A stretch of 64,000 nucleotides of DNA from Thermoplasmata archaeon. GTDB lineage: Archaea; Thermoplasmatota; Thermoplasmata; Lutacidiplasmatales; UBA184. Both the position numbers and the translations under genes were made by a program. The DNA lies in assembly GCA_022750195.1 (NCBI GenBank), contig JAKIWE010000001.1, positions 1,114,672 through 1,178,671 on the forward strand, read 5' to 3'. Each line of letters opens with the position of its first letter. The stretch's first letter is position 1. Shown piece by piece: positions 1 through 64,000 of this stretch. The notes under the pieces are model-generated. The model was not told the DNA's origin, ran no database searches, and saw only the letters and a list, made by a program, of their open reading frames with translations.

Positions 1-547
1 CGACCTCCTCGCGCGTGAGGTGAAGCTCCTCGGCGATCCGTTCCCCGGTGAGCCCCATGTGCTCGTGCTCGCCGTAGGCGTCGGTCAGCGCGTCTCGGAG
101 CATCGAGTCCTCCAGGGTCTGGCTGCCGTACCGAACGCCCCAACGCGCGCGACCGGTGACGAGGTAGGGAGCGCTCGACATGCTCTCCATCCCTCCGGCG
201 ACCACCAGGTCGAACTCGCCGGAGCGGATCTCAGCGGCGGCGAGGTGGATCGCTTTCATGCCCGAGCCACAGACCATGTTCACCGTGACCGCCCCGGAGG
301 TGTCCGGGATGCTGGCGCCTCGGAGCACCTGCCGGGCCGGGTTCTGGCCGGTGCCGGCCTGAATGCAGTGCCCGAACACGACCTCGGGGATCTCGGTCGG
401 GGTGACCTTCGCGCGCTCGAGCAGCTCGCGCGTGACGAGAGCGCCCAGGTCGACGGCCGGAGTGAGCTTGAGGGCGCCGCCGTACTTGCCGATCGGGGTG
501 CGGACCGCCGCGACGATCGCGACGCGCGGGCCCGGCGGTGTGGTCAC
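1..547 (-). CDS. thiolase-family acyl-CoA C-acetyltransferase (partial, N-terminal part)
   Basis: N-terminal part of a thiolase, cut by the left edge. Read from a GTG at 547, the protein opens with IVAAVRTPIGKYGG, then shows AGTGQNPARQ, the nucleophile loop NMVCGSGMKA (Cys near residue 93) and GGMESMSSAPY, all in thiolase order. The catalytic His and second Cys lie beyond the edge. Thiolases cleave 3-ketoacyl-CoA or condense two acetyl-CoA; the visible part does not decide which. With an acyl-CoA dehydrogenase and methylmalonyl-CoA genes in the window, a degradative role is plausible (inference). It follows the PCNA gene in the same direction after 53 bp. The frame is open upstream of the GTG, so a longer start cannot be excluded. 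Confidence 0.85.
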   Translation of the reverse strand, partial: MTTPPGPRVAIVAAVRTPIGKYGGALKLTPAVDLGALVTRELLERAKVTPTEIPEVVFGHCIQAGTGQNPARQVLRGASIPDTSGAVTVNMVCGSGMKAIHLAAAEIRSGEFDLVVAGGMESMSSAPYLVTGRARWGVRYGSQTLEDSMLRDALTDAYGEHEHMGLTGERIAEELHLTREEV

Positions 548-600
548 GCCGGAGAAGAGCGGGGCGGCGTTCTTCAGCGTATCGCCCCGAACCGACGGGG

Positions 601-1338
601 CTAGTCTTCCTCGACGCGCGGCGCGAGCAGGAACCGGCCCTCGCCCTTCCCGCCGGCGACGCTGAACTCGATCTTCAGGGGGTACTCGTTCCCGACGTGA
701 AGGGTCACCGCGTCGCTCGAAGTGATCGATTTGACCATGCTCGAGAAGAAATCGAGCGGGTACATGCTCTTGACCGTCTCCTTGACCTCGAGCTTCGTGA
801 GGTTCTCCTTCTGCAGTCGCATGTCGACGCGGTCCGTCTCGCCTTCACTGTGGAGGACGAAGGAGTCCGGTTCGAGCGTGATGGTGACGTGGTCGCTGAT
901 GCTCTCGCTCCCGCGGATCCCCTGGCGGAGCTCGTCCATCTTCACGACGACCATCGCTGGGGGCGTGACGTTCGGGACCTTCGGGTCGGTGATCCCGGCG
1001 GGATCGACGACGGCCATGTGCCGGGTGACCTTGCCGACCTTGATCACCAGGCGGTTCTTGCCACCGTCGTACTGGAGGTCGATCTCGTCCCCCGGCTTTG
1101 AGAGCCTAAGGACCTCCTTGAACTTCTCCACGTCGACGCCGATCTCCGTCGGCTCGCCGGTGAACTCCTCGAAGGCGCCCTTGTTGAGGTGGAGGACCAG
1201 CATCGCGACGTGGGACGGGTCCACCGCCTTCACTTCGACGCCGTCCTTCGAGACGCTCAGCTTGACCTCGGAAACGAGCGTGGAGATGACCTCCACGAGC
1301 TCGCGGAGGACCTCCATTTTCATCCGTGCTTTGAACAT
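601..1338 (-). CDS. pcn: DNA polymerase sliding clamp (PCNA)
   Basis: A 245-residue PCNA, the usual archaeal length. PCNA forms a trimeric ring on DNA that tethers replicative polymerase, FEN1, ligase and RFC-dependent partners. The N-terminal half reads FKARMKMEVLRELVEVISTLV and KAVDPSHVAMLVLHL (the clamp signature region). The interdomain connector is followed by a second clamp fold ending in PLKIEFSVAGGKGEGRFLLAPR, the conserved C-terminal strand. It reads away from a strong TATA-like box about 38 bp upstream and has the thiolase gene behind it. Nothing in the sequence suggests truncation. Confidence 0.97.
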   Translation of the reverse strand: MFKARMKMEVLRELVEVISTLVSEVKLSVSKDGVEVKAVDPSHVAMLVLHLNKGAFEEFTGEPTEIGVDVEKFKEVLRLSKPGDEIDLQYDGGKNRLVIKVGKVTRHMAVVDPAGITDPKVPNVTPPAMVVVKMDELRQGIRGSESISDHVTITLEPDSFVLHSEGETDRVDMRLQKENLTKLEVKETVKSMYPLDFFSSMVKSITSSDAVTLHVGNEYPLKIEFSVAGGKGEGRFLLAPRVEED

Positions 1339-1370
1339 CGAACGACCTTGGGGCGCGGCTACACTCGACC

Positions 1371-1380
1371 CCCTTAAAGG
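1371..1380 (-). promoter_or_regulatory. TATA-like promoter of the PCNA gene
   Basis: On the minus strand the box reads CCTTTAAGGG, centred about 38 bp before the PCNA start. It stands out in otherwise GC-rich DNA. The rest of the spacer up to 1622 shows no further gene. Confidence 0.6.
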
Positions 1381-1622
1381 CTTGGCGAGAACTCGAACGG
1401 TGTCCCGAAGACGTATTGCCGCCCGCGTGGCCCCAGCTCCCGAGTTCCCTCATGCTCCCCGGTCGAGCGAGCTACGTTCTCGTCGTTCCCACGCGAGTTC
1501 GAGGGGTTTGACGATGGGTCGCGATCCGTTCCTCGAGGGGTCCGCTTCAGGAGGGCCGGGCCGGCGTACCGGCCGCCCTCCTCCTCTCCCCGGGACGCGA
1601 CGCCGAGCCCCAAGGTGAGACC

Positions 1623-2387
1623 GTGACGGTCCTCGCGTACTTGGCCGACTCGAACGCGGGCTACGTGCTTTCGTTCCGGGCCCTCGTGACAGGTCTACCT
1701 CCGGGGGGCGTCGTCCTCGACCGGACCTACTTCTACCCGACCGGGGGCGGCCAACCTTGCGACCGGGGTACCATCGAGCTCGACGGCGTGCGGTACCCGG
1801 TCGTGGAGGTCTCCAAGACCGGACCGTCCGTGATCCACCGTCTGGGACGACCTTCCGGCCGCTCCTCGACCGCGCCCGGCCTCCGTATCGGCGCCGAGGT
1901 GACGGGCGAGATCGATGGGGCGCGCCGAGCGGCGCACCGCCAAGCGCATACGGCCCAACACCTCCTGAGCGCTCGCATCTTCGCCCTCACTCGTCTGCGG
2001 ACCCGAGCGGCCTCGATCCGTGCCGGCGGAGGACGGGTGGACCTGGAGGGAGCGTGGCCGACCGCTCCGACGCTCGCCGAGGTAGAGACCGACGTGAACG
2101 ACGTGCGTCAGCGCCCCGTCCCGTCGCACATCCGTTTCCTGAGCCGGGCCGAATGGGAAAGCGCGCCCGATCCTCGCACGGGACTTGTCCTCCTTCCGCC
2201 CCAGGTCGATCCCGTGCGCCTCATCGAGCTCGCCGGGGTCGACCGGTGCCCGTGCGGGGGTACGCACGTGCGGTCGACCGAGGAGATCGGCGCCCTGCAC
2301 CTCGCGACGGCCGTGGTGCCGGGAACGACCGCGACCCGGATCGAGTTCACTCTTGACGAGGCCGGTCCGCCCACTCCGACCGGGTAA
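1623..2387 (+). CDS. alaX: AlaX-type alanyl-tRNA editing protein
   Basis: A 254-residue trans-editing protein that deacylates mischarged Ser-tRNA(Ala) or Gly-tRNA(Ala) in the cytosol. It has the editing-domain architecture: RTYFYPTGGGQPCDRG near the N-terminus (the Gly-rich motif shared with AlaRS), the zinc-binding HTAQH motif in the middle and the matching CPCGGTHV zinc ligands towards the C-terminus. There is no synthetase core. The length fits the mid-size AlaX-M group. The start is a GTG with no obvious TATA box nearby. Its last 41 bp overlap the convergent acetyltransferase gene at 2347. Confidence 0.9.
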   Translation: MTVLAYLADSNAGYVLSFRALVTGLPPGGVVLDRTYFYPTGGGQPCDRGTIELDGVRYPVVEVSKTGPSVIHRLGRPSGRSSTAPGLRIGAEVTGEIDGARRAAHRQAHTAQHLLSARIFALTRLRTRAASIRAGGGRVDLEGAWPTAPTLAEVETDVNDVRQRPVPSHIRFLSRAEWESAPDPRTGLVLLPPQVDPVRLIELAGVDRCPCGGTHVRSTEEIGALHLATAVVPGTTATRIEFTLDEAGPPTPTG

Positions 2388-2907
2388 CGCCGAACACCAG
2401 CACATCGTGCCACGCCGCATGGTGGTACAGGGCCGAACGGAGCGTGCCTTCCCTCCGGAACCCGAGGCGCTCGAGCAGGCGGGCGGACGGGAGGTTCTCC
2501 ACATCGCACGTGGCGCCGACCCGGGCGAGATTCTGAGAGTGGAACAGGTAGTCGACGAGCAGCCCCACCGCCTCGGTGCCGTAGCCCTTCCCCCGCTCGT
2601 CCGGGAGCGCGAGCACGTACCAGACGTCCGTGATCTCGAGGACCGGATGCGCCTGGTAATGGCCCACGAAGCCGAGCACCTTACCGTCCTCCTTCCGCTC
2701 GACGACGAACCGAGGGGCGAGGGAGTGGGCGTCGGTCGGGGCGCCGTCGACGGCTGCAACGAACTCCTCGAAACTATCGATAGAGAACCGGTCGAACGGC
2801 GCGACCGTTTCGGGGTCGTTGTACCACCCGAACAGGACCATCATGTCCGGGCGGTGCGGAGCGCGCAGACGCAGGCGGAAACCCTCGAGGACCGGGACCT
2901 CGGTCAC
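2347..2907 (-). CDS. GNAT-family N-acetyltransferase (RimJ/RimL-like)
   Basis: A 186-residue acetyl-CoA-dependent acetyltransferase. It has the RimJ/RimL-type layout: RLRLRAPHRPDM at the start, then WYVLALPDERGKGYGTEAVGLL, which contains the acetyl-CoA pyrophosphate-binding loop (R-G-K-G-Y-G), and NLPSARLLERLGFRREGTLR near the end. The substrate may be a protein N-terminus or a small molecule and cannot be told from the sequence. Its GTG start overlaps the stop of the upstream winged-helix gene (GTGA), so the two are probably translationally coupled. The 3' end overlaps alaX on the other strand. Confidence 0.85.
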   Translation of the reverse strand: MTEVPVLEGFRLRLRAPHRPDMMVLFGWYNDPETVAPFDRFSIDSFEEFVAAVDGAPTDAHSLAPRFVVERKEDGKVLGFVGHYQAHPVLEITDVWYVLALPDERGKGYGTEAVGLLVDYLFHSQNLARVGATCDVENLPSARLLERLGFRREGTLRSALYHHAAWHDVLVFGVTRSEWADRPRQE

Positions 2908-3317
2908 GTCCCCGTGTGGTCGGCGTACGAGCCATCCCTCGACGACGGGAGCGTGAGCCCGTCCGGTCGATCGTTGTCGCCGCCGTTGCCCTCGCCCGGC
3001 GCGCCCGCGCCGACCGGGTCGCCGTTCTCCTCCCGGCGGAAGTCGAGCGCCTTACGGTGCCCGCTCGGGGTGAGCGAGTAGACCAGTTTCGGCTCGCTGA
3101 AGCCGACGACGTACTGGACGCGGCGGTAGATGAGCCGAGTGTTCTCGAGGGTGCGGAGCGCGTTCTTGAGCTCGAGGGCGTCGAGCGTGGAGAACGCCCG
3201 GAAGATGCCGAACTCCGTGGTCCTCTGGTCGGCTTCGAACCGGACCTGGTGGCCGCGGTACTCGAGCAGGTGCAGGAGGAGGGAGAGTTCCAGCGACCGG
3301 CTCCGATCTGTTTCCAT
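2904..3317 (-). CDS. winged-helix-like small regulator, uncharacterised
   Basis: A 137-residue protein with a wHTH-like first two thirds: SLELSLLLHLLEYRGHQVRF, a helical turn around FSTLDALELKNALRTLENTRLIYRR, then KLVYSLTPSGHRKALDF, which resembles the recognition helix and wing of archaeal PadR/MarR-like repressors. The last 40 residues are Gly/Asp-rich and look disordered. The ATG at 3317 is preferred over the adjacent TTG because GAGGGG lies a few bases upstream. It sits between a 74-residue gene and an acetyltransferase in a compact minus-strand operon. The DNA target is unknown; the HTH call rests on pattern only. Confidence 0.6.
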   Translation of the reverse strand: METDRSRSLELSLLLHLLEYRGHQVRFEADQRTTEFGIFRAFSTLDALELKNALRTLENTRLIYRRVQYVVGFSEPKLVYSLTPSGHRKALDFRREENGDPVGAGAPGEGNGGDNDRPDGLTLPSSRDGSYADHTGT

Positions 3318-3335
3318 CAACGCCCCTCAGGGGGC

Positions 3336-3560
3336 CTACGCGATCGTCGTGATCTCGTAGCTGACCTTGAGGCCCTTCATCTTCTGATGCATCTCGGTGG
3401 TGAGCCGGATCACCTCGTCCAAGGAGGCCTTCTCCTTCCACTTGTAGACGAAGTCGTGCATCCCCATCGACTCTTCGAAGCCGATCTCTCGCATCACCTT
3501 GAGAACGGCCTGCGGGTCGGCGCCCTCGGAGCTGAAGATCATCCGAACGTAGGTACGCAT
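3336..3560 (-). CDS. small conserved-looking protein, function unknown
   Basis: A 74-residue protein: a strand MRTYVRMIFSSEG, a helix PQAVLKVMREIGF, a central YKWKEKASLDEVIRLTTEMHQKM helix and a final strand KVSYEITTI. The beta-alpha-alpha-beta pattern suggests a small ferredoxin-like fold, perhaps a ligand-binding or oligomerisation module (inference). No cysteines or catalytic motif are visible. It is the first gene of the operon leading to the winged-helix protein 18 bp downstream, and it is divergent from the epimerase gene. Confidence 0.65.
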   Translation of the reverse strand: MRTYVRMIFSSEGADPQAVLKVMREIGFEESMGMHDFVYKWKEKASLDEVIRLTTEMHQKMKGLKVSYEITTIA

Positions 3561-3606
3561 GCGACGATCCGTCCTTACGCCGGTGGGCTGAACTTAGGCG
3601 GCCCTC

Positions 3607-3618
3607 CATTTATATATG
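3607..3618. promoter_or_regulatory. TATA box in a divergent spacer (epimerase, and possibly the small-protein operon)
   Basis: The box CATTTATATATG lies 30 bp before the epimerase ATG at 3642, as expected for a leaderless mRNA. Read on the other strand it is still TATA-like (CATATATAAATG) and sits about 50 bp before the start at 3560. One near-palindromic box may therefore serve both directions. Confidence 0.65.
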
Positions 3619-3641
3619 CTTCCCTTGTCGCCGACTCCTCC

Positions 3642-4607
3642 ATGGCGAGCGACGGCCCGGCGGGCCCGGTCGTGGTCACCGGCGGTGCCGGCGCTATCGG
3701 CGCGTGGCTCGTACGCCGGTTGCTGGACGACGGCCACACCTGCCGCGTCGTGGACAACCTCTCGTCGGGCCGGACCGCACATTTCGGCGACCACGAGCAT
3801 CACCCGAAACTGTCGGTGACGGTCGCGGACCTCCGGGAGCTCGCCGCGGTCGCGCCGGCGTTCACGGGAGCGAGCGCGGTCTGGCATCTCGCGGCGAACC
3901 CGGACATACGGCGCGGGACCGAGGACCCGACGCTCGACTTCGACCACGGGACCAAAGCGACGTACCATGCCCTCGAAGCGGCCCGACGCGCCGACGTGCC
4001 AAGGTTCCTGATCTCCTCCTCCAGCGTGGTCTACGGCTTTCCCACCAAGTTCCCCACCCCCGAGGAGTACGGGCCGTTGCTGCCCGAGTCGCTCTACGGG
4101 GCGAGCAAGCTCGCGAGCGAGGCGATGGTGAGCGCCTACGCCCACTGCTACGGCATGAAGAACCACATCCTCCGGTTCGCCAACATCATCGGCCCGGGGA
4201 TGACCCACGGGGTGATCTTCGACTTCTTTGCGAAGCTCGCGAAGGACCCGACGCGCCTCGAGGTCCTCGGGGACGGCCACCAGGCGAAGAGCTACCTTCG
4301 GGTCGAGGACTGCGTGGACGGCATGCTCGTTGGCGCCGGCCACGCGGACGCCCCGGTCAACGTCTACAACCTGGGCAACTTCGACCGGATCTCCGTGGCG
4401 GAGATCGCCCAGAAGGTCGTGGAGGCCCACGGGGGCACCGCGCGCATCGAGTACACCGGCGGAGACCGGGGTTGGGTCGGGGACGTCCCCCGGCAGTGGC
4501 TCGCGATCGACCGGATCCGCGGACTGGGCTGGCGACCGAAATTGAGTTCGGCGGAGGCGGTCGTGCGCACCGTCCACGAGCTCGCCCGCGCGGCTCGGCC
4601 CAGCTGA
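3642..4607 (+). CDS. NAD-dependent nucleotide-sugar epimerase/dehydratase (GalE-like SDR)
   Basis: A 321-residue extended short-chain dehydrogenase. The N-terminal GGAGAIGAWLVRRLL is the NAD-binding Rossmann loop. SSSSVVYG and YGASK supply the catalytic Ser/Tyr/Lys (Y-x-x-x-K). RFANIIGPG and the C-terminal VYNLGNFDRISVAEIA follow the nucleotide-sugar epimerase pattern. Likely substrates are UDP- or dTDP-sugars for surface glycans; the exact sugar is not readable. The ATG at 3642 is chosen because a TATA box lies 30 bp upstream, although the frame stays open far upstream. The next gene, a glycosyltransferase, starts 5 bp after the stop, so the pair is an operon. Confidence 0.9.
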   Translation: MASDGPAGPVVVTGGAGAIGAWLVRRLLDDGHTCRVVDNLSSGRTAHFGDHEHHPKLSVTVADLRELAAVAPAFTGASAVWHLAANPDIRRGTEDPTLDFDHGTKATYHALEAARRADVPRFLISSSSVVYGFPTKFPTPEEYGPLLPESLYGASKLASEAMVSAYAHCYGMKNHILRFANIIGPGMTHGVIFDFFAKLAKDPTRLEVLGDGHQAKSYLRVEDCVDGMLVGAGHADAPVNVYNLGNFDRISVAEIAQKVVEAHGGTARIEYTGGDRGWVGDVPRQWLAIDRIRGLGWRPKLSSAEAVVRTVHELARAARPS

Positions 4608-4612
4608 GCTCG

Positions 4613-5650
4613 ATGGCCGCCCCGCCGGAGCAGCTCCCCGCCCCGGTCGTCGGCACCGTGACGGTCGTCGTCACCGTACTCAACGACCCACGCGTCCGTC
4701 GAACACTAGAGAGCCTGCTCGCCCAGCGACGCCCGCCGGAGGAGATCCTCGTCGACGACGGCGGCGGTCCCGGGGTCGTGAGCGAGATCGCTCGCGAGCT
4801 CGCGCTGCGGTCGCCGACCGTTCGATACCTCTCCGCGCCCGGCAACATCCCCGAAAGTCGGAACGCCGCGCTCCGCGTCGCGAGGGGCGAGTTCGTCGCG
4901 TTCCTCGACGCCGACGAGGTCGCCCCGCCCTCGTGGCTCGACGAGATGCTGCGCCCCTTCGCCGACCCGAAGGTCGGGTTCGTCGGAGGCCCCACGCCCG
5001 CCATGCCGGGAACAGCACGAACCGTGGGCGCTCGCTTCTACGACGGGTACCTCCGGCGCTTCTACGACCGCGTCGCCCGGTCCCAGCCGCATGCCCTCCC
5101 GATGGGCAATTCGATCTGGCGGGCGGCGGTCTTCCGGCAGGTCGGTCTCCTCGACACCTCCCTGTTTCGTCGCGCTGCGAGCGAGGACCAGGAGATCGCT
5201 CTTCGCGCGCTCCAGGCCGGCTGGAAAGGGTTCCTCACGGACGGCGGCACCGTGGACCACGATTTCTCCGACCTGAGCTCCTGGCGGTTGCTCCGCAAGC
5301 AGGCCGTCTACGCGGAAGGGGGCTACGTGGTCTGGCGTCGGCACGGGAGCACGTACGAGGCCTCGGGAGGCCGGCTCCTGCCGTACGTGCTCCTTCCGCT
5401 GTTCGCCGTAGCCGGAGCCGTCCTCGTCGTGCTTCCCTCCGCCCGATTCGCGGGAGAGCTTCTCCTGGCGGTCGGTCTCGGCGGTCTCGCCGTGCTGGCG
5501 CTCGCTCTGACGGCGATCGGATGGCGTCAGGACGCTCGATATCCCGGGCTCCGGTTCAACGCCCTCGAGATTCCGCGACGGTGGGCGACGCTTGTCGGGG
5601 CCTTCCGGGGCTGGCGTCACTTCGGCCGGAGCGGACGACGCGTTCCCTGA
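4613..5650 (+). CDS. family 2 glycosyltransferase with C-terminal membrane segments
   Basis: A 345-residue inverting GT-A glycosyltransferase. It shows VTVVVTVLNDPRVRRTLESL, ILVDDGGG, RNAALRVARGEFVAFLDADEV (the DxD-like metal motif, DAD) and a later ASEDQEIALRALQAGW acidic motif (ED-type catalytic region). Two hydrophobic stretches near residues 265-310 (LPYVLLPLFAVAGAVLVVL and LLLAVGLGGLAVLALAL) would anchor it in the membrane. It follows the epimerase gene after 5 bp, suggesting that the epimerase supplies its sugar donor. The acceptor, a lipid or a surface protein, is unknown. Confidence 0.88.
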   Translation: MAAPPEQLPAPVVGTVTVVVTVLNDPRVRRTLESLLAQRRPPEEILVDDGGGPGVVSEIARELALRSPTVRYLSAPGNIPESRNAALRVARGEFVAFLDADEVAPPSWLDEMLRPFADPKVGFVGGPTPAMPGTARTVGARFYDGYLRRFYDRVARSQPHALPMGNSIWRAAVFRQVGLLDTSLFRRAASEDQEIALRALQAGWKGFLTDGGTVDHDFSDLSSWRLLRKQAVYAEGGYVVWRRHGSTYEASGGRLLPYVLLPLFAVAGAVLVVLPSARFAGELLLAVGLGGLAVLALALTAIGWRQDARYPGLRFNALEIPRRWATLVGAFRGWRHFGRSGRRVP

Positions 5651-5679
5651 CGAAGGAACTCCCCACGGTTTCCCGGAAA

Positions 5680-5688
5680 ACGTTAAGC
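5680..5688 (+). promoter_or_regulatory. TATA-like promoter of the FKBP gene
   Basis: ACGTTAAGC is centred 27 bp before the ATG at 5711, the spacing of leaderless archaeal promoters. Confidence 0.5.
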
Positions 5689-5710
5689 GCGGGACCGGGT
5701 CGGCGGCCCG

Positions 5711-6556
5711 ATGTCACCCCACGCCGATGCCGCCGAGACCAAGTCGGGGGACTTGGTCCTTCTCGATTTTGAGCTGTGGGCCGAGGGCGGCGCACGCACC
5801 GATCTTATCGACACCAGCCGCGAGGACGTCGCGTCCACCGCCGGTGTGAAGCCGGCCGAGGGGATCACTTTCGGACCGCGCCCCCATCTGGTCGGCGGCG
5901 ACTACTTCCCGGGCGGGATCGAGACCTCCCTGGTCGGTCTTCCCGTCGGGACCGAGACCACCAAGGAGTTCCCACCGGCGGAGGCGTTCGGCGAGAAGGA
6001 CCCGAAGCTCATCGAGCTGTTCTCCATGCACGAGATCTCCCGCTTGCCGGAGATGCGGCGGGAGGATGCGCATCTCGACGTCGGGACCGTGCTCAACATC
6101 CGGAATCGACGCGGTCGGGTCGTCAGCCTCACGGCCGCTCGCGTCCGCGTGGACTTTAACCCGCCGTTCGCCGGTCGCAAGGTCCGGGGCGTGTTCAAGG
6201 TCGTCGAGCGCCTCACCGAGGCCGAGGACCAGGCTCGGGCCGTGGTCGACCTCGCCTACGGTCGCGGCAAGGAGTTCGGCGTCAAGGTCCACCAGCACGT
6301 GGTCACGCTCAAGGTCCCCGACCGGGCGAAGTTCGATCTCGGGTGGTTTGCGGCGAAGCCCCGGCTCATCGAGCGGCTGCGGACGACCCTCAAACCGAAA
6401 TCGATCGAGGTCGTGGAGGAGTACGTCACCCCTGGCAGCAAGGCCGCGGCGGAGCCCACGGAGACCCCCGCGCCGCCGCCTGATGCGCCGGCTACCGGCG
6501 ACGAACCCAGCCCGCACCCCCACGGACGCAAGAGCACGAAGTCCGACTCGGCCTGA
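5711..6556 (+). CDS. long archaeal FKBP-type peptidyl-prolyl cis-trans isomerase
   Basis: A 281-residue SlyD-like FKBP that catalyses prolyl isomerisation and acts as a chaperone. SGDLVLLDFELWAE opens the FKBP fold, GGIETSLVGLPVGTETTKEFPPAEAFGE is the SlyD-type core with the inserted flap that follows, and VDFNPPFAGRKVRGVFKV closes it, the conserved end of this family. Beyond residue 170 is a second domain with alternating charged strands, as in the long archaeal form, then a Pro/Ala/Glu-rich disordered tail. There is no signal peptide, so it is cytosolic. Confidence 0.9.
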   Translation: MSPHADAAETKSGDLVLLDFELWAEGGARTDLIDTSREDVASTAGVKPAEGITFGPRPHLVGGDYFPGGIETSLVGLPVGTETTKEFPPAEAFGEKDPKLIELFSMHEISRLPEMRREDAHLDVGTVLNIRNRRGRVVSLTAARVRVDFNPPFAGRKVRGVFKVVERLTEAEDQARAVVDLAYGRGKEFGVKVHQHVVTLKVPDRAKFDLGWFAAKPRLIERLRTTLKPKSIEVVEEYVTPGSKAAAEPTETPAPPPDAPATGDEPSPHPHGRKSTKSDSA

Positions 6557-6586
6557 CGACGGCCGAGCGCGGCCTCGCGCGTCCGA

Positions 6587-7339
6587 TTAGCCCGGACTCG
6601 GGCGGAACGCCCGTTCGACCACGCTCGCGAGGAGCCCGCCCAGGATCGGGGCGACCCAGAACAGCCAGGATTCCTTGATCGCCCATTGCGCCGAGCTCCA
6701 CACCGACGAGACGAGAGCCGGGGAGAAACTGCGCACGGGGTTGAGGGAAGCGCCGTCCACGTTGATCGCAATGAGGTTGGCGACGACCAGGGTAAGGCCG
6801 ATGGCGAGCGGGGCGAGGTTCTTGGCTCCGTTCTCGGGGCGCGTCACCAGGTGGATCACGAGGACGAAGACGAACGTCAGCACCACCTCCAAGAGGAACA
6901 CCGAACCGAGCGAGTAGTAGCAGGGGGGCAAGGGCGCGGAGAAGCCGGCGTAGCACTGCGAGCCGAGGGCTCCCCCCTGGGCGAAATTGTACTGGTCCGA
7001 GCTACCGCCGGCGGCGATACCGAGCACGACGGCAATGCCGACGATGCCCCCGGTGACCTGGGCGAGCAGGTAGCCGGGAACGTCGCGGATCGGCATCCGC
7101 TTGGACAACGCCATGGACAGCGTCACGGCCGGGTTGAAATGGCCCCCCGAGATCTCACCGAAGGCGTATGCGCCGCCCATCACCGTGAGACCCACGGCCG
7201 CGGAGACCAGGACGACGCGAGCGTTAGGGTCGAAACCCGAGAAGGTACCGCTGAACACTGCGGCGCCACCGCCGATCAGGAGCAGCCCGAACGTGCCCAG
7301 GAATTCTGCGAGGTACTTCTGGCCCGCGTTCCATGCCAT
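6587..7339 (-). CDS. aquaporin / MIP-family channel
   Basis: A 250-residue channel with six membrane spans. The first half-helix motif is GGHFNPAVT (canonical NPA); the second is GASLNPVRSF, so the usual alanine is replaced by valine (NPV). Transport of water, glycerol or another small neutral solute is family knowledge; the second-motif change could alter selectivity. An extended loop with two Cys (SQCYAG and PPCYY) precedes the fourth span. The start is set at 7339 because a TATA-like box lies 26 bp upstream and the residues before it are low-complexity. The gene stands alone. Confidence 0.9.
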   Translation of the reverse strand: MAWNAGQKYLAEFLGTFGLLLIGGGAAVFSGTFSGFDPNARVVLVSAAVGLTVMGGAYAFGEISGGHFNPAVTLSMALSKRMPIRDVPGYLLAQVTGGIVGIAVVLGIAAGGSSDQYNFAQGGALGSQCYAGFSAPLPPCYYSLGSVFLLEVVLTFVFVLVIHLVTRPENGAKNLAPLAIGLTLVVANLIAINVDGASLNPVRSFSPALVSSVWSSAQWAIKESWLFWVAPILGGLLASVVERAFRPSPG

Positions 7340-7360
7340 GGGCCGCGGAGTTGGCGGGTC

Positions 7361-7370
7361 CGAATTAAAC
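7361..7370 (-). promoter_or_regulatory. TATA-like promoter of the aquaporin gene
   Basis: On the minus strand GTTTAATTCG, centred 26 bp before the start at 7339, predicts a leaderless transcript. Confidence 0.55.
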
Positions 7371-7477
7371 CTTCCGGAAGGCCGGCGCCGCCGTTCCGGG
7401 GCTGCCGCCCGTCGGGACGAACAGCACGCGCCGGCTAGCTTGGGGGTCGTGCCTCGAAGTTCCACCGCCGACTCGGG

Positions 7478-8038
7478 TCAGCCGGCGCTGGGCGAAGGGT
7501 CGGGGCGAGCCTCGGGCCAGCGATACAAGTAGACGCGGGTCGTTTCGTCGTAGGAGTGCGCCTTCCACCCGGGCACTGGATGCCAGTGGCTCACCACACG
7601 AGAGCCTGCTTTCAGTTGAGTTTCAAACACCGAGCGGAGCCGGAGCATCGCCCCGGGCCAGAGGAACACCGCTACGACGTCGGCCGCACGGAGGTCGAGG
7701 CGGAACATGTCGCCCCAGCGGATCTCCACGCGATCCCCGGCTCGGCCGAAACGCCGCCGGAGGCGCAGGATGCCGATGCGAAACGGGTCGATCTCGACGG
7801 CGACGGCACGGGCGCCGCGCTCCCGGGCCGCTCGGAAGACGATGGCCCCGGTCCCAGCTCCGAGGTCGACGAGGCGGTCGGTGGAAGCGACCTGGGCGTC
7901 GTCCAGCATCCGCGTAACGACCGCGCGCGGTGCCGGCTGGTAGCCGGCCCCGAAGATGAACGACGCGAACATGAAGTAGGCGGCGCCGACGAGCGCTCCT
8001 ACCGCGAGCACGAAGAGAGCGTCGTTCTGGGTCAGCAT
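7478..8038 (-). CDS. membrane-anchored class I SAM-dependent methyltransferase
   Basis: A 186-residue protein with one N-terminal membrane span (about residues 6-30, LFVLAVGALVGAAYFMF) followed by a Rossmann methyltransferase fold. LVDLGAGTGAIVF is the SAM-binding motif I, AVAVEIDPF is motif II and RWGDMF is the later acidic loop. The catalytic part is short, and the substrate (lipid, quinone or protein) is unknown. The ATG at 8038 is preferred because GGAGGG lies just upstream; the open frame extends to 8110 but that extra part is Arg/Pro-rich. It overlaps the end of meaB only if the longer start is used. Confidence 0.78.
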   Translation of the reverse strand: MLTQNDALFVLAVGALVGAAYFMFASFIFGAGYQPAPRAVVTRMLDDAQVASTDRLVDLGAGTGAIVFRAARERGARAVAVEIDPFRIGILRLRRRFGRAGDRVEIRWGDMFRLDLRAADVVAVFLWPGAMLRLRSVFETQLKAGSRVVSHWHPVPGWKAHSYDETTRVYLYRWPEARPDPSPSAG

Positions 8039-8087
8039 CGGCCTCCCTCCGGGGGGATTCCGCCGAGGAGACCGCTCGCCCGGTGGT

Positions 8088-9053
8088 TCAAGTTTCCGGG
8101 CGGAAGGCACGGAACAGGCGGTCGGCCGCGGCGTGAGGGTCGATCGTGCGCGCCTGGAGCTGCGCCAACAGTCGGTCGAGCTGAGGGTCGTCGTCGATCT
8201 TCTGGGCCAGCTGGTCCCCGACGCGCTCCCGGACGAGCTCGACGAGCTCGCGACCGAGTCGCACGCGCTCGGAGCCTGCCCGGAGCTTCTTCTCGTCGAG
8301 GAACCGTTCGTGCGCCTCGAGGGCCTCCCAGAGTTCGGAGATCCCCTGGGCCGCGGTCGCCGAGGCCGAGACGACCCTCGGCCGCCAGCCGTCGCGGTCC
8401 GTTCCCAGGCTGACCATCTCCGATAGATACCGCGCAGCGCCGTCGGCCCCCGGGAGGTCGCCCTTGTTCACGCAGAACACATCCGCGATCTCGAAGAGCC
8501 CGGCCTTCAGGCTCTGTACCTCGTCGCCCAAGTGGGGCACGACCACGACGAGGCTCGTCGAAGCGATGTCGCGGATCTCCACGTCGACCTGGCCGCTGCC
8601 GACCGTCTCCACGAGGATGACGTCCATCCCGAAGGCATCGAGCAGCCGGACGACCTCGCGGGTCGTCTCGGCGATGCCCCCCGCGTGACCGCGGCTGGCC
8701 ATCGACCGAATGAACACTCCGTTATCTCCGGGAGCTCGGTCCAGTCGGATCCGGTCGCCCAGCACGGACCCACCGCTGAACGGGCTGGACGGATCCACCG
8801 CCACGATGCCGACGGTTCGCCCTTTCGAGCGGAGGTGGCCGAGGAGCGCGCTGATGAGCGACGACTTCCCGACGCCCAGCGGACCGGTGATGCCGATGAC
8901 GTGGGCCTTCCCCGCGTGCGGATAGATCGCCGCCATTGATGCTTCGGCGGCGGATTCGTGGTTCTCCACAAGGGTCATCAACCGCGCGAGCGCCCGACGA
9001 TCCTTCTCCAAGACCCCTCGGGCGAGAGGGGGGATCGTTCGGCGGGGGGTCAT
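8088..9053 (-). CDS. meaB: methylmalonyl-CoA mutase-associated GTPase MeaB
   Basis: A 321-residue G3E-family GTPase that guards cobalamin loading and protects methylmalonyl-CoA mutase from inactivation. The P-loop is GPLGVGKSS (residues 57-65), followed by [20 protein letters not shown] and the switch III/base region [22 protein letters not shown] is the guanine-specificity motif (NKxD). The C-terminal helices match the MeaB dimerisation arm. Its ATG overlaps the stop of the B12-binding subunit gene (ATGA), so the two are coupled. The catalytic large subunit is 33 kb away, at 42585-44252. Confidence 0.93.
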
Positions 9054-9466
9054 GCCCGCCGGCGGGCGATCTGCCGGGCCGTCGTGACGATTGCCTCGAG
9101 CGAGGTCCCCGGCCCGAAGACCGCCCGGACGCCGGCGCGTTTGAGGCGCGAGGCGTCCTCGTCGGGGATGATGCCGCCGGCGAAGACCGGGACGTCCTTC
9201 ACCTTGCGCAGCTTCAGAAGACGGAGCACCTTCGGAAAGAGGGCCATGTGGGCGCCGGAGAGGCACGATAGGCCCACGAGGTCGACGTCCTCCTCGATCG
9301 CCGCCTCGACGATCTCCTCAGGGGTCTGGCGCAACCCCGCGTAGATGACCTCCATGCCCGCGTCCCGCAGGGCCCGTGCGACGACCTTCGCGCCGCGGTC
9401 GTGACCGTCGAGGCCGGGCTTGGCGATCAGGACTCGGATAGGGGTCGACTTCGTGGTTCGGGCCAT
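9050..9466 (-). CDS. mcmB: methylmalonyl-CoA mutase small subunit, B12-binding
   Basis: A 138-residue cobalamin-binding domain, the separate C-terminal module of archaeal methylmalonyl-CoA mutase. The motif LDGHDRG carries the lower-axial His (residue 22). [13 protein letters not shown] and [11 protein letters not shown] follow as the second and third cobalamin-contact loops (the S-x-L and GG motifs). It binds adenosylcobalamin for the large subunit, which holds the TIM barrel. The gene leads a two-gene operon with meaB and has a TATA-like box 32 bp upstream. Confidence 0.95.
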
Positions 9467-9493
9467 GGAGGCTAGGGAGTACCACCGGGAGCG

Positions 9494-9503
9494 GCCGTAA
9501 AGC
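9494..9503 (-). promoter_or_regulatory. TATA-like promoter of the mutase small subunit-meaB operon
   Basis: Minus-strand GGCTTTACGG is centred about 32 bp before the start at 9466. Confidence 0.45.
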
Positions 9504-9547
9504 CTTTCGCGACGGCGCGTCGGCGAGGGCGGGTCTCGGCGGTCCGC

Positions 9548-10447
9548 CTAGAGCACGCTGAACAGGTCGAAGAGCAAATTGCCAGCGAGGACCGCCACGA
9601 TCGCGCCGCTCGCGAGCAGCACGACGAACGGAAGTTGAGGCGTGACCCAGACCTCCCGCGCTCCGGAGGCAGCGAGCTCCTTCGCCTGCCGCTCCCGGAT
9701 CTGGCGGTCCTCTTCCGAGGTCTCGGCCTCCTCGGACTCTCGCCGGAAGGTCGGGTCCCGGATCCAGACGAACCGGTGCGGGAGCTCGCTCACCAAGATA
9801 CGGTAGCCGACGAACCCCCGGGGGAACTCAAAGTCGCCACTTCGAGCATTCCGGAACGCGATCCCGATGGGGACGGCGAGACTGAGCAGGGCCGCGTTCA
9901 TCACCAGGTTGAGCGCGAACGGGTAGAGCCCGAGCACCGAGGTCGCTGTTCTCGGTAAGGCGAGGAGCGGGGCTACGTCCAGAGGGACGAGGAGCGCGAC
10001 GACCATCAGGGCCTTCGCGTCCGCTCCCCCGTAGAGCAGACCGACCTCGAACATGAGGCGGGCCAAGAGGACGCTCGCGTAGACCGCGACGATGGGGATG
10101 GGAAGTCCGGAGGGTCCGAGGCCGCCGCTCAGGAACGCGACGGCGAGCACCGTGAACGTGCCGAGGTACATCCCCACCTCGATGACGCCCGGGAGCCACG
10201 GGCGGAGCCTCTCGAGGGCGACATCCCACGGCAACAGATGCTGAACGACGAACAGGCTGACGACGATCCACAACACCGCAGCTTCGGGCCCGGTCGTTCC
10301 GTAGCCGAAGAACCCGAGGACCGCCCCCGCCGCGGCCATGAGCTCCCACACATGGTCGGAGACCTCACGGGTCCTCCAGTCCGACCACGCCGCGTAGCCG
10401 AGACCGCCGAGCGCAACTGCGATCCCCGCCCAGTTGACCAGATCCAT
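9548..10447 (-). CDS. archaeal prepilin peptidase (EppA/FlaK/PibD-type, A24)
   Basis: A polytopic GxGD-type aspartyl protease of about 299 residues that cleaves class III (pilin-like) leaders on the cytoplasmic side of the membrane. The first catalytic Asp lies in AAWSDWRTREVSD after the first span, and the second in the GGADAKAL motif (the archaeal GxGD equivalent) ahead of a hydrophobic helix. At least six hydrophobic segments are visible, plus a charged cytoplasmic loop rich in Glu/Arg and a final anchor VVLLASGAIVAVLAG. Expected substrates here are the two pilins at 15-16 kb and the binding protein at 47.5-50.6 kb. The ATG at 10447 is used; an in-frame GTG at 10462 is also possible given a TAAATAG box near 10503. 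Confidence 0.85.
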   Translation of the reverse strand: MDLVNWAGIAVALGGLGYAAWSDWRTREVSDHVWELMAAAGAVLGFFGYGTTGPEAAVLWIVVSLFVVQHLLPWDVALERLRPWLPGVIEVGMYLGTFTVLAVAFLSGGLGPSGLPIPIVAVYASVLLARLMFEVGLLYGGADAKALMVVALLVPLDVAPLLALPRTATSVLGLYPFALNLVMNAALLSLAVPIGIAFRNARSGDFEFPRGFVGYRILVSELPHRFVWIRDPTFRRESEEAETSEEDRQIRERQAKELAASGAREVWVTPQLPFVVLLASGAIVAVLAGNLLFDLFSVL

Positions 10448-10604
10448 TCCGAGGCCGACCACGCCGGAGCTTGCGCAGCCGTATGAGCCTCCTACCGGCT
10501 ATTTAGCGCGTTGGCGGCAGCTTCCCTGGCGGGGAGGGGCGGGAGGTCGGAGGATCGTCGCTGCCGCACGCCGGGGCGGGGAGCGCGCATTTTCGTCCGC
10601 CAAG

Positions 10605-10613
10605 CTATATAAA
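10605..10613 (+). promoter_or_regulatory. TATA box of the eS6/eIF2-gamma/Trm112 operon
   Basis: CTATATAAA, one of the clearest TATA boxes in the window, is centred 38 bp before the ATG at 10647. Confidence 0.7.
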
Positions 10614-10646
10614 CCACAGCCTACTCGCGCGCCCGCAATCGCACCT

Positions 10647-11024
10647 ATGGTCGCCTTCAAGCTCGTGGTCTCCGACAAGGAGAAATCGTACGCCCGGGAC
10701 GTCGCGGACCCCCAGTCCGCCGGTTTCCTCGGCAAGCGCATCGGCGAGACGGTCGGTGGCGAGCTGATCGGACTACCGGGCTACACCTTCAGGATCGCAG
10801 GGGGGACCGACCGCAGCGGTTTCCCGATGCGCCCGGAGATGCCGGGCGCTCGGCAGACCCGCCTGTTCGTCGGTGACGGTTTCGGGTTCCACGCCCCGCG
10901 GGTCGGGCAGCGCCGCCGGCGCACCTACCGCGGCAACACCGTGAGCGAAGAGACCGTCCAGATCAACCTCGTCGTCGAGAAGAAGGGGCCGGGGCCGATC
11001 GCGGAGGCCGCCCCGGCGTCATGA
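10647..11024 (+). CDS. rps6e: small ribosomal subunit protein eS6
   Basis: A 125-residue archaeal S6e. FKLVVSDKEKSYARDV opens the protein, followed by FLGKRIGETVGGELIGLPGYTFRIAGGTDRSGFPMRP, the invariant S6e core, and RRRRTYRGNTVSEETVQINLVV, which ends the domain. It is a structural and RNA-binding protein of the 30S subunit. Its stop overlaps the start of the eIF2-gamma gene (ATGA), a pairing commonly seen in archaea. Confidence 0.97.
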   Translation: MVAFKLVVSDKEKSYARDVADPQSAGFLGKRIGETVGGELIGLPGYTFRIAGGTDRSGFPMRPEMPGARQTRLFVGDGFGFHAPRVGQRRRRTYRGNTVSEETVQINLVVEKKGPGPIAEAAPAS

Positions 11025-12256
11025 AGGTACCGAAGCAACCGGAGGTCAACATAGGCCTGGTCGGCCACGTCGACCACGGCAAGACGACCTTAACCCAGGC
11101 GCTCACCGGCGAGTGGACGGACCGCCACTCCGAGGAGCTGCGCCGCGGCATCTCGATCAAGCTCGGGTACGCCGACGCGGCGTTCTACCAGTGCCCCAAC
11201 CACGAGCCGCCGACCGGCTACACGACCGAGCCGAAATGCCCGATCTGCGGCAGCAAGACGAAGTTCCTGCGCGCGGTCTCCTTCGTCGACGCGCCCGGCC
11301 ACGAGACGCTGATGGCCACGATGCTCAGCGGCGCGGCGATCATGGACGGGGCGCTCCTGCTCGTCGCCGCGAACGAGCACTGTCCTCAACCGCAGACGCG
11401 GGAGCACCTCTACGCCCTCGACATCATCGGGGTCCGCAAGGTCATCGTCGTCCAGAACAAGATCGACCTGCTCACCGCCGAGCAGGCGATGGCGAACCAC
11501 GAGGAGATCGTCGAGTTCCTCAAGGACTCCCCGATCGCCTCCGCTCCGATCGTCCCCCTCTCCGCGAACCACCGGGTCAACATCGACGCGCTCATCGGTC
11601 AGATCGAGACGACGATCCCGACGCCCGCCCGTGACGCGACGAAGCCCCCGCTGATGTACGTCGCCCGGTCGTTCGACGTGAACCGGCCTGGGACGCGGCC
11701 CACCGACCTGCGAGGGGGAGTGCTGGGAGGCTCCCTCGTTCAGGGCCGCCTCAAGGTCGGCGAGGATATCGAGATCCGGCCGGGGTTCGCCGCCGCGGGG
11801 GAAGGCCGCGCGGAGGCGCTCCACACGAAGATCACCGCCCTCATCTCCGGCGGCCACGAACTCGACGAGCTCAAGCCCGGCGGCCTCGCCGCTCTCGGAA
11901 CCGGCCTCGACCCGTCGATCACCAAAGGCGACCGGCTGACCGGGCGCCTCGTCGGCGTCGCCGGGACCCTGCCCGCGGTGAGTCAGAAGATCCGGCTCAA
12001 GGTCACCCTGCTCGACCGGGTCCTGGGCGCTCAGCAGGAGCTCAAGGTCGAAAAGGTCCGGACGAGCGAGATCCTGGCCGTCACCGTCGGCACCACCGTG
12101 GCGCCGGGCAAGGTCACGAGCGCGCGCGCCGACGAGGTCGAGCTCGCCCTGGGGCGACCGGTCACCGTCTTCCCCGGTAGCCGGGTGGCGATCTCCCGGA
12201 AGCTGAACGCGTGGCGGCTCATCGGGTACGGCATCGTGGAGGGCACCGCCAAATGA
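11021..12256 (+). CDS. eif2g: translation initiation factor aIF2 subunit gamma
   Basis: A 411-residue GTPase subunit that carries Met-tRNAi to the small ribosomal subunit. GHVDHGKTTL is the P-loop, RRGISIKLGYAD is switch I, VDAPGHETL is switch II and QNKIDLL is the NKxD base motif. A zinc knuckle (CPNHEPP...KCPICG), typical of gamma subunits, lies between switch I and switch II. The beta-barrel domains II and III follow, ending AWRLIGYGIVEG. It overlaps eS6 upstream and Trm112 downstream by 4 bp each. Confidence 0.97.
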   Translation: MKVPKQPEVNIGLVGHVDHGKTTLTQALTGEWTDRHSEELRRGISIKLGYADAAFYQCPNHEPPTGYTTEPKCPICGSKTKFLRAVSFVDAPGHETLMATMLSGAAIMDGALLLVAANEHCPQPQTREHLYALDIIGVRKVIVVQNKIDLLTAEQAMANHEEIVEFLKDSPIASAPIVPLSANHRVNIDALIGQIETTIPTPARDATKPPLMYVARSFDVNRPGTRPTDLRGGVLGGSLVQGRLKVGEDIEIRPGFAAAGEGRAEALHTKITALISGGHELDELKPGGLAALGTGLDPSITKGDRLTGRLVGVAGTLPAVSQKIRLKVTLLDRVLGAQQELKVEKVRTSEILAVTVGTTVAPGKVTSARADEVELALGRPVTVFPGSRVAISRKLNAWRLIGYGIVEGTAK

Positions 12257-12435
12257 GACCCGACCTGATGGAGATCCTCTGCTGCCCGATGTGCCGCGCG
12301 GACCTCACGCTCGCCACCACGAAGACCGAGGGGACGGAGATCATCACCGGCACCCTCACCTGCACGGGGTGCCACCTCGTCTATCCGATCGACGACGGGA
12401 TCCCCAACCTGCTGCCGCCGGACGAACGCGACTGA
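12253..12435 (+). CDS. Trm112-like zinc-ribbon methyltransferase activator
   Basis: A 60-residue Trm112 protein, which in other organisms activates several methyltransferases acting on tRNA, rRNA and release factor. MRPDLMEILCCPMC and LTCTGCHLVYPIDDGIPNLLP give the full pattern: a zinc-ribbon with two Cys pairs and the conserved hydrophobic IDDGIPNLLPP tail. Its ATG overlaps the stop of the eIF2-gamma gene (ATGA), so it is the third gene of the ribosomal operon. It faces a membrane-protein gene 15 bp away. Confidence 0.9.
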   Translation: MRPDLMEILCCPMCRADLTLATTKTEGTEIITGTLTCTGCHLVYPIDDGIPNLLPPDERD

Positions 12436-12450
12436 CCTCGGCGTTCGGGG

Positions 12451-12879
12451 CTAACCGCCGTAGTACACGGCGAAGATCAGCGCGAAGAGTCCCACCGCGA
12501 TCGCCACGGAGGGGAGCATCCAGGGCACTCCGCCGTGCGAACGGTGGTGGACCGAGCTGCCCACCGTGACGATCGGGATCGCAAAGGTGAGCCAGACACC
12601 GCCGAGCACGACGTCGAACAGCGCCCTCGAGGTCCGGTTCCCCATCGGGTCGTGGACGGCCAGCCAAACGACCAGCAGGAAGGAGAAGACGAGGAACACG
12701 AGGCTGATCCCCGCCGCTTCCAGGTAGCCTTGCAGGGCACGCCGGTGGCCGTACGGCCGCGTGTAGAGCAAGTAGAGCATCCCGCCGAAGACCGCGAGCA
12801 CCCCGCCGAGCAGGTAGAACGCCGGAACGTTGAGGGTCAACGGATACGGGCCGGTCCCCGGCGCCGCCGGCCACCCCAC
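12451..12879 (-). CDS. four-span membrane protein, function unknown
   Basis: A 142-residue protein with four predicted membrane segments: YLLGGVLAVFGGMLYLLY, ISLVFLVFSFLLVVWLAV, VVLGGVWLTFAIPIVTVG and LPSVAIAVGLFALIFAVYYG. A short loop with HDPMGNRTSRALFD lies between the second and third. No transporter signature, cofactor site or catalytic motif is recognisable. It is a single gene convergent with Trm112 and divergent from the next membrane protein. Confidence 0.65.
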   Translation of the reverse strand: MGWPAAPGTGPYPLTLNVPAFYLLGGVLAVFGGMLYLLYTRPYGHRRALQGYLEAAGISLVFLVFSFLLVVWLAVHDPMGNRTSRALFDVVLGGVWLTFAIPIVTVGSSVHHRSHGGVPWMLPSVAIAVGLFALIFAVYYGG

Positions 12880-12959
12880 GTGCCGCCGACCTCCTCCCGC
12901 CGAGGCCCGCCACGGGCAAAGTCGTAAAAGCCTGACGCGACGTCCTCGCGCCGGTCCAC

Positions 12960-13664
12960 GTGGAACTCTATCTCCCCGCCCTGCTTGCGGCGTTCCTCAT
13001 CACGGTCATCGAGATGACCGAGGTCGTCGCCCTCGTCTTTGCCTTCGGCAGTGAACACGGGAGCGTGCGCCACGGAGCGCTCGGCGCGGTGAGCGGGACC
13101 GCGGTCGTCTCCGCGATCACCCTGGTCTCGGGCGTCGCCCTGCTGGCCCTCCCTCGGAATCTGCTCCTCTGGTCCTCCGCTATCGTCCTCGCGGCCTTCG
13201 GCGTCTTTCTCCTGCGCAGCACGCTGCGCACCTACCGTCGGCTGCGGGCCGGCGCCTCCGGCCACGCAGCTCCCACGTCGACCTCGAGAACGCTCCAATT
13301 CGCCGGAGGATTTTCCGTGGGCGTGGTCGAGGCGGTCGAGACGGTCATCGTGCTCATCGCGCTTGCGGCGGCCGGCTACGGCGTTTCAGCGCTCGTCGGG
13401 GCCATCGCCGGCGGCGTGCTGCTCGTAGGGGTCGCCGTCGTCCTTCACGAACGCGTCCGGAGGATCAAGGTCCCGACGCTGAAGGTCGTCGCGACCGCCC
13501 TCCTGTTCTCCTTCGCGCTCTTCTGGGGCGGGGAGGCGGCGGGGTTCGCATGGCCAGGCTCGGACCTGATCCTCGTTCCGTTCGTCGCCGTCGGCATCGT
13601 TCTCGTTAGGTCGTTCGTCTCCGTCGTCGTACCGTCCCAGGTGCCGGTCGAAACCAAAGGTTAA
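12960..13664 (+). CDS. COG4280-like polytopic membrane protein with two-fold repeat
   Basis: A 234-residue membrane protein read from a GTG. It contains two similar halves: FLITVIEMTEVVALVFAFG and, from about residue 119, FSVGVVEAVETVIVLIALA. Each has a membrane helix with spaced acidic residues (E-x-x-E), as in cation transporters of the UPF0016/LysE type. About six to seven spans are visible. A metal- or proton-coupled transport role is inference. TCGTAAAAGC, a TATA-like box, lies about 33 bp upstream. Confidence 0.7.
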   Translation: MELYLPALLAAFLITVIEMTEVVALVFAFGSEHGSVRHGALGAVSGTAVVSAITLVSGVALLALPRNLLLWSSAIVLAAFGVFLLRSTLRTYRRLRAGASGHAAPTSTSRTLQFAGGFSVGVVEAVETVIVLIALAAAGYGVSALVGAIAGGVLLVGVAVVLHERVRRIKVPTLKVVATALLFSFALFWGGEAAGFAWPGSDLILVPFVAVGIVLVRSFVSVVVPSQVPVETKG

Positions 13665-13689
13665 GGACGGTGGGGGCGAGGCCGCCCGC

Positions 13690-14976
13690 ATGGCCCGGCT
13701 CCGGCGTTCCCGGGACGACTCCGACGAGGAGGAGGAGCCCCCGGCCCGCCGAGCGGCGCGTCGCCGGGCGCACCGTGACCCTCCCAGCCCGATGCAACCG
13801 TGGGCGGGGGACGAGAGCTCCGCGACGGACCACTCGGAGGAGGAGGTCGACGAACCGCCGCGGCTGCACCTTCCCCGTCGCCGCCCGGTGTTCTACCGGG
13901 CCCGCGACAGCCTCTACTTCGAGCCGTTGGTCGCCCTCGCGCTCGTCGTCTTGCTCCTCGTCGGCCTCTACGCCTACACCCAGAACTGGCCCCCGATCTA
14001 CGTGGTCGAATCCGACAGCATGCAGCACGGGAGCACCGACCAGCTCGGCCTGCTGAACACCGGCGACCTGGTCCTGGCCCAGAAGATCGACCCGAGCCAC
14101 GTCCAGACCTACTCGAACGGCCTCTCCTCCGGCTACACGACCTACGGGGAGTTCGGCGACGTGATCCTGTACGAACCGAACGGGCTCGGCGGGACACCGA
14201 TCATCCATCGGTCGATCGTGTACCTGCAGTGGAACGGGGGCGGGACGTTCTCGGCACCCAGCCTCGCCGGGCTGCCCTGTGGTGGCGCGTCCAACGCCGT
14301 CTATCGCTCCTCGGGCAGCGGCGGTTGTGGGTGGAGCCACATCGGCGGCACGCTCCAGCTCCTCAACGTCGGCTGGAGGTCCCTCAACGTCTCGATCGCC
14401 CTCGGAGGCCTGGGATCGAGCTCCGGATTCATCACGCTCGGCGACAACAACCCGATCACCGACCAGTCGGCCGGGCTCTCGGGGCTCGTGCAATCCGGGT
14501 GGGTCCTCGGCGTCGCCCGGGGGATGATCCCCTGGTTCGGGGCGCTCAAGCTCGCCCTCGAAGGCAACGCCCAGGAGGTTCCCCCGCAATCCTGGCAGTT
14601 CATGGGACTCGCGATCATCGCGCTCGTGCTCGCCGCCTTCGCGGTCCACTACGTCCTCCACCGTGAAGGGGTCGAGGACGAGCGGCGGAAGGAGAAGGAA
14701 GCCGAGGAGGCGAAGGCCCACGCCGAGGTCGACGCCCTCGACGGTCATCCGCGGAGGTGGAACCCGCTACACGCCTGGCGGCACCACGACGAGGCTTCCG
14801 AGGAGACGGAGGCACCCCCGGCTCGGGCCGGTCGGGGTCGCGAACCACCGACGCAGGTTCGGCACTCCGGAGGGCTCCAGGGCCGCCCGCGGCCTCACGT
14901 TCGGCGAGGCTCGCACGCGGACGAGCCGAAGCACCGTGGACGTGCTACCGACAAGAACGACGAGGAAGACGAATAG
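13690..14976 (+). CDS. archaeal signal peptidase I (S26B, Ser-His-Asp type)
   Basis: A 428-residue membrane protease that removes Sec/Tat signal peptides outside the membrane. After an acidic/arginine-rich N-terminus and one span (LVALALVVLLLVGLYAY) come the catalytic boxes: VESDSMQHG (nucleophile Ser), GTPIIHRSI (His) and FITLGDNNPITDQ (Asp). The archaeal Sec11-like triad is thus complete. Between the His and Asp boxes is a 70-residue insert with two Cys (LPCGG, GGCGW). A second span (LAIIALVLAAFAVHYVL) is followed by a 120-residue, highly charged cytoplasmic tail, much longer than usual. TATA-like AAAGGTTAAGG lies 29 bp upstream. Confidence 0.9.
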   Translation: MARLRRSRDDSDEEEEPPARRAARRRAHRDPPSPMQPWAGDESSATDHSEEEVDEPPRLHLPRRRPVFYRARDSLYFEPLVALALVVLLLVGLYAYTQNWPPIYVVESDSMQHGSTDQLGLLNTGDLVLAQKIDPSHVQTYSNGLSSGYTTYGEFGDVILYEPNGLGGTPIIHRSIVYLQWNGGGTFSAPSLAGLPCGGASNAVYRSSGSGGCGWSHIGGTLQLLNVGWRSLNVSIALGGLGSSSGFITLGDNNPITDQSAGLSGLVQSGWVLGVARGMIPWFGALKLALEGNAQEVPPQSWQFMGLAIIALVLAAFAVHYVLHREGVEDERRKEKEAEEAKAHAEVDALDGHPRRWNPLHAWRHHDEASEETEAPPARAGRGREPPTQVRHSGGLQGRPRPHVRRGSHADEPKHRGRATDKNDEEDE

Positions 14977-15037
14977 TCACGCCCCCGGCACCACGGGGGG
15001 CCTTTCGGTCGGCGGCGCTGCCGCCTCTCGTTCCCAA

Positions 15038-15066
15038 CGAGAAAAAAGGGAAGGGGGAAAAGGTTG
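15038..15066 (-). terminator. oligo-U terminator of the pilin operon
   Basis: Downstream of the last pilin gene the minus strand reads CCTTTT, CCCCCTTCCC, then TTTTTT, the only long T-tracts nearby. A short hairpin (CTCGTT-loop-AACGAG) at 15033-15047 abuts them. Oligo-T runs are the usual archaeal termination signal. Confidence 0.55.
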
Positions 15067-15085
15067 GGCGAGGCGCCGACGAAGC

Positions 15086-15619
15086 CTACGGGATGCTCAC
15101 CGAGATCGACCCGGAGTACGAGCCCGAGCCGGAGACCACCGCGTGGTCACCGTCCAGAGCAACGCTTCCCGAGTAGATCACGACCTGCATCTGGCTCGTC
15201 AACGGGGTGCTGCTTCCGAGCGTCCACGTCCCCGTGCCGAGATTGTACGTCCCGACCACGGTGGCGGTGATGCTCAGCAAGTTCAGCGTCCAGTTCGCCG
15301 CGGGGGAGACGATCGACCCCGTCGCCGTCACGAACTGCCAGTTGGTCGCTCCCATGGTGATCCCGCCGCCGGCCGAGGCAACGGTGGCGTTGTACCAGTG
15401 GGCCCACTTGTTCGTGGCGGGGACCGGCGTGCCGAAGGCGAGGGCGGTGCCGATGGGCGTGTTGCCCGGTCCCTTCGTCAACCCCGAGATGAGGATGTAC
15501 AGCACGGCGGCCAGCACGACCGTGATCGCCACGAGCAAGATCGTGGCGATGATCGGCGACACACCGCGCTGACGCGCCTTGCGCCAGCGGACTTCCTTCG
15601 CGCGGAATCCAAACTGCAT
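15086..15619 (-). CDS. type IV pilin / archaellin-like protein (downstream copy)
   Basis: A 177-residue pilin. The basic leader ends KARQRG at residue 19, followed by VSPIIATILLV, the archaeal pilin N-terminal helix; the prepilin peptidase should cut between Gly19 and Val20. The C-terminal head is Gly/Ser/Thr-rich beta structure with NWTLNLLSITATVVGTYN and a final SGSGSYSGSISVSIP. AGGAGG lies 9 bp before the ATG. It is closely similar to the upstream copy at both ends, while the middle varies. It probably forms an extracellular filament or adhesin. Confidence 0.88.
   Translation of the reverse strand: MQFGFRAKEVRWRKARQRGVSPIIATILLVAITVVLAAVLYILISGLTKGPGNTPIGTALAFGTPVPATNKWAHWYNATVASAGGGITMGATNWQFVTATGSIVSPAANWTLNLLSITATVVGTYNLGTGTWTLGSSTPLTSQMQVVIYSGSVALDGDHAVVSGSGSYSGSISVSIP
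15492..15535. repeat. 44-bp direct repeat shared by the two pilin genes (copy 1; copy 2 at 16051-16094)
   Basis: These 44 bases, which encode most of the pilin N-terminal helix, are identical to 16051-16094. The flanking coding sequence has diverged at many sites. This points to a recent duplication or gene conversion that keeps the helix constant. Confidence 0.8.
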
Positions 15620-15644
15620 GTTCTTTGTTCCTCCTACTTTCTTC

Positions 15645-16175
15645 CTACGGGATGCTCACCGTGATCTGGCCCGAGTAGGATCCCGTCCCCGAGACGACCA
15701 TGTTGTCGCCGTGGAGCTGGACGCTGCCCGAGTAGACTACGATGGTCATCTGGCTCGTTGCGGGCGTTCCCGATCCGAGGGTCCAGGCGGCGGTGGTCAG
15801 GGAGTACGTCCCGACCACGGTGCCGGTCAGACCGACGACGTTGAGCGTCCAATTCGCGGCCGGCGCGACGATCGAGCCGGTCGCCGTCTGGAACTGGAAG
15901 TTCATCGACCCGAGGGTGATGCCGCCCCCGGCGGAAGCGATGGAGTAGTTCTCGTAGTTCTGCCACTTGTTCGTCGCGTAGCTGGGCGAGCCGACCGCGA
16001 GCGCAGTCCCGATCGGAGTGTTCCCCGGTCCCTTGGTGAGCCCAGAGATCAGGATGTACAGCACGGCGGCCAGCACGACCGTGATCGCCACGAGTAGGAT
16101 CGTAGCGATGATCGGCGACACACCGCGCTTGCCCTTCTTTCGCCAGTGCCGTTCCGTCTTTGTTCCCAGGTTCAT
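15645..16175 (-). CDS. type IV pilin / archaellin-like protein (upstream copy)
   Basis: A 176-residue pilin, first gene of the tandem pair. The leader ends WRKKGKRG, then VSPIIATILLV; cleavage is expected after Gly18. The head domain has ANWTLNVVGLTGTVVGTYS and a terminal SGTGSYSGQITVSIP. The ATG at 16175 is chosen because GGAGG lies 11 bp upstream; an open frame to 16292 runs through the leader and promoter. The promoter box lies about 60 bp upstream, so this mRNA should have a leader with a ribosome-binding site, unlike most genes here. Confidence 0.88.
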   Translation of the reverse strand: MNLGTKTERHWRKKGKRGVSPIIATILLVAITVVLAAVLYILISGLTKGPGNTPIGTALAVGSPSYATNKWQNYENYSIASAGGGITLGSMNFQFQTATGSIVAPAANWTLNVVGLTGTVVGTYSLTTAAWTLGSGTPATSQMTIVVYSGSVQLHGDNMVVSGTGSYSGQITVSIP

Positions 16176-16230
16176 TCCTTGTTTCCTCCGCGAGAGGTTC
16201 TCGCGCTGTCGGAGTTCGGGAGGGCCGGGT

Positions 16231-16245
16231 TCAGGTATTTGAACC
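16231..16245 (-). promoter_or_regulatory. TATA-like promoter of the pilin operon
   Basis: Minus strand GGTTCAAATACCTGA, centred about 63 bp before the pilin ATG. It would leave a 5' leader of about 35 nt containing the GGAGG site. Confidence 0.45.
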
Positions 16246-16425
16246 TTGGTGAGGCGTGTTCGTTGACTGTCGATATCGACTTCGACACGCACTGATGCGC
16301 ATTGGCCCCGTTTTCACCGAGAGAGAGCGGCCGCGCGGCCTCCGTGCGTCGCGCGAGCACGGGGCGTGGAAACGGCCGGAAACGGTTATCGGAGCACCGC
16401 GGGTCTTTGACGTTCCGGGGCGGCG

Positions 16426-17940
16426 ATGGAGTACCGCTGGAAGGCGCTGGGCGTCGTCAGCATCGGGAGCCTCATGGGGGCGATCGACGCGACGGTGGTG
16501 ATCATCGCCTTCCCCCAGATCGCGCGCGACCTCTCCGCGAACCTCGTGAGCATGGTCTGGGTCCTGATGGTCTACATCCTGATGGGCACGGCCCTCGTCC
16601 TCTCGCTCGGTCGCATCTCCGACCTCAAGGGTCGCAAGAGGATGTACGGCGCCGCGTTCGGCGTCTTCCTCCTCGGGAGCGCCCTCTGCGGCCTCGCGCA
16701 GAGCGGCACGGAGCTCGTGGTGTTCCGGGGCCTCCAGGGGATCGGCGGGGCGATGCTCGTCGCGAACTCCTTCGCCATCCTCTCGGACGCCTTCCCGCCG
16801 AACGAGCGGGGCCGAGCCTTCGGGATCAACTCGGTCGTCTGGGGGACCGGCTCCGTGTTCGGCATCGTCCTGGGCGGTCTGATCCTCTCCGTCACCAACT
16901 GGCGGTGGATCTTCTGGATCAACGTGCCGATCGGCGTGGTCGGCTTGTTCCTCGCGAGGGCGGTGCTTCGCGAGTCGGCCTCCCCGGACCCGCGGGAGAG
17001 TTTCGACCTTCTGGCCGCCATCCTGTTCACGGCCGGCCTCGGGGCGGCGCTCCTCGGCCTGACCGAGGCGCTCCTCACGTCGTGGACGGATCTGGCCACC
17101 CTCGCACCTCTCCTCCTCGCCGTTCCGCTGTTCGCGGCGTTTTTCCTCTGGGAGGGCCGATGGAGTCGGGACCCGATCCTCCCGTTCGCCCTGTTCCGAC
17201 AGTGGCTCTTCACCGCCTCGCTGGCGGCGTCGGTCCTGCAGGGGATCGCCCTGTTCGCGGCGAACTTCCTCCTGATGATCTACTTCCAGGGGATCCGAGG
17301 GGTCTCGGTCGTTACGGCGGCCTACCTCCTGATCCCGCTCTCGGTCGCGCTCGGCATCGTCGGTCCCATCGGGGGCCGGCTCTCCGACCGGTACGGCGCC
17401 CGAGTGCTCTCCACGGTCGGGCTCGTCATCCAAGGCGGCGTCTTCCTCCTCTTTTCCACCATCCAAGCCTCGACGCCGCTCGCGACGGTCGCTCTCTACG
17501 AGGCGCTCCTCGGGGTCGGCGGGGGGCTGTTCTTCCCGGCGAACACCTCGGCGGTCATGTTGGGGGTCCCGAGACGTCAGTACGGGGTGGCGGCTGGGGT
17601 CATGATGACGGTCCGCAACGCTGCCATGACCCTCAGCTACACCCTAGGTCTGGTGGCGCTGACGAGCCAGCTGCCAGCCGGAGCGGGGGCGGCCCTGTTC
17701 GGCGGGGCGTTCACCTCGAGCTGGGCGGCCAGCCTTGGGTACACCCCCGGCCAGCTCAACGGTCTGTTCCTCACCGGCATGCACGCTGCGTTCCACCTCG
17801 CCGCGGGCTTCGTGTTCGCAGCCGCGGTCTTCTCCGCCCTACGGGGCTCCGAGGACCGAGGCGTCCAGCTCGGCACCGCGCACCACCGTCGCTACCGTCC
17901 CGCGCGTGACAGTGCCGTACCGGGTCCGTCCCTGCCGTAG
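16426..17940 (+). CDS. MFS drug exporter, DHA2 (EmrB/QacA) type with 14 spans
   Basis: A 504-residue proton-antiport exporter. GSLMGAIDATVVIIAFPQIARDL is motif D1-like (acidic residue in span 1), LGRISDLKGRKRMYG is the MFS motif A loop, FRGLQGIGGAMLVANS is motif B and GTGSVFGIVLGGLIL is motif C, the antiporter signature. The total span count fits 14. The usual role is export of cationic or amphiphilic drugs; the native substrate is unknown. It is a single gene between the pilin operon and PRPP synthetase. Confidence 0.9.
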   Translation: MEYRWKALGVVSIGSLMGAIDATVVIIAFPQIARDLSANLVSMVWVLMVYILMGTALVLSLGRISDLKGRKRMYGAAFGVFLLGSALCGLAQSGTELVVFRGLQGIGGAMLVANSFAILSDAFPPNERGRAFGINSVVWGTGSVFGIVLGGLILSVTNWRWIFWINVPIGVVGLFLARAVLRESASPDPRESFDLLAAILFTAGLGAALLGLTEALLTSWTDLATLAPLLLAVPLFAAFFLWEGRWSRDPILPFALFRQWLFTASLAASVLQGIALFAANFLLMIYFQGIRGVSVVTAAYLLIPLSVALGIVGPIGGRLSDRYGARVLSTVGLVIQGGVFLLFSTIQASTPLATVALYEALLGVGGGLFFPANTSAVMLGVPRRQYGVAAGVMMTVRNAAMTLSYTLGLVALTSQLPAGAGAALFGGAFTSSWAASLGYTPGQLNGLFLTGMHAAFHLAAGFVFAAAVFSALRGSEDRGVQLGTAHHRRYRPARDSAVPGPSLP

Positions 17941-18050
17941 TCGTCCTGCGTCCGGTGGACGTCGAGCGCGGCTCACGACCCCCGCTCGCCCTGCGCCGGG
18001 GCCAAGACTTTTAGGAGCGGGCCGGTCGTTGGGGCCGGAGAGCGAGCCCG

Positions 18051-18929
18051 TTGCACGTTCTAGGCGGCCCTTCGGCCGCGATGCTCGCCGAACGTATCTC
18101 ACGGGAACTTGGGAACGTACCGTTCGGGATCCCGTTCACCAAGCGGTTTCCGGACGGCGAGCTGTACGTTCGGGTCGGCGGTCGCCTCGAAGGGGAGGAT
18201 GTGGTCCTCGTGCAATCGACCCGCACCGACCGCGACGTGGTCGAACTGTTCCTGTTGGAGGACGCGGTGCGCGAAGCCGGGGCCCGACGACTCTACCTGG
18301 TGGTGCCGTACTTCGGCTACGCCCGTCAGGATCGGCGGTTCTTTCCGGGCGAGCCGGTCAGCGCCCGCTCGCTCGCCCGCCACGCGGCGTTCGACGCGGA
18401 TGCGATCGTCACGGTGGACCTGCATTCGCCGATCACCCTCCCGTCGTTCGGCAAGCCCGCCTTCGAGGCGAGCGGCATCCCCGCGATCGCGCGTCGCCTG
18501 AAGGAGCGCCCGGTCGACCTGCTGGTTTCACCGGACAAGGGAGGCATCGAGCGGGTCAAGCGCATGGCCGCGATCCTCGACCGCCCGTGGATGGCCCTCG
18601 AGAAGAAGCGGATCGATAGCGAGCGGGTCGAGCTGTACCTCCCGAGCGAGCTCCCCATGGAGCTCAGCGGGAAGTTCGTCGTCATCCTGGACGATGTCAT
18701 CTCGACGGGCGGGACGGTCGTCGAGGCGGCGAAGCTGCTGAAGCGGCGCGGGGTCGGCGCGATCACCGCAGCGTGCACCCACGGCCTGTTCCTCAAGGAT
18801 GCCTTCGAGCGGATCAAGGCCGTGACCGACGACATGTACTCGACCGACACCCTCGACAACCCGGCGGAAAAAGCGTCGGTCGCCCCGGACATCGCGCAGA
18901 TCCTCCTCACCCAGTGCGCCAAGCTGTAG
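18051..18929 (+). CDS. prs: ribose-phosphate pyrophosphokinase
   Basis: A 292-residue PRPP synthetase: ribose 5-phosphate plus ATP gives PRPP for purine, pyrimidine, NAD and amino acid pathways. A TTG start is used because MHVLGGPSAAMLAERIS aligns with the usual family N-terminus. GYARQDRRFFPGEPVSAR is the ATP/flexible-loop motif, VDLHSP is the metal motif, and VVILDDVISTGGTVVEAA is the PRPP-binding loop. The length fits the shorter archaeal class II-like form. TTTTAGG lies about 40 bp upstream. It is followed by an acetyltransferase after 15 bp. Confidence 0.93.
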   Translation: MHVLGGPSAAMLAERISRELGNVPFGIPFTKRFPDGELYVRVGGRLEGEDVVLVQSTRTDRDVVELFLLEDAVREAGARRLYLVVPYFGYARQDRRFFPGEPVSARSLARHAAFDADAIVTVDLHSPITLPSFGKPAFEASGIPAIARRLKERPVDLLVSPDKGGIERVKRMAAILDRPWMALEKKRIDSERVELYLPSELPMELSGKFVVILDDVISTGGTVVEAAKLLKRRGVGAITAACTHGLFLKDAFERIKAVTDDMYSTDTLDNPAEKASVAPDIAQILLTQCAKL

Positions 18930-18944
18930 CGGGGAGGCGGGCCG

Positions 18945-19892
18945 GTGGACGCCACGGCGCTCGTCCCGACGCGCGGCGCACCGGCCGAGCAGTTGCTCGA
19001 ACTGCTGGGGCTCACCCGGCGGGAGCTCCTCCATCGGGGGGAGCTCGTTCCTCCCCACTGGGTCGACGACGGGGTCGAGGACCTTCGAAGCGGACGGCTC
19101 GTGGGATGGTACGTCCCGCCGGCCCGCGCGCTCGCGTTCTACTCGCGGCGAGCCCACCGGGCCTACGGTCACGTGCACGTCGCGGACCCTACGGACCGGC
19201 GCGCATGGGCCGTCACCCTTCTGTCGAGCCTCGCTGACCAGCTGCCGCCCGAGATCCTCCGGCTCGACGCGGGGGTGACAGGTCTCGAGGAGGCCGAGGA
19301 GGAAGCGTTCGGTCGCGCGATGATGAGCCGACCTGGCTCCGAACTGGTCCGTCGGTTCGCGATGTCCGTCGGCGTCGCGGACGCCCCCGCACCTCCGAAC
19401 GTAGACCTTCCCGCGGCTGGGCTCACCCCGGTCTCGCCCGCCTCGGTCGCGATCGAGCTTCTCCAGCAGCTCGACGCCCGCGGGTTCCGCGGTTCCGTCG
19501 ATGCCTCCCTACTGGCCGACACCCCTGCGGAGAACGCCCGCCTGCTGGCCGAGTTGATCGGGGGCACCTACGGGCGCTTTCTCGCCGAGGCCTCGCGCGT
19601 GCTCGTGACGGGCGAGGGGACGCCCATCGCTGCGATCCTCTGCGCCGAACAGTCGTCGCAAACGGCGATCGTGCTCGACGCCGTCGTCGACCCTGCGTGG
19701 AGGCGGCGGGGCCTCGGGCTCTACCTGTTCCGGTGGAGCCTCCGGGCGTTGCGCGCTCTCGGGTACGGTTCGGCCCAGCTCTGGGTCACGGAGGCAAACG
19801 CGCCCGCGCGTGCGCTCTACGACCAGCTGGGGTTCCGGCCCTGGACGCGCTCTATCATTTACCGTTGGAGACGCGAAGCGCCGGTGACCTGA
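18945..19892 (+). CDS. GNAT acetyltransferase with a long N-terminal domain
   Basis: A 315-residue protein whose last 120 residues are a GNAT fold: IVLDAVVDPAWRRRGLGLYL contains the acetyl-CoA loop (R-x-x-G-L-G), and WVTEANAPARALYDQLGFRP gives the final helix and strand. The first 190 residues, with LVGWYVPPARALAFYSRRAH, are not a family I recognise and may be a degenerate second GNAT-like domain. GTG start. It probably shares an mRNA with PRPP synthetase (15-bp gap). Its last 34 bp overlap the convergent nuclease gene. Confidence 0.75.
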   Translation: MDATALVPTRGAPAEQLLELLGLTRRELLHRGELVPPHWVDDGVEDLRSGRLVGWYVPPARALAFYSRRAHRAYGHVHVADPTDRRAWAVTLLSSLADQLPPEILRLDAGVTGLEEAEEEAFGRAMMSRPGSELVRRFAMSVGVADAPAPPNVDLPAAGLTPVSPASVAIELLQQLDARGFRGSVDASLLADTPAENARLLAELIGGTYGRFLAEASRVLVTGEGTPIAAILCAEQSSQTAIVLDAVVDPAWRRRGLGLYLFRWSLRALRALGYGSAQLWVTEANAPARALYDQLGFRPWTRSIIYRWRREAPVT

Positions 19893-21235
19893 GTGGCGGC
19901 GCAGCCGCAAGCATCGCGGTAGGGACAGCGGTCGTACATCCAGGCCGGGCAGGCGGGGAGCTCGAGCGGATCGCCCTTCCCTCGGAGGCAGTCGACCACC
20001 TCTCGCGCCCGCTCCCCCCCGCGGAGAGCGAACGCATGGGCGTCCGGATAGTCGACGCGGTACGCCCGCAGACGCTCCTCCAACTCGCTCGACCGGGCGA
20101 CGCCCAGAACGAGGATCGCAGTTGACCCACCGACCGCCGCGGTCCGCAGGCCGAGGTCGGTGAAGTACTGCGGCTGCGCCCGGAGCATCGTCTCCGGCGT
20201 TGGGACGGTTCGCGCCCGGGTCACCTTGAGCAGGACCGGGACCTCGCGAAAGCAAGCGACGGATTCCTGGACCCACGGTGCCACGGGCGGCTTCCGAATC
20301 GATTCACCGACCGGACCGGAGTCGATCACCAGCGAAAGATGCGCGTAAAGGTCATCGCGCACGAAGGGCGGCTCGCCGGGCGCTCCGTCCCCGGCACCCG
20401 CCCGGACCGCCTGAAAGTACGCTCGCCGAGGGTAGATCAGGTCGGAGAACCGGTCCACCGAGGGAGCTTCCTCCGAGGCGGAGCTGGTCCCCTCGAGCCG
20501 CTCCTCCAACCTGTGGGTCTCCTCGGGATCCTCCCTTAGTTCCCGGATCGAGTCCAGAGCCGTCGTCGCGAGCAGAGGTTCGTCGCCGCGGCAAGGGCAG
20601 AGGTCGGCGGCGTGGAACTCGCAGCCCCGCGCCCACCAGGCGCACCGGGGCAAGCCGGTCGGGTCGGCGTGTTCGAAGGCCGAGGCGAGGACCTCGGCCC
20701 GCCGGACCATTTCCACGCGGATCGCAGCGAGGTCGCCCCATCGCACGCGGTACGCGCGAGGCTCGATCCGGTCGGCCTCCCCGCTCCGAACCAAGACGAG
20801 GTGGCCGCTAGGCCGATCGACGAGGCTGCAGTACATGGCCAGCTGCTCGAGGTGGCTGGGTCGAAGCTCCGGAAGGTCGGCGGCCGAGGGAAAGTCGCTC
20901 GAGGTTTTCACTTCGGCCGGGTCGTTCTCCTGCAGGTCGATCTGTCCAACGATGCCGTCGCGGTGCACCCTCACTTCCCGGAACGACGGGCCGGCGACGC
21001 GCCGACCGAAGCGCGCGTGGAGCTGTCGTCCCAGCTCCATCGCCTTCCGGCGGGCGGCCGGTACCGGCTGAGGATGCGTCGCCCGGAAGTACGCACCCCG
21101 TGGGTCGAGAAGGTCCGTCACCCAGACCGAACCTCGTCCTTCCAGCGCCCGGGACCGCTGTCGAAGCTCCTGCTCGAGCGCCTCGTCCCGCTGGACCTTC
21201 ACCCCGTCGAGCAGAGGATCCACCGATTCCGTCAC
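19859..21235 (-). CDS. double Cas4/RecB-like PD-(D/E)XK nuclease, second domain degenerate
   Basis: A 458-residue protein built of two related halves. The first half (about 30-240) opens VWVTDLLDPRGAYFRA, has GRQLHARFG (the helix with the active-site His), GIVGQIDL (Asp), AEVKTS (E-x-K) and HLEQLAMYC, then a Cys cluster CAWWARGCEF...CPC: a complete Cas4-like nuclease. The second half repeats the opening (FSDLIYPRRAYFQAVR) and a terminal Cys cluster (CPAWMYDRCPYRDACGC) but lacks a recognisable D...ExK core. No cas genes or CRISPR repeats are nearby, so a DNA-repair role is likelier than adaptation. It overlaps a convergent gene by 34 bp. Confidence 0.78.
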   Translation of the reverse strand: MTESVDPLLDGVKVQRDEALEQELRQRSRALEGRGSVWVTDLLDPRGAYFRATHPQPVPAARRKAMELGRQLHARFGRRVAGPSFREVRVHRDGIVGQIDLQENDPAEVKTSSDFPSAADLPELRPSHLEQLAMYCSLVDRPSGHLVLVRSGEADRIEPRAYRVRWGDLAAIRVEMVRRAEVLASAFEHADPTGLPRCAWWARGCEFHAADLCPCRGDEPLLATTALDSIRELREDPEETHRLEERLEGTSSASEEAPSVDRFSDLIYPRRAYFQAVRAGAGDGAPGEPPFVRDDLYAHLSLVIDSGPVGESIRKPPVAPWVQESVACFREVPVLLKVTRARTVPTPETMLRAQPQYFTDLGLRTAAVGGSTAILVLGVARSSELEERLRAYRVDYPDAHAFALRGGERAREVVDCLRGKGDPLELPACPAWMYDRCPYRDACGCAATQVTGASRLQR

Positions 21236-21330
21236 AGCTGGGGCCCTGAGCGAGAAGTCATCCAGCTTCCCTTTTGGCGCCGTCGCAGACCCCCGGGAAC
21301 GCCTTGTAGCCGGCGTCGCGTCGGCCCGGG

Positions 21331-22881
21331 GTGCCGTCGGTGGCTAGGGCCCCGCTGATCGTGGGTAGCGGGATCGCCGGTCTCTATGTCGCCCTACGGT
21401 GCCAAGAGGAGGGGCTACGACCGGTCGTGATCACAAAATCCACCATCGAGGAGTCGAACACGCGCTACGCCCAGGGCGGCATCGCGGCGGCCGTGGGCCC
21501 CGACGACTCTCCACGCCTGCACGAGCGCGACACCATTCGGGCGGGGGACGGGCTGGTCGACGTCGGGGCGGCCCGCCTCCTCGCGGAGGAGGCGCCCCTT
21601 CGGATCGCCGACCTGGTTCGGTTCGGGGTCCCTTTCGACACAGTTCACGGCCAGGTCGCCCTCGGCCGGGAGGCGGCCCACTCGCGGGACCGGATCCTGC
21701 ACGCCGGGGGCGACGCGACCGGCCTCCAGATCGAGGAGACCCTGAAGCGGAGGGTCCTCGACGCGGGGGTCCAGATTCGCGAGCGGAGCTCGTTGCGGCG
21801 GCTGGTGCCGAAGGCCGACGGCCACCTGACCGCCGTGATCGGCCGCGCCGACGGCGGAGCCGCGGACGAGCTCGACCCCTCCTGCGTGGTCCTCGCGACC
21901 GGCGGCGCGGGGGCCCTGTACCGGGAGAGCTCGAACCCGTCGATCGCCACGGGGGAGGGCGTCGCGATCGCCGCTCGGGCGGGCGCGTTGATCTGCGACA
22001 TGGAGTTCATCCAGTTCCACCCGACGGCGTTCTACCGCCCGGGGGCCCCAAGGTTCCTGATCACCGAGGCGATCCGGGGCGAAGGCGCGGTCATCCGGAA
22101 CGCCGAGGGGCACCGGTTCCTCCCCCAGTTCCACCCTGACGCCGAGCTTGCCCCCCGCGACGTCGTAGCGCGGGCGATCCACAACGAGCTCGTCCGTTCC
22201 GGCGACCCCTGCGTCTTCCTCGATGCGACGGCCCTTCCCCGCCACCGTCTGTTCGCCCGGTTCCCGACCGTCTGCCGGACGCTGGCTGGCTACGCTCTCG
22301 ACCCGTCCCGAGACCGGATCCCGGTCACCCCGGTGGCGCACTACATGATCGGAGGCGTCGCCAGCGACCATGACGGTCGCAGCACCGTTCCCGGTCTCCT
22401 CGTCTGCGGCGAGGTCGCCGCGACCGGCGTCCACGGGGCGAACCGGTTGGCGAGCAACTCTCTGCTCGAGGGCCTCGTCTTCGGCGAGCGGGTCGTCCGC
22501 CAACTTCTCCACCCGGTCGCGGGAGCCCCCGCCGCCCCGGGGCGTCAAGAGACCGTCGCGTGGTCGAGGGGCGCGGGCGACGTCGGGAGCGCCGAGGACA
22601 GCCGCGCGATCGCCGAACGATTGTGGGTGGATGTGGGGATCACCCGGGATGCGCGAGGTCTCGCCCGGGCTCAGCGGGCGTTCACCGCCTTGGGACGTCG
22701 GCTGGAACCTCGGGACGAGCGGACTCCGCCCTCGGTGCTCGCGAACGCGGCGCTCGTCGCGGCGCTCGTGACCCGGGCGGCGTCGCTCCGTACCGAAAGT
22801 CGGGGAGCCCACTACCGGGCCGACTACCCCCGGCGAGCCGGGGCCTGGAGGCTCCATCTCGGGCTCCGGCTCCGCTCCTGA
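21331..22881 (+). CDS. nadB: L-aspartate oxidase
   Basis: A 516-residue FAD enzyme that oxidises L-aspartate to iminoaspartate, the first step of de novo NAD synthesis. [17 protein letters not shown] is the FAD Rossmann motif. [36 protein letters not shown] and [26 protein letters not shown] follow the NadB/succinate-dehydrogenase flavoprotein pattern; the [13 protein letters not shown] end motif is typical of NadB. A C-terminal helical domain is present. NadA and NadC, its usual partners, are not in this window. GTG start. It is divergent from the nuclease gene. Confidence 0.92.
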
Positions 22882-22901
22882 GCTGGACGGCCTCGCACAA
22901 T

Positions 22902-22910
22902 CGTTAAACC
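22902..22910 (+). promoter_or_regulatory. TATA-like promoter of the acyl-CoA dehydrogenase gene
   Basis: CGTTAAACC is centred 25 bp before the GTG start at 22931. Confidence 0.5.
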
Positions 22911-22930
22911 GCTCGACCTCTCGGCGCGGC

Positions 22931-24085
22931 GTGGACCTGACCGTCCCGTCCGAGGTCCGTGAGCTCGGGGCGGCGGCCCGGAAGTTCGTTCAGCGGGAGG
23001 TGGCTCCCGTGGCGGAGCGGATGGACCGGGAGGACTACTTCCCCCGCGAGCTGTTCCGCCGACTCGGCGAGCACGGTTTCTTGGGCATGACCGTCCCGGC
23101 GGAGTTCGGGGGCCTCGGCGTAGGCTACCTCGCGCAGGCCGCGGTCCTCGAGGAGATCGCGCGGGTGAGCCCAGCTCTCGCGCTCTCGGTGGGCGCGCAC
23201 GCCAACCTCTGCGTCGACAACCTCGCGCGGAACGGCACCGACGCCCAACGCTCGGAGTTCCTCCCGCGACTCATCAGCGGAGAGTGGATCGGGGCGCTGG
23301 CACTCACCGAGCCATCCGCCGGCTCGGATGCGGTGGCGCTCCGTACCCGAGCGGAGCGGGCGGGCCTCGGGTACCGGATTACCGGTTCCAAGCAGTTCAT
23401 CACGAACGGGCCGGTGGCCGATCTCCTCATCGTCTACGCGAAGACCGACCCCGCCCAGGGGTCCCACGGGATCAGCACGTTCCTGCTCGAGCGGACGACG
23501 CCGGGCTTCTCCGTCGCGAAGAGCCTCGACAAGATGGGGATGCGGGGCTCGCCGACCGGCGAACTAGGCCTGGACGGATGCCTCGTGCCCGCCGACCACC
23601 TTCTGGGAAAGGAGAACGACGGCGTGAGCGTGATGATGAGCGGGCTGAACGTGGAGCGGGCGGTCTTGGCCGCGATTCCGCTCGGCATCATGGTCGAATG
23701 TCTCGAGCGGTCGGTCCAGTACGCCCGCGATCGAGAACAGTTCGGGAAGAAGATCGGTCAGTTCCAGCTCGTTCAGGAGAAGCTCGCGAACATGTACACC
23801 GACCTCGAGACGTCACGCTGGCTCGTCTACGCCGCCCTCGACAGCGTCGAGCGCGACAAGCGCAACCTCCGCGCCAGCGCGGCAGCGCTGACCCACGCCT
23901 CGGAGGCGTCGACGCGCGTGGCCCTGGAGGCGATCCAGATCCACGGCGGCTACGGGTACATGCGCGACCTCCCGCTCGAGCGGCTCGCGCGCGACGCCAA
24001 GCTGCTCGAGATCGGGGCGGGGACCTCCGAGATCCGACGCCTGATCGTCGCCCGGGACCTTCTGGGACCGGGGTTCGCGGAATAG
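22931..24085 (+). CDS. acyl-CoA dehydrogenase
   Basis: A 384-residue FAD acyl-CoA dehydrogenase introducing the alpha-beta double bond. [16 protein letters not shown] and [21 protein letters not shown] are the two flavin-binding signatures. [22 protein letters not shown] and [32 protein letters not shown] close the active site, with the Glu of LLEIGAGT in the catalytic-base position of short/medium-chain enzymes. Its electron acceptor (ETF) genes are not in the window. With thiolase and methylmalonyl-CoA mutase it suggests fatty or branched-chain acyl-CoA oxidation. SfsA follows after 9 bp. Confidence 0.93.
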
Positions 24086-24094
24086 CCGGCGGCC

Positions 24095-24817
24095 GTGGAC
24101 CCGAGCTACCGGTACCCGGGTCGGGTGCGAGCCGTCCGGTTCGTAGCGAGGCCGAACCGGTTCCTCGCGTGGGTCCGACCGACCGCTGGCGGGACCCCGC
24201 GGCTCGCTCATGTTCCGAACCCCGGGAGGATGGAGGAGCTCCTCATCCCCGGAGTGACGAAGGGCTGGACCGTCGCGGCGGCCGCCGGGCGCCGCCGCAC
24301 CGGCGAGGACCTCGTGTGCGTCGTCCACGACGGCACGAACGTGTCGATCGACAGCAACGTTGCGAGCCGGGTGATCGGCCAGTTCCTCGGTGCGGGAGTA
24401 CTCCGCCCCCCTCGCCGGAGCGTTTGGTCTCGTGAGGTGGTGTGGGGAGGAGTTCGGCTGGATTTCGGCCGTTTCGCGGCGGGCGGGAGGCGGGTCGTCG
24501 AACTCCTCGAAGTCAAGAGCTCGAACCTGAAAGTGGGCCCTTCGGCGTTGTTCCCGGACGCCCCGACGACCCGGGGAGCCCGGCACCTGCGAGCACTGAC
24601 GCGCGCCCGCCGAAGAGGGATCCTCTCCAAGGTCGTCTTCGCCGTGCAGCGAGACGACGTCGCCGAGTTTCGGCCGAACCGGTATCTGGACCCGGAGTTC
24701 GCCCGCGCCCTCGACGCGGCCTCCGCAGCGGGCGTCGCTCTCGAGGCGGTCACTCTCCGCGTGGAGCCGGCCACGGTGCGGCTTGGTCGGAGAATTCCGG
24801 TCGTCTTGGACCGGTGA
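24095..24817 (+). CDS. sfsA: SfsA family protein
   Basis: A 240-residue SfsA. An N-terminal OB-like part (RFVARPNRFLAWVRP, HVPNPGRMEELL) precedes a nuclease-like core, VVELLEVKSSNLKVGPSALFPDAPTTRGARHLRAL, the family's hallmark. VFAVQRDDVAEFRPN and the final acidic region complete it. E. coli SfsA binds DNA and influences maltose metabolism; the E-x-K of the core resembles PD-(D/E)XK nucleases, so nuclease activity is possible but unproven. GTG start. It shares an operon with the acyl-CoA dehydrogenase gene by position only. Confidence 0.9.
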   Translation: MDPSYRYPGRVRAVRFVARPNRFLAWVRPTAGGTPRLAHVPNPGRMEELLIPGVTKGWTVAAAAGRRRTGEDLVCVVHDGTNVSIDSNVASRVIGQFLGAGVLRPPRRSVWSREVVWGGVRLDFGRFAAGGRRVVELLEVKSSNLKVGPSALFPDAPTTRGARHLRALTRARRRGILSKVVFAVQRDDVAEFRPNRYLDPEFARALDAASAAGVALEAVTLRVEPATVRLGRRIPVVLDR

Positions 24818-24876
24818 ACGACGGAGCGCCCGGCGGTCGATTACCTATTTGAACCCGGCGACGCATCCAGCGACCG

Positions 24877-25617
24877 ATGGCCGGTCGACCAGCTCCCGGG
24901 ACCGGACCCCAAAGCCTTCGCCTCGAGGTCCTCAAGGAGCTCCAGCAGCTCATCGACAGCCGGGAGTCGCGAGACCGCGTCGACCGTAGCCCGCTCGCCG
25001 AGACCAAGGGCCGCGAACACTGGGTGTTGCACCTCACGCTCCGCGCCCTGGAGCAAGAGCAGAGCCACGTCGACACCCTCATCGGCTCGGCCTACGCGAA
25101 CTTGGTCTCGCGACTCGAGGCCCTGGACGACCGTCTGGCGCGCGCGGAGGAACGCGACCGGGCGCTCGAAGAGGAGGTTCGAGGGCGGCTCGAGCGGCTG
25201 GGACCGGACCTCGGGGGTCAGCTCGCCCGCGGCATCGAGGACGGTACGAATACGGTTGCCCAACGGGTCAGCGAGCAGGTGCTCAAGGACCTCGAGGTCA
25301 AGTGGCGACCGATCAGCGACTCGGTCGAGGCGTTCGCTCAGGGATCGCGCCAGGTCACGAAGGATGTCGCCGACACCTACCGGGTGGCGACCCAGACCCG
25401 GCTCCTGCTCAGCGAGAACGCCCGCCGTATGACCGACCTCGGCCGCGACCTCGTCGCGCTCGAGGAGAGCCTCAAGCTCGTGGTCGCGAAGACGATCGAA
25501 GAGTACCTTCTCCCCATCGAACAGCGGGTCGCTCACCTGGAGTCCCAGCTCGGCGTGCCGACCCCGGCGGCCCGGGGCTCCCCCGAGAAACCGACCACTC
25601 CCGCGACCGGCGAGTAG
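24877..25617 (+). CDS. coiled-coil protein of unknown function
   Basis: A 246-residue, almost entirely helical protein. RLEVLKELQQLIDSRESRDR opens it, and residues 70-110 (LVSRLEALDDRLARAEERDR, then an acidic helix) and 160-225 form strong heptad coiled coils. There is no membrane span, cofactor site or catalytic motif. The end is Pro/Thr-rich. A TATA-like ACCTATTTG lies 30 bp upstream, and phosphopantothenate synthetase follows after 18 bp, so it is the first gene of that operon. A structural or scaffolding role is possible, but the function is not readable. Confidence 0.65.
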   Translation: MAGRPAPGTGPQSLRLEVLKELQQLIDSRESRDRVDRSPLAETKGREHWVLHLTLRALEQEQSHVDTLIGSAYANLVSRLEALDDRLARAEERDRALEEEVRGRLERLGPDLGGQLARGIEDGTNTVAQRVSEQVLKDLEVKWRPISDSVEAFAQGSRQVTKDVADTYRVATQTRLLLSENARRMTDLGRDLVALEESLKLVVAKTIEEYLLPIEQRVAHLESQLGVPTPAARGSPEKPTTPATGE

Positions 25618-25635
25618 GGCCGCCCCCGCCGCCGG

Positions 25636-26463
25636 ATGACGCGCGTCCCCCGCTCCCACCCGCGGTTCGCCTCTCTTCTCGTCCGCGCCCGACTCGCCCG
25701 GGCTTCGAAGAACGGCCTCGTCGTACCCGAGGGCCTCATCGCCCACGGTCGTGCGGAGGCGTTCGACTACCTCCTCGGAGAGCGGACCACCCCGGGGGCC
25801 CGCCGGGCCGAGCGGATGGCGGCGAGATACATCGCGGGCGCTCGCTGGCCCGTCCTCAGCGTCAACGGCAACGTCGCGGCGCTCGCGGCCCGTCAGGTCG
25901 CGGAGCTCGCGCGAGCCTGGCCGTCTCTGAAGGTCGAGATCAATCTCTTCCATCGCACCCCGCAGAGGGTGCGGGCGATCGCCGCGGCCCTCCGACGGGA
26001 GGGCGTGGTGGAGGTCCTGGGCCTCCGCCCTTCGGTCCGGATCGCCGGCCTTCCCTCGGATCGAGGTCGGGTCGACGCTCGCGGCATCGCTCGGGCGGAC
26101 CTCTGCGTGATCCCTCTCGAGGACGGGGATCGCGCGGAGGCGCTCCAACGACGGGGGGTACGGATCGTCGCCATCGACCTCAATCCGCTCTCCCGGACCG
26201 CGCGCGTCGCCGACGTTCCGGTCATCGACGAACTGTCCCGGGCCCTCCTTCGGATCGCCCAGGAGCTTCGTCCCTGGCGACGGCGTCCGCCGTCGGCGGG
26301 CAGTTTCCCGCGGTTCGACGCGGGCGGGGCGCGCCAGGAGGCGCTACGGACGATCCGCCGTAGGCTCAACCGGCGGAGCTTGGCGGCGCCGCCGCGAGGG
26401 CGGGGGCGATCCGGGCCGCGACGCTCTCGAGGAACCGGCCGTCGCTCGCGTCGAACGCCTTGA
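25636..26463 (+). CDS. archaeal 4-phosphopantoate--beta-alanine ligase (phosphopantothenate synthetase)
   Basis: A 275-residue archaeal CoA-pathway enzyme (COG1701) joining 4-phosphopantoate and beta-alanine. HPRFASLLVRARLARASKNG, GLIAHGRAEAFDYLLGE, PVLSVNGNVAAL, EINLFHRTPQRVRAIAAAL and VIPLEDGDRAEALQRRG...AIDLNPLSRTA match the family along its length. The family end (FPRFDAGGARQEALRTIRRRL) is reached about residue 242; a further 33 Arg-rich residues run 98 bp into the convergent GAF gene, so the true stop may reflect loss of an earlier one. It depends on pantoate kinase, which is not in the window. Confidence 0.92.
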   Translation: MTRVPRSHPRFASLLVRARLARASKNGLVVPEGLIAHGRAEAFDYLLGERTTPGARRAERMAARYIAGARWPVLSVNGNVAALAARQVAELARAWPSLKVEINLFHRTPQRVRAIAAALRREGVVEVLGLRPSVRIAGLPSDRGRVDARGIARADLCVIPLEDGDRAEALQRRGVRIVAIDLNPLSRTARVADVPVIDELSRALLRIAQELRPWRRRPPSAGSFPRFDAGGARQEALRTIRRRLNRRSLAAPPRGRGRSGPRRSRGTGRRSRRTP

Positions 26464-26782
26464 CCTCGTTGCCGTCGATATCGATCTCGCCGAGGAGCCC
26501 GTTCGCCGAACGAACGGGGACGACGATCTCCGCTCGCGTCTCCAGAAAGCAGGCGAGGTACTCTGGGGCGCTCCGCACGTCGTCGACGACGACCGTCCTC
26601 GCCTCGCGGACCGCCTTCCCGCAGAGTCCCTGATCCACCGGGATCCGCGTGTGTTCTGTCGGCCGCTCCCCGTCCCAGGCCACGAGCGCGAGCTCGGTCC
26701 CTTCAAGCCGGTAAACGCCGACCCATCGGTACCGGGAGAACTCGGCGCGAAGGAACCGGCAGACCTCGCTCAGAGCCTCCAC
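26366..26782 (-). CDS. GAF-domain protein, free methionine-(R)-sulfoxide reductase-like
   Basis: A 138-residue GAF domain. WVGVYRLEG, QGLCGKAVREARTVVVDDV, YLACFLETRAEIVVPVRS and GEIDIDGNEVKAF match the fRMsr subgroup, which reduces free methionine-R-sulfoxide; both of its conserved Cys (QGLCGKA and YLACFL) are kept. The read starts at GTG 26782, but similarity in frame (LLQIDAVLSRLAG) continues upstream without an ATG, GTG or TTG, so the N-terminus may be longer or decayed. The 3' end overlaps phosphopantothenate synthetase by 98 bp. A ligand-sensing role is the alternative. Confidence 0.78.
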   Translation of the reverse strand: MEALSEVCRFLRAEFSRYRWVGVYRLEGTELALVAWDGERPTEHTRIPVDQGLCGKAVREARTVVVDDVRSAPEYLACFLETRAEIVVPVRSANGLLGEIDIDGNEVKAFDASDGRFLESVAARIAPALAAAPPSSAG

Positions 26783-26885
26783 CCCGGCGAGGCGTGACAG
26801 TACGGCGTCGATCTGCAGGAGAGCGGGCGTAGCGCGCCGCGGCTCGACGGTCAGTTCACCACCGCCCGGTCGCCGGCGAGGGGAG

Positions 26886-27003
26886 CGCCGAGGGGGAGAT
26901 TTTCCGCCGGGCCGGGGCGCCCGGTCCCGGTCTTTGAACTCCCGAAGCGTATTCCGCCACGAGCTTTCCAGACTCGCGCCGTACCGGACTGAGCCACCTC
27001 GGC
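26886..27003 (-). tRNA. tRNA-Ser(GGA) interrupted by a T-loop intron
   Basis: The 118-base gene folds as a class II tRNA once 33 bases are removed. The 7-bp acceptor stem is GCCGAGG with CCUCGGC. The three-pair D-stem GCU/GGC is normal for tRNA-Ser. The anticodon loop is CUGGAAA (anticodon GGA at 26967-26969) on a CGAGU/GCUCG stem. A four-pair variable arm follows, GGCG-GAAUA-CGCU. The T-stem is GGGAG/CUCCC with loop UUCAAAU. The discriminator is G73, normal for archaeal tRNA-Ser, and CCA is not encoded. All stems close only when 26900-26932 is spliced out. Confidence 0.9.
26900..26932 (-). other. non-canonical tRNA intron, position 59/60 in the T-loop
   Basis: A 33-nt insert after UUCAAA and before UCUCCC in the T-arm. 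It folds on itself: CCGGG-A-CCGGG pairs with CCCGG-CCCGG around a CGC loop, with one bulged A. Outside this, UUC of the exon can pair with GAA of the intron, leaving a three-base AAU bulge at the 3' junction, a relaxed bulge-helix-bulge. Because AAA occurs at both ends the exact cut is ambiguous by up to three bases. Splicing by archaeal endonuclease is inferred. Confidence 0.8.
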
Positions 27004-27029
27004 ACGCCCAGGCTCGCCGAGAGGGGCCG

Positions 27030-27041
27030 TTGAATAAGCTT
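27030..27041 (-). promoter_or_regulatory. TATA-like promoter of tRNA-Ser
   Basis: Minus strand AAGCTTATTCAA, about 32 bp before the first tRNA base, is the only AT-rich patch in the spacer. Confidence 0.5.
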
Positions 27042-27070
27042 GGCGGGGCCCGCTCCTCGAGGGGAAACGA

Positions 27071-27310
27071 CTAGGCGATCGGGGCGGGCGCCCCGCACCG
27101 GGGGCACTCTTCGGCGCGGCCCGCCGACGGGATCTCGGCGCCGCACTCCTGACATTGGCCGGGGTCCGCGCCCAGCAGCGAGAGGCAGTCGAAGCAGGCG
27201 CCTCCGCGCCGATCGTTCGGGAGCACGACCAGCTCCTTGCCGCAGAACGTGCAGTGCTGGTACCGCTCGTTCGAGGAGAAGGAGGCGCGAAGGTCGGCCT
27301 GCGCGAGCAT
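27071..27310 (-). CDS. small double zinc-ribbon protein
   Basis: A 79-residue protein with four CxxC pairs: CTFCGKE, CFDCLSLL, CQECGAE and CPRCGAP. The spacing suggests two small zinc ribbons. Such proteins often serve as adaptors or RNA/DNA-binding modules in archaea, but no specific family is recognised. The ATG at 27310 is preferred; an in-frame ATG at 27340 lies inside a TATA-like TCTTATGTAC and would then belong to the promoter. It is a single gene between tRNA-Ser and the ABC exporter operon. Confidence 0.68.
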   Translation of the reverse strand: MLAQADLRASFSSNERYQHCTFCGKELVVLPNDRRGGACFDCLSLLGADPGQCQECGAEIPSAGRAEECPRCGAPAPIA

Positions 27311-27340
27311 TCGGGGCGCTCGACCGGCGACCGCGTACAT

Positions 27341-27361
27341 AAGACCTCGGTGAAATCGAGG
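27341..27361. other. perfect 7-bp hairpin downstream of the ABC exporter operon
   Basis: GACCTCG-loop(7)-CGAGGTC, 33 bp after the permease stop on the minus strand and directly before the zinc-ribbon promoter. It may be a 3' end structure or an operator; there is no U-tract. Confidence 0.4.
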
Positions 27362-27393
27362 TCCCTCGGCGTTATTCGACGCGTCGTTCGGGG

Positions 27394-28173
27394 CTACGGT
27401 TCACGCCACCGCGCCTTGAGCGCGGCCAGCAACAGCAGGCCCACGGTGAAGGCCAGCAGCACCCCCCAATCGGCCGCGAGCGAGCCGATCGGGGTGGCGG
27501 TCGTCGTGCTCGTGGCGTGGAGAAGTTGGGCGGCGTAGGTCGTCGGGGAGAAGTACGCGATCGCCTGCGCCCAGCCCGGCAGCGCGGAGATCGGGTAGTA
27601 CACCGGCGGGAAGACCGTCAGTCCTAGCGAGATCAGCGAGGAGAACAGGAAGATCTCCCGGACGTCCTCGAAGTAGGTGGCGAGCGTGAAGCCGAGCGCC
27701 GAGGCGAAGCCCCAGACCAGGAGCAGGGTGAAGCCGATGGTGAGAGCGTTCGGAAGCGTCACCGGCCAGGAGCGGGCCCCGGTGGCGCCCAGCGCCGGAC
27801 CCCCGGTCGCCCAGAGCGCGGCGAAGACGGCGAGCCCCGGCAACGAGTAGAGCAGCTCGGAGACGGCGAGGCCGGTGACGTAGACCGGACCCTCCACCGG
27901 CGAGGCGACGACCATGTCCTGGAGCTTGAGGTCGGTCCGGTAGTGGGTGAGGTCGGTCTGGAGCGACGTGCCGATCGAGAGCATCGTGAACAGCATGCCC
28001 CCGGTGATCGCGTACTTCAGGAACAGTCCCCCCGAAGCGATCGTGACGAAGAACAGGAACGAGAGCGGCGAGGCGAGCACGCTGACGAGGAAGAGCGGCT
28101 GCGTCCGCATCGGGACGATCCCGTTCAGGTAGGCGAGCGTGAGGACGGAGCGGAGGCGGTGCCGCTCGATCAT
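27394..28173 (-). CDS. ABC-2 type exporter permease
   Basis: A 259-residue permease with six spans. LRSVLTLAYLNGIVPMRTQP leads in, then LASPLSFLFFVTIASGGLF, a tandem pair around residues 95-150 and the ABC-2 signature region DVREIFLFSSLISLGLTVFPPVYYPISALPGW. It pairs with the ATP-binding gene upstream, whose stop overlaps its ATG by 4 bp. Exporters of this type move drugs, lipids or polysaccharides; the substrate is not identifiable. Confidence 0.88.
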   Translation of the reverse strand: MIERHRLRSVLTLAYLNGIVPMRTQPLFLVSVLASPLSFLFFVTIASGGLFLKYAITGGMLFTMLSIGTSLQTDLTHYRTDLKLQDMVVASPVEGPVYVTGLAVSELLYSLPGLAVFAALWATGGPALGATGARSWPVTLPNALTIGFTLLLVWGFASALGFTLATYFEDVREIFLFSSLISLGLTVFPPVYYPISALPGWAQAIAYFSPTTYAAQLLHATSTTTATPIGSLAADWGVLLAFTVGLLLLAALKARWREP

Positions 28174-29108
28174 GCCGCCTCCTCCGCGGGGGTCTCGTCG
28201 TCGATCCGGTGGCCGACGACCTGCAGGAAAATATCCTCGAGGCTGACCGGTCCCATCGAGACCTTGGCCCCGGAGCCGAGCGCGCGCAGCGCGAGCTCCC
28301 GGGCGTCGGACTCGCGGGTGAAGACCAAGTGGCCCCCGTCGACGTCGCTCACCTCGCCGTACCGTTCGAGCTCCGCCCGGGGCACCCGGCCGTCGAGCGT
28401 GACCCGGTAGGGGTGCTTCACTCGGGCGCGCAGGTCGTCGCCGGTCCCCTCGAGCCGCACCTGACCCCGGTCGATGAGGGCAATGCGGGCGGCGAGCTGC
28501 TCGGCCTCATCGAGATAGTGCGTCGTCAGGATGACCGTACGTCGGTCCCGGACGGTCCGACGGATGGCGCCCCAGACCTCCCGCCTCGCGAGCGGGTCGA
28601 GGCCCGTGGTCGGCTCGTCGAGGAACAGCACCTCCGCGTCCGAGGCGAGGACCATCGCGACCATCGCCCGACGCCGCATCCCTCCCGAGAGCCGGCTGAC
28701 GAGCCGTTTCCGCTCGCCGGTGAGCCCGAGCTCGTCGAGGACGGCGTCGGTCCGACGGCGCGCCTCGGGTCGGTCCATCCCGCGCATCTTGAGGTACAGG
28801 TAGATCAGCTCGTCCACGTTGAGGAAGTAGAGCGGGCGGGACTCCTGCGGGATGACGGCGATCCGCGGACGGACCTTGCGCGGGTCGGCGACGGCATCCT
28901 CGCCGAGGATGGTGACCGCGCCCGAGGTCGGGAGCAGCTGGGTCGTGCAGATCCGGATGAACGTCGTCTTGCCGGCCCCGTTCGGTCCGATGATGCCGTA
29001 GATGCCCCCCGGGCGGATCGAGAGGCTCACTCCGTTGAGCGCCGGAGGTCGGTCGCCGCTCTTCGGGTATCGCTTCGTCACCCCGTTGGTGACCACGGCG
29101 GCGTCCAC
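28170..29108 (-). CDS. ABC exporter ATP-binding protein
   Basis: A 312-residue ATPase. Walker A is GPNGAGKTTF, the Q-loop is IPQES, the signature is LSGGMRRR, Walker B is VLFLDEPTTGLD and the switch His is in TTHYLDEAEQ. A C-terminal domain of about 90 residues ends in ALGSGAKVSMGPVSLEDIFL, as in DrrA/NatA-type exporters. The GTG start is preceded by GGGAGGAG, a good ribosome-binding site. It is coupled to the permease by a 4-bp overlap. Confidence 0.92.
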   Translation of the reverse strand: MDAAVVTNGVTKRYPKSGDRPPALNGVSLSIRPGGIYGIIGPNGAGKTTFIRICTTQLLPTSGAVTILGEDAVADPRKVRPRIAVIPQESRPLYFLNVDELIYLYLKMRGMDRPEARRRTDAVLDELGLTGERKRLVSRLSGGMRRRAMVAMVLASDAEVLFLDEPTTGLDPLARREVWGAIRRTVRDRRTVILTTHYLDEAEQLAARIALIDRGQVRLEGTGDDLRARVKHPYRVTLDGRVPRAELERYGEVSDVDGGHLVFTRESDARELALRALGSGAKVSMGPVSLEDIFLQVVGHRIDDETPAEEAA

Positions 29109-29168
29109 TCTGACTCCTCCCTGAGCGCGCGTCGACCCGTTCGAGGACTTGGGCTCTGCGGCTCAGGG

Positions 29169-29193
29169 CTTCGGCCCCTCCCGAGGGCCGAAG
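29169..29193. other. perfect 9-bp hairpin between purP and the ABC operon
   Basis: CTTCGGCCC-loop(7)-GGGCCGAAG lies 15 bp past the purP stop on the minus strand. It is the most stable simple hairpin seen in the intergenic DNA. With no U-tract it is either a 3' end/processing structure for purP or a control element in the ABC mRNA leader. Confidence 0.45.
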
Positions 29194-29207
29194 ACGAGGC
29201 GAGCCGC

Positions 29208-30275
29208 CTAGCTGAGCACTTCGCGCAGTCGATGCTCGGAGCGCGCTCGCTTGAGCTCGATTGCGATCCGTCGGCCGGTCGAGAGGTTCGGGGCGACGAG
29301 GTCGGAGTAGCTCGATCCGGAAATGAACAGGTTCGTCCCCGCAACGATCCGCGTGGAGATCTCGAAGACCTTGAACCGGAGGTCCTCGGTCATGATCCCT
29401 TCGACGCAGAACGGCCCGACCATGCCCCCGAACAGCTCGATCGACCGCTCGATGATCCGGGCCCCGATGTCGAAGATCTGGGGGAGGAGCGACTCGCGGA
29501 GTACGACCGAGACGTTGCCGGTCACGACGAACGTGGGGCGGATGCCGGCCTTCAGCAGCTCCTCCTGCGCCCCGAGCTTGTACAGCTCGTCGATGTTCGC
29601 TTCGTCCCGCCGGTCCATCCCGAGGAGCTCGAGGGAGCCGTCCCCGACCCGGTAGCCGCGGTCGGAGAGCGGCGAATAGAAGAAGTGGACGTAGTACCGC
29701 GTGCCGAGGACGTACTCCTGGATGACGTACGGACCGGTCGGACGGAAGTCGTCCATCGCCTCCCGGTTCTTGGCGAGGAAGAATCCCTTCCCGCCTTTCG
29801 CCCCGTAGTACTTCACGATCGCCGGGCCCTCGACCTCGGCCGGGGTGGCGAACCGACGGGGCATCTCCACCCCGGCGGACTCGAGCCACATCCGCTCCTT
29901 CTCCCGGTCCGACTCCCACGCGATCACCGCGCGGTTGCCGAACACCGGAACGTCTAGGTTCTGGAACGCTTCGGGCCCCACGTACTCGACGAAGGAGCCG
30001 TGCGGGACGATGACGGCGCCTTCCCCTCGTAGCCGGCTCGCCTCCTTGCCGACGTCGGCGACCTTCGCCACCGACAGGAACCGGTCCGGACGGGCCAGAG
30101 GGAAGGCGTCGTAGAAACGCGGCGGCTCACCGACCGCGATGCCCAGGCTCGGAAGACCCTCGGTGCGGGCGCCGTGGAAGATCTGGAGCGAGGAGTGCGA
30201 ACAGAGCGTCGCGACGGTCAGTGGTCCGTCGTACAGAGGCTCGACTCGCGCCGCGCTGGCGAGATTCGTCCCCAT
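29208..30275 (-). CDS. purP: formate-dependent FAICAR synthetase PurP
   Basis: A 355-residue ATP-grasp enzyme of archaeal purine synthesis: formate plus AICAR plus ATP gives FAICAR. VATLCSHSSLQIFHGARTEG is the N-terminal nucleotide/AICAR loop, VIVPHGSFVEYVGPEAF is the second motif, IVKYYGAKGGKGFFLA is the ATP-grasp loop, and GPFCVEGIMTEDLRFKVFEISTRIVAGTN carries the metal-binding Glu/Asn region. The ATG at 30275 is supported by a TATA-like box 26 bp upstream. It is a single gene. Confidence 0.95.
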   Translation of the reverse strand: MGTNLASAARVEPLYDGPLTVATLCSHSSLQIFHGARTEGLPSLGIAVGEPPRFYDAFPLARPDRFLSVAKVADVGKEASRLRGEGAVIVPHGSFVEYVGPEAFQNLDVPVFGNRAVIAWESDREKERMWLESAGVEMPRRFATPAEVEGPAIVKYYGAKGGKGFFLAKNREAMDDFRPTGPYVIQEYVLGTRYYVHFFYSPLSDRGYRVGDGSLELLGMDRRDEANIDELYKLGAQEELLKAGIRPTFVVTGNVSVVLRESLLPQIFDIGARIIERSIELFGGMVGPFCVEGIMTEDLRFKVFEISTRIVAGTNLFISGSSYSDLVAPNLSTGRRIAIELKRARSEHRLREVLS

Positions 30276-30295
30276 ACGAACGCCTACCGGGCGAC

Positions 30296-30306
30296 CTTGA
30301 TAATGG
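30296..30306 (-). promoter_or_regulatory. TATA-like promoter of purP
   Basis: Minus strand CCATTATCAAG, centred 26 bp before the ATG at 30275, predicts a leaderless mRNA. Confidence 0.5.
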
Positions 30307-30365
30307 TTACGTGAATCACCTTCCGCCACCGTGCGTCGGGGCCTTGCCGGCCCGTACCGCGCGCG

Positions 30366-31556
30366 CTAGCTGTCCTCGAGGGTCCAGTACCAGCGAACGT
30401 CCCGGCTGCCGAGCTCCGAGATGCGACGCTTGACCTCAGGGGGCAAGTTCGGGTCACGGAGCAGCTTCCGGATCGTCTCCGAGTCGAGCGGCGAGCGCAT
30501 CTCCCACTGCCCTCCCTCGGCCAGGATGCCCCGGACCCGGTCCTCGGGGTACCGCCAGTTCTCTTCGCGCCGCCGGATCGCCACTCCCCGCGAGCCGGGC
30601 ATCCGGTGGACGCCGAGCCGTTCGGCGGCCAGATGGAGCTCCTCCGCCGCCCGGGCGAGCTGCCCGTCGATCCGGTGCTCCTCCGCGCGGAGGGCGTCGA
30701 ACCGGTCGACGAGCTCCTTGAGCCGGTCCCGCTCCGTCGCGGGGACCTCCTTGAACTCCGGGCAGATCCCACGGAACTCACACCGCGAGCACTGTCGCCC
30801 GGGGGTGGGCTCGTACGCCTCCGTCCGGATCCCATCGCGGACCGTGAGGACCCTCTCGTGCAGCTCGGAGAGCGCCGGGCGGGCCCGGCGCGGGACCGAG
30901 AGCGGGGTCTGGCTGCGGAGGTGGTACAGCGTGAGCCGCTCGACCGGGTCGCGGTAGTTCTTCTCGACCAGGACCTGGTAGAGGGCGAGCTGGTCGGAGC
31001 CCTCCGCGTCCTCGGAAGTGAGCTCCCGCGACGTCTTGTAGTCGACGATCTCGAGGCCCCCCTCCGGGGTCCGGTCGATCCGGTCGATGTACCCGTGCAC
31101 TGGGACCCCGTCCCACGTCGCTTCCAGGTGCGCCTCGACGGCGATCGGGCTGGGAGGCGAGAGGCAGACCACGTCGTAGAACTTTCCCAGTATCTCCTCG
31201 CCGAGCTGCCGGTACCGACGTTCCTCTTCGGCCGAGGTGTAGCCGTCGCCGACCCAGCTGGTCCGGTACAGCTCGAGCATCTCGTTCCGCGATCGGAGGC
31301 GGCCCGCGGTGAGATGGCCGGAGCTCCCCGGAAAATCGTCGAGGGTCGTCTGGCTCTCCTTCTCCGAGGTCGACCGGGCGGCCGGAAGAACGAGGGGCCG
31401 GAGCAGCTCCTCGAGTACAGAGTGGACCGTCCGCCCGAAGGAGAAGTACCCGCGCGGTGTCTCTGGGAGACGGTCGATGTAGAGGAACTTCCAGCGGAGG
31501 GGGCACTCGAGGTACGCCCTGACCGACGAGTAGCTGAGCGTCGGGACCGTGGCCAC
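30366..31556 (-). CDS. RecB/AddB-like PD-(D/E)XK nuclease with an Fe-S-type Cys set
   Basis: A 396-residue nuclease. LSYSSVRAYLECPLRWKFLY is the family N-terminus with the lone Cys; FGRTVHSVLEELL is the active-site His helix; VHGYIDRID (Asp) and LEIVDYKTSREL (D-x-K) form the core; QLALYQVLVEK is the QxxxY helix; CSRCEFRGIC supplies three more Cys. Four Cys arranged 1+3 are typical of AddB/Cas4/Dna2-type Fe-S nucleases. A further 140 residues of helical tail follow. GTG 31556 is chosen from a TATA-like box 24 bp upstream. It is probably a DNA repair enzyme; no helicase is adjacent. Confidence 0.88.
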   Translation of the reverse strand: MATVPTLSYSSVRAYLECPLRWKFLYIDRLPETPRGYFSFGRTVHSVLEELLRPLVLPAARSTSEKESQTTLDDFPGSSGHLTAGRLRSRNEMLELYRTSWVGDGYTSAEEERRYRQLGEEILGKFYDVVCLSPPSPIAVEAHLEATWDGVPVHGYIDRIDRTPEGGLEIVDYKTSRELTSEDAEGSDQLALYQVLVEKNYRDPVERLTLYHLRSQTPLSVPRRARPALSELHERVLTVRDGIRTEAYEPTPGRQCSRCEFRGICPEFKEVPATERDRLKELVDRFDALRAEEHRIDGQLARAAEELHLAAERLGVHRMPGSRGVAIRRREENWRYPEDRVRGILAEGGQWEMRSPLDSETIRKLLRDPNLPPEVKRRISELGSRDVRWYWTLEDS

Positions 31557-31575
31557 GGGGGCCGGACGGGCCGAT

Positions 31576-31585
31576 GGGTTAAGCG
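31576..31585 (-). promoter_or_regulatory. TATA-like promoter of the RecB-like nuclease gene
   Basis: Minus strand CGCTTAACCC, 24 bp before the GTG at 31556, lies inside the 47-bp gap after TFB. Confidence 0.45.
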
Positions 31586-31603
31586 ATTTCGGGGCCGAGG
31601 GGC

Positions 31604-32677
31604 TCAGTGCCCGGCGGCGACGGCCGTCTCCTCTACCTTCGTCCCCGGCTTCGGGAGCGGGGGGAGGCTGCCGCGGGCCTGCGGGTTTGTGAGGTTCTTC
31701 GGCAGTCCGAGGAGGTCGAGGAGCTCCTTGTAGTGGTTGCGGATCGTCACGGGGGTGACGTTGGCGACCGCGGCGATGCGGTCCTGGCTGCGAGGCTCGC
31801 CCATCAGGTTCGACGCGATGTAGATGATCGTCGCCAGGATGCCGTTCGGCAGGACCCCGCTCGTGGAGTAGACCTGCTCGACCTGCTCGAGGAGCCCGAG
31901 CACCTTGTGCCGGACCTCCTTCGAGAGGTTGAGGTCCTGGGTGAACCGGACGAGGTAGTCCCTCGGCTCCACGGGCTTGAGGCCCAGCTTGAGCTCGCGC
32001 GCAAGGAGCGTGTACGCCCGGCCGACCTCGATCTTGGTCGCCTTGGAGTGGGCGATGATCTCCTTCATCGTCCGCGGAACATGGCACTGCCGGCAGGCAG
32101 CGTAGACGCTGGCGGCCACAAGCGCGACGATCTTCTTGCCGCGCGTCGCCTTGTGCTCGAGCGCGCGACGGTAGATGTAGGTCGCCGACTCCTTGACCTC
32201 CCGGGAGAGCCCGAGCACGCCGGCGAGCCGGTTCAGCTCGCCCAGCGCGACGACGAGGTTGCGCTGGTGCGTGCGGGCGGCCCGAAGGCGGTGGTTGAGC
32301 TTGCGTAGGTGGTAGAACTTGAGCGAAGTGTTCCGAGACAGGCTGTTCCCCTGGAAGTCCCTCGTAGGAACGCCGATCTCGCTGAACAGTCCCTTGTCGG
32401 GCATGAGGGGCGAGATGACCGGGCCCCAGCCTCGGGCCTCTCGGCCGGTATCGTCCTTGCTTCCGCGTTGGCCGCGGTCACTCACGAGGGCGCTAGCGTC
32501 CACGACGAGCCCGCAATCGGCACAGACGATCTCGCCGCGGATCTCATCTCGGGTGAGGTGGGTGGACCCGCACTCCGGGCAGACGTCGCCGGCCGGCGCA
32601 GGGGCAGCGGTTGTCGCCTCAGGCTCGGCGGCCGGAGGGGCGCGATGGCGCGTGCTGGAACGACTAGAAGAACTCAT
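31604..32677 (-). CDS. tfb: transcription initiation factor TFB
   Basis: A 357-residue TFIIB homologue that bridges TBP-DNA and RNA polymerase. The N-terminal zinc ribbon is CPECGSTHL...CADCGLVV. The B-finger/linker follows (GRGQRGSKDD-like, then DKGLFSEIG). There are two cyclin repeats: NRLAGVLGLSREVKESATYIYRRAL and, from about residue 235, QDLNLSKEVRHKVLGLLEQVEQ. VTIRNHYKELLDLLGLP near the end holds the helix-turn-helix that reads the BRE. A strong TATA box lies 33 bp upstream. It has a longer N-terminal low-complexity part than most. Confidence 0.96.
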   Translation of the reverse strand: MSSSSRSSTRHRAPPAAEPEATTAAPAPAGDVCPECGSTHLTRDEIRGEIVCADCGLVVDASALVSDRGQRGSKDDTGREARGWGPVISPLMPDKGLFSEIGVPTRDFQGNSLSRNTSLKFYHLRKLNHRLRAARTHQRNLVVALGELNRLAGVLGLSREVKESATYIYRRALEHKATRGKKIVALVAASVYAACRQCHVPRTMKEIIAHSKATKIEVGRAYTLLARELKLGLKPVEPRDYLVRFTQDLNLSKEVRHKVLGLLEQVEQVYSTSGVLPNGILATIIYIASNLMGEPRSQDRIAAVANVTPVTIRNHYKELLDLLGLPKNLTNPQARGSLPPLPKPGTKVEETAVAAGH

Positions 32678-32704
32678 TTTGAACCTGGTCGGGCTACGCG
32701 AGGC

Positions 32705-32715
32705 TAATATAAATA
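32705..32715 (-). promoter_or_regulatory. TATA box of the TFB gene
   Basis: Minus strand TATTTATATTA, centred 33 bp before the ATG at 32677. Confidence 0.65.
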
Positions 32716-32816
32716 CGTTGGTCTGAATCCTGTCGGCTTTGTTCTTACATATGCTACACCATGATTTGGATTAGCACGGCTTTGAACCGAAACCTCGGCC
32801 CATCCCCGGTCCTGTT

Positions 32817-33035
32817 TCAGATGGCCGAGTTCTGTTTCAGGGGGTTCGTCGCGATCCCATGTTCGAACATCTCGTAAACGAGAACGGTCAGATTGTACGT
32901 GATCAGTTTGCCGAGGATTTCGTTCACCTGAGGCGCTCCGGTCCTTGATCGGACGTTCTCTCCGAGTCTCCGCTCGAGGACGCTAGCCACCGACTCGACG
33001 TTCCAGCTCAGGTGGTCGTTCCGATGGAGCTCGGG
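32817..33035 (-). pseudogene. C-terminal remnant of a DDE transposase
   Basis: The last 72 codons of an open frame resemble the end of IS4/IS5-type transposases: LSWNVESVASVLERRLGENV (the DDE-motif Glu helix, N-x-E), VRSRTGAPQVNEILGKLITYN and LTVLVYEMFEHGIATNP. Upstream, the same frame and the other frames show no transposase N-terminus or the two Asp residues. No terminal inverted repeats were found by eye. It is most likely a dead insertion-sequence fragment beside the TFB gene. Local GC is lower than in the flanks. Confidence 0.65.
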
Positions 33036-33398
33036 CACCTCGCTTGGAAGCCGTGGAACGCGGCGATCGCGAGTCAGGCTCGACGGTGCTCCGGCGCGGT
33101 TTGCCCCGTTCGGCAGCGAGCTTTGGAACGAAGCGACCGAGCGCGTCAAGGAGTGCCAGCTTCCACCGGTCGACCGCCGTTCCGTTCCCGTGCACGACGC
33201 CCCGCCATCGTTCCGCTCATGTTGGGTTCGCGGGCCCGGCACGATCCAGACTTGTGCCTGCATCGGTGCGTGATGGTCCCAGGGAGCGAGGGGAGGGGTA
33301 GTGGGAGGGAGCCGGTGGCGGGTATCCACCCCGATAGGACCTCCCGCGCGGACCTATCCGTCTGAGTCCGGGAGTACATCCGACCAAGTGGAGGGATC
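33036..33398. other. intergenic stretch without a supported gene
   Basis: About 360 bp between the transposase remnant and a 57-codon ORF. Open frames here carry no recognisable protein and no tRNA-like T-loop; it may be eroded insertion-sequence DNA. Confidence 0.4.
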
Positions 33399-33572
33399 AT
33401 GCCGCGAACCAACATCCGCAAGGAAATCGAGAAACGGAGCGTGGGGCTGAAGGATTTTTTCAAGGACATGAGCGCGGTCGTCGAGCAGTGGAAATTTGCC
33501 GTTGAAGAGACGAAGGAGGGTACGCGAATCGAGGTCCACGCGGTGGCCTTGGTGAAGAGCGCCCGGCACTAA
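33399..33572 (+). CDS. 57-residue charged protein, function unknown
   Basis: A short ORF with a good ribosome-binding site (GGAGGG, 5 bp before ATG). It reads MPRTNIRKEIEKRSVGLKDF, then a helix FKDMSAVVEQWKFAVEE, and ends with the strand TRIEVHAVALVKSARH. The charge pattern and amphipathic helix look like a real small protein rather than chance GC-rich coding. It lies between mobile-element debris and the convergent kinase gene. No family is recognised; a small partner or antitoxin-like role would be guesswork. Confidence 0.5.
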   Translation: MPRTNIRKEIEKRSVGLKDFFKDMSAVVEQWKFAVEETKEGTRIEVHAVALVKSARH

Positions 33573-33616
33573 GAGGGCCGGTGGGCCATCGGTCGTCGAC
33601 GGCCGAGCCGTGAGGG

Positions 33617-34546
33617 CTACGATTTCGTCGGTCCCACCGGCATCGGGGTAGCGTTCGCGGGGCGAACGACGCGTTGCCGGCCGGGGGCCCCGATCATCGG
33701 TCGGTGCAGCGTGGAGCTCAACTGTAGGCGGAGCTCCTCCTTCTGCCCGTCGTCGAAATCGAAGTCCTGACGCTTCTGGATCAGGTCCGCATACTCCAGG
33801 GTTCCCTGCAAGAGCTCCCGGGAGTAGTAGCGCCCCGCGATCCGCAGGATCCGGGAGAGCGGGTGACGTCCCAACAGGGTGCAGAGCAGGCACGACAGGT
33901 CGTAGGCCTCCTTTCGCTTGGCGTCCACCCCGTCCCGGAACAGCCCGGCATCGATGAGAAAGATGCGCTCGCCCACGAGGATGTTGTCACACTTGAGGTC
34001 CCCATGGAACACGCCCTGTCGGTGGAGCTGGTGCAGGTCGCGAAACAGTTCGTCGATCTGCCCCGAAGAGAACTCCCCGGCGTCGCCGGGCGGGCGCGCT
34101 GAAAGGAATTCTGCCACGAACAGCCAGAGCCCCTCGTCGAGCCGGTGATACCCGAGAGGCTTCGCCGTCGCGACGCCGGCGCGGTCGATGGCGAGGAGGC
34201 TCTCGTACTCCTGCCGAGCCATCTCTTCCGCCGTCCGTGCATATCCGAACATCGGCTCCCGGTGACTGAGCTGAAGGTAGAGGTTCTTCGCGGACTGGGC
34301 GACCCACTCGGCGAGGACGTCCTGGCTCCCGATGAGCTTCGCGAAATAACGGACCGGGCGGCCCCGGGCGTCCGACCCGGTCAGCTTCATGGGAAGCGAG
34401 AGGCGCGAGGCGTCGGAATGGATCGCGCGGAGCGACACCCGTCGGACCCCGTAGTTCTGGCCCATCAGCCGTCGGATCGCGGCCGCCACGGTGCGGTAAT
34501 CCACCGGGAGGGGCACCTGCGGGCCGACCGACCTCGCCTTCCGCAC
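33617..34546 (-). CDS. atypical protein-kinase-like phosphotransferase (Bud32/RIO/WaaP-like)
   Basis: A 309-residue kinase-fold protein. RYFAKLIGS gives the ATP-binding Lys strand, HRQGVFHGDLKCDNILVGER is the catalytic loop (H-G-D-x-x-x-x-N), and IFLIDAGLF replaces DFG with D-A-G, as in Bud32/RIO-like enzymes (usually IDFGL). The N-terminal LPMKLTGSDARGRPV may be the Gly-rich loop substitute. The last 60 residues are basic. It reads from a GTG 2 bp after the stop of the gene at 34549, so the two are coupled. The substrate is unknown; Bud32 itself is unlikely because the rest of the KEOPS-type sequence is missing. Confidence 0.72.
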   Translation of the reverse strand: MRKARSVGPQVPLPVDYRTVAAAIRRLMGQNYGVRRVSLRAIHSDASRLSLPMKLTGSDARGRPVRYFAKLIGSQDVLAEWVAQSAKNLYLQLSHREPMFGYARTAEEMARQEYESLLAIDRAGVATAKPLGYHRLDEGLWLFVAEFLSARPPGDAGEFSSGQIDELFRDLHQLHRQGVFHGDLKCDNILVGERIFLIDAGLFRDGVDAKRKEAYDLSCLLCTLLGRHPLSRILRIAGRYYSRELLQGTLEYADLIQKRQDFDFDDGQKEELRLQLSSTLHRPMIGAPGRQRVVRPANATPMPVGPTKS

Positions 34547-34548
34547 GT

Positions 34549-35013
34549 TCAGCTCACCTCGCTCTCGGCCGCCGCGGTCGGCGCAGGGGGAGAGTCCCTA
34601 AGGGCCGCGCGGTCCTTTGCCCGTTCCTTGAGGGCGTAGACCTTCGCCGCGCGGTGCTTGTCCCTCCAGATCCGCAGGAGCGCAAAGAGCAGGGCTCCGT
34701 GGTGGACGTGCATCTTCTTCCGAACCCCCCGGCCCAGCTCCAGGACCGGCCGGCCCTGGTACGCCACGACCAGGCGCCAGATGGAGAGCTGAGGCAGCTC
34801 GACGAGCACCTGGTTCGCGTTGACAAAGACGTCGTTCTCTCGGACCAGGACGTCCAGGTCCAGCACGCCGCTCATCTTGATCGGGACGTGGATTCCCTTG
34901 CCGAAGATCGTCCTGAACAGTGCGCCCGTCAGCAGTTCGACGGTCCCCGTGTTGATCGCCTTCTTGCCCGGCGAAACCGGGGGGACCTCCGGAGTCTTCG
35001 GAAGGTCGTTCAT
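34549..35013 (-). CDS. kinase-linked protein of unknown family
   Basis: A 154-residue protein. After a Pro-rich start, residues 20-110 form an alternating strand/helix domain: TVELLTGALFRTIFG, IHVPIKMSGVLDLDVLVRE, VFVNANQVLVELPQLSIWRLVVAY, then VLELGRGVRKKMHVHHGAL. The C-terminus is a basic helix (IWRDKHRAAKVYALKERAKD). I do not recognise the family. Translational coupling to the kinase suggests a substrate or regulator of it (inference). A GGTGA ribosome-binding-like site precedes the ATG; no clear TATA box is seen. Confidence 0.6.
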   Translation of the reverse strand: MNDLPKTPEVPPVSPGKKAINTGTVELLTGALFRTIFGKGIHVPIKMSGVLDLDVLVRENDVFVNANQVLVELPQLSIWRLVVAYQGRPVLELGRGVRKKMHVHHGALLFALLRIWRDKHRAAKVYALKERAKDRAALRDSPPAPTAAAESEVS

Positions 35014-35720
35014 TCAGCTCACCCCGTGAGCGCGGTCGGTCCGGTTCGTCGCCCTCGACCCGAGCGAGGTGGGGCCCGGCGGCACGCCTCGTCTCGGCGG
35101 CACCTCGCCCACCCCTCGAGGGGGCGCCGCGCCATACGGAACCATACACCACTCCCCTTCGACGAATGCGTCCGGACGGGTAAGTCGCTCGTGGGACGAC
35201 GGTAACCCATCCGAGCCGGGTAGGTTGTTCCCTAGCGGATACCGAAGCCTCCCGTGCGCCCTAGGTCGACCGGCGTCACCGTCGCCTCGGATCGGGCACG
35301 GTAAGGGTTGGAGGCCGGAGTGCCCGCTGCCGTTGTTCTCCTTTCAAAACGTTCGAGGGTGGCTTTGGGAAGACCACCGCCCCCGCGACGCCGTTTAGGA
35401 CGGTGGTCGACCGGTTGAAACCAACTTCGGACGGGGTCGTTGGAACGGCCTCCGGGTGAGCGTCGCCGGTCGGCTCGGTCGAGTTCTGGAGTATCACGGC
35501 TCGGCTGGGGGCAGCTTCCCCGTCGTCCAAACGCCCCGCGTACCGACCGGCGGATCGAGGCCACCTGCGGCGCACGTGGTTGCCTCCCCACGGAGGCGAC
35601 CTTGATAGCGACTCAGCGGAGGGAGATCGTCCCGAAGCCGATCACCACGGTTTGGGACCCGAAGGCCCCGCGCGTCGATTCTCTCCGGCTCGGCCCGACC
35701 GTTCCGGGACCCCGCCTGTT
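35014..35720. other. long intergenic stretch, no supported gene
   Basis: About 700 bp with no convincing coding region. A TTG-initiated frame at 35440-35727 (95 codons, ending TTVWDPKAPRVDSLRLGPTV) has no ribosome-binding site and atypical composition. TTTAGGAC near 35392 is only weakly TATA-like. No tRNA, SRP RNA or RNase P signature was recognised. Confidence 0.4.
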
Positions 35721-35729
35721 CGCATAAGA
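35721..35729 (+). promoter_or_regulatory. TATA-like promoter of the alpha/beta hydrolase gene
   Basis: CGCATAAGA, 28 bp before the ATG at 35753. Confidence 0.4.
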
Positions 35730-35752
35730 GGGCGAGCGCAACTCCCCGACCC

Positions 35753-36595
35753 ATGCCAGATCCGGTGGTCACGGGGACGCTGGAGGTCCCTGGGGGAAAG
35801 CTCTCCTACGACATTGAGGGACAGGGTCGCCCGATCGTGCTGCTTCACGAGGGGATCGTGGACCGCCGGATGTGGAATCGCGAATTCTCTCGCCTCGCGC
35901 GAGAGTACCGCGTCGTCCGGTATGACTTCCGAGGCTACGGGAGTTCGCCGCCCGCCACCTCGGGATTCTCCCCCGTTCGCGATCTGACGGCCATCCTGGA
36001 CTACCTCAAGCTGACGGAGCCGGTCATCGTCGGCCCGAGCATGGGAGGAAAGCTCGCTCTCGACCTGACCCTCGCGTATCCCAACCGAGCCGCTGCCCTC
36101 CTTCTCGTGGCCCCTGGGTACTCGGGCATGGACTACGACCAAGTACCGGGTGGGAAAGCGACGTTTGAACGAGACGAGACCCTCTCGAAGGCCGCGGCCG
36201 ATGCCTGGAAGGCCGGTAGTCTCGAGGAGGCTACCGAGTACCTTCGCCAGCTCTGGGCTTCGGCGCTGAGCGGCAGCTCGCTGGAGCTATTCCGGACGAT
36301 GGTGCGGGACAACGCGAAGGAGATCTTCGAGGAGACGTCCGGTGCGTTCGAGACCCGTGAAGGAAAGCCGGCCGCGGGCCGTTTGAACGAGATCCGTCTT
36401 CCCACCCGTATCCTGGTCGGGGATCGCGACAACCCTGCGATGCCCCATTGCGCGAACTTTCTCGCACGGGGCATTGCCGGCGCCACGGTGCAGCTTGTCC
36501 CCGGGGCGGACCATCTACTGAACCTGTCTCGGCCGGAGGCGTTCGACGCCGCCCTCCACGAATTCGTGCAGGGGCTCCCGCCCTCCCGCTCGTAG
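35753..36595 (+). CDS. alpha/beta-hydrolase fold enzyme
   Basis: A 280-residue hydrolase. IVLLHEGIVDRRMWNREFSR is the oxyanion strand (H-E-G replaces the common H-G), VRYDFRGYGSS follows, GPSMGGKLALDL is the nucleophile elbow (Ser in G-x-S-x-G), TRILVGDRDNPAM gives the acidic residue and VPGADHLLNLSRPEAF the His. The closest general resemblance is to proline iminopeptidase/3-oxoadipate enol-lactonase-type enzymes. The substrate is not readable. It is followed by an acetyltransferase after 16 bp. Confidence 0.85.
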   Translation: MPDPVVTGTLEVPGGKLSYDIEGQGRPIVLLHEGIVDRRMWNREFSRLAREYRVVRYDFRGYGSSPPATSGFSPVRDLTAILDYLKLTEPVIVGPSMGGKLALDLTLAYPNRAAALLLVAPGYSGMDYDQVPGGKATFERDETLSKAAADAWKAGSLEEATEYLRQLWASALSGSSLELFRTMVRDNAKEIFEETSGAFETREGKPAAGRLNEIRLPTRILVGDRDNPAMPHCANFLARGIAGATVQLVPGADHLLNLSRPEAFDAALHEFVQGLPPSRS

Positions 36596-36611
36596 TCGCC
36601 GGGGCTCGTTC

Positions 36612-37307
36612 ATGGGCGGACGACCTCGGTCGACCCCCAGCTCCCCCAAGGTTCGTCCGGCGGCGACTTCGCAGCCTCGAGGGCACGGGGGCCTCGCCGC
36701 CCTCACCTCCGAGGCGTTGTCCCCGGAGACGTGGCCCGCCTTCGCGCGCCTGGTGGAAAAGCATCACGGGATCTTCGGCGGCTGCTGGTGCATCTCCTTC
36801 CACCTAGGCCCGGACGAGGGGAAACGGACCCCGGCCCAGTATCGAGCCATGAAAGAGGCGCGCGTCCGAGACGGACAGGCACACGCCGCGCTCGTGTTCG
36901 ACGGGCCGGACGCCGTAGGCTGGTGCCAGTTCGGTCCCACCGCAGAACTTCCGAACATCAAGAGCCGAAAGGCGTACGACGAAGGACGCGGGGAGCTTCC
37001 GGAGTGGCGCGTCACCTGCTTCTTCATCGACCGAGAACGCCGAGGGGAGGGGATCGCGAACCTCGCCCTCCGCGAGGCCCTGCGAGCGATCGCCCGCGCG
37101 GGCGGGGGGAGCGTCGAGGCCTACCCTGAGGACGTAGCCGGTCGGAAGGTCTCCCGGTCTTTCCTCTGGGGCGGCACCCTGCGCATGTTCGAGAAGGAGG
37201 GGTTTCGGAAGACCCGAAAGATCGGCCTGCACCGTTGGGTCGTGGTGCGTCAGATCCCCCCCGCACGTGCGACCCGAGGGCCGAACGGACAGCTGGACCG
37301 GCCTTGA
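36612..37307 (+). CDS. GNAT-family acetyltransferase
   Basis: A 231-residue protein. After 30 low-complexity residues the GNAT core begins at LSPETWPAFARLVEKHHGIF; GGCWCISFHLGPDEGKR (a Cys-rich loop) and AVGWCQFGP lead to WRVTCFFIDRERRGEGIANLALREAL, which holds the acetyl-CoA loop (R-R-G-E-G-I-A), and MFEKEGFRKTRKIG ends the fold. The substrate is unknown. The true start may be further in (for example TTG at 36717), since the N-terminal 30 residues are not GNAT-like. It is probably co-transcribed with the hydrolase. Confidence 0.78.
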   Translation: MGGRPRSTPSSPKVRPAATSQPRGHGGLAALTSEALSPETWPAFARLVEKHHGIFGGCWCISFHLGPDEGKRTPAQYRAMKEARVRDGQAHAALVFDGPDAVGWCQFGPTAELPNIKSRKAYDEGRGELPEWRVTCFFIDRERRGEGIANLALREALRAIARAGGGSVEAYPEDVAGRKVSRSFLWGGTLRMFEKEGFRKTRKIGLHRWVVVRQIPPARATRGPNGQLDRP

Positions 37308-37431
37308 CCGGGATCCCGTCGACGTGAGGTGGGCCGCCGCCCTCGCTTCCGCGCGGCCTGGTCCGCGAGGGACCGGTCGTGGGACGAACGGAAGCCGGCG
37401 GAACTCGCGAAACGTGATTGAAACGACGAGC

Positions 37432-38193
37432 CTAGTTGCCGGTAACGCTCACCTTCTGGCTCCCCTGACTCTGGTAGAAGGTCAGGTGGGTTCCGAAGGA
37501 GGCAACGATCGAGAACAACCCCGTCGTATCGTCGCCGGCGGTGAACTTCACCGCGCAACTGCCGGCGGACAGGGTGCAAGTACCGTTGTGGCTGAACGTG
37601 CCGTACCCTCCGTACGAGGTCGAAAACGAAACGGTGCCCGTGGGATGAACGGTCGCGCTGTGAAGGTCCTTGACCGTCGCCGTGCACCTCGTGGAACCGC
37701 CGGCCGAGAAGCTCGAGGGCGAGCAGGTGAGCGTCGTGGTGGTCCCTACGAACTTGGTCGTGCGGAACACGATGGTGCCGTTGATGAGTTTGTAGGTGTC
37801 GTAGCAGCCGGTGCGGCTGCAGTGCTGGGTTACGGTGATGTTCGTGTCCGTCGAGCCGAACAGAATCCGGCCACTGTTGGCATCGGTGGCGACGAAGCTA
37901 CCCAGCACGCGATCGGTCGTGCCGGAAACGTTGGAAACCTTGTAGGTGAAGGGTACCCCGCGTGTGGCATTCGCCTCGCCGGGTAGCAGGAACGACACCG
38001 TACTCCCGAACGCCGTCGTGGTCGTGGCCCAGCCGGTTCCGGCCGAGGTGTTCAGGGTGTAGCTGCACGCGCCGAGGCCGCTACACGCGCTCGCGGGGCC
38101 CGTCGTAGCACCGGTGGCTCCGGGCACCCAGGGGAGAATGGCCAAGACAAGAACGGCCACGGCCGGCAGAAAGAGTGCGGCTCGCCGCGACAT
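37432..38193 (-). CDS. secreted Ig-like repeat protein
   Basis: A 253-residue exported protein. A Sec signal peptide (ALFLPAVAVLVLAILPW, then PGATGA) is followed by a Ser/Thr-rich domain and, from about residue 160, an Ig-like domain: TTTLTCSPSSFSAGGSTRCTATVKD, TGTVSFSTSYGGYGTF and GTCTLSAGSCAVKFTAGD, the bacterial Ig (Big_3-like) pattern. Paired Cys (CSGLGAC, CSRTGC) suggest disulfides. There is no C-terminal anchor, so it is free or cell-wall bound. The ATG at 38193 is backed by a TATA box 27 bp upstream. Confidence 0.78.
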   Translation of the reverse strand: MSRRAALFLPAVAVLVLAILPWVPGATGATTGPASACSGLGACSYTLNTSAGTGWATTTTAFGSTVSFLLPGEANATRGVPFTYKVSNVSGTTDRVLGSFVATDANSGRILFGSTDTNITVTQHCSRTGCYDTYKLINGTIVFRTTKFVGTTTTLTCSPSSFSAGGSTRCTATVKDLHSATVHPTGTVSFSTSYGGYGTFSHNGTCTLSAGSCAVKFTAGDDTTGLFSIVASFGTHLTFYQSQGSQKVSVTGN

Positions 38194-38215
38194 CGGATTC
38201 CCGAGGCTCGAGGAT

Positions 38216-38224
38216 GGATAAGCC
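38216..38224 (-). promoter_or_regulatory. TATA-like promoter of the secreted Ig-like protein gene
   Basis: Minus strand GGCTTATCC is centred 27 bp before the ATG at 38193. Confidence 0.5.
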
Positions 38225-38321
38225 TCTCGAAGGCCCCTAGGCGCTTGGTCGGGCGCTCGGGCTACGCCGACCCGAGTGGCTGGTGTGATCCTAACTTCCG
38301 ACGCGCCGACTCGAAGCAGCG

Positions 38322-38906
38322 TCAGGCGCCGTCGACCCAGTCCCGTCCCATGAACCGTCCCGACTTCCCCGAAAGCACTCGTAGTGCTCTCGCAAGGTTT
38401 CGGAGACGGGCCTCCTCCGATCGAAGGTGAGCGAAGTACCGTAGCACCTCTTTCTGACGACTCGGGCTCAGCGAACTCCAATTCTTTCGCGCCTGCGGCG
38501 CTAGCGTCAGCGCCACCTCGAACCATGGGGGGATCGGGTGTAGAGGACCGTTGCGATACTCTGAGTCGAATCGGATCTCGAGGTCGACCCTGTGGCCAGG
38601 TTCCGAGTTCGACGCCTGCCGGGCCGGTCCGTGGAGGTACAGATAGAAGCTCCCATCGCCGACCGGCATCAGGTTCGTTCGCCACGGCTCGCGGGGTGTG
38701 CCGTTGACACGGAGAAGAATGGGAAGCGGCCGTCTCCAATTGGGCCGGAGTGCGGCCGCACGGACTGGGCTCACCAGGACGTAGGGGTTGACGCCTCGTA
38801 TCTGGACCACGGCGGAGAAATGCTGCGGTCTCCCCCCTCTCGTCCCCGCCGGCCGGCCCCGCGCCTGAGTTCGGGATCGCGAGGAGCCTTTCCTCCGAAC
38901 GGTCAA
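38322..38906 (-). CDS. YdeI/OmpD-associated-like protein with DUF1905-type domain
   Basis: A 194-residue protein. PQHFSAVVQIRGVNPYVLVS and PLPILLRVNGTPREPWRTNLMPVGDGSFYLYL fit the DUF1905 beta-barrel, and RVDLEIRFDSEYRNG...KNWSSLSPSRQKEVLRYF fits the helical YdeI/OmdA end, in which the enzyme-like SPSRQKEVL helix is diagnostic. The function of this family is unclear (reported links to stress and bacteriocin protection). The start is a TTG at 38906 in an Arg-rich region; a later start is possible. It lies 69 bp behind the TrmB-like regulator gene. Confidence 0.7.
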   Translation of the reverse strand: MTVRRKGSSRSRTQARGRPAGTRGGRPQHFSAVVQIRGVNPYVLVSPVRAAALRPNWRRPLPILLRVNGTPREPWRTNLMPVGDGSFYLYLHGPARQASNSEPGHRVDLEIRFDSEYRNGPLHPIPPWFEVALTLAPQARKNWSSLSPSRQKEVLRYFAHLRSEEARLRNLARALRVLSGKSGRFMGRDWVDGA

Positions 38907-38975
38907 GGGGAGTTCGGCCTCCTAGCCGTCAGGCCCCTCGACGACAAGCGATCCGCTCGGCGTACGCTCGCCGAG

Positions 38976-40250
38976 TCAGGGCGGTACGATCGTGAACAGA
39001 CAGCCACTTCGCCGTCCGCGGCCGAGGTCACCCGTGGTGACGCTCCAGCGGGATCCGAGACGTCGCTCCAGAGCAGCGCCGAGGATCGCTGGGCAGAGGA
39101 CACGACCGACCTCCGAGGAGGGTGACTGGGACGCGAAGCATTCGTTCACCCGTAGCGTGAGCGGCCGGTCCTTGACCACCGTGACCTGGCCCATCCCATG
39201 GGCCGTGTAGTACTCCCGGATCGCCTGGACCACCTCCGGCGGCGTCTCACCCCCCACACGATCGCCGATCTCGCGACCGAGCTGCCGTCCGATCGTGTCG
39301 ATCAGCCCGACGAGGTCGAGCTGCAGTTCGTGGACGCCGGCCGCCCGCATCCCGAGCTCCGCGACCTCCTTGAGACGGAGCAGGCTCTCGTCCTCACGGC
39401 CGGCGACGATGCTGAGCGTGGCGGAGGACGGGGCTTCGAGCGCTACCTGGCGCGTGGCCGACTCGGTCGAACGGGCCCACATCTGACGAAAGAACTCTCG
39501 TCCTTGAGCGAGGAGCTCCGGGCTGGTGGTCCACAAGCCGATCAGCGGCTCCGCCGCGGCCCCGTTCGCATACTGGTCGGAGATGTTGACGAACAACCCG
39601 GACCGGTCGAGCTGGAGCGACGGGACCCCGATCGGGATCGGCGAGTGCCGGATCTCGGCGTACGATTCGAACTGTTTGACGAGGGGGAGCGTATCGGCCT
39701 GGATGTGGACGAGAAGTCGAACTTTCACGCCCCGGGCCCTAGCCTCCTTCCAGCAGCGGTCCAGCCCGTAGTCGAGCGTGCGGGTCAGCGAGTCGTGCGT
39801 GCCGCACACGAGGATCTCTTTCTCGGTGGCGCCGACCTTCCGCTTGAGGAAACGGACCGCCTCCTCGGCGCCTTCGAGGATCGTGAAGCGGCGGTCGTCG
39901 GTACCGTCCGGCGAGGCGAGCGCCTCCCGCCAGCCGAGCAGGATACGCTCGCGCTCTCCCTCGAGCTCTTCGACCTTCTCGGCCGCCTTGTGGTGGATCC
40001 GGTCCAGGAACTGTTCGGGGGGCAGGGGGGCGAACCGCATCGGACGGCCGCTCGTCGCCCGAAGCAGCCCGTTCGCTGCGAGCTGTCGGATGAACCGGTA
40101 GGCGTCGACCCGATTGAGCTGGGCGCGGCGAGCGAGCTCCGCCGCCGTCAGCGGACCCTCGCGGCAGGCCGCAAGGTAGATCCGGGCGCCCCGGTCCGGA
40201 ACACCGTCCTCCAGCAGCAGCTGGTGGAGGCTACGTCCGGTCCGCCCCAC
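38976..40250 (-). CDS. TrmB-like transcriptional regulator with a V4R-like C-terminal domain
   Basis: A 424-residue protein. The N-terminus is a winged helix (LLLEDGVPDRGARIYLAACR, AAELARRAQLNRVDAYRFIRQL) as in TrmB regulators. The middle (LEGAEEAVRFLKRKVGATEK, LLVHIQADTLPLV, then AEPLIGLWTTSPELLAQGREF) resembles the TrmB effector domain. The last 110 residues (YYTAHGMGQVTVVKDRPLTL, RVNECF, CPAILGAALERRLGSRW) look like a V4R/hydrocarbon- or cofactor-binding fold (inference). The combination is uncommon. GTG 40250 is chosen from a TATA box 26 bp upstream. Confidence 0.75.
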   Translation of the reverse strand: MGRTGRSLHQLLLEDGVPDRGARIYLAACREGPLTAAELARRAQLNRVDAYRFIRQLAANGLLRATSGRPMRFAPLPPEQFLDRIHHKAAEKVEELEGERERILLGWREALASPDGTDDRRFTILEGAEEAVRFLKRKVGATEKEILVCGTHDSLTRTLDYGLDRCWKEARARGVKVRLLVHIQADTLPLVKQFESYAEIRHSPIPIGVPSLQLDRSGLFVNISDQYANGAAAEPLIGLWTTSPELLAQGREFFRQMWARSTESATRQVALEAPSSATLSIVAGREDESLLRLKEVAELGMRAAGVHELQLDLVGLIDTIGRQLGREIGDRVGGETPPEVVQAIREYYTAHGMGQVTVVKDRPLTLRVNECFASQSPSSEVGRVLCPAILGAALERRLGSRWSVTTGDLGRGRRSGCLFTIVPP

Positions 40251-40271
40251 GACCGATTCCGACCCCCCGTT

Positions 40272-40281
40272 GAGATAAAGC
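40272..40281 (-). promoter_or_regulatory. TATA-like promoter of the TrmB-like regulator gene
   Basis: Minus strand GCTTTATCTC is centred 26 bp before the GTG at 40250. Confidence 0.5.
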
Positions 40282-40320
40282 CGTGCCGGAGACCACGGCG
40301 AAGGGCGAGCGCTTAAGCGG

Positions 40321-40971
40321 CTACAGGGCCGCCTGGAAATCCTCGATCGTGAGCGTGAACGGCTCGCCGCCCTCCCGGGCGTTGGCGATCTCGCGCGCGA
40401 GGAGCCAGTAGACCGTCGCGAGCGCGACCCGCCCCTTGTTGTTGACCGGGATGACGAGGTCAACGTTGCGGGTCTCGTTGTTCACGTCGCAGAGCCCGAC
40501 CACCGGGATCCCGATGGAGACGGCCTCGCTGAGCGCCTGCTGGTCGGTGGCGGGGTCGGTGACGACGAGCACCTTCGGCTCGAAATAGTCGGCGAGGTTC
40601 GGGTTGGTCAGGCAGCCGGGGACGAACCGCTCCGCGTAGGAGACGGCGCCGATCGCCTTGGCGAAGATACGGACCGGTTTCTGGCCGTACTGACGCTGCG
40701 ACACCGCCAGGATCTTGCCGGGCGGGAAGGAGCCAAGGAACTTCGCGGCGAGGCGGATCCGTCGGTCGGTCTCGCGGATGTCGAGGACATGGAGCCCATC
40801 GTACCGGATCTTGAAAATGAACTTCCGCATGCTGGCGGACTTTTGCTGGGTCCCGATGTGGACGCCGCTCGTGAGGTAGGTCTCCTCGGGCACCAGGAGC
40901 TCGCCGGGGCGGGTGTCCTGCCCCTCGCTCTGGGCCTCGAGGTTCTCACCGATCGCGTCGTCGCCGTTCAT
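40321..40971 (-). CDS. rps2: small ribosomal subunit protein uS2
   Basis: A 216-residue archaeal S2. [20 protein letters not shown] is the conserved N-terminal helix region, [21 protein letters not shown] follows, and [42 protein letters not shown] and [19 protein letters not shown] complete the typical archaeal/eukaryotic form. It is part of the 30S head. Its ATG overlaps the enolase stop by 4 bp, so enolase and uS2 are co-translated; archaeal uS2-enolase linkage is well known. Confidence 0.97.
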
Positions 40972-42185
40972 GCCTTGGTGTCCGGAGGCGCGCCGAGACG
41001 AAGGAGTTCATTTAGCTTTGCCACCCGTTCACCGCCGAGGAGACCGCATTTCAGCCCGGCGGCCTCGGTCGCAAGGGCGAGGTGGGCGAGCCAGCCGTCC
41101 GGGACGTCCCCGGAGCGGTGCGAGACGACCGGCACCATCCCGTGGGCCCGTGCGTAGTCGACGGTGGCGAAGGTGTCGGTGAGCGTGCCGACCTGGTTGA
41201 CCTTGATGAGGACGGCGTTCGAGGCGTGGCGGCGGTCCCCTTCCATGACCCGGGGAAGGCTCGTCGTGTAGAGGTCGTCGCCCACGATCAGGGCCCGCTT
41301 TCCGACCGCCTCCGTGAGCCGTGCGAACGCGTCGAACGCCTCTTCGTCGAACGGGTCTTCGACGTACCGAAGGTCGAACCGCTCGACGAGGCGCGTGAGG
41401 AAGTCGAGCTGGGCTTCCGTGTCGAAGGTGTGGCCGCGATACCGGTACTTGCCGTCGCGGTAGAACTCGGTCGCCGCTAGGTCGAGCCCCGGATGGACGT
41501 CCGCTCCGGTCGCGTCTCGGACCGTCGTGCACGCGGCCGCGAGGAGTTCAACGGCCTCGACATTGTCGAGGGGCGCCACCCACCCTCCTTCGTCGCCCCT
41601 CCCGAGGGCCATCTTTGGGAACTGGGCTTTGAGCCGACGGCCGACCTCAACGTGAACCGCGATCGCGGCCTGCACCGCCGCTGCCGGGGCCCCGCGGGCT
41701 ACGGCGTGGAACTCCTGGATATCCGGTCCGCCGATCGCGTGCCTTCCTCCGTTGAGACAGTTGCCGACGATCGCCGGGAACTCGGCTCCCGCGACGCCCG
41801 GGCGTTTCAAGAGCTCCCAGAGAGCGACGCCTCGCTCGTTCGCGGCGGCTTGGGCGCTCGCCAGCGAAAACGCCGTGGCCGTGTTGCCGCCGATGCGACG
41901 GAAATCTGCCGAGCCGTCGGCGTTGTGGAGGGCGCCATCGATGCGCGCCTGATCGTCGACCGGCAGACCGACGAGCGTCGGTCGACCCCACCGTGCGAAT
42001 TCTTCGAGAGCCCCGGGCACCCCCTTCTCCGGCCAGGCGTGAACTTCGTGCGCTCCGGTGCTCGCGCCGCTCGGCGCACCGACGGTCGCCCGGTAGCCGC
42101 CCTCGGTGACGACGGTCGCCTCGACCGTCGCGGCGCCCCGGCTGTCGTAGATCGGTCGCAGTGCGACGTGGGCGATGGCGCTCAG
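40968..42185 (-). CDS. eno: enolase (CTG start)
   Basis: A 405-residue enolase: 2-phosphoglycerate to phosphoenolpyruvate. Conserved motifs run the full length: [26 protein letters not shown] (the flexible substrate loop), LGRGDEGGW (general acid region), [17 protein letters not shown] and IVGDDLYTT (Mg2+ ligands), [10 protein letters not shown] (catalytic Lys) and VVSHRSGD. The first 55 residues exist only if translation begins at the CTG at 42183-42185, which overlaps the stop of the epimerase gene (CTGA). The next usable codon, GTG at 42020, would delete DSRG and the SGASTG loop. Confidence 0.93.
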
Positions 42186-42577
42186 GGCGCCTCCACGAAC
42201 TCGACCAGCACGCCCTGGAACCCGCTCGGGTGGACGAACCCGACCTTCCGGCCCCGGGCGCCGACGCGGGCGCTCTGGTCGATCAGCCGTTGCCCCCGAG
42301 CCGCGGCGGCGGCGAGAGCGTCGTTGACGCTGGGAACCGAGAAGGCGATGTGGTGGAGCCCGGGTCCACGGCTCGAGAGGAACCGGCCGACGGCGGAGTC
42401 AGGGCTGGTCGGTTCCAGCAGCTCCAGGTGGGTGCCGCCGAACTCGAGGAAGGCGACGCGGACGCGCTGGGACGGGACCTCCTCGACCGGGGGCGGGATG
42501 CCGGTGAGAAGGGGGCCCCACGAGGCGAGGCCGGCCGCGAGGTCCGGCACCGCGATGCCCAGGTGATCGACGTTCAT
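42182..42577 (-). CDS. mce: methylmalonyl-CoA epimerase
   Basis: A 131-residue vicinal-oxygen-chelate enzyme that interconverts the two methylmalonyl-CoA epimers so the mutase can use them. The metal ligands are visible: VDHLGIAVPD (His), VAFLEFGGTHLELLEPT (Glu), PGLHHIAFSVP (His) and VLVEFVEAP (Glu). The gene lies 7 bp after the mutase large-subunit stop and overlaps the start of enolase by 4 bp, so mutase, epimerase, enolase and uS2 form one dense transcription unit. Confidence 0.95.
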   Translation of the reverse strand: MNVDHLGIAVPDLAAGLASWGPLLTGIPPPVEEVPSQRVRVAFLEFGGTHLELLEPTSPDSAVGRFLSSRGPGLHHIAFSVPSVNDALAAAAARGQRLIDQSARVGARGRKVGFVHPSGFQGVLVEFVEAP

Positions 42578-42584
42578 GGCTGGC

Positions 42585-44252
42585 CTAGTACGCGCGAGAG
42601 GGGGTGTACTCGCCGAAGATCCCTCTCCAAAGGCCCGCCACTTCGCCGAGCGTGGCCCCGGCCTTCAACGCGACGAGAAGCGGGGGCATCACGTTCCGGC
42701 CCGCCTCGGTCTCCTTGCGAAGCCCGTCGAGCGCTTCGCGCGTCGCGGTGGCGTCCCGGTCGGATTTCCACGCGGCGAGGCGACGGTTCTGAGCGAGCTC
42801 CGGCTCACGACCGATCTTCAATCGGCGCGCCCGTCCTCGACCCCCCACCAGGGAAAAGTCCGGGTCGCCGGTGGTGAACTCATTGACCCCGACGACGATC
42901 TCGGTCTTCGCCTCCCGAGCGCGGGCGACGCGGTAGGCCTCCTTCGCGATCTCCGACTGGAAGAACCCCCGTTCGACGGCCACGAGCGAGCCGCCCATCT
43001 CGTCGATCCGGCCAAGGTACGCCCGCGCCTCCGACTCGACCCGGTCGGTCAGGTACTCGATGGCGTAGGCGCCCCCGAGCGGGTCCACCGTGGCGGCGAC
43101 CCCGGACTCCTCGGCGAGGATCTGCTGGGTCCGAAGGGCGAGTCGGGCCGCCGGGGCGGTCGGAAGGCCGATCGCCTCGTCGAGCGCGTTCGTGTGGAGC
43201 GACTGGGTCCCGCCGAGGACGGCGGCCAGCGCCTCGAGGGTGGTGCGTACGACGTTGAGCTCGGGTTGCTGGGCGGTGAGCGACGAGCCCGCGGTCTGGG
43301 TGTGAAACCTCATCGGCCACGATCGAGGCTTCTTCGCCCCGAGCTCGTCGCGGGCGATCTCGGCCCAGAGCCGGCGCGCCGCCCGGAACTTGGCGATCTC
43401 CTCGAGGAAGTTACGGTCGGAGGAGAAGAAGAACGACAACCGAGGAAGGAAGTCGTCGACGTCCAGGCCCCGCTCCACAACGGCCCGCACGTAGGCGATC
43501 GCGTTCGCGAGGGTGAACGCCACTTCCTGGGCCGCCGTGGCCCCCGCCTCGCGCATGTGGTAACCGGAGACGGAGATGTAGTTCCACTGGGGCATCTCCC
43601 GGGTGGCGAACTCGATCAGGTCGACGGCGAGACGGATCGAGGGTTCGGGCGGGTAGATGTACGTTCCCCGAGCGATGTACTCCTTCAGGATGTCGTTCTG
43701 GACCGTTCCACCGAGCCGAGCCCGAGGGACCCCCTGCTCCTCGCCGACCGCGACGAGGAGCGCGGTGAGGATCGGCGCGGTCGCGTTGATCGTCATCGAC
43801 ACGGTCGCCTTGTCGAGTGGGATCTGGTCGAACAGCGTGCGCATGTCGCCGACCGAGGTGATCGCCACGCCGCAACGGCCTACTTCGCCCTGGGCGCGTG
43901 CATGGTCCGAGTCGTAGCCGATCTGCGTGGGCAGGTCGAAGGCGACCGAGAGACCGGTCTGGCCCCCTTCGAGCAGGTACCGGAATCTGCGGTTCGTCTC
44001 GGTCGCGCTCCCGAACCCGGAGTACTGCCGGAGCGTCCAGAGCCGGCCCCGGTACATCGTCGGCTGGATCCCACGCGTCAGCGGGTACGCGCCGGGAAAC
44101 CCGAGCTTCCCAAGGTAGCCCTCCTCGGATTCGTGGGGGTCGTCGACGAGGACGGGCAGGCTTCCTTCCTCGAACCGGGAGCCTAGGGCGGCGCGCGCTT
44201 CGACCTCCCAACGCTCCTTGCCCCCCGGCGCGCGACGAGAACGGGAGGCCAT
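42585..44252 (-). CDS. mcmA: methylmalonyl-CoA mutase large subunit
   Basis: A 555-residue catalytic subunit: (R)-methylmalonyl-CoA to succinyl-CoA, B12-dependent. YPLTRGIQPTMYRGRLWTLRQYSGFGSA, GGQTGLSVAFDLPTQIGYDSD, VSMTINATAPILTALLVAV, PQWNYISVSGYHMREAGATA, SWPMRFHTQTAGSSLTAQQP and ALDEAIGLPT are the TIM-barrel motifs of this subunit. The cobalamin domain is absent, as in archaea that encode it separately (9050-9466). A TATA box lies 25 bp upstream. Isobutyryl-CoA mutase is the main alternative; with mce next door, methylmalonyl-CoA is favoured. Confidence 0.95.
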   Translation of the reverse strand: MASRSRRAPGGKERWEVEARAALGSRFEEGSLPVLVDDPHESEEGYLGKLGFPGAYPLTRGIQPTMYRGRLWTLRQYSGFGSATETNRRFRYLLEGGQTGLSVAFDLPTQIGYDSDHARAQGEVGRCGVAITSVGDMRTLFDQIPLDKATVSMTINATAPILTALLVAVGEEQGVPRARLGGTVQNDILKEYIARGTYIYPPEPSIRLAVDLIEFATREMPQWNYISVSGYHMREAGATAAQEVAFTLANAIAYVRAVVERGLDVDDFLPRLSFFFSSDRNFLEEIAKFRAARRLWAEIARDELGAKKPRSWPMRFHTQTAGSSLTAQQPELNVVRTTLEALAAVLGGTQSLHTNALDEAIGLPTAPAARLALRTQQILAEESGVAATVDPLGGAYAIEYLTDRVESEARAYLGRIDEMGGSLVAVERGFFQSEIAKEAYRVARAREAKTEIVVGVNEFTTGDPDFSLVGGRGRARRLKIGREPELAQNRRLAAWKSDRDATATREALDGLRKETEAGRNVMPPLLVALKAGATLGEVAGLWRGIFGEYTPSRAY

Positions 44253-44271
44253 CGGCTGTCGAGTTGGGGTC

Positions 44272-44282
44272 CTTATTTAACG
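44272..44282 (-). promoter_or_regulatory. TATA box of the mutase-epimerase-enolase-uS2 operon
   Basis: Minus strand CGTTAAATAAG is centred 25 bp before the ATG at 44252. Confidence 0.6.
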
Positions 44283-44312
44283 GATGGCGACGGGCGGCGA
44301 GTCGCTCCGTTC

Positions 44313-45986
44313 CTACCGGCGGAACAGCGGCCAGAGGGCGGTCAGGTCGAGCTCGGCCCAGACGACCGGGACCGGCACGCCCAGCGCGGCGACGACCCGA
44401 GGCTCGAGCTCTCCGAGCTCGGCGACGACCTCGCCGGCCAGACGCACGCGGGCGGCCCGTCCGTCGATGGTCCCCGGGATCACGGTCGGCTCCCGAACCC
44501 CACGGGCGCCCAACCGTCCCATCAGATAGTCGATGAGCGAGGCCGCGTCGGAGAATCCGGCCCCGTCCGCGGCGTAGATCACGCCAGCGCGGTACCGGGT
44601 GGCCGCCCCCGACTCCTCGGACTCCGCGCGCACGATCACGGGTCCGACCTCGGCGAGGCGCTGAGGGTAGGCGTGGCGCACGTTCCGACCGAGGCTCCCC
44701 ACGAGCGAGAGGAGCATCGTGTCGCGGAGCCGAGCGTACAGCTCGGAGACCGGGCGGGCGACCGAGATCGCGGTGGTCCGCCCCAGCAGAGCGACCGAGG
44801 ACTCCGGGACCAGGACGGTTGTCTGCAGCGGCTGGTAGCCGAGGCCCAGCAGCAACAGTTCGATGCTCTCCTCGAACCGAGAGGTCCCGCGTCGCTGACC
44901 GACGACCGGGCTCGGAGGGATGATCGCGTCGCTCGAGGTGACGCCGCGTGCGATCACAAGCTCCTCGACCAGGTCGACCCCGGCGAGGAGATCCGGTCGC
45001 CAGGGCGGCGCCGAGACCGTCCAGCCGTCCGGATCCGGTTTTGCTGTGAGCCGCGCTCGGCCGAACAGCCGCGTGCCCTCGGCCGAGCTGAGCTCGAGCC
45101 CCGTCGCGCCAGCGAGCTCTCTCGCGGAGAGTCGTAGCTCGCGGGGCGTTACGAACCCTCGGCCGTCCCCGGCCCCGAGCGCTGCGTCGACCCCCACCGG
45201 GGCCAGCCTCCAACCACGCGAGGCGAAGACACTGAGGAGCAACCCGAGGCCGTCGGTGACCCGCGCCGCGCGGGTCCCGGTCGACTCGAGCAGGAGTCGG
45301 CGGTGCCCCATCCGCGCCTCGCCGCCAGGCCGCGCATTGAGGATCGGGGGTAGGCTCAGGAGCGTTCCCTCTCCGTCCCGAAGCGTAAGACACTCGTCCC
45401 CCTGACGGCCGAAGGCGCCATACTTCTGGGCCATCGGGTGGCTCCGGAAGAACTCGAGGCCGGAGATCTCCGCGTCCTCGTCCAGGGGACGGATGCGGAC
45501 TTCGTTGATCGCCTCGAGGTCGTACCGGATCTGGGGCGGGGAGTGGTCCCAGGGATAGATCCCGAAGCTGGCCCACCGGCGGTCGCCGGTGGCCGCTGCG
45601 TGGAGGAGCTCCTGGTACCGGACGGCCTCGGCGAGCAGTCCCTCGTCGAGCCCGCCCGCCGACGGAGCCTCGACGATCACTCCGGCGATGTACGGTCGGA
45701 GCGGGGCGACCTCCGCGGCCACCCGGATCGTGGTCGTCGGGGCGGCCGCGATCGGGTCCATCGCCGGGGTACCCGCGGCGCGGCCGAGCAGTCCGGCGAG
45801 CTCGAGCCCGAGCCCTCCCTCGTTCAGAAGGTCGAGGCGGTCGGGAGTAGCCTCGACGGTCACGTTGTCGCCGGCCCACTCCGCCACCTCGGCCTTCGAG
45901 GTCGCGAGGAGTTCGCGGATTTTCTGGGGGTCGGAAGCCCCCGCCGCAGCGAGCAGGCGGGCCGCCGAGACGATCGCACGGGGCAT
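44313..45986 (-). CDS. pheT: phenylalanine--tRNA ligase subunit beta
   Basis: A 557-residue archaeal PheRS beta subunit. The B1/editing region opens with KAEVAEWAGDNVTVEATPDRLDLLNEGGL (the D-L-L-x-x-E-G signature), B3/B4 follows with SFGIYPWDHSPPQIRY and FRSHPMAQKYGAFG, the B5 domain has PPWRPDLLAGVDLVEELVIARG, and the C-terminal catalytic-like part runs to ELDLTALWPLF. It forms the heterotetramer with PheS and holds the editing site. Its ATG is 3 bp after the pheS stop, so the two are coupled. Confidence 0.95.
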   Translation of the reverse strand: MPRAIVSAARLLAAAGASDPQKIRELLATSKAEVAEWAGDNVTVEATPDRLDLLNEGGLGLELAGLLGRAAGTPAMDPIAAAPTTTIRVAAEVAPLRPYIAGVIVEAPSAGGLDEGLLAEAVRYQELLHAAATGDRRWASFGIYPWDHSPPQIRYDLEAINEVRIRPLDEDAEISGLEFFRSHPMAQKYGAFGRQGDECLTLRDGEGTLLSLPPILNARPGGEARMGHRRLLLESTGTRAARVTDGLGLLLSVFASRGWRLAPVGVDAALGAGDGRGFVTPRELRLSARELAGATGLELSSAEGTRLFGRARLTAKPDPDGWTVSAPPWRPDLLAGVDLVEELVIARGVTSSDAIIPPSPVVGQRRGTSRFEESIELLLLGLGYQPLQTTVLVPESSVALLGRTTAISVARPVSELYARLRDTMLLSLVGSLGRNVRHAYPQRLAEVGPVIVRAESEESGAATRYRAGVIYAADGAGFSDAASLIDYLMGRLGARGVREPTVIPGTIDGRAARVRLAGEVVAELGELEPRVVAALGVPVPVVWAELDLTALWPLFRR

Positions 45987-45989
45987 CGG

Positions 45990-47519
45990 TTACCGTCCCT
46001 CGCCGCGTAGCCGCCCTAGATCGTCGTCGTAGACGGCACGGACGTCGTCGAGTCCGAGCGCGATCGTGGCGAGGCGCATGACGCCGATGCCCCAGGCGGC
46101 GACCGGAACCCGGACTCCGAGCGGCCGGAGCACCTCCGGCCGGAACATGCCCCCGGGGAACACCTCGATCCATCCGAGCCGCGGATGTTTGACGTACCCT
46201 TCGATCGAGGGCTCGGTGAACGGGAAGTAGCTCGGCCGGATCTTCAGCTCGCCGAAGCCGAGCGCTTTGGTCAGCGCCTCGAAGATGCCAACGAGATGCC
46301 GGAGCGTAACGCCCTCCTCGCCCAGGATCCCCTCGCATTGGGCGAACTCGACGTGGTGGGTCGCATCGACGGCATCGCGCCGGAAGTTCCGGTCCAGGCA
46401 GTACACCCGGAACGGCGGCTCGGGGTGCGCCGCCATGAACCGCGCCGAGACCGCGGTCGTCTGAGAGCGAAGGAGAGGGCGCGCGGCGAAGGCACGATCG
46501 TAGGGGGCCCTCCAGCCCGGGCTGAGCGGAGCGGGGTCGCCGGGGAGTGGGCGACCTTCGTGGACGGCGGCGACCTTCTCCAGGAGCTCCGGCGGCGGGG
46601 CATGCCCCGTGACCGCGTCGACGGAGAGGACGTCGTGGATCGATCGAGCCGGGTGTTCCTGGGGCATGAACAGGACGTCCCCGTTCCAGAACTCCGTCTC
46701 GAGGAGCGGTCCGCGAGCCTCGCTGAAGCCCAGGCCCACGAGCACCTCCTCGAACTGGCGGAGCCAGGCCGTGTACGGATGCGGTCGCGCTCCGGTGATG
46801 TAGGGCACGTCCGCGCGGACGTCGTAGGGCCGGAAGGTGGCCCCTTGCCATCCCCCTTCTCGGAGCAAGAGCGGGGTGACGGGACCTAGGAGGGGCTGAT
46901 CGTCGGTGCGCATCGGAAGTTGACGGCCCTCCTCGGAGGCCGACCAGCGCCGCTGCGTCGTCCGTTCGATGCGCGTCAGCCCACGCCGGCGGAGCGACTC
47001 CTGTCCGGGTCCGTCCGGGAGGGCTTCGCCCCCCGCGACGGCCTCGAGGGCCAGCTCGTCGGGGAAAGCGGCGGAGAACGGTGGGGCGTCGGGGCGCAGG
47101 CGCAACGGCACCCCTTCCTCCAAGTAGTGGAGCCGGCGGAGGAGGCCTATCGCCGGCGAGCGCTCGTCGGCGGAGAGTGCCTCTTCCGGGACCTCTTCCG
47201 GCGCGACGGGGTGGCCCGCGTCTTTCAGGGCGCGCAGCAGCCGGCGTTCCGAGAGCCCTGTGGGGCGGGCGGCGAGGCCCCGAGGGGTCAGAACGACGCG
47301 CGCAAGATGCGATTCCTCGACGACCGCGAGATGCTTCGATTTCAGCCGCTGGAGCGAGCCGCGTACCTGATCGGCGGCGAGGCCGGTCTCCTTCGCCAGT
47401 TCCTCTTCCCCGACCGCCGTGCGGCTCGGGCCTCGCAGCGCCTCGAGAAGGCGACGCTCCGGCCCGGAAAGGGAGAGCGCGCCGGCGGTCGGGACCGGCT
47501 CGTCCGGCTCGTCCGCCAC
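45990..47519 (-). CDS. pheS: phenylalanine--tRNA ligase subunit alpha
   Basis: A 509-residue class II synthetase subunit. The first 200 residues are winged-helix domains (LLEALRGPSRTAVGEEELAK, LLRALKDAGHPVAPEEVPEE), expected in archaeal/eukaryotic PheS. The catalytic core has the class II motifs: HPYTAWLRQFEEVLVGLGF (motif 1), FRVYCLDRNFRRDAVDATHH (motif 2) and GWIEVFPGGMFRPEVL...AWGIGVMRLAT (motif 3). GTG start with a TATA-like box 31 bp upstream. It leads the pheST operon. Confidence 0.96.
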   Translation of the reverse strand: MADEPDEPVPTAGALSLSGPERRLLEALRGPSRTAVGEEELAKETGLAADQVRGSLQRLKSKHLAVVEESHLARVVLTPRGLAARPTGLSERRLLRALKDAGHPVAPEEVPEEALSADERSPAIGLLRRLHYLEEGVPLRLRPDAPPFSAAFPDELALEAVAGGEALPDGPGQESLRRRGLTRIERTTQRRWSASEEGRQLPMRTDDQPLLGPVTPLLLREGGWQGATFRPYDVRADVPYITGARPHPYTAWLRQFEEVLVGLGFSEARGPLLETEFWNGDVLFMPQEHPARSIHDVLSVDAVTGHAPPPELLEKVAAVHEGRPLPGDPAPLSPGWRAPYDRAFAARPLLRSQTTAVSARFMAAHPEPPFRVYCLDRNFRRDAVDATHHVEFAQCEGILGEEGVTLRHLVGIFEALTKALGFGELKIRPSYFPFTEPSIEGYVKHPRLGWIEVFPGGMFRPEVLRPLGVRVPVAAWGIGVMRLATIALGLDDVRAVYDDDLGRLRGEGR

Positions 47520-47544
47520 GCGCGCGCGAGAGGGGGCTCGGGAC

Positions 47545-47554
47545 TTGAGTTTAT
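47545..47554 (-). promoter_or_regulatory. TATA-like promoter of pheST
   Basis: Minus strand GGATAAACTC is centred 31 bp before the GTG at 47519, in the 45-bp gap after the binding-protein gene. Confidence 0.5.
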
Positions 47555-47564
47555 CCGCGCGCGC

Positions 47565-50500
47565 CTAGGCGGCGACGCCGTTGCCCTGGATGTTGAAGAA
47601 CAGCTCGTCCCCGCCGCCGCCGATCGTGACGTTCGTGTTCAGCGACGAGGAGTCGATCCAGGTCGACGACGTGGCGACCTCGTTCCCCTGGCCGGTGTAC
47701 GTGTACAGGGCGAGCTGGTAGGCAATCTTCTCCGCGAGGTCGTACAGCAGGACCCGCGAGGGCCCCGAGAGCGCGGTCGAGGCGAGGCCCAGGGCGTAGA
47801 TCATCGCCTTGTACGCGGTCCCCTGGCAGCTCTGCGGGAAGCTCGTGTTCGCGTAGTACATGTAGTCGGTCGTGGGGTGCGTGCAGCCGGTCGCGTAGCC
47901 GGTCTGCCACAGCGACTGGACCACCGCGTTCCCGTAGGTGTACGTCGAGTTGGGGAGGTACAGCGGGTTCACGTAGTCGGTCGGGTCGGGATAGTCCGGC
48001 GCCCAACCGAGCGAGTAGACCGGCATGGCGTTCAAGCCGGGGCCGGCCGCCGCGTTGATGGTGATGTCGACGAAGTTGATGTCGACCGGATTGACGGAGA
48101 CCGCGCCCCCGGTGATCTGGTTCACCGAGGCGGCCCAGAGCGCCATCACCTGGTCGTTCGACGCACTTCCGGTGGAGCCGAACATGGGGAGCGAGCAGGG
48201 ATTCCCCGCCGAGCAATGCAGCACCTCGGGGTCGAAGTACGGTCCGTTGTTGTTGTGGAGCTGCGCCCACCAGTACGCCGGACAGGCGACGTTCGCGGCG
48301 TCCGTGCACGGGTCGGTGTTCGGCCACGGGATGTTGGACGGGTAGTAGGCGCCCATGAACTGGGGGATCGCCCCGCCGGAGTTGAACCCTAGGACGAGCC
48401 CATCCCGGGTGTTGATGGTGTTCTGGATCGTCGTGTACGGGTACGCCCGCGAGAACAGCTGGCGCATGCCGAGGTAGCCGAACCAGTCGGTCGGGACCGA
48501 GATCGGGTTCGACGTGTACTTCTGAGCCCCGCCGAGATAGAAGTTCGTGTTGAACGGATAGAATCCGATCGTGATCGTCGGGGCGTTCACGACCTGGAGC
48601 TTCCCTTGCTGGACGAGCTCGAGCAGGAGAGCGATGTCGGTCGAGGGGATCGAGGCAAAGTCGGAGACCCCGCTGCTCGCCGCCTGCTCCCCCGGCGTCG
48701 CCGTGGTCTCCCAGGTGACGTCGACGGTCTTCGCGTAGCTGCCGGCGGCGGGCTGGCAGCCCGTCCAGGTGCAGAACGGATTCGGGCTGTACGCCGGGTT
48801 CGCCTGGAGCGTGAAGGAGACGCCGACGATGTACTGGGCCATGTAGTACGGGCCGCTGCCGACCATGTTCCACTGGACGTGGCCGAGCTGCGGGCCGAAC
48901 GAGCCGCTGCCGAGCTGCTCCCACTGGTCCCACCCGAGGGCGGGGATGTTCGCCGGAACGCGCCCAAAGCCCGGCGAGCCCGGAGCGCCGCACGGCTGGT
49001 CGCCGGACTGGCTCACGTTGCCCACGGTCCAGAACGGGATGCCGGCGCCCTGCGCCTGGGCACTGAACCAGCCGCACGGGACGATCCCGCCGCCGAGCGG
49101 GTCGGCGATCAGCTCGAGGAAGTACGGCCAGTTCTTGCCGTGCCCGTGGACATGGAAAGTGACGCAGCCGTGTCCGGTCGCAGGGCTCATGGCGGCGGCC
49201 GGGCAGACCCCTCCCGCGGTCTCGTTGATGGTCATCGAGTTGAACACGGGGGCGGGCGTGTTGTTGAACGAGCTGTGCAGGTTGCTCCACGATGGGTTAC
49301 CGGGGTCGAGGAGCGACTGAGCGATGATCCAACCCGGGTTGCACGAGACGCACGGTAGGTCGGAGAAGCCCATCGTCCGTGCGAGGCTGAAGACGACATC
49401 GGTCGGCCAGACACCCCAGTGCGCCTGGGTGTTCGGGTCGAAGAAGCTCGAGTTCGGGTTGATCACGAAGGTGTAGTTCCACCCTTGCACGAGGGTCGAG
49501 CCGTAGAGGTGCTGGCACTCGGCGCTGCCCGGCACGCAGGTCGCGAGCATCGGGACGAAGTTGGTCGGGTCCGGCCCGACCTGGGACTGGTTGTAGGTGA
49601 TCAGCGACTGGTACACGTTGTAGATGGGTTCGGCGCCTGCGGTCTCGTAGTCGATCGCAGGGTCCTCGCCCGCGGCCCCGCCCGGGACGAGCTCGTAGGC
49701 GATGATCGTGCCGGGGTGCGGGCTCGTGTGGTGCTGTTGGCCGACCACTCCGGCGTGCACCGCGGCGGCGGCCACGATGACATCCCAGGTGAAGTTCTGG
49801 AAGACGGTCAGGTTCCCCGAGGTCGCGCCGCCGACAAAGCTGACGGTGTAGGTGCCCGCGATCAGCGCGCTCACCGTCACCGTGGAGCTCGTGTTCGTGG
49901 CGACCTCGTTCGAGCCCGTCAGGCCCGTTCCGAGCAGGAAGGTCGGCTTGTTCACGAGGAACAACGGGTTCGTCGGCGCGGAGGTGTACGCCGCGGAAAG
50001 CGTGACGGTCTGCGCCGGCTGGAGCACGGCGGTCGCCCCCTTCTGCCCGGCGGGGGAGGTGGAGTTCGCGACGATCGAGCCGCTGATCGACGGAAGCTCG
50101 CCCTGCGTGTTGGCGACGAAGCTCGAGGCGACGACGATCTGAACGAGCCCCTGGAGGTTGTCGTGGACCGTCGGCCCGACCTTGCCCTGGACCTCGATGA
50201 GATAGATCCCGGGCACGTTGTAGACGTGCGAGACGGTCGCGCCGTTCGTCGTGGAGTTGTTCCCGTCGCCGAAGTGGAAGGTGTAGGAGGAGACGGATTC
50301 GCCGCTAGGCACCGACGCGGTCACCGGCACCTGCGCGCCCTGCTGGACGGATCGGTACGGCAGGAGAACGCTCACGTCGTGGAGGTTCGACGACGCCGTG
50401 CAGACGGGTGAGCTCACCGGAGCGCAGATGGGGGGCGGGACCTTGGAGAAGCCGCCGGTCAGCGCGTAGGTCGTGACGCCCATCAGTGCGAGCACGAGCA

Positions 50501-50588
50501 CGATGACGATCACTCCGGCGATCGACGACAGCCCGCGGCGGGAGCGCAGACCGTGGAACCCCATGCGGCGGCGACCTACATACGACAT
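47565..50588 (-). CDS. pilin-signal family 5 substrate-binding protein with PKD domain
   Basis: A 1007-residue extracellular protein. The leader SRRG at 16-19 precedes LSSIAGVIVIVLVLALMG, a class III (pilin-like) signal; cleavage after Gly19 by the prepilin peptidase would leave the helix on the mature protein, as in the Sulfolobus bindosome. A PKD domain (YTFHFGDGNNSTTNG...VSHVYNVPGIYLIEV) and a beta-rich linker follow. From about 330 the family 5 peptide-binding fold (SBP_bac_5) begins: YNVYQSLITYNQ, AHWGVWPTDVVFSLART, GSGPYYMAQYI and YSLGWAPDYPDPTDYVNPLY. No permease or ATPase is nearby. The ATG at 50588 is used because the first ATG, at 50648, lies inside the TATA box. Confidence 0.9.
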   Translation of the reverse strand: MSYVGRRRMGFHGLRSRRGLSSIAGVIVIVLVLALMGVTTYALTGGFSKVPPPICAPVSSPVCTASSNLHDVSVLLPYRSVQQGAQVPVTASVPSGESVSSYTFHFGDGNNSTTNGATVSHVYNVPGIYLIEVQGKVGPTVHDNLQGLVQIVVASSFVANTQGELPSISGSIVANSTSPAGQKGATAVLQPAQTVTLSAAYTSAPTNPLFLVNKPTFLLGTGLTGSNEVATNTSSTVTVSALIAGTYTVSFVGGATSGNLTVFQNFTWDVIVAAAAVHAGVVGQQHHTSPHPGTIIAYELVPGGAAGEDPAIDYETAGAEPIYNVYQSLITYNQSQVGPDPTNFVPMLATCVPGSAECQHLYGSTLVQGWNYTFVINPNSSFFDPNTQAHWGVWPTDVVFSLARTMGFSDLPCVSCNPGWIIAQSLLDPGNPSWSNLHSSFNNTPAPVFNSMTINETAGGVCPAAAMSPATGHGCVTFHVHGHGKNWPYFLELIADPLGGGIVPCGWFSAQAQGAGIPFWTVGNVSQSGDQPCGAPGSPGFGRVPANIPALGWDQWEQLGSGSFGPQLGHVQWNMVGSGPYYMAQYIVGVSFTLQANPAYSPNPFCTWTGCQPAAGSYAKTVDVTWETTATPGEQAASSGVSDFASIPSTDIALLLELVQQGKLQVVNAPTITIGFYPFNTNFYLGGAQKYTSNPISVPTDWFGYLGMRQLFSRAYPYTTIQNTINTRDGLVLGFNSGGAIPQFMGAYYPSNIPWPNTDPCTDAANVACPAYWWAQLHNNNGPYFDPEVLHCSAGNPCSLPMFGSTGSASNDQVMALWAASVNQITGGAVSVNPVDINFVDITINAAAGPGLNAMPVYSLGWAPDYPDPTDYVNPLYLPNSTYTYGNAVVQSLWQTGYATGCTHPTTDYMYYANTSFPQSCQGTAYKAMIYALGLASTALSGPSRVLLYDLAEKIAYQLALYTYTGQGNEVATSSTWIDSSSLNTNVTIGGGGDELFFNIQGNGVAA

Positions 50589-50604
50589 CGACGGACCCAG
50601 ACTC

Positions 50605-50623
50605 CCAAGAGACGCTCTCTTGG
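50605..50623. promoter_or_regulatory. perfect 8-bp palindrome at the predicted mRNA start of the binding-protein gene
   Basis: CCAAGAGA-CGC-TCTCTTGG sits 23-50 bp after the TATA box, covering the expected transcription start. It could be a repressor operator or a 5'-end hairpin in the mRNA. Confidence 0.55.
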
Positions 50624-50645
50624 AGGCTTCGCCTATCTCCGTGGT

Positions 50646-50655
50646 CATATATACC
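50646..50655 (-). promoter_or_regulatory. TATA box of the binding-protein gene
   Basis: Minus strand GGTATATATG includes the ATG at 50648. With start at about 25 bp downstream, that ATG lies ahead of the mRNA and cannot be used. Confidence 0.65.
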
Positions 50656-50712
50656 TCCCGCCGAGCGATTCTCCCCGAGAAACGACGCCGGCCGTCGCCG
50701 TCGCACGGGGAG

Positions 50713-51510
50713 CTAGTCGAGCGAACCGGGCGCCTCGGCCGGAGGGTGCACGAGGCGCGAGAGGACCTGGAAGGCGTGGACGACGTCGCGCTCCCGGACG
50801 ACGAACGTGGAGTCGGTGTACACGCTCATCAGTTCCAGGCTGTTGATCCCCGCGCGGAACAACGCACCGGCCAGGAACGCGAGTACCCCGGGGGTCTCGA
50901 CGATCGCTTCGGGGCTCCGGACGGTGAGCGCCGAGAGCTGGCGGTGCACCGCGATCACGGACCGTTTGCCGAGCACGGCGAGCACGGCGTCCACGAGGTC
51001 CTCCTCGCAGAGGATCGTCAGGGCGCCCGGTCCTTGCAGCAGCTGGAGCAGGTGGCGGTGGTCGGCGAGCAGCGTTCGCCCTGTCTCCAGCACGCGGCCG
51101 AGAAGGTCCCAGTCGGCCCGGGCGGTGATGATCGCCACGCGCGTCCGGACCTCGAGACGGCTCCCCTTGACGACGTCGAGGACGCGGAGCTCGAGGGGAC
51201 GCTCCGGTTTCATGAGCCGCGGGTAACGTCGAAGGGCGACCTCGATCGCCTCCTGGTTGGGCAGTCCGGTGTCGGCCCGGATCTTCCGGGCCAGGGCGGT
51301 GAAGTTGACGATGTCGTACCCCAGGCAATCCCGGATCGCCGGGTGGTCGTCGATGTACCGACGGGTCACTTCCGCCGTCGTCGGACCCGCGGTCTTCTCC
51401 CCGACCATCGACCTCTGTTCTCGAGGCGCGGACGGGGGGACGGCGGGAAGAGTCTTGCGCCCGGTTTCGTCGTCCGGAGGCGCTCGGGAGGGGTGCCTCC
51501 CGGGCGACAT
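50713..51510 (-). CDS. ACT-domain protein of unknown function (paralogue 1)
   Basis: A 265-residue protein related along its length to the gene at 57867. The shared core begins VTRRYIDDHPAIRDCLGYDI and VNFTALARKIRAD, a helical N-terminal part; the middle is RLEVRTRVAIITARADW; the end has two ACT-like modules: GPGALTILCEEDLVDAVLAVL and VIVETPGVLAFLAGALFRAGINSLELMSVYTDSTFVV. ACT folds sense amino acids, so it may be a regulator. An alternative ATG at 51408 would drop 34 disordered residues; TATA-like GGATATATGCC (minus strand GGCATATATCC) lies 40 bp before 51510. Confidence 0.72.
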   Translation of the reverse strand: MSPGRHPSRAPPDDETGRKTLPAVPPSAPREQRSMVGEKTAGPTTAEVTRRYIDDHPAIRDCLGYDIVNFTALARKIRADTGLPNQEAIEVALRRYPRLMKPERPLELRVLDVVKGSRLEVRTRVAIITARADWDLLGRVLETGRTLLADHRHLLQLLQGPGALTILCEEDLVDAVLAVLGKRSVIAVHRQLSALTVRSPEAIVETPGVLAFLAGALFRAGINSLELMSVYTDSTFVVRERDVVHAFQVLSRLVHPPAEAPGSLD

Positions 51511-51545
51511 CGTGGGGGGGTTGACTGTCGCCCGCGCGACGCCGA

Positions 51546-51556
51546 GGATATATGCC
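51546..51556 (-). promoter_or_regulatory. TATA-like promoter of the ACT-domain paralogue 1 gene
   Basis: Minus strand GGCATATATCC is centred about 41 bp before the ATG at 51510. The box is near-palindromic and could also act rightwards, where the next gene starts at 51794. Confidence 0.5.
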
Positions 51557-51793
51557 TCTAGGCGCCCTTGCGCGGCGGTCGTCTAGGGCCTTCTCGGGTC
51601 TATCTGAGAAGTTCCGGCGGACGGCACACCAGGAAAGGAGGACCGAACCCCGACTGTGGTCACCCAGCGTCGACATCTACGACTGCTCCCGTGCCGGGCC
51701 TGCACCCACCTCCGCGCCAGCCACTACCTTCTCTCTCCTCAGACCGGTCGGCTCCGACGCCATTTCAGCCGGCCGCGGGACCGTTCCACTCCG

Positions 51794-52045
51794 ATGCCCT
51801 GCCACGTCGTCGGCTGCGAATGCGCTCGGTTCGTCGGCGACTCGCAGGCGTTCCTCTGCCCCGTCTGCGCGCGGCAGTACGCTACGCGCGCTAGCTTGGA
51901 GATCCACCTCTACGGTCAGCACCCTGGCTTGAACGCGCGGGAGCGTTCGGTGCTGCTGCAGGGCGCGCTCCAGACCGCGCCGGTCCCTCCGGAGCCGATC
52001 CGCTCCCACGACCGCCGCGGCGAATCTCCGCCGATCGAAGCGTAG
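51794..52045 (+). CDS. small C2H2 zinc-finger protein
   Basis: An 83-residue protein. MPCHVVGCECARF is followed by FLCPVCARQYATRASLEIHLYGQH, a classical C2H2 finger (C-x2-C-x12-H-x4-H). The first Cys-rich segment may bind a second metal. The second half is helical then Pro-rich. Archaeal C2H2 proteins of this size bind DNA or proteins in the few studied cases; the target is unknown. The start at 51794 is the ATG closest to the motif; upstream frame sequence is Arg/Pro-rich and unlike protein. It is convergent with argH. Confidence 0.72.
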   Translation: MPCHVVGCECARFVGDSQAFLCPVCARQYATRASLEIHLYGQHPGLNARERSVLLQGALQTAPVPPEPIRSHDRRGESPPIEA

Positions 52046-52078
52046 GCAGCGCGGCCCGTCGACGCCTGCCTTGGTGCT

Positions 52079-53524
52079 TTAGACCGCGAAGAGCCCGGCG
52101 GGAAGTCCAAGTTCCCGACGGCGTCGATCGATCCGCCGGCACTCCCGAGCACGCTCACGGCCCGCGCTCTGCGAGCGCTGTTCGACCTCGACCAGAAGGC
52201 GTTCGACCTCTCGCCACGAGCTCCCCCCCCGTGTGCGGCGCCGCTCCGGCTCGTCCTCGGGACGAGGAATCGTGAACGAGGTACCTTCGAGCTCGGGGAA
52301 CGCCTTCTCGAGATCAGCGCGCAACAGCTCCGGGAGCGCTCCTCCCTCCCGCTCCAGCCGATCGAGGAATCGGGCGACCCGTGCGTGCGCCCGCCGGAAC
52401 GGAACGCCGGCGATCACCAGAGCATCGGCGAGCTCGACGGAGGCGGTAGGCTGCGTGCTACGCGATTTCTCGGGGAGGAACCGGGCGGTGGCGATCATCG
52501 GCGTGAGCACGGCCACCACCCCGAGACCCCGCCGAACGCCGTCGATCAGGAGCGGCTTGCCGGCCTGTAGATCCCGTTGATACCCGACGGGCAGGCCCTT
52601 CAGCAGCGTGAGGTGCGCCACGAGCCGCCCGAGTGCCGGTGCCGCCTCGGCGCGTACGAGCTCGGCGAGATCGGGATTCCGTTTGTGCGGCATGAGCGAG
52701 CTCGTCGTCACAAAGGCGTCGTCGAGGCGCACGCGCCCGACCTCGGGCATGGCCCCCACGACGAGCTCCTCGGCGAGCCCGCTCGCGTGCGTCGAGAGTC
52801 GAGCGAGAAGGTACAAGGTGTCGGTGGCGAAGTCGCGGTCGCCGGTTGCGTCGAGGGAGGAGGGATTGACCTTCGGGAAGGCCAACCAGTGGGCCGTGGC
52901 CTCCCGGTCGAGCGGCAGCGAACTTCCGGCGATAGCCCCACTACCGAGCGGGGAGGAGTCGAGGGACTGCCAGAGCTCCGCGAGCCGTTCGACGTCCCGC
53001 TGGAACCGGACGGCGTGCGTTGCGAGCCACTGAGCCCAGTACACCCGCTGGGCCGCCTGGAAGTGGGTCCACCCGGCCACGACGAGGCGCCCGTCGGGAG
53101 AGCGAGCCCTCTCGAGCAACGTCTGAACGAGGTCGAGTGCAGCGCCCTCAACGGCGAGCAGCGCATCCCGGGTGTACAGTGCGAGGTCGGTGGCGACCTG
53201 GTCGTTCCGGCTCCTCCCGGTGTGGAGACGCGCGCCCTCCGCGCCCAGCCGACGGGTCAGCTCGACTTCGACGTTGAGGTGAACGTCCTCGAGCGCCGGG
53301 TCGAGCCGAAGACCACCTTTCGCCGCCCGACGCGCCAGCCGCCGCAGCTCGGTCTCGAGGCGCCGAGCGTTCGCCCGAGGGATGATCCCGGTGGTCCCGA
53401 GCATCCGGACGTGGGCCATCGACCCCCAGAGGTCGTAGCCGACGAGGGCCGCGTCCTCGTCGGTCGAGGCGGAAAAGCGGACCGCCCGGGGGTCAAGCGG
53501 CCGGGAGAACCGCTCGCGCAACAC
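52079..53524 (-). CDS. argH: argininosuccinate lyase
   Basis: A 481-residue lyase giving arginine and fumarate, the last step of arginine synthesis. HTGRSRNDQVATDLAL, GWTHFQAAQRVYWAQWLATH (the T-H-x-Q-x-A-Q region), and TTSSLMPHKRNPDLAELVR (the superfamily signature with the catalytic Ser) are all present. QSAGRERARECRRIDRRR is a basic tail. GTG start. Its first 32 bp overlap the end of argG in another frame, an unusually long overlap. It is the last gene of the arg operon. Confidence 0.95.
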   Translation of the reverse strand: MLRERFSRPLDPRAVRFSASTDEDAALVGYDLWGSMAHVRMLGTTGIIPRANARRLETELRRLARRAAKGGLRLDPALEDVHLNVEVELTRRLGAEGARLHTGRSRNDQVATDLALYTRDALLAVEGAALDLVQTLLERARSPDGRLVVAGWTHFQAAQRVYWAQWLATHAVRFQRDVERLAELWQSLDSSPLGSGAIAGSSLPLDREATAHWLAFPKVNPSSLDATGDRDFATDTLYLLARLSTHASGLAEELVVGAMPEVGRVRLDDAFVTTSSLMPHKRNPDLAELVRAEAAPALGRLVAHLTLLKGLPVGYQRDLQAGKPLLIDGVRRGLGVVAVLTPMIATARFLPEKSRSTQPTASVELADALVIAGVPFRRAHARVARFLDRLEREGGALPELLRADLEKAFPELEGTSFTIPRPEDEPERRRTRGGSSWREVERLLVEVEQRSQSAGRERARECRRIDRRRRELGLPAGLFAV

Positions 53525-54770
53525 CGTCCGATCCGTCCGCGGCGCTCCGGGCCGCCTGGCGCCGGGCGTACGCGATCTGGTTCGGCAGACCGTAGAGGTG
53601 GATGAATCCCACGGCCAGCTCCTGCGGGAACTGGCTCGCCGCCCCGTAGGTCGTGAGCTCCGGGCGAAGCAGCGAGTACTCCGAGTCGCGGGCGACGACG
53701 ACCGCGCGCCCTTGGTGGAGCCGGACGGTCACCTCGCCGGTGACGACGCTCTGCGTGGTGGTCACGAACGCCTGGAGCGCCTCGCGGAGCGGGGAGTACC
53801 AGAGCCCTTCGTAGACGAGGTCGGAGAACCGGCGCTCGACCTCGGACTTGAACGAGAGGAGGTCCCGCGGCAGCGCGAGCCGCTCGAGGGCCCGGTGGGC
53901 CTCGATCAACGTGAGCGCGGCGGGGCACTCGTAGGTCTCGCGCGACTTGATGCCGACGACCCGGTCTTCCACGTGGTCGATCCGTCCGACACCGTGCGCC
54001 CCGGCGCGGGCATTCAACTCCCGGACGAGCGCGACGGGGTCGAGCGAGCGGCCGTCCAGGTGCGTAGGCAGGCCCTGGGCGAAGGTGATCCGAACCTCTT
54101 CCGGTTCGTGGGGCCAGCTCTCGGGGTGGCCCGTCCACTCGAACGCGGCTTCGGGAGGGACCGAGGCGGGGTCCTCGAGCTGACCGCCCTCGACGCTCCG
54201 TCCCCACAGGTTCTCGTCGACCGAGAACGGCGACGCCGGCCCGGTCCGGAGCTCGAGACCTCGTTGGCGCGCGAACGCGACCTCGTCGTCGCGGTTCATG
54301 TTCCATGCGCGGACGGGAGCGACGATGTGAAGTCCGGGGCCAAGCGTGTGGATCGCCACATCGAAACGCACTTGGTCGTTCCCTTTCCCGGTGCACCCGT
54401 GCGCGACCGTGTCCGCGCCCGAGGCGACCGCGGTCTCAACGAGCGTCCGTGCGATGAGGGGCCGGGCCAGCGCGGTCGAGAGCGGGTAGACTCCCTGGTA
54501 GAGGGCGTTCGCCTGAAGGGCCGGCCAGAGGAACTCGGTAGCGAAGGCGTGTTTCGCATCGACGACTAGGGCGTCGGCGGCCCCGTTCCGAAGGGCGCGC
54601 TGGGAAGCCCCCTTCAGCTCGCCTTCTTGGCCGACGTCGACGGTCAGCGCGACGACCTCCGCACCGAGCTTCTCGCCGATCCACGGGATGGCCACCGTGG
54701 TGTCCAGCCCTCCCGAATAGGCGAGCACGACGCGGCGTTTCGGCGCGGTAGGCAACTCGGGTTCGGTCAT
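53493..54770 (-). CDS. argG: argininosuccinate synthase
   Basis: A 425-residue enzyme condensing citrulline and aspartate with ATP. VVLAYSGGLDTTVAIPWI is the PP-loop, ALTVDVGQEGELKGA follows, HGCTGKGNDQVRFDVAIHTL is the citrulline/aspartate loop and SRETYECPAALTLIEAHRAL the tetramer region. The C-terminal 30 residues are basic. Its ATG overlaps the argB stop by 4 bp (ATGA), and its end overlaps argH by 32 bp. Confidence 0.96.
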   Translation of the reverse strand: MTEPELPTAPKRRVVLAYSGGLDTTVAIPWIGEKLGAEVVALTVDVGQEGELKGASQRALRNGAADALVVDAKHAFATEFLWPALQANALYQGVYPLSTALARPLIARTLVETAVASGADTVAHGCTGKGNDQVRFDVAIHTLGPGLHIVAPVRAWNMNRDDEVAFARQRGLELRTGPASPFSVDENLWGRSVEGGQLEDPASVPPEAAFEWTGHPESWPHEPEEVRITFAQGLPTHLDGRSLDPVALVRELNARAGAHGVGRIDHVEDRVVGIKSRETYECPAALTLIEAHRALERLALPRDLLSFKSEVERRFSDLVYEGLWYSPLREALQAFVTTTQSVVTGEVTVRLHQGRAVVVARDSEYSLLRPELTTYGAASQFPQELAVGFIHLYGLPNQIAYARRQAARSAADGSDGVARAVLPAA

Positions 54771-55576
54771 GTGGATCCGTGAAGAGGCGGGGCGACGCGT
54801 GCCAGGCCGGTCCCTCGGCCCAACCAGGTCCCACCCACCGGCGAGGCGTGCGCGGCGTCGAGACCCTCCGCGCTCCCGATCCAAGCCGCCGAGGCGCCGT
54901 CGAGCAGTCCGCGCTGGACGGCCTCGAGCTTGGGAACCATCCCTCCGCGCGCGGTGCCGTCGCTCAGGCACCGACGCAACTCGGCGAGCGTCAATGTGTC
55001 GAAGCGCTCGCCCCGAGTCGAGAGGACCCCGTCGACGTCGGTCACCAGGAGCAGCTCGGCGTGGAGCGCCGCCGCGATGGCGGCGGCCGCGTGGTCGGCG
55101 TTGACGTTGAACAGGCGGTGTTCGGCGCCCACTCCGATGGGGGCGACGACCGGCGTCCAGCCTTCCGAGAGCAACGTGCCGAGGAGGCGAACATGGACCC
55201 CGATCGGCCGCCCGACCGACCCGAGACTCCCGGGGGGTTCGCCGTCGGGCACGACGCTCAGCATCCCGCTGGAAACGCCCGCGAGACCGACGGCCGGGAT
55301 CCCCGACGCCTCGAAGGCGGCGACGAGGCGAGCGTTGATGCGACCCGCCAGCACTTCGACGACCACATCGAGCATCGCCGGGGACGTCACTCGTTGACCG
55401 CGGTGCCATTCGACCGAGAGGCCGAGAGCGCGCGCGCGATCGGTGACCTCGTCGCCCCCGCCGTGAACGATCACGACCGGCGTGCCCGCGTGCAGTGTGG
55501 ATCGGACGAACCCCACCAGGCGTTCGAGCTCCGGGCCCGAGGTGAGCTCGCGTCCTCCGACCTTGATGACCAACAT
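54767..55576 (-). CDS. argB: acetylglutamate kinase
   Basis: A 269-residue amino-acid kinase. MLVIKVGGRELT is the phosphate loop (K-x-G-G), VVIVHGGGDEVTDRARALGL the second glycine loop, RPIGVHVRL and LFNVNADHAAAAIAAALHAELLLVTDVDGVLS the catalytic Asp/Lys region. It phosphorylates N-acetylglutamate; a LysW-linked substrate is the archaeal alternative, but ArgJ in the operon and no lysW gene here favour acetylation. The ATG at 55576 is 14 bp after the argJ stop; similarity begins exactly there. Confidence 0.9.
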   Translation of the reverse strand: MLVIKVGGRELTSGPELERLVGFVRSTLHAGTPVVIVHGGGDEVTDRARALGLSVEWHRGQRVTSPAMLDVVVEVLAGRINARLVAAFEASGIPAVGLAGVSSGMLSVVPDGEPPGSLGSVGRPIGVHVRLLGTLLSEGWTPVVAPIGVGAEHRLFNVNADHAAAAIAAALHAELLLVTDVDGVLSTRGERFDTLTLAELRRCLSDGTARGGMVPKLEAVQRGLLDGASAAWIGSAEGLDAAHASPVGGTWLGRGTGLARVAPPLHGST

Positions 55577-55590
55577 CTCCGGCTCGCTCC

Positions 55591-56853
55591 TCAGGTGCGG
55601 TACGCCGCGTTGATCTGGACGTAGCTGAAGGAGAGGTCGCATCCCCAGGCGGTGGCGTGCGCGGTCCCTTCGTGCAGGCGGACATCGAGCGTGACCTCCG
55701 AGAGCCGATGCAGGAGGTCGCGTACTTTCGCGCCGCCGCCGTTCTCGAGGCCGGGAGCCGGCCGGCCCTCGACGATGAGCGGGACGGAGTGGCGAGGCCG
55801 CGCGATCGCCACGTCGAGCTTGTCCGGATCCAGCTGGGCGCCGGAGTAGCCGAGCGCGCAGGCGATGCGCCCTACATTCGGGTCCGCGCCGAACAGCGCG
55901 GCCTTGACCAGCGTCGAGCTGACGACCGCACGGGCGGCCTGGCGTGCCTGGACTAGGTCCCGGGCCCCATGCACGGCCACGGTGAGCAACTTGGTCGCCC
56001 CCTCGCCGTCGCGCGCGACCTGGCGGGCCAGGGACTCCAGGACCCCGCCGACCGCGGCCCGGAACGAGGCGTCCTTCTCCGCGGCTCGGCCGCCGGCCGC
56101 GCCGTTCGCGAGGAGGTAGATCGTGTCGTTGGTGCTCGTGTCGCCGTCGACGTTGACCATGTTGAACGTCCGGTCGCTCTCCGTCGCCAGGAGCTCGCCG
56201 AGACCCTCGGGCGTAGCTCGCGCATCGGTGGTCAGGAACGCGAGGGTCGTGGCGTGGGGTGGACCCATGCGCGGGGCGATCATCCCACTGCCCTTCGCGA
56301 TCCCTCCGACGTGGACCACCGTGCCGTCGGCGAGTCGCGCGCGGAGGGCGGCCACCTTGGCCCGGGTATCGGTCGTGAGGATCGCCTGAGCCGCGCGAGC
56401 GTCCGCGTCGGCGCCTCGGGAAAGGTCGCCGCGAAGCGACGGGATGGCGGCCAAGACCTTCGGAAGGGGCATCCGCGGTCCGATGACCCCGGTGCAGGCC
56501 GGAAGGAGCGTGCCTGTCGGAACCCCCAGCCCCTCGGCGGAGGCCACGAGCCAGGCGTCGGTGTCGGAGATGCCTTCCGGGCCGGTCATCGCGTTCGCGA
56601 CGCCCGAGAGCGCCACGATCCCACGGAGGTTCGCGGGCGTCGCGCGCAGCAGCCGTTCGCCGACCACCACCGGGGCCGCGCGGACGAGGTTCGTCGTGAA
56701 CACGCCCGCTCCCGTGGTAGGGCGGTCGCTCAGGATCGCCGCGAGGTCGGGGCGACCGGATCGTTTCACACCGGCGCGAACGCCCCCGGCCCGGTAGCCC
56801 CGCGGTGCGGTCACTCCGCCCAGGATCGGGCGCAGAGTCGGGTCAGACGCCAA
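55591..56853 (-). CDS. argJ: bifunctional glutamate N-acetyltransferase / ornithine acetyltransferase
   Basis: A 420-residue ArgJ, which recycles the acetyl group from N-acetylornithine to glutamate. GGVTAPRGYRAGGVRAGVKRSGRPDLA opens the family, VFTTNLVRAAPVVV follows, GIAKGSGMIAPRMGPPHATTLAFLTTDA contains the self-cleavage site (the Thr of ATTLAF becomes the N-terminal nucleophile of the second chain), and FNMVNVDGDTSTNDT is next. A TTG at 56853, overlapping the argC stop by 11 bp, gives the usual family N-terminus; a GTG at 56814 is the alternative. Confidence 0.93.
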   Translation of the reverse strand: MASDPTLRPILGGVTAPRGYRAGGVRAGVKRSGRPDLAAILSDRPTTGAGVFTTNLVRAAPVVVGERLLRATPANLRGIVALSGVANAMTGPEGISDTDAWLVASAEGLGVPTGTLLPACTGVIGPRMPLPKVLAAIPSLRGDLSRGADADARAAQAILTTDTRAKVAALRARLADGTVVHVGGIAKGSGMIAPRMGPPHATTLAFLTTDARATPEGLGELLATESDRTFNMVNVDGDTSTNDTIYLLANGAAGGRAAEKDASFRAAVGGVLESLARQVARDGEGATKLLTVAVHGARDLVQARQAARAVVSSTLVKAALFGADPNVGRIACALGYSGAQLDPDKLDVAIARPRHSVPLIVEGRPAPGLENGGGAKVRDLLHRLSEVTLDVRLHEGTAHATAWGCDLSFSYVQINAAYRT

Positions 56854-57856
56854 AGCCGGAGATCTCGAGGCCGGTCCGCTCGTCGAAGCCGAAGAGCACG
56901 TTCGCGTTCTGGACGGCCTGGGCCGCCCCGCCCTTGCCGAGATTGTCGAGAGCGCTGAAGACGACCGGAGCGTCGCCGACCTGGGTCGCCGACAGGTAAC
57001 ACCGGTTCGTCCCCGTCGCCCAGGGGAGCTTCGGTACGCCCCCGACCCGGACGAACGGGCTCCCACGGTAGACGCTGGTGTAGAGCTCCGCGAGCGAGGT
57101 CGACGTCGTAGAGGAGCTCAGCGTCGGGTAGATGGAACAGAGGATGCCTCGCACCAACGGCACGAGGTGCGGGACGAAGGTGATCGTCGGCGGCTCGGGT
57201 CCGACCTGGGCGAGGACCGTGCGGATCTCCGGGAGATGGCGGTGGACTGGGAGACCGTAAGGGACGACCGAGAGCGCCGCCTCGGGATGGTGGCTGGCCG
57301 CCGTCGGCGCAGCGCCTGCTCCGGAGGAGCCGCTCTTCGCGTCGACGACCACGGGTCCGGTGAGCAGGTCGTGGCGGACGAGCGGCCAGAGGGCGAGCAG
57401 CGTCGCGGTAGCGTAACAGCCGGGATTGGCGACGAGCCGCGCCGAGCGTAGCCGCTCCCGGAACAGCTCTGGGAGCCCGTAGACCGCCTCGGCGAGGTGG
57501 GACTGGTCGGCATGGTCGGCGCCGTACGTGGCCCGGAACACGTTCGCGTCGGTGAACCGGTAGTCCGGGCCTAGATCGATGACGCGGACCCCTCGATCGA
57601 GCAGCGCTCCGACGATCTTCATCGACGAGAGCGCCGGCTCGGCGACGAACGCGAGGTCGGTGTCGACACGCTGGGGGTCGGATTCGAACTTCAGTTCGAC
57701 CGAACGCTCGAGGTTCGGGTGGACCTCGCCGACCGTCCGTTCGGCGTGCGAACGGCAGAAGACCTGAGCGACCTCGATCTTAGGGTGCAGGCTCAGGAGC
57801 CGGAGGAGCTCTCCCCCAAGGTACCCGCTAGCACCGAGTACCGCCGCGCGAACCAT
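56843..57856 (-). CDS. argC: N-acetyl-gamma-glutamyl-phosphate reductase
   Basis: A 337-residue NADPH reductase. VLGASGYLGGELLRLL is the NADP loop; VANPGCYAT holds the active-site Cys (residue 147); DAKSGSSGAGAAPT and PHLVPLVRGILCSIY complete the family. The reading SGSSGAG rather than SGVSGAG is seen in the LysY/ArgC group, so a dual role in lysine synthesis by LysW cannot be excluded, although no lysW is here. It starts 10 bp after the ACT-domain gene. Confidence 0.93.
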   Translation of the reverse strand: MVRAAVLGASGYLGGELLRLLSLHPKIEVAQVFCRSHAERTVGEVHPNLERSVELKFESDPQRVDTDLAFVAEPALSSMKIVGALLDRGVRVIDLGPDYRFTDANVFRATYGADHADQSHLAEAVYGLPELFRERLRSARLVANPGCYATATLLALWPLVRHDLLTGPVVVDAKSGSSGAGAAPTAASHHPEAALSVVPYGLPVHRHLPEIRTVLAQVGPEPPTITFVPHLVPLVRGILCSIYPTLSSSTTSTSLAELYTSVYRGSPFVRVGGVPKLPWATGTNRCYLSATQVGDAPVVFSALDNLGKGGAAQAVQNANVLFGFDERTGLEISGFGV

Positions 57857-57866
57857 CTCGTTCCGT

Positions 57867-58652
57867 TCATCGGTGATACCGACGCTTTGGGCTTGAAGCT
57901 GGTGTCCCCGCCGAGGCGCGGCGGGGAACTTCGTGTTCCGTGCGCGACGATTCCCCGGCGGCGGAAGCGAACGTCGGCAGCGGAGCGAGCAGGCGGGAGA
58001 GGGTCGTGAACGCCGGGATCACGTCCCGGTCCCGGAAGACGAGGATCGAATCGGCGTGCACGCTCACGGTCTCGAGCGCGTTGATCCCGCGTCGGAACAG
58101 CTCGTCCGCCATCAACGCGAGAACACCCGGCGTCTCCGATACTTCCGGGTGCCCCCGGAACGCGAGCAGGCTGAGGCCCCTCTCGACTCCGAGCCGCTTC
58201 GACTCGGGGACCTCCTCGAGCAACGCCGGCAGCAGGTTCTCCTCGCAGAGCACCGTCACCGCGCGCGTACCTTGAAAGATCTCGAACAGCCGGCTGCCGC
58301 TCGCTTCCTCGACGGCTCGACGTCCCCGCGCGAGCACGGCGTCGAGGACGGTCCAGTCGTCGTCGAGCCGAAGGAGCGCGACATGCGAGTGCACCTCGAG
58401 CTGGCTCCGTCGCACGATCTCCCGGACGGCTGGTAATCCCTCCGGACTCGCGCTGCCCGCCCGCTGGTACCGGGCGCAGGCGACGGTGAGGGCCTCCAAG
58501 CTGGAGTGGCCGTGCTCCTCCTGGATCTTCCGGGCAAGGGCGGCGTAGTTCACGAGGTCGTCGCGCACGGCCTCGCGGATGCTCGGGTGCTGCTCGATGT
58601 ACTCACGGGCGACCTCGGCGAGCGAGGTGGCCCGGGTCCGCGGCGGCCCCAC
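57867..58652 (-). CDS. ACT-domain protein heading the arg operon (paralogue 2)
   Basis: A 261-residue paralogue of the gene at 50713. VAREYIEQHPSIREAVRDDL, VNYAALARKIQEEHGHSSLE, then LFEIFQGTRAVTVLCEENLLP and SETPGVLALMADELFRRGIN, ALETVSVHADSILVF, match it position by position. The C-terminal pair of ACT-like modules suggests amino-acid sensing. It sits 10 bp ahead of argC and shares its promoter, so a role in control of arginine synthesis is plausible but unproven. GTG start with a TATA-like box 26 bp upstream. Confidence 0.75.
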   Translation of the reverse strand: MGPPRTRATSLAEVAREYIEQHPSIREAVRDDLVNYAALARKIQEEHGHSSLEALTVACARYQRAGSASPEGLPAVREIVRRSQLEVHSHVALLRLDDDWTVLDAVLARGRRAVEEASGSRLFEIFQGTRAVTVLCEENLLPALLEEVPESKRLGVERGLSLLAFRGHPEVSETPGVLALMADELFRRGINALETVSVHADSILVFRDRDVIPAFTTLSRLLAPLPTFASAAGESSRTEHEVPRRASAGTPASSPKRRYHR

Positions 58653-58673
58653 GAGAGAGCCGGAGCGGTTGCG

Positions 58674-58682
58674 CCCTAAAGG
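58674..58682 (-). promoter_or_regulatory. TATA-like promoter of the ACT-argCJBGH operon
   Basis: Minus strand CCTTTAGGG is centred 26 bp before the GTG at 58652, predicting a leaderless mRNA. Confidence 0.5.
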
Positions 58683-58704
58683 AGATTGCCGGGGCTAGCC
58701 CGCG

Positions 58705-61380
58705 TTACGCGCTGGTGTCGAGCGAAGCCCCGCAGGTAGGGCACGTGAGCGTCCCAGGGGCCACGACCGTATGGCACACCGGGCAAGCGAAACTTCCGAC
58801 CCGCCCGTCCCAGCTCGGGGCGGGGCCGGGTGGCTCGAGGACATGGTCAGGAATCGTAGCGGGAGCGGGCGTCCCGCTCGGGAGTTCCGGCTCCACTTCC
58901 ATGTCGTCCGCCGATCCCGGAGGGGGACTCGCAGGAGGCAACTCGACCGCCGGCTCGGCTCTCGGAGGGACCGGCGTTGTGGCGATTCCCGGGCTCGACC
59001 GGTTCGCCGAGCTCGCGACCACGCGCGTCCCGGACGAGGGGCTCCCGGGCGGCGGGGGCGGGCGTGGTCCCTGGGTTCGCGGAGCGGCCGCGGCTCGGGC
59101 GCGCGCCGCGCGAGCGCGCGCGCGCTTGTGGCGGAACTCTCCGATCCCGTACGCGATCCCGACCGCCAGGGCCAGGATGATTGCGAACCCGATCACGTTG
59201 TACGGGTAGACGTGCAACGCCGCGAGGAATCCGGCCAGGCTCTCGAGATTGACGTCGACCGAGGACGTAGTGCTCCCGAAGTACCCGTTCGACTGGACGA
59301 GCGCCGTAACGGTCGCGTGGCTCCCGAAATAGCAGCCGGGAAGGGCGAGGCTGGTCACAGCCCCGCCGGAGGCGTTGGTGGAGAAGGTCGCCGTCGCGAA
59401 CGAGCCACCGCAGGGGCCCGAGTAGCCACCCTCCGCGGCGAGGGTGAACAGTACGGGAAGGTTCGCGATCGGTCGGTGACTCGAAAGGTTGAGCACCGTA
59501 ACCGTCACGCTGAGCGAGCCGCCGGGAAGCACGGGCGACGGCGTGGCCACGAGCGAGACGTTCACGAACGTCGACACGATGTCCAGGTAGAGCGTGAGCG
59601 CGCGGGGGGACCCCCAACCGGTCACGTCGTCCCAGCCGGCGACCGCGGGTCCAAGGCAGTTGGCACCTTGGGTGATGTCGACGAGGCCGGCGCCGGCGGT
59701 GCCGTTCGCCTCGGCCGCGCCGAGGACGTAGAGCCGGGGCGACAGGAAGCCGAGCTTCTCGCCCGAGACCGCGTCCATCTCCGTCACGAGTCCCGCCCAC
59801 ATCGGGGTGGCGAAGCTCGTCCCTTGGCCGGCGCGCGACGAGCCGTTGTAGAAGAAGAAGTTCCGATTCGACGGTCCGGCGACGTCCGGTATCCCCCGGA
59901 ACCCATGCGCCCGGATCGGTCCGGCGGCTGAGCCCACGAGCTGCCACGAAGGGTCCGGATACGCCGTCGAGTAGCCGCCTCCCGAGTCGTTCCACGCCGG
60001 TTCGCTCGAGAGTCCCGTCACCTGCCCGAGGGCGTCCTGCGCGAGGACAGGAGCCGTCCCACCGACCGCCAGCACGTCCGGGGAAGCGGCGGGGAACTGT
60101 GGGGACGGTCCGCCGGTACACGACGTCTTCGTGTCCCCGGCGTTGTCCCCGGAGGCCGCGAGCAGGGTGATCCCACGATTGGCCGCCATCGCGAACTGCA
60201 TCGCGAACGCAGCCTGGAACGACGGGTCCGAATTGTCGGGGGTGCCGAACGACATCGAGATCGCCCGGACGCTCGTGAGGGAGTTCACCGCGGTGTTGAG
60301 CGCGTCCTCGAGCGAGGCGTCGGTCGGCGAGTAGTTGTTGGCCTGCGGCCCGTCCGGGGCGTGGACGGCGTAGAGGGTCGCGCCCGGAGCCATCGAGCCG
60401 GCCCATTCGAGGTCGAGGGTCAGCTCGAGCGGGGCCGCGCTCGGGTCGCTGTCGGAGGAGGAAGAGGCCGACGGAGCCCCGTCGACCGGGACGTCGGAAT
60501 AGTGGATTACTGGGAACTCGGACGGGTAGAAGTTCGCGAAGAACCCGTTGATGTCCGCCGGGTCGTAGCCGTCGCCCCAGAGCAGGAGCGCGATCCCTTC
60601 GCCTTGGGCGTAGTGGGGCGTGGCCGAGACATTGTAGAGCCCGCTGAGGTCGTACACCATCCGGGCGGAGGACGGCGTGACGAAGTCCGTGCTCCGCGAG
60701 GGAGTCACCGCTCGTGGACCTTGCGCCGCCGACGGCAGGGCCGCGGGAGCATAGGGGATGGTGAACTGCGAGAAGCCGTACGTCAGGCCGGAGACCGAAG
60801 CTACCTCGCTGGCGAACGGGGTGGGGAGGGTCGGAGGGCTGGCGGGGAAAGTCACCGGCCGCCCACCCCAGCTGCCCTGGAGGAGCGAAGTCCCGAACGC
60901 GGCGCCGAGGGCGGAGGCTGTCCCGGTGACGGTGAGGGAGAGACGGTCCGGCCACGCGTGGAGCACCGTGATGCCTCGAGCGGTGAAGTACGACGTGAGG
61001 GACGCGTACGCCGGGGGAGTGAGGCCGAACCGGTCCGCCACCGCTCCGACGCTGAGCCCCACTGCTCCGGGCGTCGGCGTCTGGAAGAACGACGGATTCG
61101 ATGGCCAGAGCTGCAGGCTGACCGTTAGGTTTCCCACCGCGGCCCGTGCGTTCGGGACGTCGCTGAGGTACGTCGGGGAGAACCCGCTTCGGAGCGCCCA
61201 CGGGACTTTCAGCGCCTCGGGGAGCGCCGCCGCCTGGGTCGAGACCGCGGCCGAGATCGATCGCCCCGACCCTTCGCCGTGGGACGCGGGGTGCACCGCC
61301 GACGCGAACGGGGCCGAACTCAGCAGGGTTAGGACGGCGAGGAAGACGACCAGTGCGCCGCGCAGGAACGAGAAACGCAT
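58705..61380 (-). CDS. membrane-anchored S53 (sedolisin/kumamolisin) peptidase with cytoplasmic zinc ribbon
   Basis: An 891-residue secreted acid serine peptidase. A signal peptide (FLRGALVVFLAVLTLLSS) and an S53 pro-domain (about 55-230) precede the catalytic domain: E319 and D323 in PLELTLDLEWAGS, the oxyanion Asp in LLAASGDNAGD (412), Ser522 in GQGTSFATPMWAG, and the calcium site VDITQGANCLG...DDVTGWGSP. After it come an Ig-like beta domain, a membrane span (NVIGFAIILALAVGIAYGI), a Pro-rich tail and a CPVCHTVVAPGTLTCPTCG zinc ribbon, which would lie inside the cell. Such anchoring is unusual for S53 enzymes. It digests proteins at low pH. Confidence 0.93.
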   Translation of the reverse strand: MRFSFLRGALVVFLAVLTLLSSAPFASAVHPASHGEGSGRSISAAVSTQAAALPEALKVPWALRSGFSPTYLSDVPNARAAVGNLTVSLQLWPSNPSFFQTPTPGAVGLSVGAVADRFGLTPPAYASLTSYFTARGITVLHAWPDRLSLTVTGTASALGAAFGTSLLQGSWGGRPVTFPASPPTLPTPFASEVASVSGLTYGFSQFTIPYAPAALPSAAQGPRAVTPSRSTDFVTPSSARMVYDLSGLYNVSATPHYAQGEGIALLLWGDGYDPADINGFFANFYPSEFPVIHYSDVPVDGAPSASSSSDSDPSAAPLELTLDLEWAGSMAPGATLYAVHAPDGPQANNYSPTDASLEDALNTAVNSLTSVRAISMSFGTPDNSDPSFQAAFAMQFAMAANRGITLLAASGDNAGDTKTSCTGGPSPQFPAASPDVLAVGGTAPVLAQDALGQVTGLSSEPAWNDSGGGYSTAYPDPSWQLVGSAAGPIRAHGFRGIPDVAGPSNRNFFFYNGSSRAGQGTSFATPMWAGLVTEMDAVSGEKLGFLSPRLYVLGAAEANGTAGAGLVDITQGANCLGPAVAGWDDVTGWGSPRALTLYLDIVSTFVNVSLVATPSPVLPGGSLSVTVTVLNLSSHRPIANLPVLFTLAAEGGYSGPCGGSFATATFSTNASGGAVTSLALPGCYFGSHATVTALVQSNGYFGSTTSSVDVNLESLAGFLAALHVYPYNVIGFAIILALAVGIAYGIGEFRHKRARARAARARAAAAPRTQGPRPPPPPGSPSSGTRVVASSANRSSPGIATTPVPPRAEPAVELPPASPPPGSADDMEVEPELPSGTPAPATIPDHVLEPPGPAPSWDGRVGSFACPVCHTVVAPGTLTCPTCGASLDTSA

Positions 61381-61461
61381 CGAACGAGGCGTGAATAGGA
61401 GGCGGGGGTCTAAGGCGTTTCCATCGGATTCCCACCCGATCGTAACGATCGGGCCGACCGG

Positions 61462-62919
61462 CTACGAGCGGATCGGCGCGGTGTAGCCCGGCGGGAGGTG
61501 GAAGGTCTCGGGGCCGCCGAACGGGTCCGGACGGGCGGCCGACTTCTCGCCCCGCAGTCCGCACAGGTAGGCGTCGATCGCCTCGGCCGCTTTGCTCGCG
61601 GTCCCCATCGCGTAGACGACCGAGCGTCCCCCCGCGGCGAACACGCCCGGGATCGCGGTCGCGTAGCCGGTCCCCTTTCCTTCCGGCCAGCCCTGGGAGG
61701 TCAGCTTGAGGTCGAGCTCCGCACCGAAGCCGCGCAGGTCGGCCCTCTGTCCGACCGCGACCACGACGGTGTCGCACTCGAGGGTCTGTTCCGACCCCGG
61801 GACCGGGACCGGGGTGCGGCGCCCCCCGGCGTCGGGGGGCCCGAGCTCCATGCTCTGGACAACCAGCCCCGCGACGTGGCCGTTCCCGACGATCTTGAGA
61901 GGAGCCTTCTGGAAGACGAACTTGATCCCTTCCGACTCGGCGCCGTGGATCTCCTCAGGGTCGGCGGGCATCTCCTCGCGGCCCCGACGATAGACCAGGG
62001 TGACCTCTCCGCCCTTCGAGAGACGGAGCGAGCTCCGGACCGCATCCATGGCGACGTCCCCGCCGCCGACGACCACGATCTTGTGGCCTAGGGTCACCGG
62101 CTGGCCCTGGTTGATCTTGTGCAGCAGCTGAAGCGCCGGCACCACGCCGGGCAGCTCCTCACCGGGAACGTTCAGGGTCCGGTGCTCCGAGGTCCCGATC
62201 GAGAGGAAGACGGCCTGGTAGCCTTGCTCGAGAAGCTTCTGGGGGGGAAACTCGGGACCGACCTTCCGGTCGACCTCGAACGTGACGTCCAGGTCTCGGA
62301 ACCGGCGCTTGTCCTCCTGGACGTCGGCGTCGGTCATCCGGTACGCGGGGATCGTCTGCATGAGGCCTCCGACGAGCTTCTCCTGCTCGAAGACCGTCAC
62401 TCCGTACCCGCGGATCCCGAGCTCCCAGGCCGCCTGGAGGCCGGCGGGGCCGCCCCCGACGACCGCGATGCGCTGGCCCTTCGGGGTGGACGGTACGTAC
62501 GCGATCTCCTTCGTGCCGTAGTCGAGCGCGGCACGCTTCAGGTGGCGGATCGCGATCGGAACGCCCTTCTTCTTCACGACGCAGGCGTCCTCGCAGTAGT
62601 GGTAGCAGACCTTGCAGAGGGAGGTCGCGAGCGGGTTGTCCTTGATCGTCACCCGCGCAGCTCCGTCCCAGTCGCCGACGGCGATGAGCTGGATGTACTC
62701 GCGGCAATCCTGCGTGATCGGGCACGCCTCGACGCACCAGGGGCGACGGCAAGCGATGCACCGCTTCGCCTCGAGGATCGCGTCCTCCTTGGAGTAGGCG
62801 TGAAGGACTTCCCGGAAATCGACCACCCGAGCGGCGACCGGCTCTTCCTCGATCGAGACCCGGACCGGGTTCAATTTGGGCGGCGTGACACGTGCAGGAG
62901 CGGGCGCAGCCTCCGCCAT
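61462..62919 (-). CDS. GltD/NfnB-like NADPH oxidoreductase with two Fe-S clusters
   Basis: A 485-residue flavoprotein of the glutamate synthase small-subunit type. The N-terminal Fe-S domain has CIACRRPWCVEACP and CKVCYHYCEDAC (two [4Fe-4S] clusters); VVGGGPAGLQAAWELG is the FAD loop, VVVGGGDVAMDAVRSSL the NADPH loop, and GVFAAGGRSVVYAMGTASKAAEAI the final FAD contact. Neither a GltB large subunit nor an NfnA-like partner is present, so glutamate synthesis, NADPH-ferredoxin transfer and other roles remain open. The ATG at 62919 is preferred over the open frame to 63027 because a TATA-like box lies 36 bp upstream. Confidence 0.9.
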   Translation of the reverse strand: MAEAAPAPARVTPPKLNPVRVSIEEEPVAARVVDFREVLHAYSKEDAILEAKRCIACRRPWCVEACPITQDCREYIQLIAVGDWDGAARVTIKDNPLATSLCKVCYHYCEDACVVKKKGVPIAIRHLKRAALDYGTKEIAYVPSTPKGQRIAVVGGGPAGLQAAWELGIRGYGVTVFEQEKLVGGLMQTIPAYRMTDADVQEDKRRFRDLDVTFEVDRKVGPEFPPQKLLEQGYQAVFLSIGTSEHRTLNVPGEELPGVVPALQLLHKINQGQPVTLGHKIVVVGGGDVAMDAVRSSLRLSKGGEVTLVYRRGREEMPADPEEIHGAESEGIKFVFQKAPLKIVGNGHVAGLVVQSMELGPPDAGGRRTPVPVPGSEQTLECDTVVVAVGQRADLRGFGAELDLKLTSQGWPEGKGTGYATAIPGVFAAGGRSVVYAMGTASKAAEAIDAYLCGLRGEKSAARPDPFGGPETFHLPPGYTAPIRS

Positions 62920-62951
62920 GGTCCTCGGTGTCCGAAGAACCGGTCCAACCC

Positions 62952-62960
62952 GATAAGAAC
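62952..62960 (-). promoter_or_regulatory. TATA-like promoter of the GltD-like gene
   Basis: Minus strand GTTCTTATC is centred about 37 bp before the ATG at 62919. Confidence 0.4.
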
Positions 62961-63025
62961 GTTGCGCGACCGTGCGCCGCAGTCGCACGCGCGGCCGGTA
63001 TTCCGTCGCTGCCGGGCGGTGCCCC

Positions 63026-63035
63026 AAGGATAAGA
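63026..63035 (+). promoter_or_regulatory. TATA-like promoter of the SRP54 gene
   Basis: AAGGATAAGA is centred about 41 bp before the ATG at 63072. Confidence 0.4.
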
Positions 63036-63071
63036 GGACGGTCCCTTCCGGGTACGTAGCGAAGGTCGGCC

Positions 63072-64000
63072 ATGGTCCTGGACGCGCTCGGAAAATCGCT
63101 GCGGGGGGTCCTGCAGAAGATCGCCCGGGGCTCCACCGTCGACGCCGCCCTTCTCGACGAGGTGAGCCGCGACATCCAGCGCGCGTTGCTCCAAGCCGAC
63201 GTCAACGTCCAGCTCGCGATCGAGCTCACCCAACGCGTCCGCACCCGCGCCCGCGACGAAAAGCCCCCCGCGGGCGCCAACGTCCGCGACTTCCTCGTTC
63301 GCATCATCTACGAGGAGATCCGTCGGATCCTCGGCAAGGACCGGGTCTTCGACCTCAAGCCGAGGAAGATCCTGCTCGCGGGACTGTTCGGCCAGGGGAA
63401 GACCACGACCGCGGGGAAGCTCGCCCGCTTCTACCAGAAGAAGGGGATCCGCGTCGGCCTGGTCGCGGCCGACGTCCACCGTCCCGCCGCCATCGACCAG
63501 CTCGAGCAGGTCGCGAAGAAGGTCGGCTGCGAGTTCTATGCGAACCGGGCGGAGAAGCGGGCCGAGGTGATCGTCGCCGAGGCGCTGAAGGCCTTCCCGC
63601 CCCACTTCACCGTCCTCGTCGATACGGCGGGCCGCTCCGGCATCGACCCGGAGCTTATCGCGGAGCTCAAGCGCGTTCGCGCGGCGCTCACGCCCGACGA
63701 GGTGTTGCTCGTCCTCGACGCAGCGATGGGCCAGAGCGCGGGACGCAGCGCCAAGGCGTTCCACGACGCGGTCGGACTCACCGGCGTGATCCTCACGAAG
63801 CTCGACGGTTCGGCGAAAGGCGGCGGCGCCCTCTCGGCGGTCGCGACGAGCGGCGCCCCGATCGTGTTCATCGGCGTAGGGGAGCACATGGACGACATCG
63901 AGCGGTTCGACCCGACCCGGTTCGTCTCCCGGCTCCTTGGGATGGGCGACATCCAGACGCTGCTCGAGCGGTTCGACGAGCTCGCCGACAAGGAAGAGGC
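63072..64000 (+). CDS. srp54: signal recognition particle protein SRP54 (partial, N-terminal part)
   Basis: The first 309 residues of SRP54, cut by the right edge. The N domain (LGKSLRGVLQKIARGSTVDA, RALLQADVNVQLAIELTQR) precedes the G domain: GLFGQGKTTTAGKLARFY is the P-loop, VAADVHRPAAIDQLEQ the insertion/switch I, VDTAGRSGID switch II, LTKLDGSAKGGGALS the base motif TKLD. The M domain that binds signal peptides and 7S RNA starts about the right edge (FDPTRFVSRLLGMGDIQTLL). It targets ribosomes to the membrane. Archaeal SRP54 is about 440-460 residues, so about 140 are missing. Confidence 0.97.
   Translation, partial: MVLDALGKSLRGVLQKIARGSTVDAALLDEVSRDIQRALLQADVNVQLAIELTQRVRTRARDEKPPAGANVRDFLVRIIYEEIRRILGKDRVFDLKPRKILLAGLFGQGKTTTAGKLARFYQKKGIRVGLVAADVHRPAAIDQLEQVAKKVGCEFYANRAEKRAEVIVAEALKAFPPHFTVLVDTAGRSGIDPELIAELKRVRAALTPDEVLLVLDAAMGQSAGRSAKAFHDAVGLTGVILTKLDGSAKGGGALSAVATSGAPIVFIGVGEHMDDIERFDPTRFVSRLLGMGDIQTLLERFDELADKEE

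Follow-up and report, generated by a model that had tools for sequence, protein, structure and literature searches.

A tRNA-Ser(GGA) gene with a predicted T-loop intron at position 59/60, one of 14 such genes in a Lutacidiplasmatales genome

The 64,000-nucleotide stretch of archaeal DNA analyzed here (the window) carries a tRNA-Ser(GGA) gene that is almost certainly a working gene, the transcript of which is predicted from its sequence to lose a 33-nt intron from the T loop by splicing, and it is one of 14 tRNA genes in the genome with an intron at this site. Taken alone, the intron is an addition to the known introns at position 59/60. The conserved set of 14, found together with a fused splicing endonuclease that lacks the Crenarchaea-specific loop, is the more interesting result. 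Reviews link non-canonical introns to heterotetrameric or loop-bearing enzymes; here, a euryarchaeal, fused and loop-less enzyme stands beside 14 T-loop introns per genome. The source organism is a soil archaeon that belongs with the Lutacidiplasmatales (Thermoplasmata). Its genome is a metagenome-assembled genome (MAG) of 2.45 Mb in 52 contigs, with estimates of 95.65% completeness and 5.57% contamination. A first-pass annotation of the window had described its genome as Thermoplasmatota-like, and this held up; matches to the interrupted gene come mostly from MAGs named 'Thermoplasmata archaeon'.

The interrupted gene and its junction

The first-pass annotation had placed a tRNA-Ser(GGA) at 26886-27003 without naming the strand. 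The coordinates are right, and the gene lies on the minus strand (window 27003-26886). It encodes a class II tRNA-Ser with the anticodon GGA in the loop CUGGAAA, a long variable arm, the acceptor stem GCCGAGG/CCUCGGC, the T stem GGGAG/CUCCC and the discriminator G73 (Table 1). Its T loop is split, UUCAAA being followed by the 33-nt insert and then by a single U ahead of CUCCC. With the insert in place, the gene was called neither by ARAGORN nor by Rfam at gathering thresholds; run on the genome, the Rfam tRNA model gave it 20.4 bits, under the 29-bit cut-off. In silico excision of the 33 nt restored one complete, continuous tRNA, called as tRNA-Ser(gga) by ARAGORN, with a T loop identical to that of intron-free orthologues. 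In agreement with the initial proposal, removal thus restores T arm and acceptor stem from matching exons and leaves G73.

Table 1. Features of the tRNA-Ser(GGA) gene in window positions, and D-loop introns of the same genome as contig:position
Feature	Position	Strand	Basis
5' exon of tRNA-Ser(GGA), 71 nt, tRNA positions 1-59, ending in GGGAG UUCAAA	26933..27003	-	sequence; full-length matches in 27/36 same-genus relatives
33-nt intron at 59/60 (predicted): base 1 in the 5' bulge, hairpin (inner helix), GGAA opposite U54-A57, last two bases in the 3' bulge	26900..26932	-	sequence, alignment, folding
3' exon, 14 nt: U60, T-stem 3' strand CUCCC, acceptor 3' strand CCUCGGC, G73	26886..26899	-	sequence; in silico splicing
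Promoter-like, A/T-rich box AAGCTTATT, starting roughly 30-38 bases ahead of G1	27033..27041	-	A/T-rich stretch shared by related leaders; putative TATA role
D-loop intron, initiator tRNA-Met	C3:98701		read by eye
D-loop intron, tRNA-Arg-GCG	C11:208852		read by eye
D-loop intron, tRNA-Pro-GGG	C11:234252		read by eye
D-loop intron, tRNA-Lys-TTT	C3:13452		read by eye
D-loop intron, tRNA-Leu-TAG	C11:135791		read by eye

Expression would start from the A/T-rich box upstream, which by its sequence fits an archaeal promoter. The leaders of 89 related tRNA-Ser genes (out of 92; three without the anchor were left out) share an A/T-rich box at -39 to -32 from G1 and are otherwise GC-rich, and the window leader carries CCAAGCTTATTC at this position. 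Directly ahead of G1, the leader GGGCGU (27004-27009, minus strand) is strongly conserved, each base reaching 79-100% in the 89 genes, and it is nearly complementary to the trailer after G73 (26881-26885, minus strand), as if extending the acceptor stem. Elsewhere in the window, ARAGORN called a 90-nt tRNA-Arg(gcg) at 21547-21636 on the plus strand. This is probably a false call, which we rejected for two reasons: the stretch is GC-rich and resembles coding sequence, and the genome has an Arg(GCG) tRNA, interrupted in its D loop, at another locus (L067).

The interrupted gene is conserved among relatives. In 36 genomes of the same genus, 27 gave a full-length match that includes the intron, one match was cut by a contig end, and eight genomes were without such a match; further matches of 79-82% to positions 1-73 in these genomes were taken as other serine tRNAs and not read individually. 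A pattern scan of named public genomes returned 92 stretches, mostly from 'Thermoplasmata archaeon' MAGs, with sources that include Candidatus Lutacidiplasma silvani AcS3-62, UBA184, records named Euryarchaeota and four Woesearchaeota. The pattern fixed the T stem, UUCAAA and the acceptor 3' strand, and imposed neither the central-helix partners described below nor U60. Of these stretches, 88 are Ser(GGA) and one is Ser(GCT), and in three Woesearchaeota genes the anticodon lies out of view. Conservation at this level, in 27 of 36 relatives and in 92 public stretches, excludes chance.

In the window copy, AAA closes the 5' exon and AAAA closes the intron. Because of these A-runs on both sides, the cut site is ambiguous in the window sequence alone, as the three-base uncertainty given in the first-pass annotation had indicated, and it was the orthologues that settled it. 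We collected 15 loci from other genera and used 14 of them, leaving out one that is tRNA-Ser(TGA) (G041). Seven of the 14 are intron-free and six have an anticodon-loop intron according to ARAGORN, among them one labelled Ala(ggc) (G039) that was assigned to Ser(GGA) by its exons. The remaining gene (G046, L306) has both an anticodon-loop and a T-loop intron, as read by eye, and so combines two intron states of related lineages. The intron-free orthologues, from seven other genomes, have an unbroken seven-base T loop, UUCAAAU in six and UUCGAAU in one, with A at position 59 in all seven. A junction at 58/59, by which the last intron base would become position 59, would be compatible with the AAA and AAAA ends of the window copy, where sequence alone is indecisive. 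However, the base directly ahead of U60 in the 92 interrupted tRNA-Ser genes is T in 34, G in 26, A in 18 and C in 14; since it varies, it must be intronic if the mature loop is to match the orthologues. Likewise, UUCAAA is retained in all 28 genes that were found by similarity, with no pattern used, and together with the invariant A59 of the intron-free loops this makes a 58/59 junction very improbable. We hence place the intron at 59/60, as originally annotated.

Anatomy of the predicted splice site

Comparison of the sequences confirmed a bulge-helix-bulge (BHB) anatomy of the T-loop insert, with bulges around a short central helix, and so bore out the BHB-type site that had been proposed from the window sequence: the pairing of U54, U55 and C56 is conserved in 92 of 92 genes. 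The T stem serves as outer helix, the central helix is formed by U54-U55-C56-R57 with intronic NGRR, and the inner helix by the hairpin of the intron; the 5' bulge is A58 A59^N1, and the 3' bulge consists of two intron bases and U60. Opposite U54, U55 and C56 stand R, R and G in all 92 interrupted tRNA-Ser genes, the intron interiors of which are 49% purines, and U60 is U in all of them. A57 faces G in 77 genes, U in 14 and A in one. An A.G apposition is thus kept beside the 5' bulge, where it possibly serves as a non-standard pair.

Furthermore, the inner helix is conserved as pairing. In 84 distinct introns, 417 of 504 cells are paired in the proposed register as compared with 165-259 in eight shifted registers, and two-sided changes occur at all six intron-helix pairs. 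None of 1000 permutations reached 417 (mean 338, sd 6.7), a figure that should not be read as a probability, given the relatedness of the 92 copies.

The motif of the window copy is near-strict rather than strict, since A57.G takes the place of one standard pair in its central helix and leaves three, as compared with the four pairs and two 3-nt bulges of the strict hBHBh' motif. Among 40 T-loop introns from three genomes, four standard central pairs are found in 16 and three in 24, and all 40 have the 5' bulge AA^N and five of five T-stem pairs; Asp and Ser-GGA of the window genome are not in this set and were examined separately. Folding of the window genome's T arms divided the tRNAs by base 57. 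For six G57 tRNAs (Asn, Gly-TCC, Gln-CTG, Arg-TCG, Asp and Lys-TTT), which have C opposite G57, the minimum-energy fold coincides exactly with the strict motif. In the eight A57 tRNAs the strict motif is not the best fold, and forcing the central helix to form raises the energy by 0.9 kcal/mol for the window copy and by as much as 3.4 kcal/mol for the others. The best fold of the window T arm consists of the T stem and the intron hairpin with an internal loop, the short central helix being absent (z -2.3) and the pair probability of C56 being 0.15. Folded freely, the whole window precursor gave a best structure that is not a cloverleaf (z -2.0). A single small enzyme would hence meet two sorts of natural substrate, set apart by one apposition, G57-C versus A57.G. 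The intron lengths of Ser(GCT) and Lys came out as 32 and 39 nt in the splicing test and as 31 and 38 nt with fixed acceptor length.

The insert might also mark a decayed tRNA-Ser(GGA) gene into which a hairpin was inserted, the codons UCC and UCU being served by a different tRNA or by a copy that escaped detection, for which the roughly 4% of the MAG that may be missing would leave room. However, a second complete tRNA-Ser(GGA), which had been named from the start as an observation against the splicing reading, was searched for in the genome with the Rfam tRNA model and by similarity, and none was found. The gene is kept with its intron in the same-genus relatives counted above, its splice-site pairing is conserved, and the 5' exon part has a mean identity of 96% in 63 equal-length copies, as compared with 71% for the intron. 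TCC is moreover in use, accounting for 34 of the 118 serine codons in the eight ORFs that we treated as genes, and we regard decay as highly unlikely. Nor do we give much credit to a functional tRNA that retains the insert as an enlarged T loop, an exceedingly remote prospect to us. Such an insert could persist as the compact hairpin into which it folds, but it would break the contact between T loop and D loop, which is established tRNA structure, in 14 essential tRNAs simultaneously. Furthermore, conservation falls on the bases that make up a splice site, and genes for the endonuclease and for RtcB are present. Predicted splicing of a 33-nt intron from a working gene remains the reading that we follow below.

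Interrupted tRNA genes in the genome and in the phylum

A Rfam tRNA search, reading of weak matches and a covariance model together gave 14 tRNAs with a T-loop intron in the window genome, or about one in three of its tRNA genes: Ser-GGA, Ser-CGA, Ser-GCT, Asn, Asp, His, Ala-GGC, Gly-TCC, Gln-CTG, Glu-CTC, Arg-TCG, Arg-TCT, Lys-TTT and Leu-TAG. Introns at 37/38 are present in Tyr, elongator Met, Trp and Leu-TAA, and five further introns lie in D loops (Table 1), so that Lys-TTT and Leu-TAG carry both a D-loop and a T-loop intron. By reading, 21 of 45 distinct tRNAs are interrupted, with one CAT tRNA assumed to be Ile in this tally; they carry 23 introns in total, 14 of them at the T-loop site; a Pro-TGG tRNA was not found in the genome. 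For the 12 tRNAs with a T-loop intron only, ARAGORN gave the expected anticodon in 12 of 12 cases after splicing and missed seven of 12 unspliced. tRNA callers that are blind to T-loop introns hence lose many tRNAs in these genomes. To the eye, some of the five D-loop introns are without a clean outer helix beside the bulge and possibly are relaxed motifs; they may therefore test the enzyme harder than the T-loop introns do.

The same 14 isotypes are interrupted at the T-loop site in all three members of the genus examined (the window genome, G028 and G018). For the phylum, we used a covariance model trained on 12 of the 14 T-loop tRNAs of the window genome and two others, so that its scores for these training tRNAs are not independent. 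The model also matches intron-free tRNAs with lower scores, none of which reached the threshold of E 1e-12 in control searches. At this threshold, 54 of 292 Thermoplasmatota genomes gave at least one match; as 13 candidates were scored per genome, counts per genome are lower bounds. In the window's family, the 14 genomes listed have at least 5-11 matches each, and we read this as 14 of 14 because the list of match-free genomes begins at 'same class'. One family of the same class has one match each where there is any (14 genomes), with at least three of its genomes without a match. In another class, 13 genomes of one family have 2-8 matches each, again lower bounds. Twelve matches outside the window's family were examined and all 12 proved to be T-loop introns, 13-31 nt long, with the same motif and pairing scheme; the remaining matches were read in part only. 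Lys-TTT with both a D-loop and a T-loop intron was also found in three other genomes (G037, G041 and G054).

T-loop introns also occur in a lineage of DPANN archaea, as three Woesearchaeota loci (L087, L110, L137) have a serine-type T arm and acceptor with a T-loop insert, and their 5' part seems interrupted, too, when read by eye. A record titled 'bacterium isolate clean3188' (DAIDCO010000019.1, L168) contains a Lutacidiplasma-type interrupted tRNA-Ser and probably is a mislabelled archaeal MAG. In the window genome itself, the terminal 47 nt of tRNA-Ile(GAT) occur twice, 6.3 kb apart (C11:469441-469514 and C11:475775-475848; L073 and L074), and the 249-nt stretch around the one copy is identical to that around the other. 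Both resemble attachment-site remnants left by integrated elements.

The splicing endonuclease, the proposed pathway and known systems

One locus with a splicing-endonuclease catalytic domain, the only one found, and one RtcB gene are present in the window genome. The endonuclease has about 354 amino acids (start codon assumed) with two tRNA_int_endo_N and two tRNA_int_endo stretches, and its best PDB matches are M. kandleri 5X89, followed by A. fulgidus α'2 over residues 29-336. Judged by its domain order, the protein is of the fused α'2 layout with two N-C units in one chain; the first unit has probably lost catalysis, as read from the alignment, and the protein presumably is a dimer. The family is present in 55 of 61 relatives. 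The Crenarchaea-specific loop, for which the insertion in engineered 3P1Y served as reference, is absent from all Thermoplasmatota enzymes aligned (23 of 23 and 18 of 18, together 41 of 41), both from genomes that yielded T-loop introns and from genomes that did not. These alignments comprise 23 of 31 endonuclease loci and then 18 further genes, of which three (G102, G106, G149) are divergent and poorly aligned. Ahead of the first conserved helix of the catalytic unit, the window-genome enzyme thus is without the loop that marks the loop-bearing (αβ)2 type.

In the precursor, the T stem would form the outer helix, U54-U55-C56, with R57 where able, would pair with NGRR near the intron 3' end, and the hairpin would provide the inner helix. 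The fused α'2-type endonuclease would cut after the second base of each three-base bulge, that is, at A58 A59^N and between two intron bases and U60 (^U60), and RtcB would join the exons to the T loop UUCAAAU. Position 59/60 can be regarded as the T-arm twin of 37/38, since both lie behind base six of a loop of seven bases that is closed by a stem of five pairs, and we infer that it suits the fused enzyme because it copies this geometry. As Table 1 of PMC6379350 gives a narrow specificity for the α'2 enzymes of A. fulgidus and T. acidophilum, acceptance of T-loop sites by the enzyme here is an assumption. We may go further and speculate, with even odds for and against, that the Lutacidiplasmatales T loop is a second canonical intron site and that a loop-less α'2 enzyme allowed introns to settle there in about one tRNA gene out of three. 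This would be possible because 59/60 copies the 37/38 geometry and because the near-universal UUCR offers a strand for the central helix. If so, diversity of intron positions would need no CSL- or ASL-type loop, contrary to the proposed rule of co-evolution between loop acquisition and intron diversity (PMC12397907). With 14 T-loop introns beside a loop-less enzyme, the idea that loop acquisition drives intron diversity becomes directly testable.

Position 59/60 is among the non-canonical sites listed in PMC4090602, according to which Euryarchaeota with α4 or α'2 enzymes have less than 10% of their tRNA genes interrupted, at the canonical position only. Efficient removal of relaxed introns is ascribed only to (αβ)2 and ε2 enzymes, via loop lysines, in PMC6379350, which also reports that A. 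fulgidus α'2 can cut a relaxed 37/38 intron in a full precursor. Homodimers are said to cut BHL-like motifs as well, with T-arm sites mentioned (PMC8707768). Three thermophilic euryarchaeal methanogens with non-canonical introns were known by 2011 (PMC3218864), and tRNAscan-SE 2.0 gave 673 non-canonical introns in 217 archaeal genomes (PMC8450103). The word 'intron' is absent from the main text of the paper naming Lutacidiplasmatales, as is 'introns' from a Thermoplasmatota survey of 2025. The scale and enzyme context of the 59/60 introns described here were not found in print, with supplements, tRNA databases and most subscription journals outside the search; given this scope, isolated cases of a 59/60 intron may already have been recorded for cultured Thermoplasmatota.

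In Crenarchaeota, above all Thermoproteales, the same 59/60 site, BHB-type anatomy and many interrupted tRNAs, some with two introns, are described, with (αβ)2 enzymes that have the Crenarchaea-specific loop and many sites per genome (PMC4090602). Here, in contrast, a single T-loop site predominates, holding 14 of the 23 introns, and the loop-less enzyme is a fused chain. In Thermoproteales, introns have reportedly been transposed from one tRNA to another within a genome. Two Asgard lineages, Atabeyarchaeia and Freyarchaeia, likewise are soil archaea with many non-canonical tRNA introns (PMC11291895); they belong to a different phylum and have 92-95% of their tRNA genes interrupted as compared with 21 of 45 here, and the likeness is one of introns. 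With the α'2 enzymes of A. fulgidus (1R0V/2GJW) and T. acidophilum (2OHC), the window-genome enzyme shares two fused units, a C-terminal catalytic unit and the lack of a Crenarchaea-specific loop. Unlike these narrow enzymes, it would serve 14 T-loop and five D-loop introns. The ε2 enzyme of ARMAN-2 (4FZ2), also a single fused chain from an archaeon with non-canonical introns, has three units (αN-α-βC) and a specific loop, which lies where the Crenarchaea-specific loop does according to PMC6379350 (for the enzyme, also PMC12397907), whereas the protein here has a two-unit layout. An ε2 endonuclease, first suggested by a 381-codon frame, was rejected for this difference in layout. A CSL-like reading of the stretch KDGRSGRAV was dropped as well, since M. 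jannaschii 1A79 is equally long there to within one residue.
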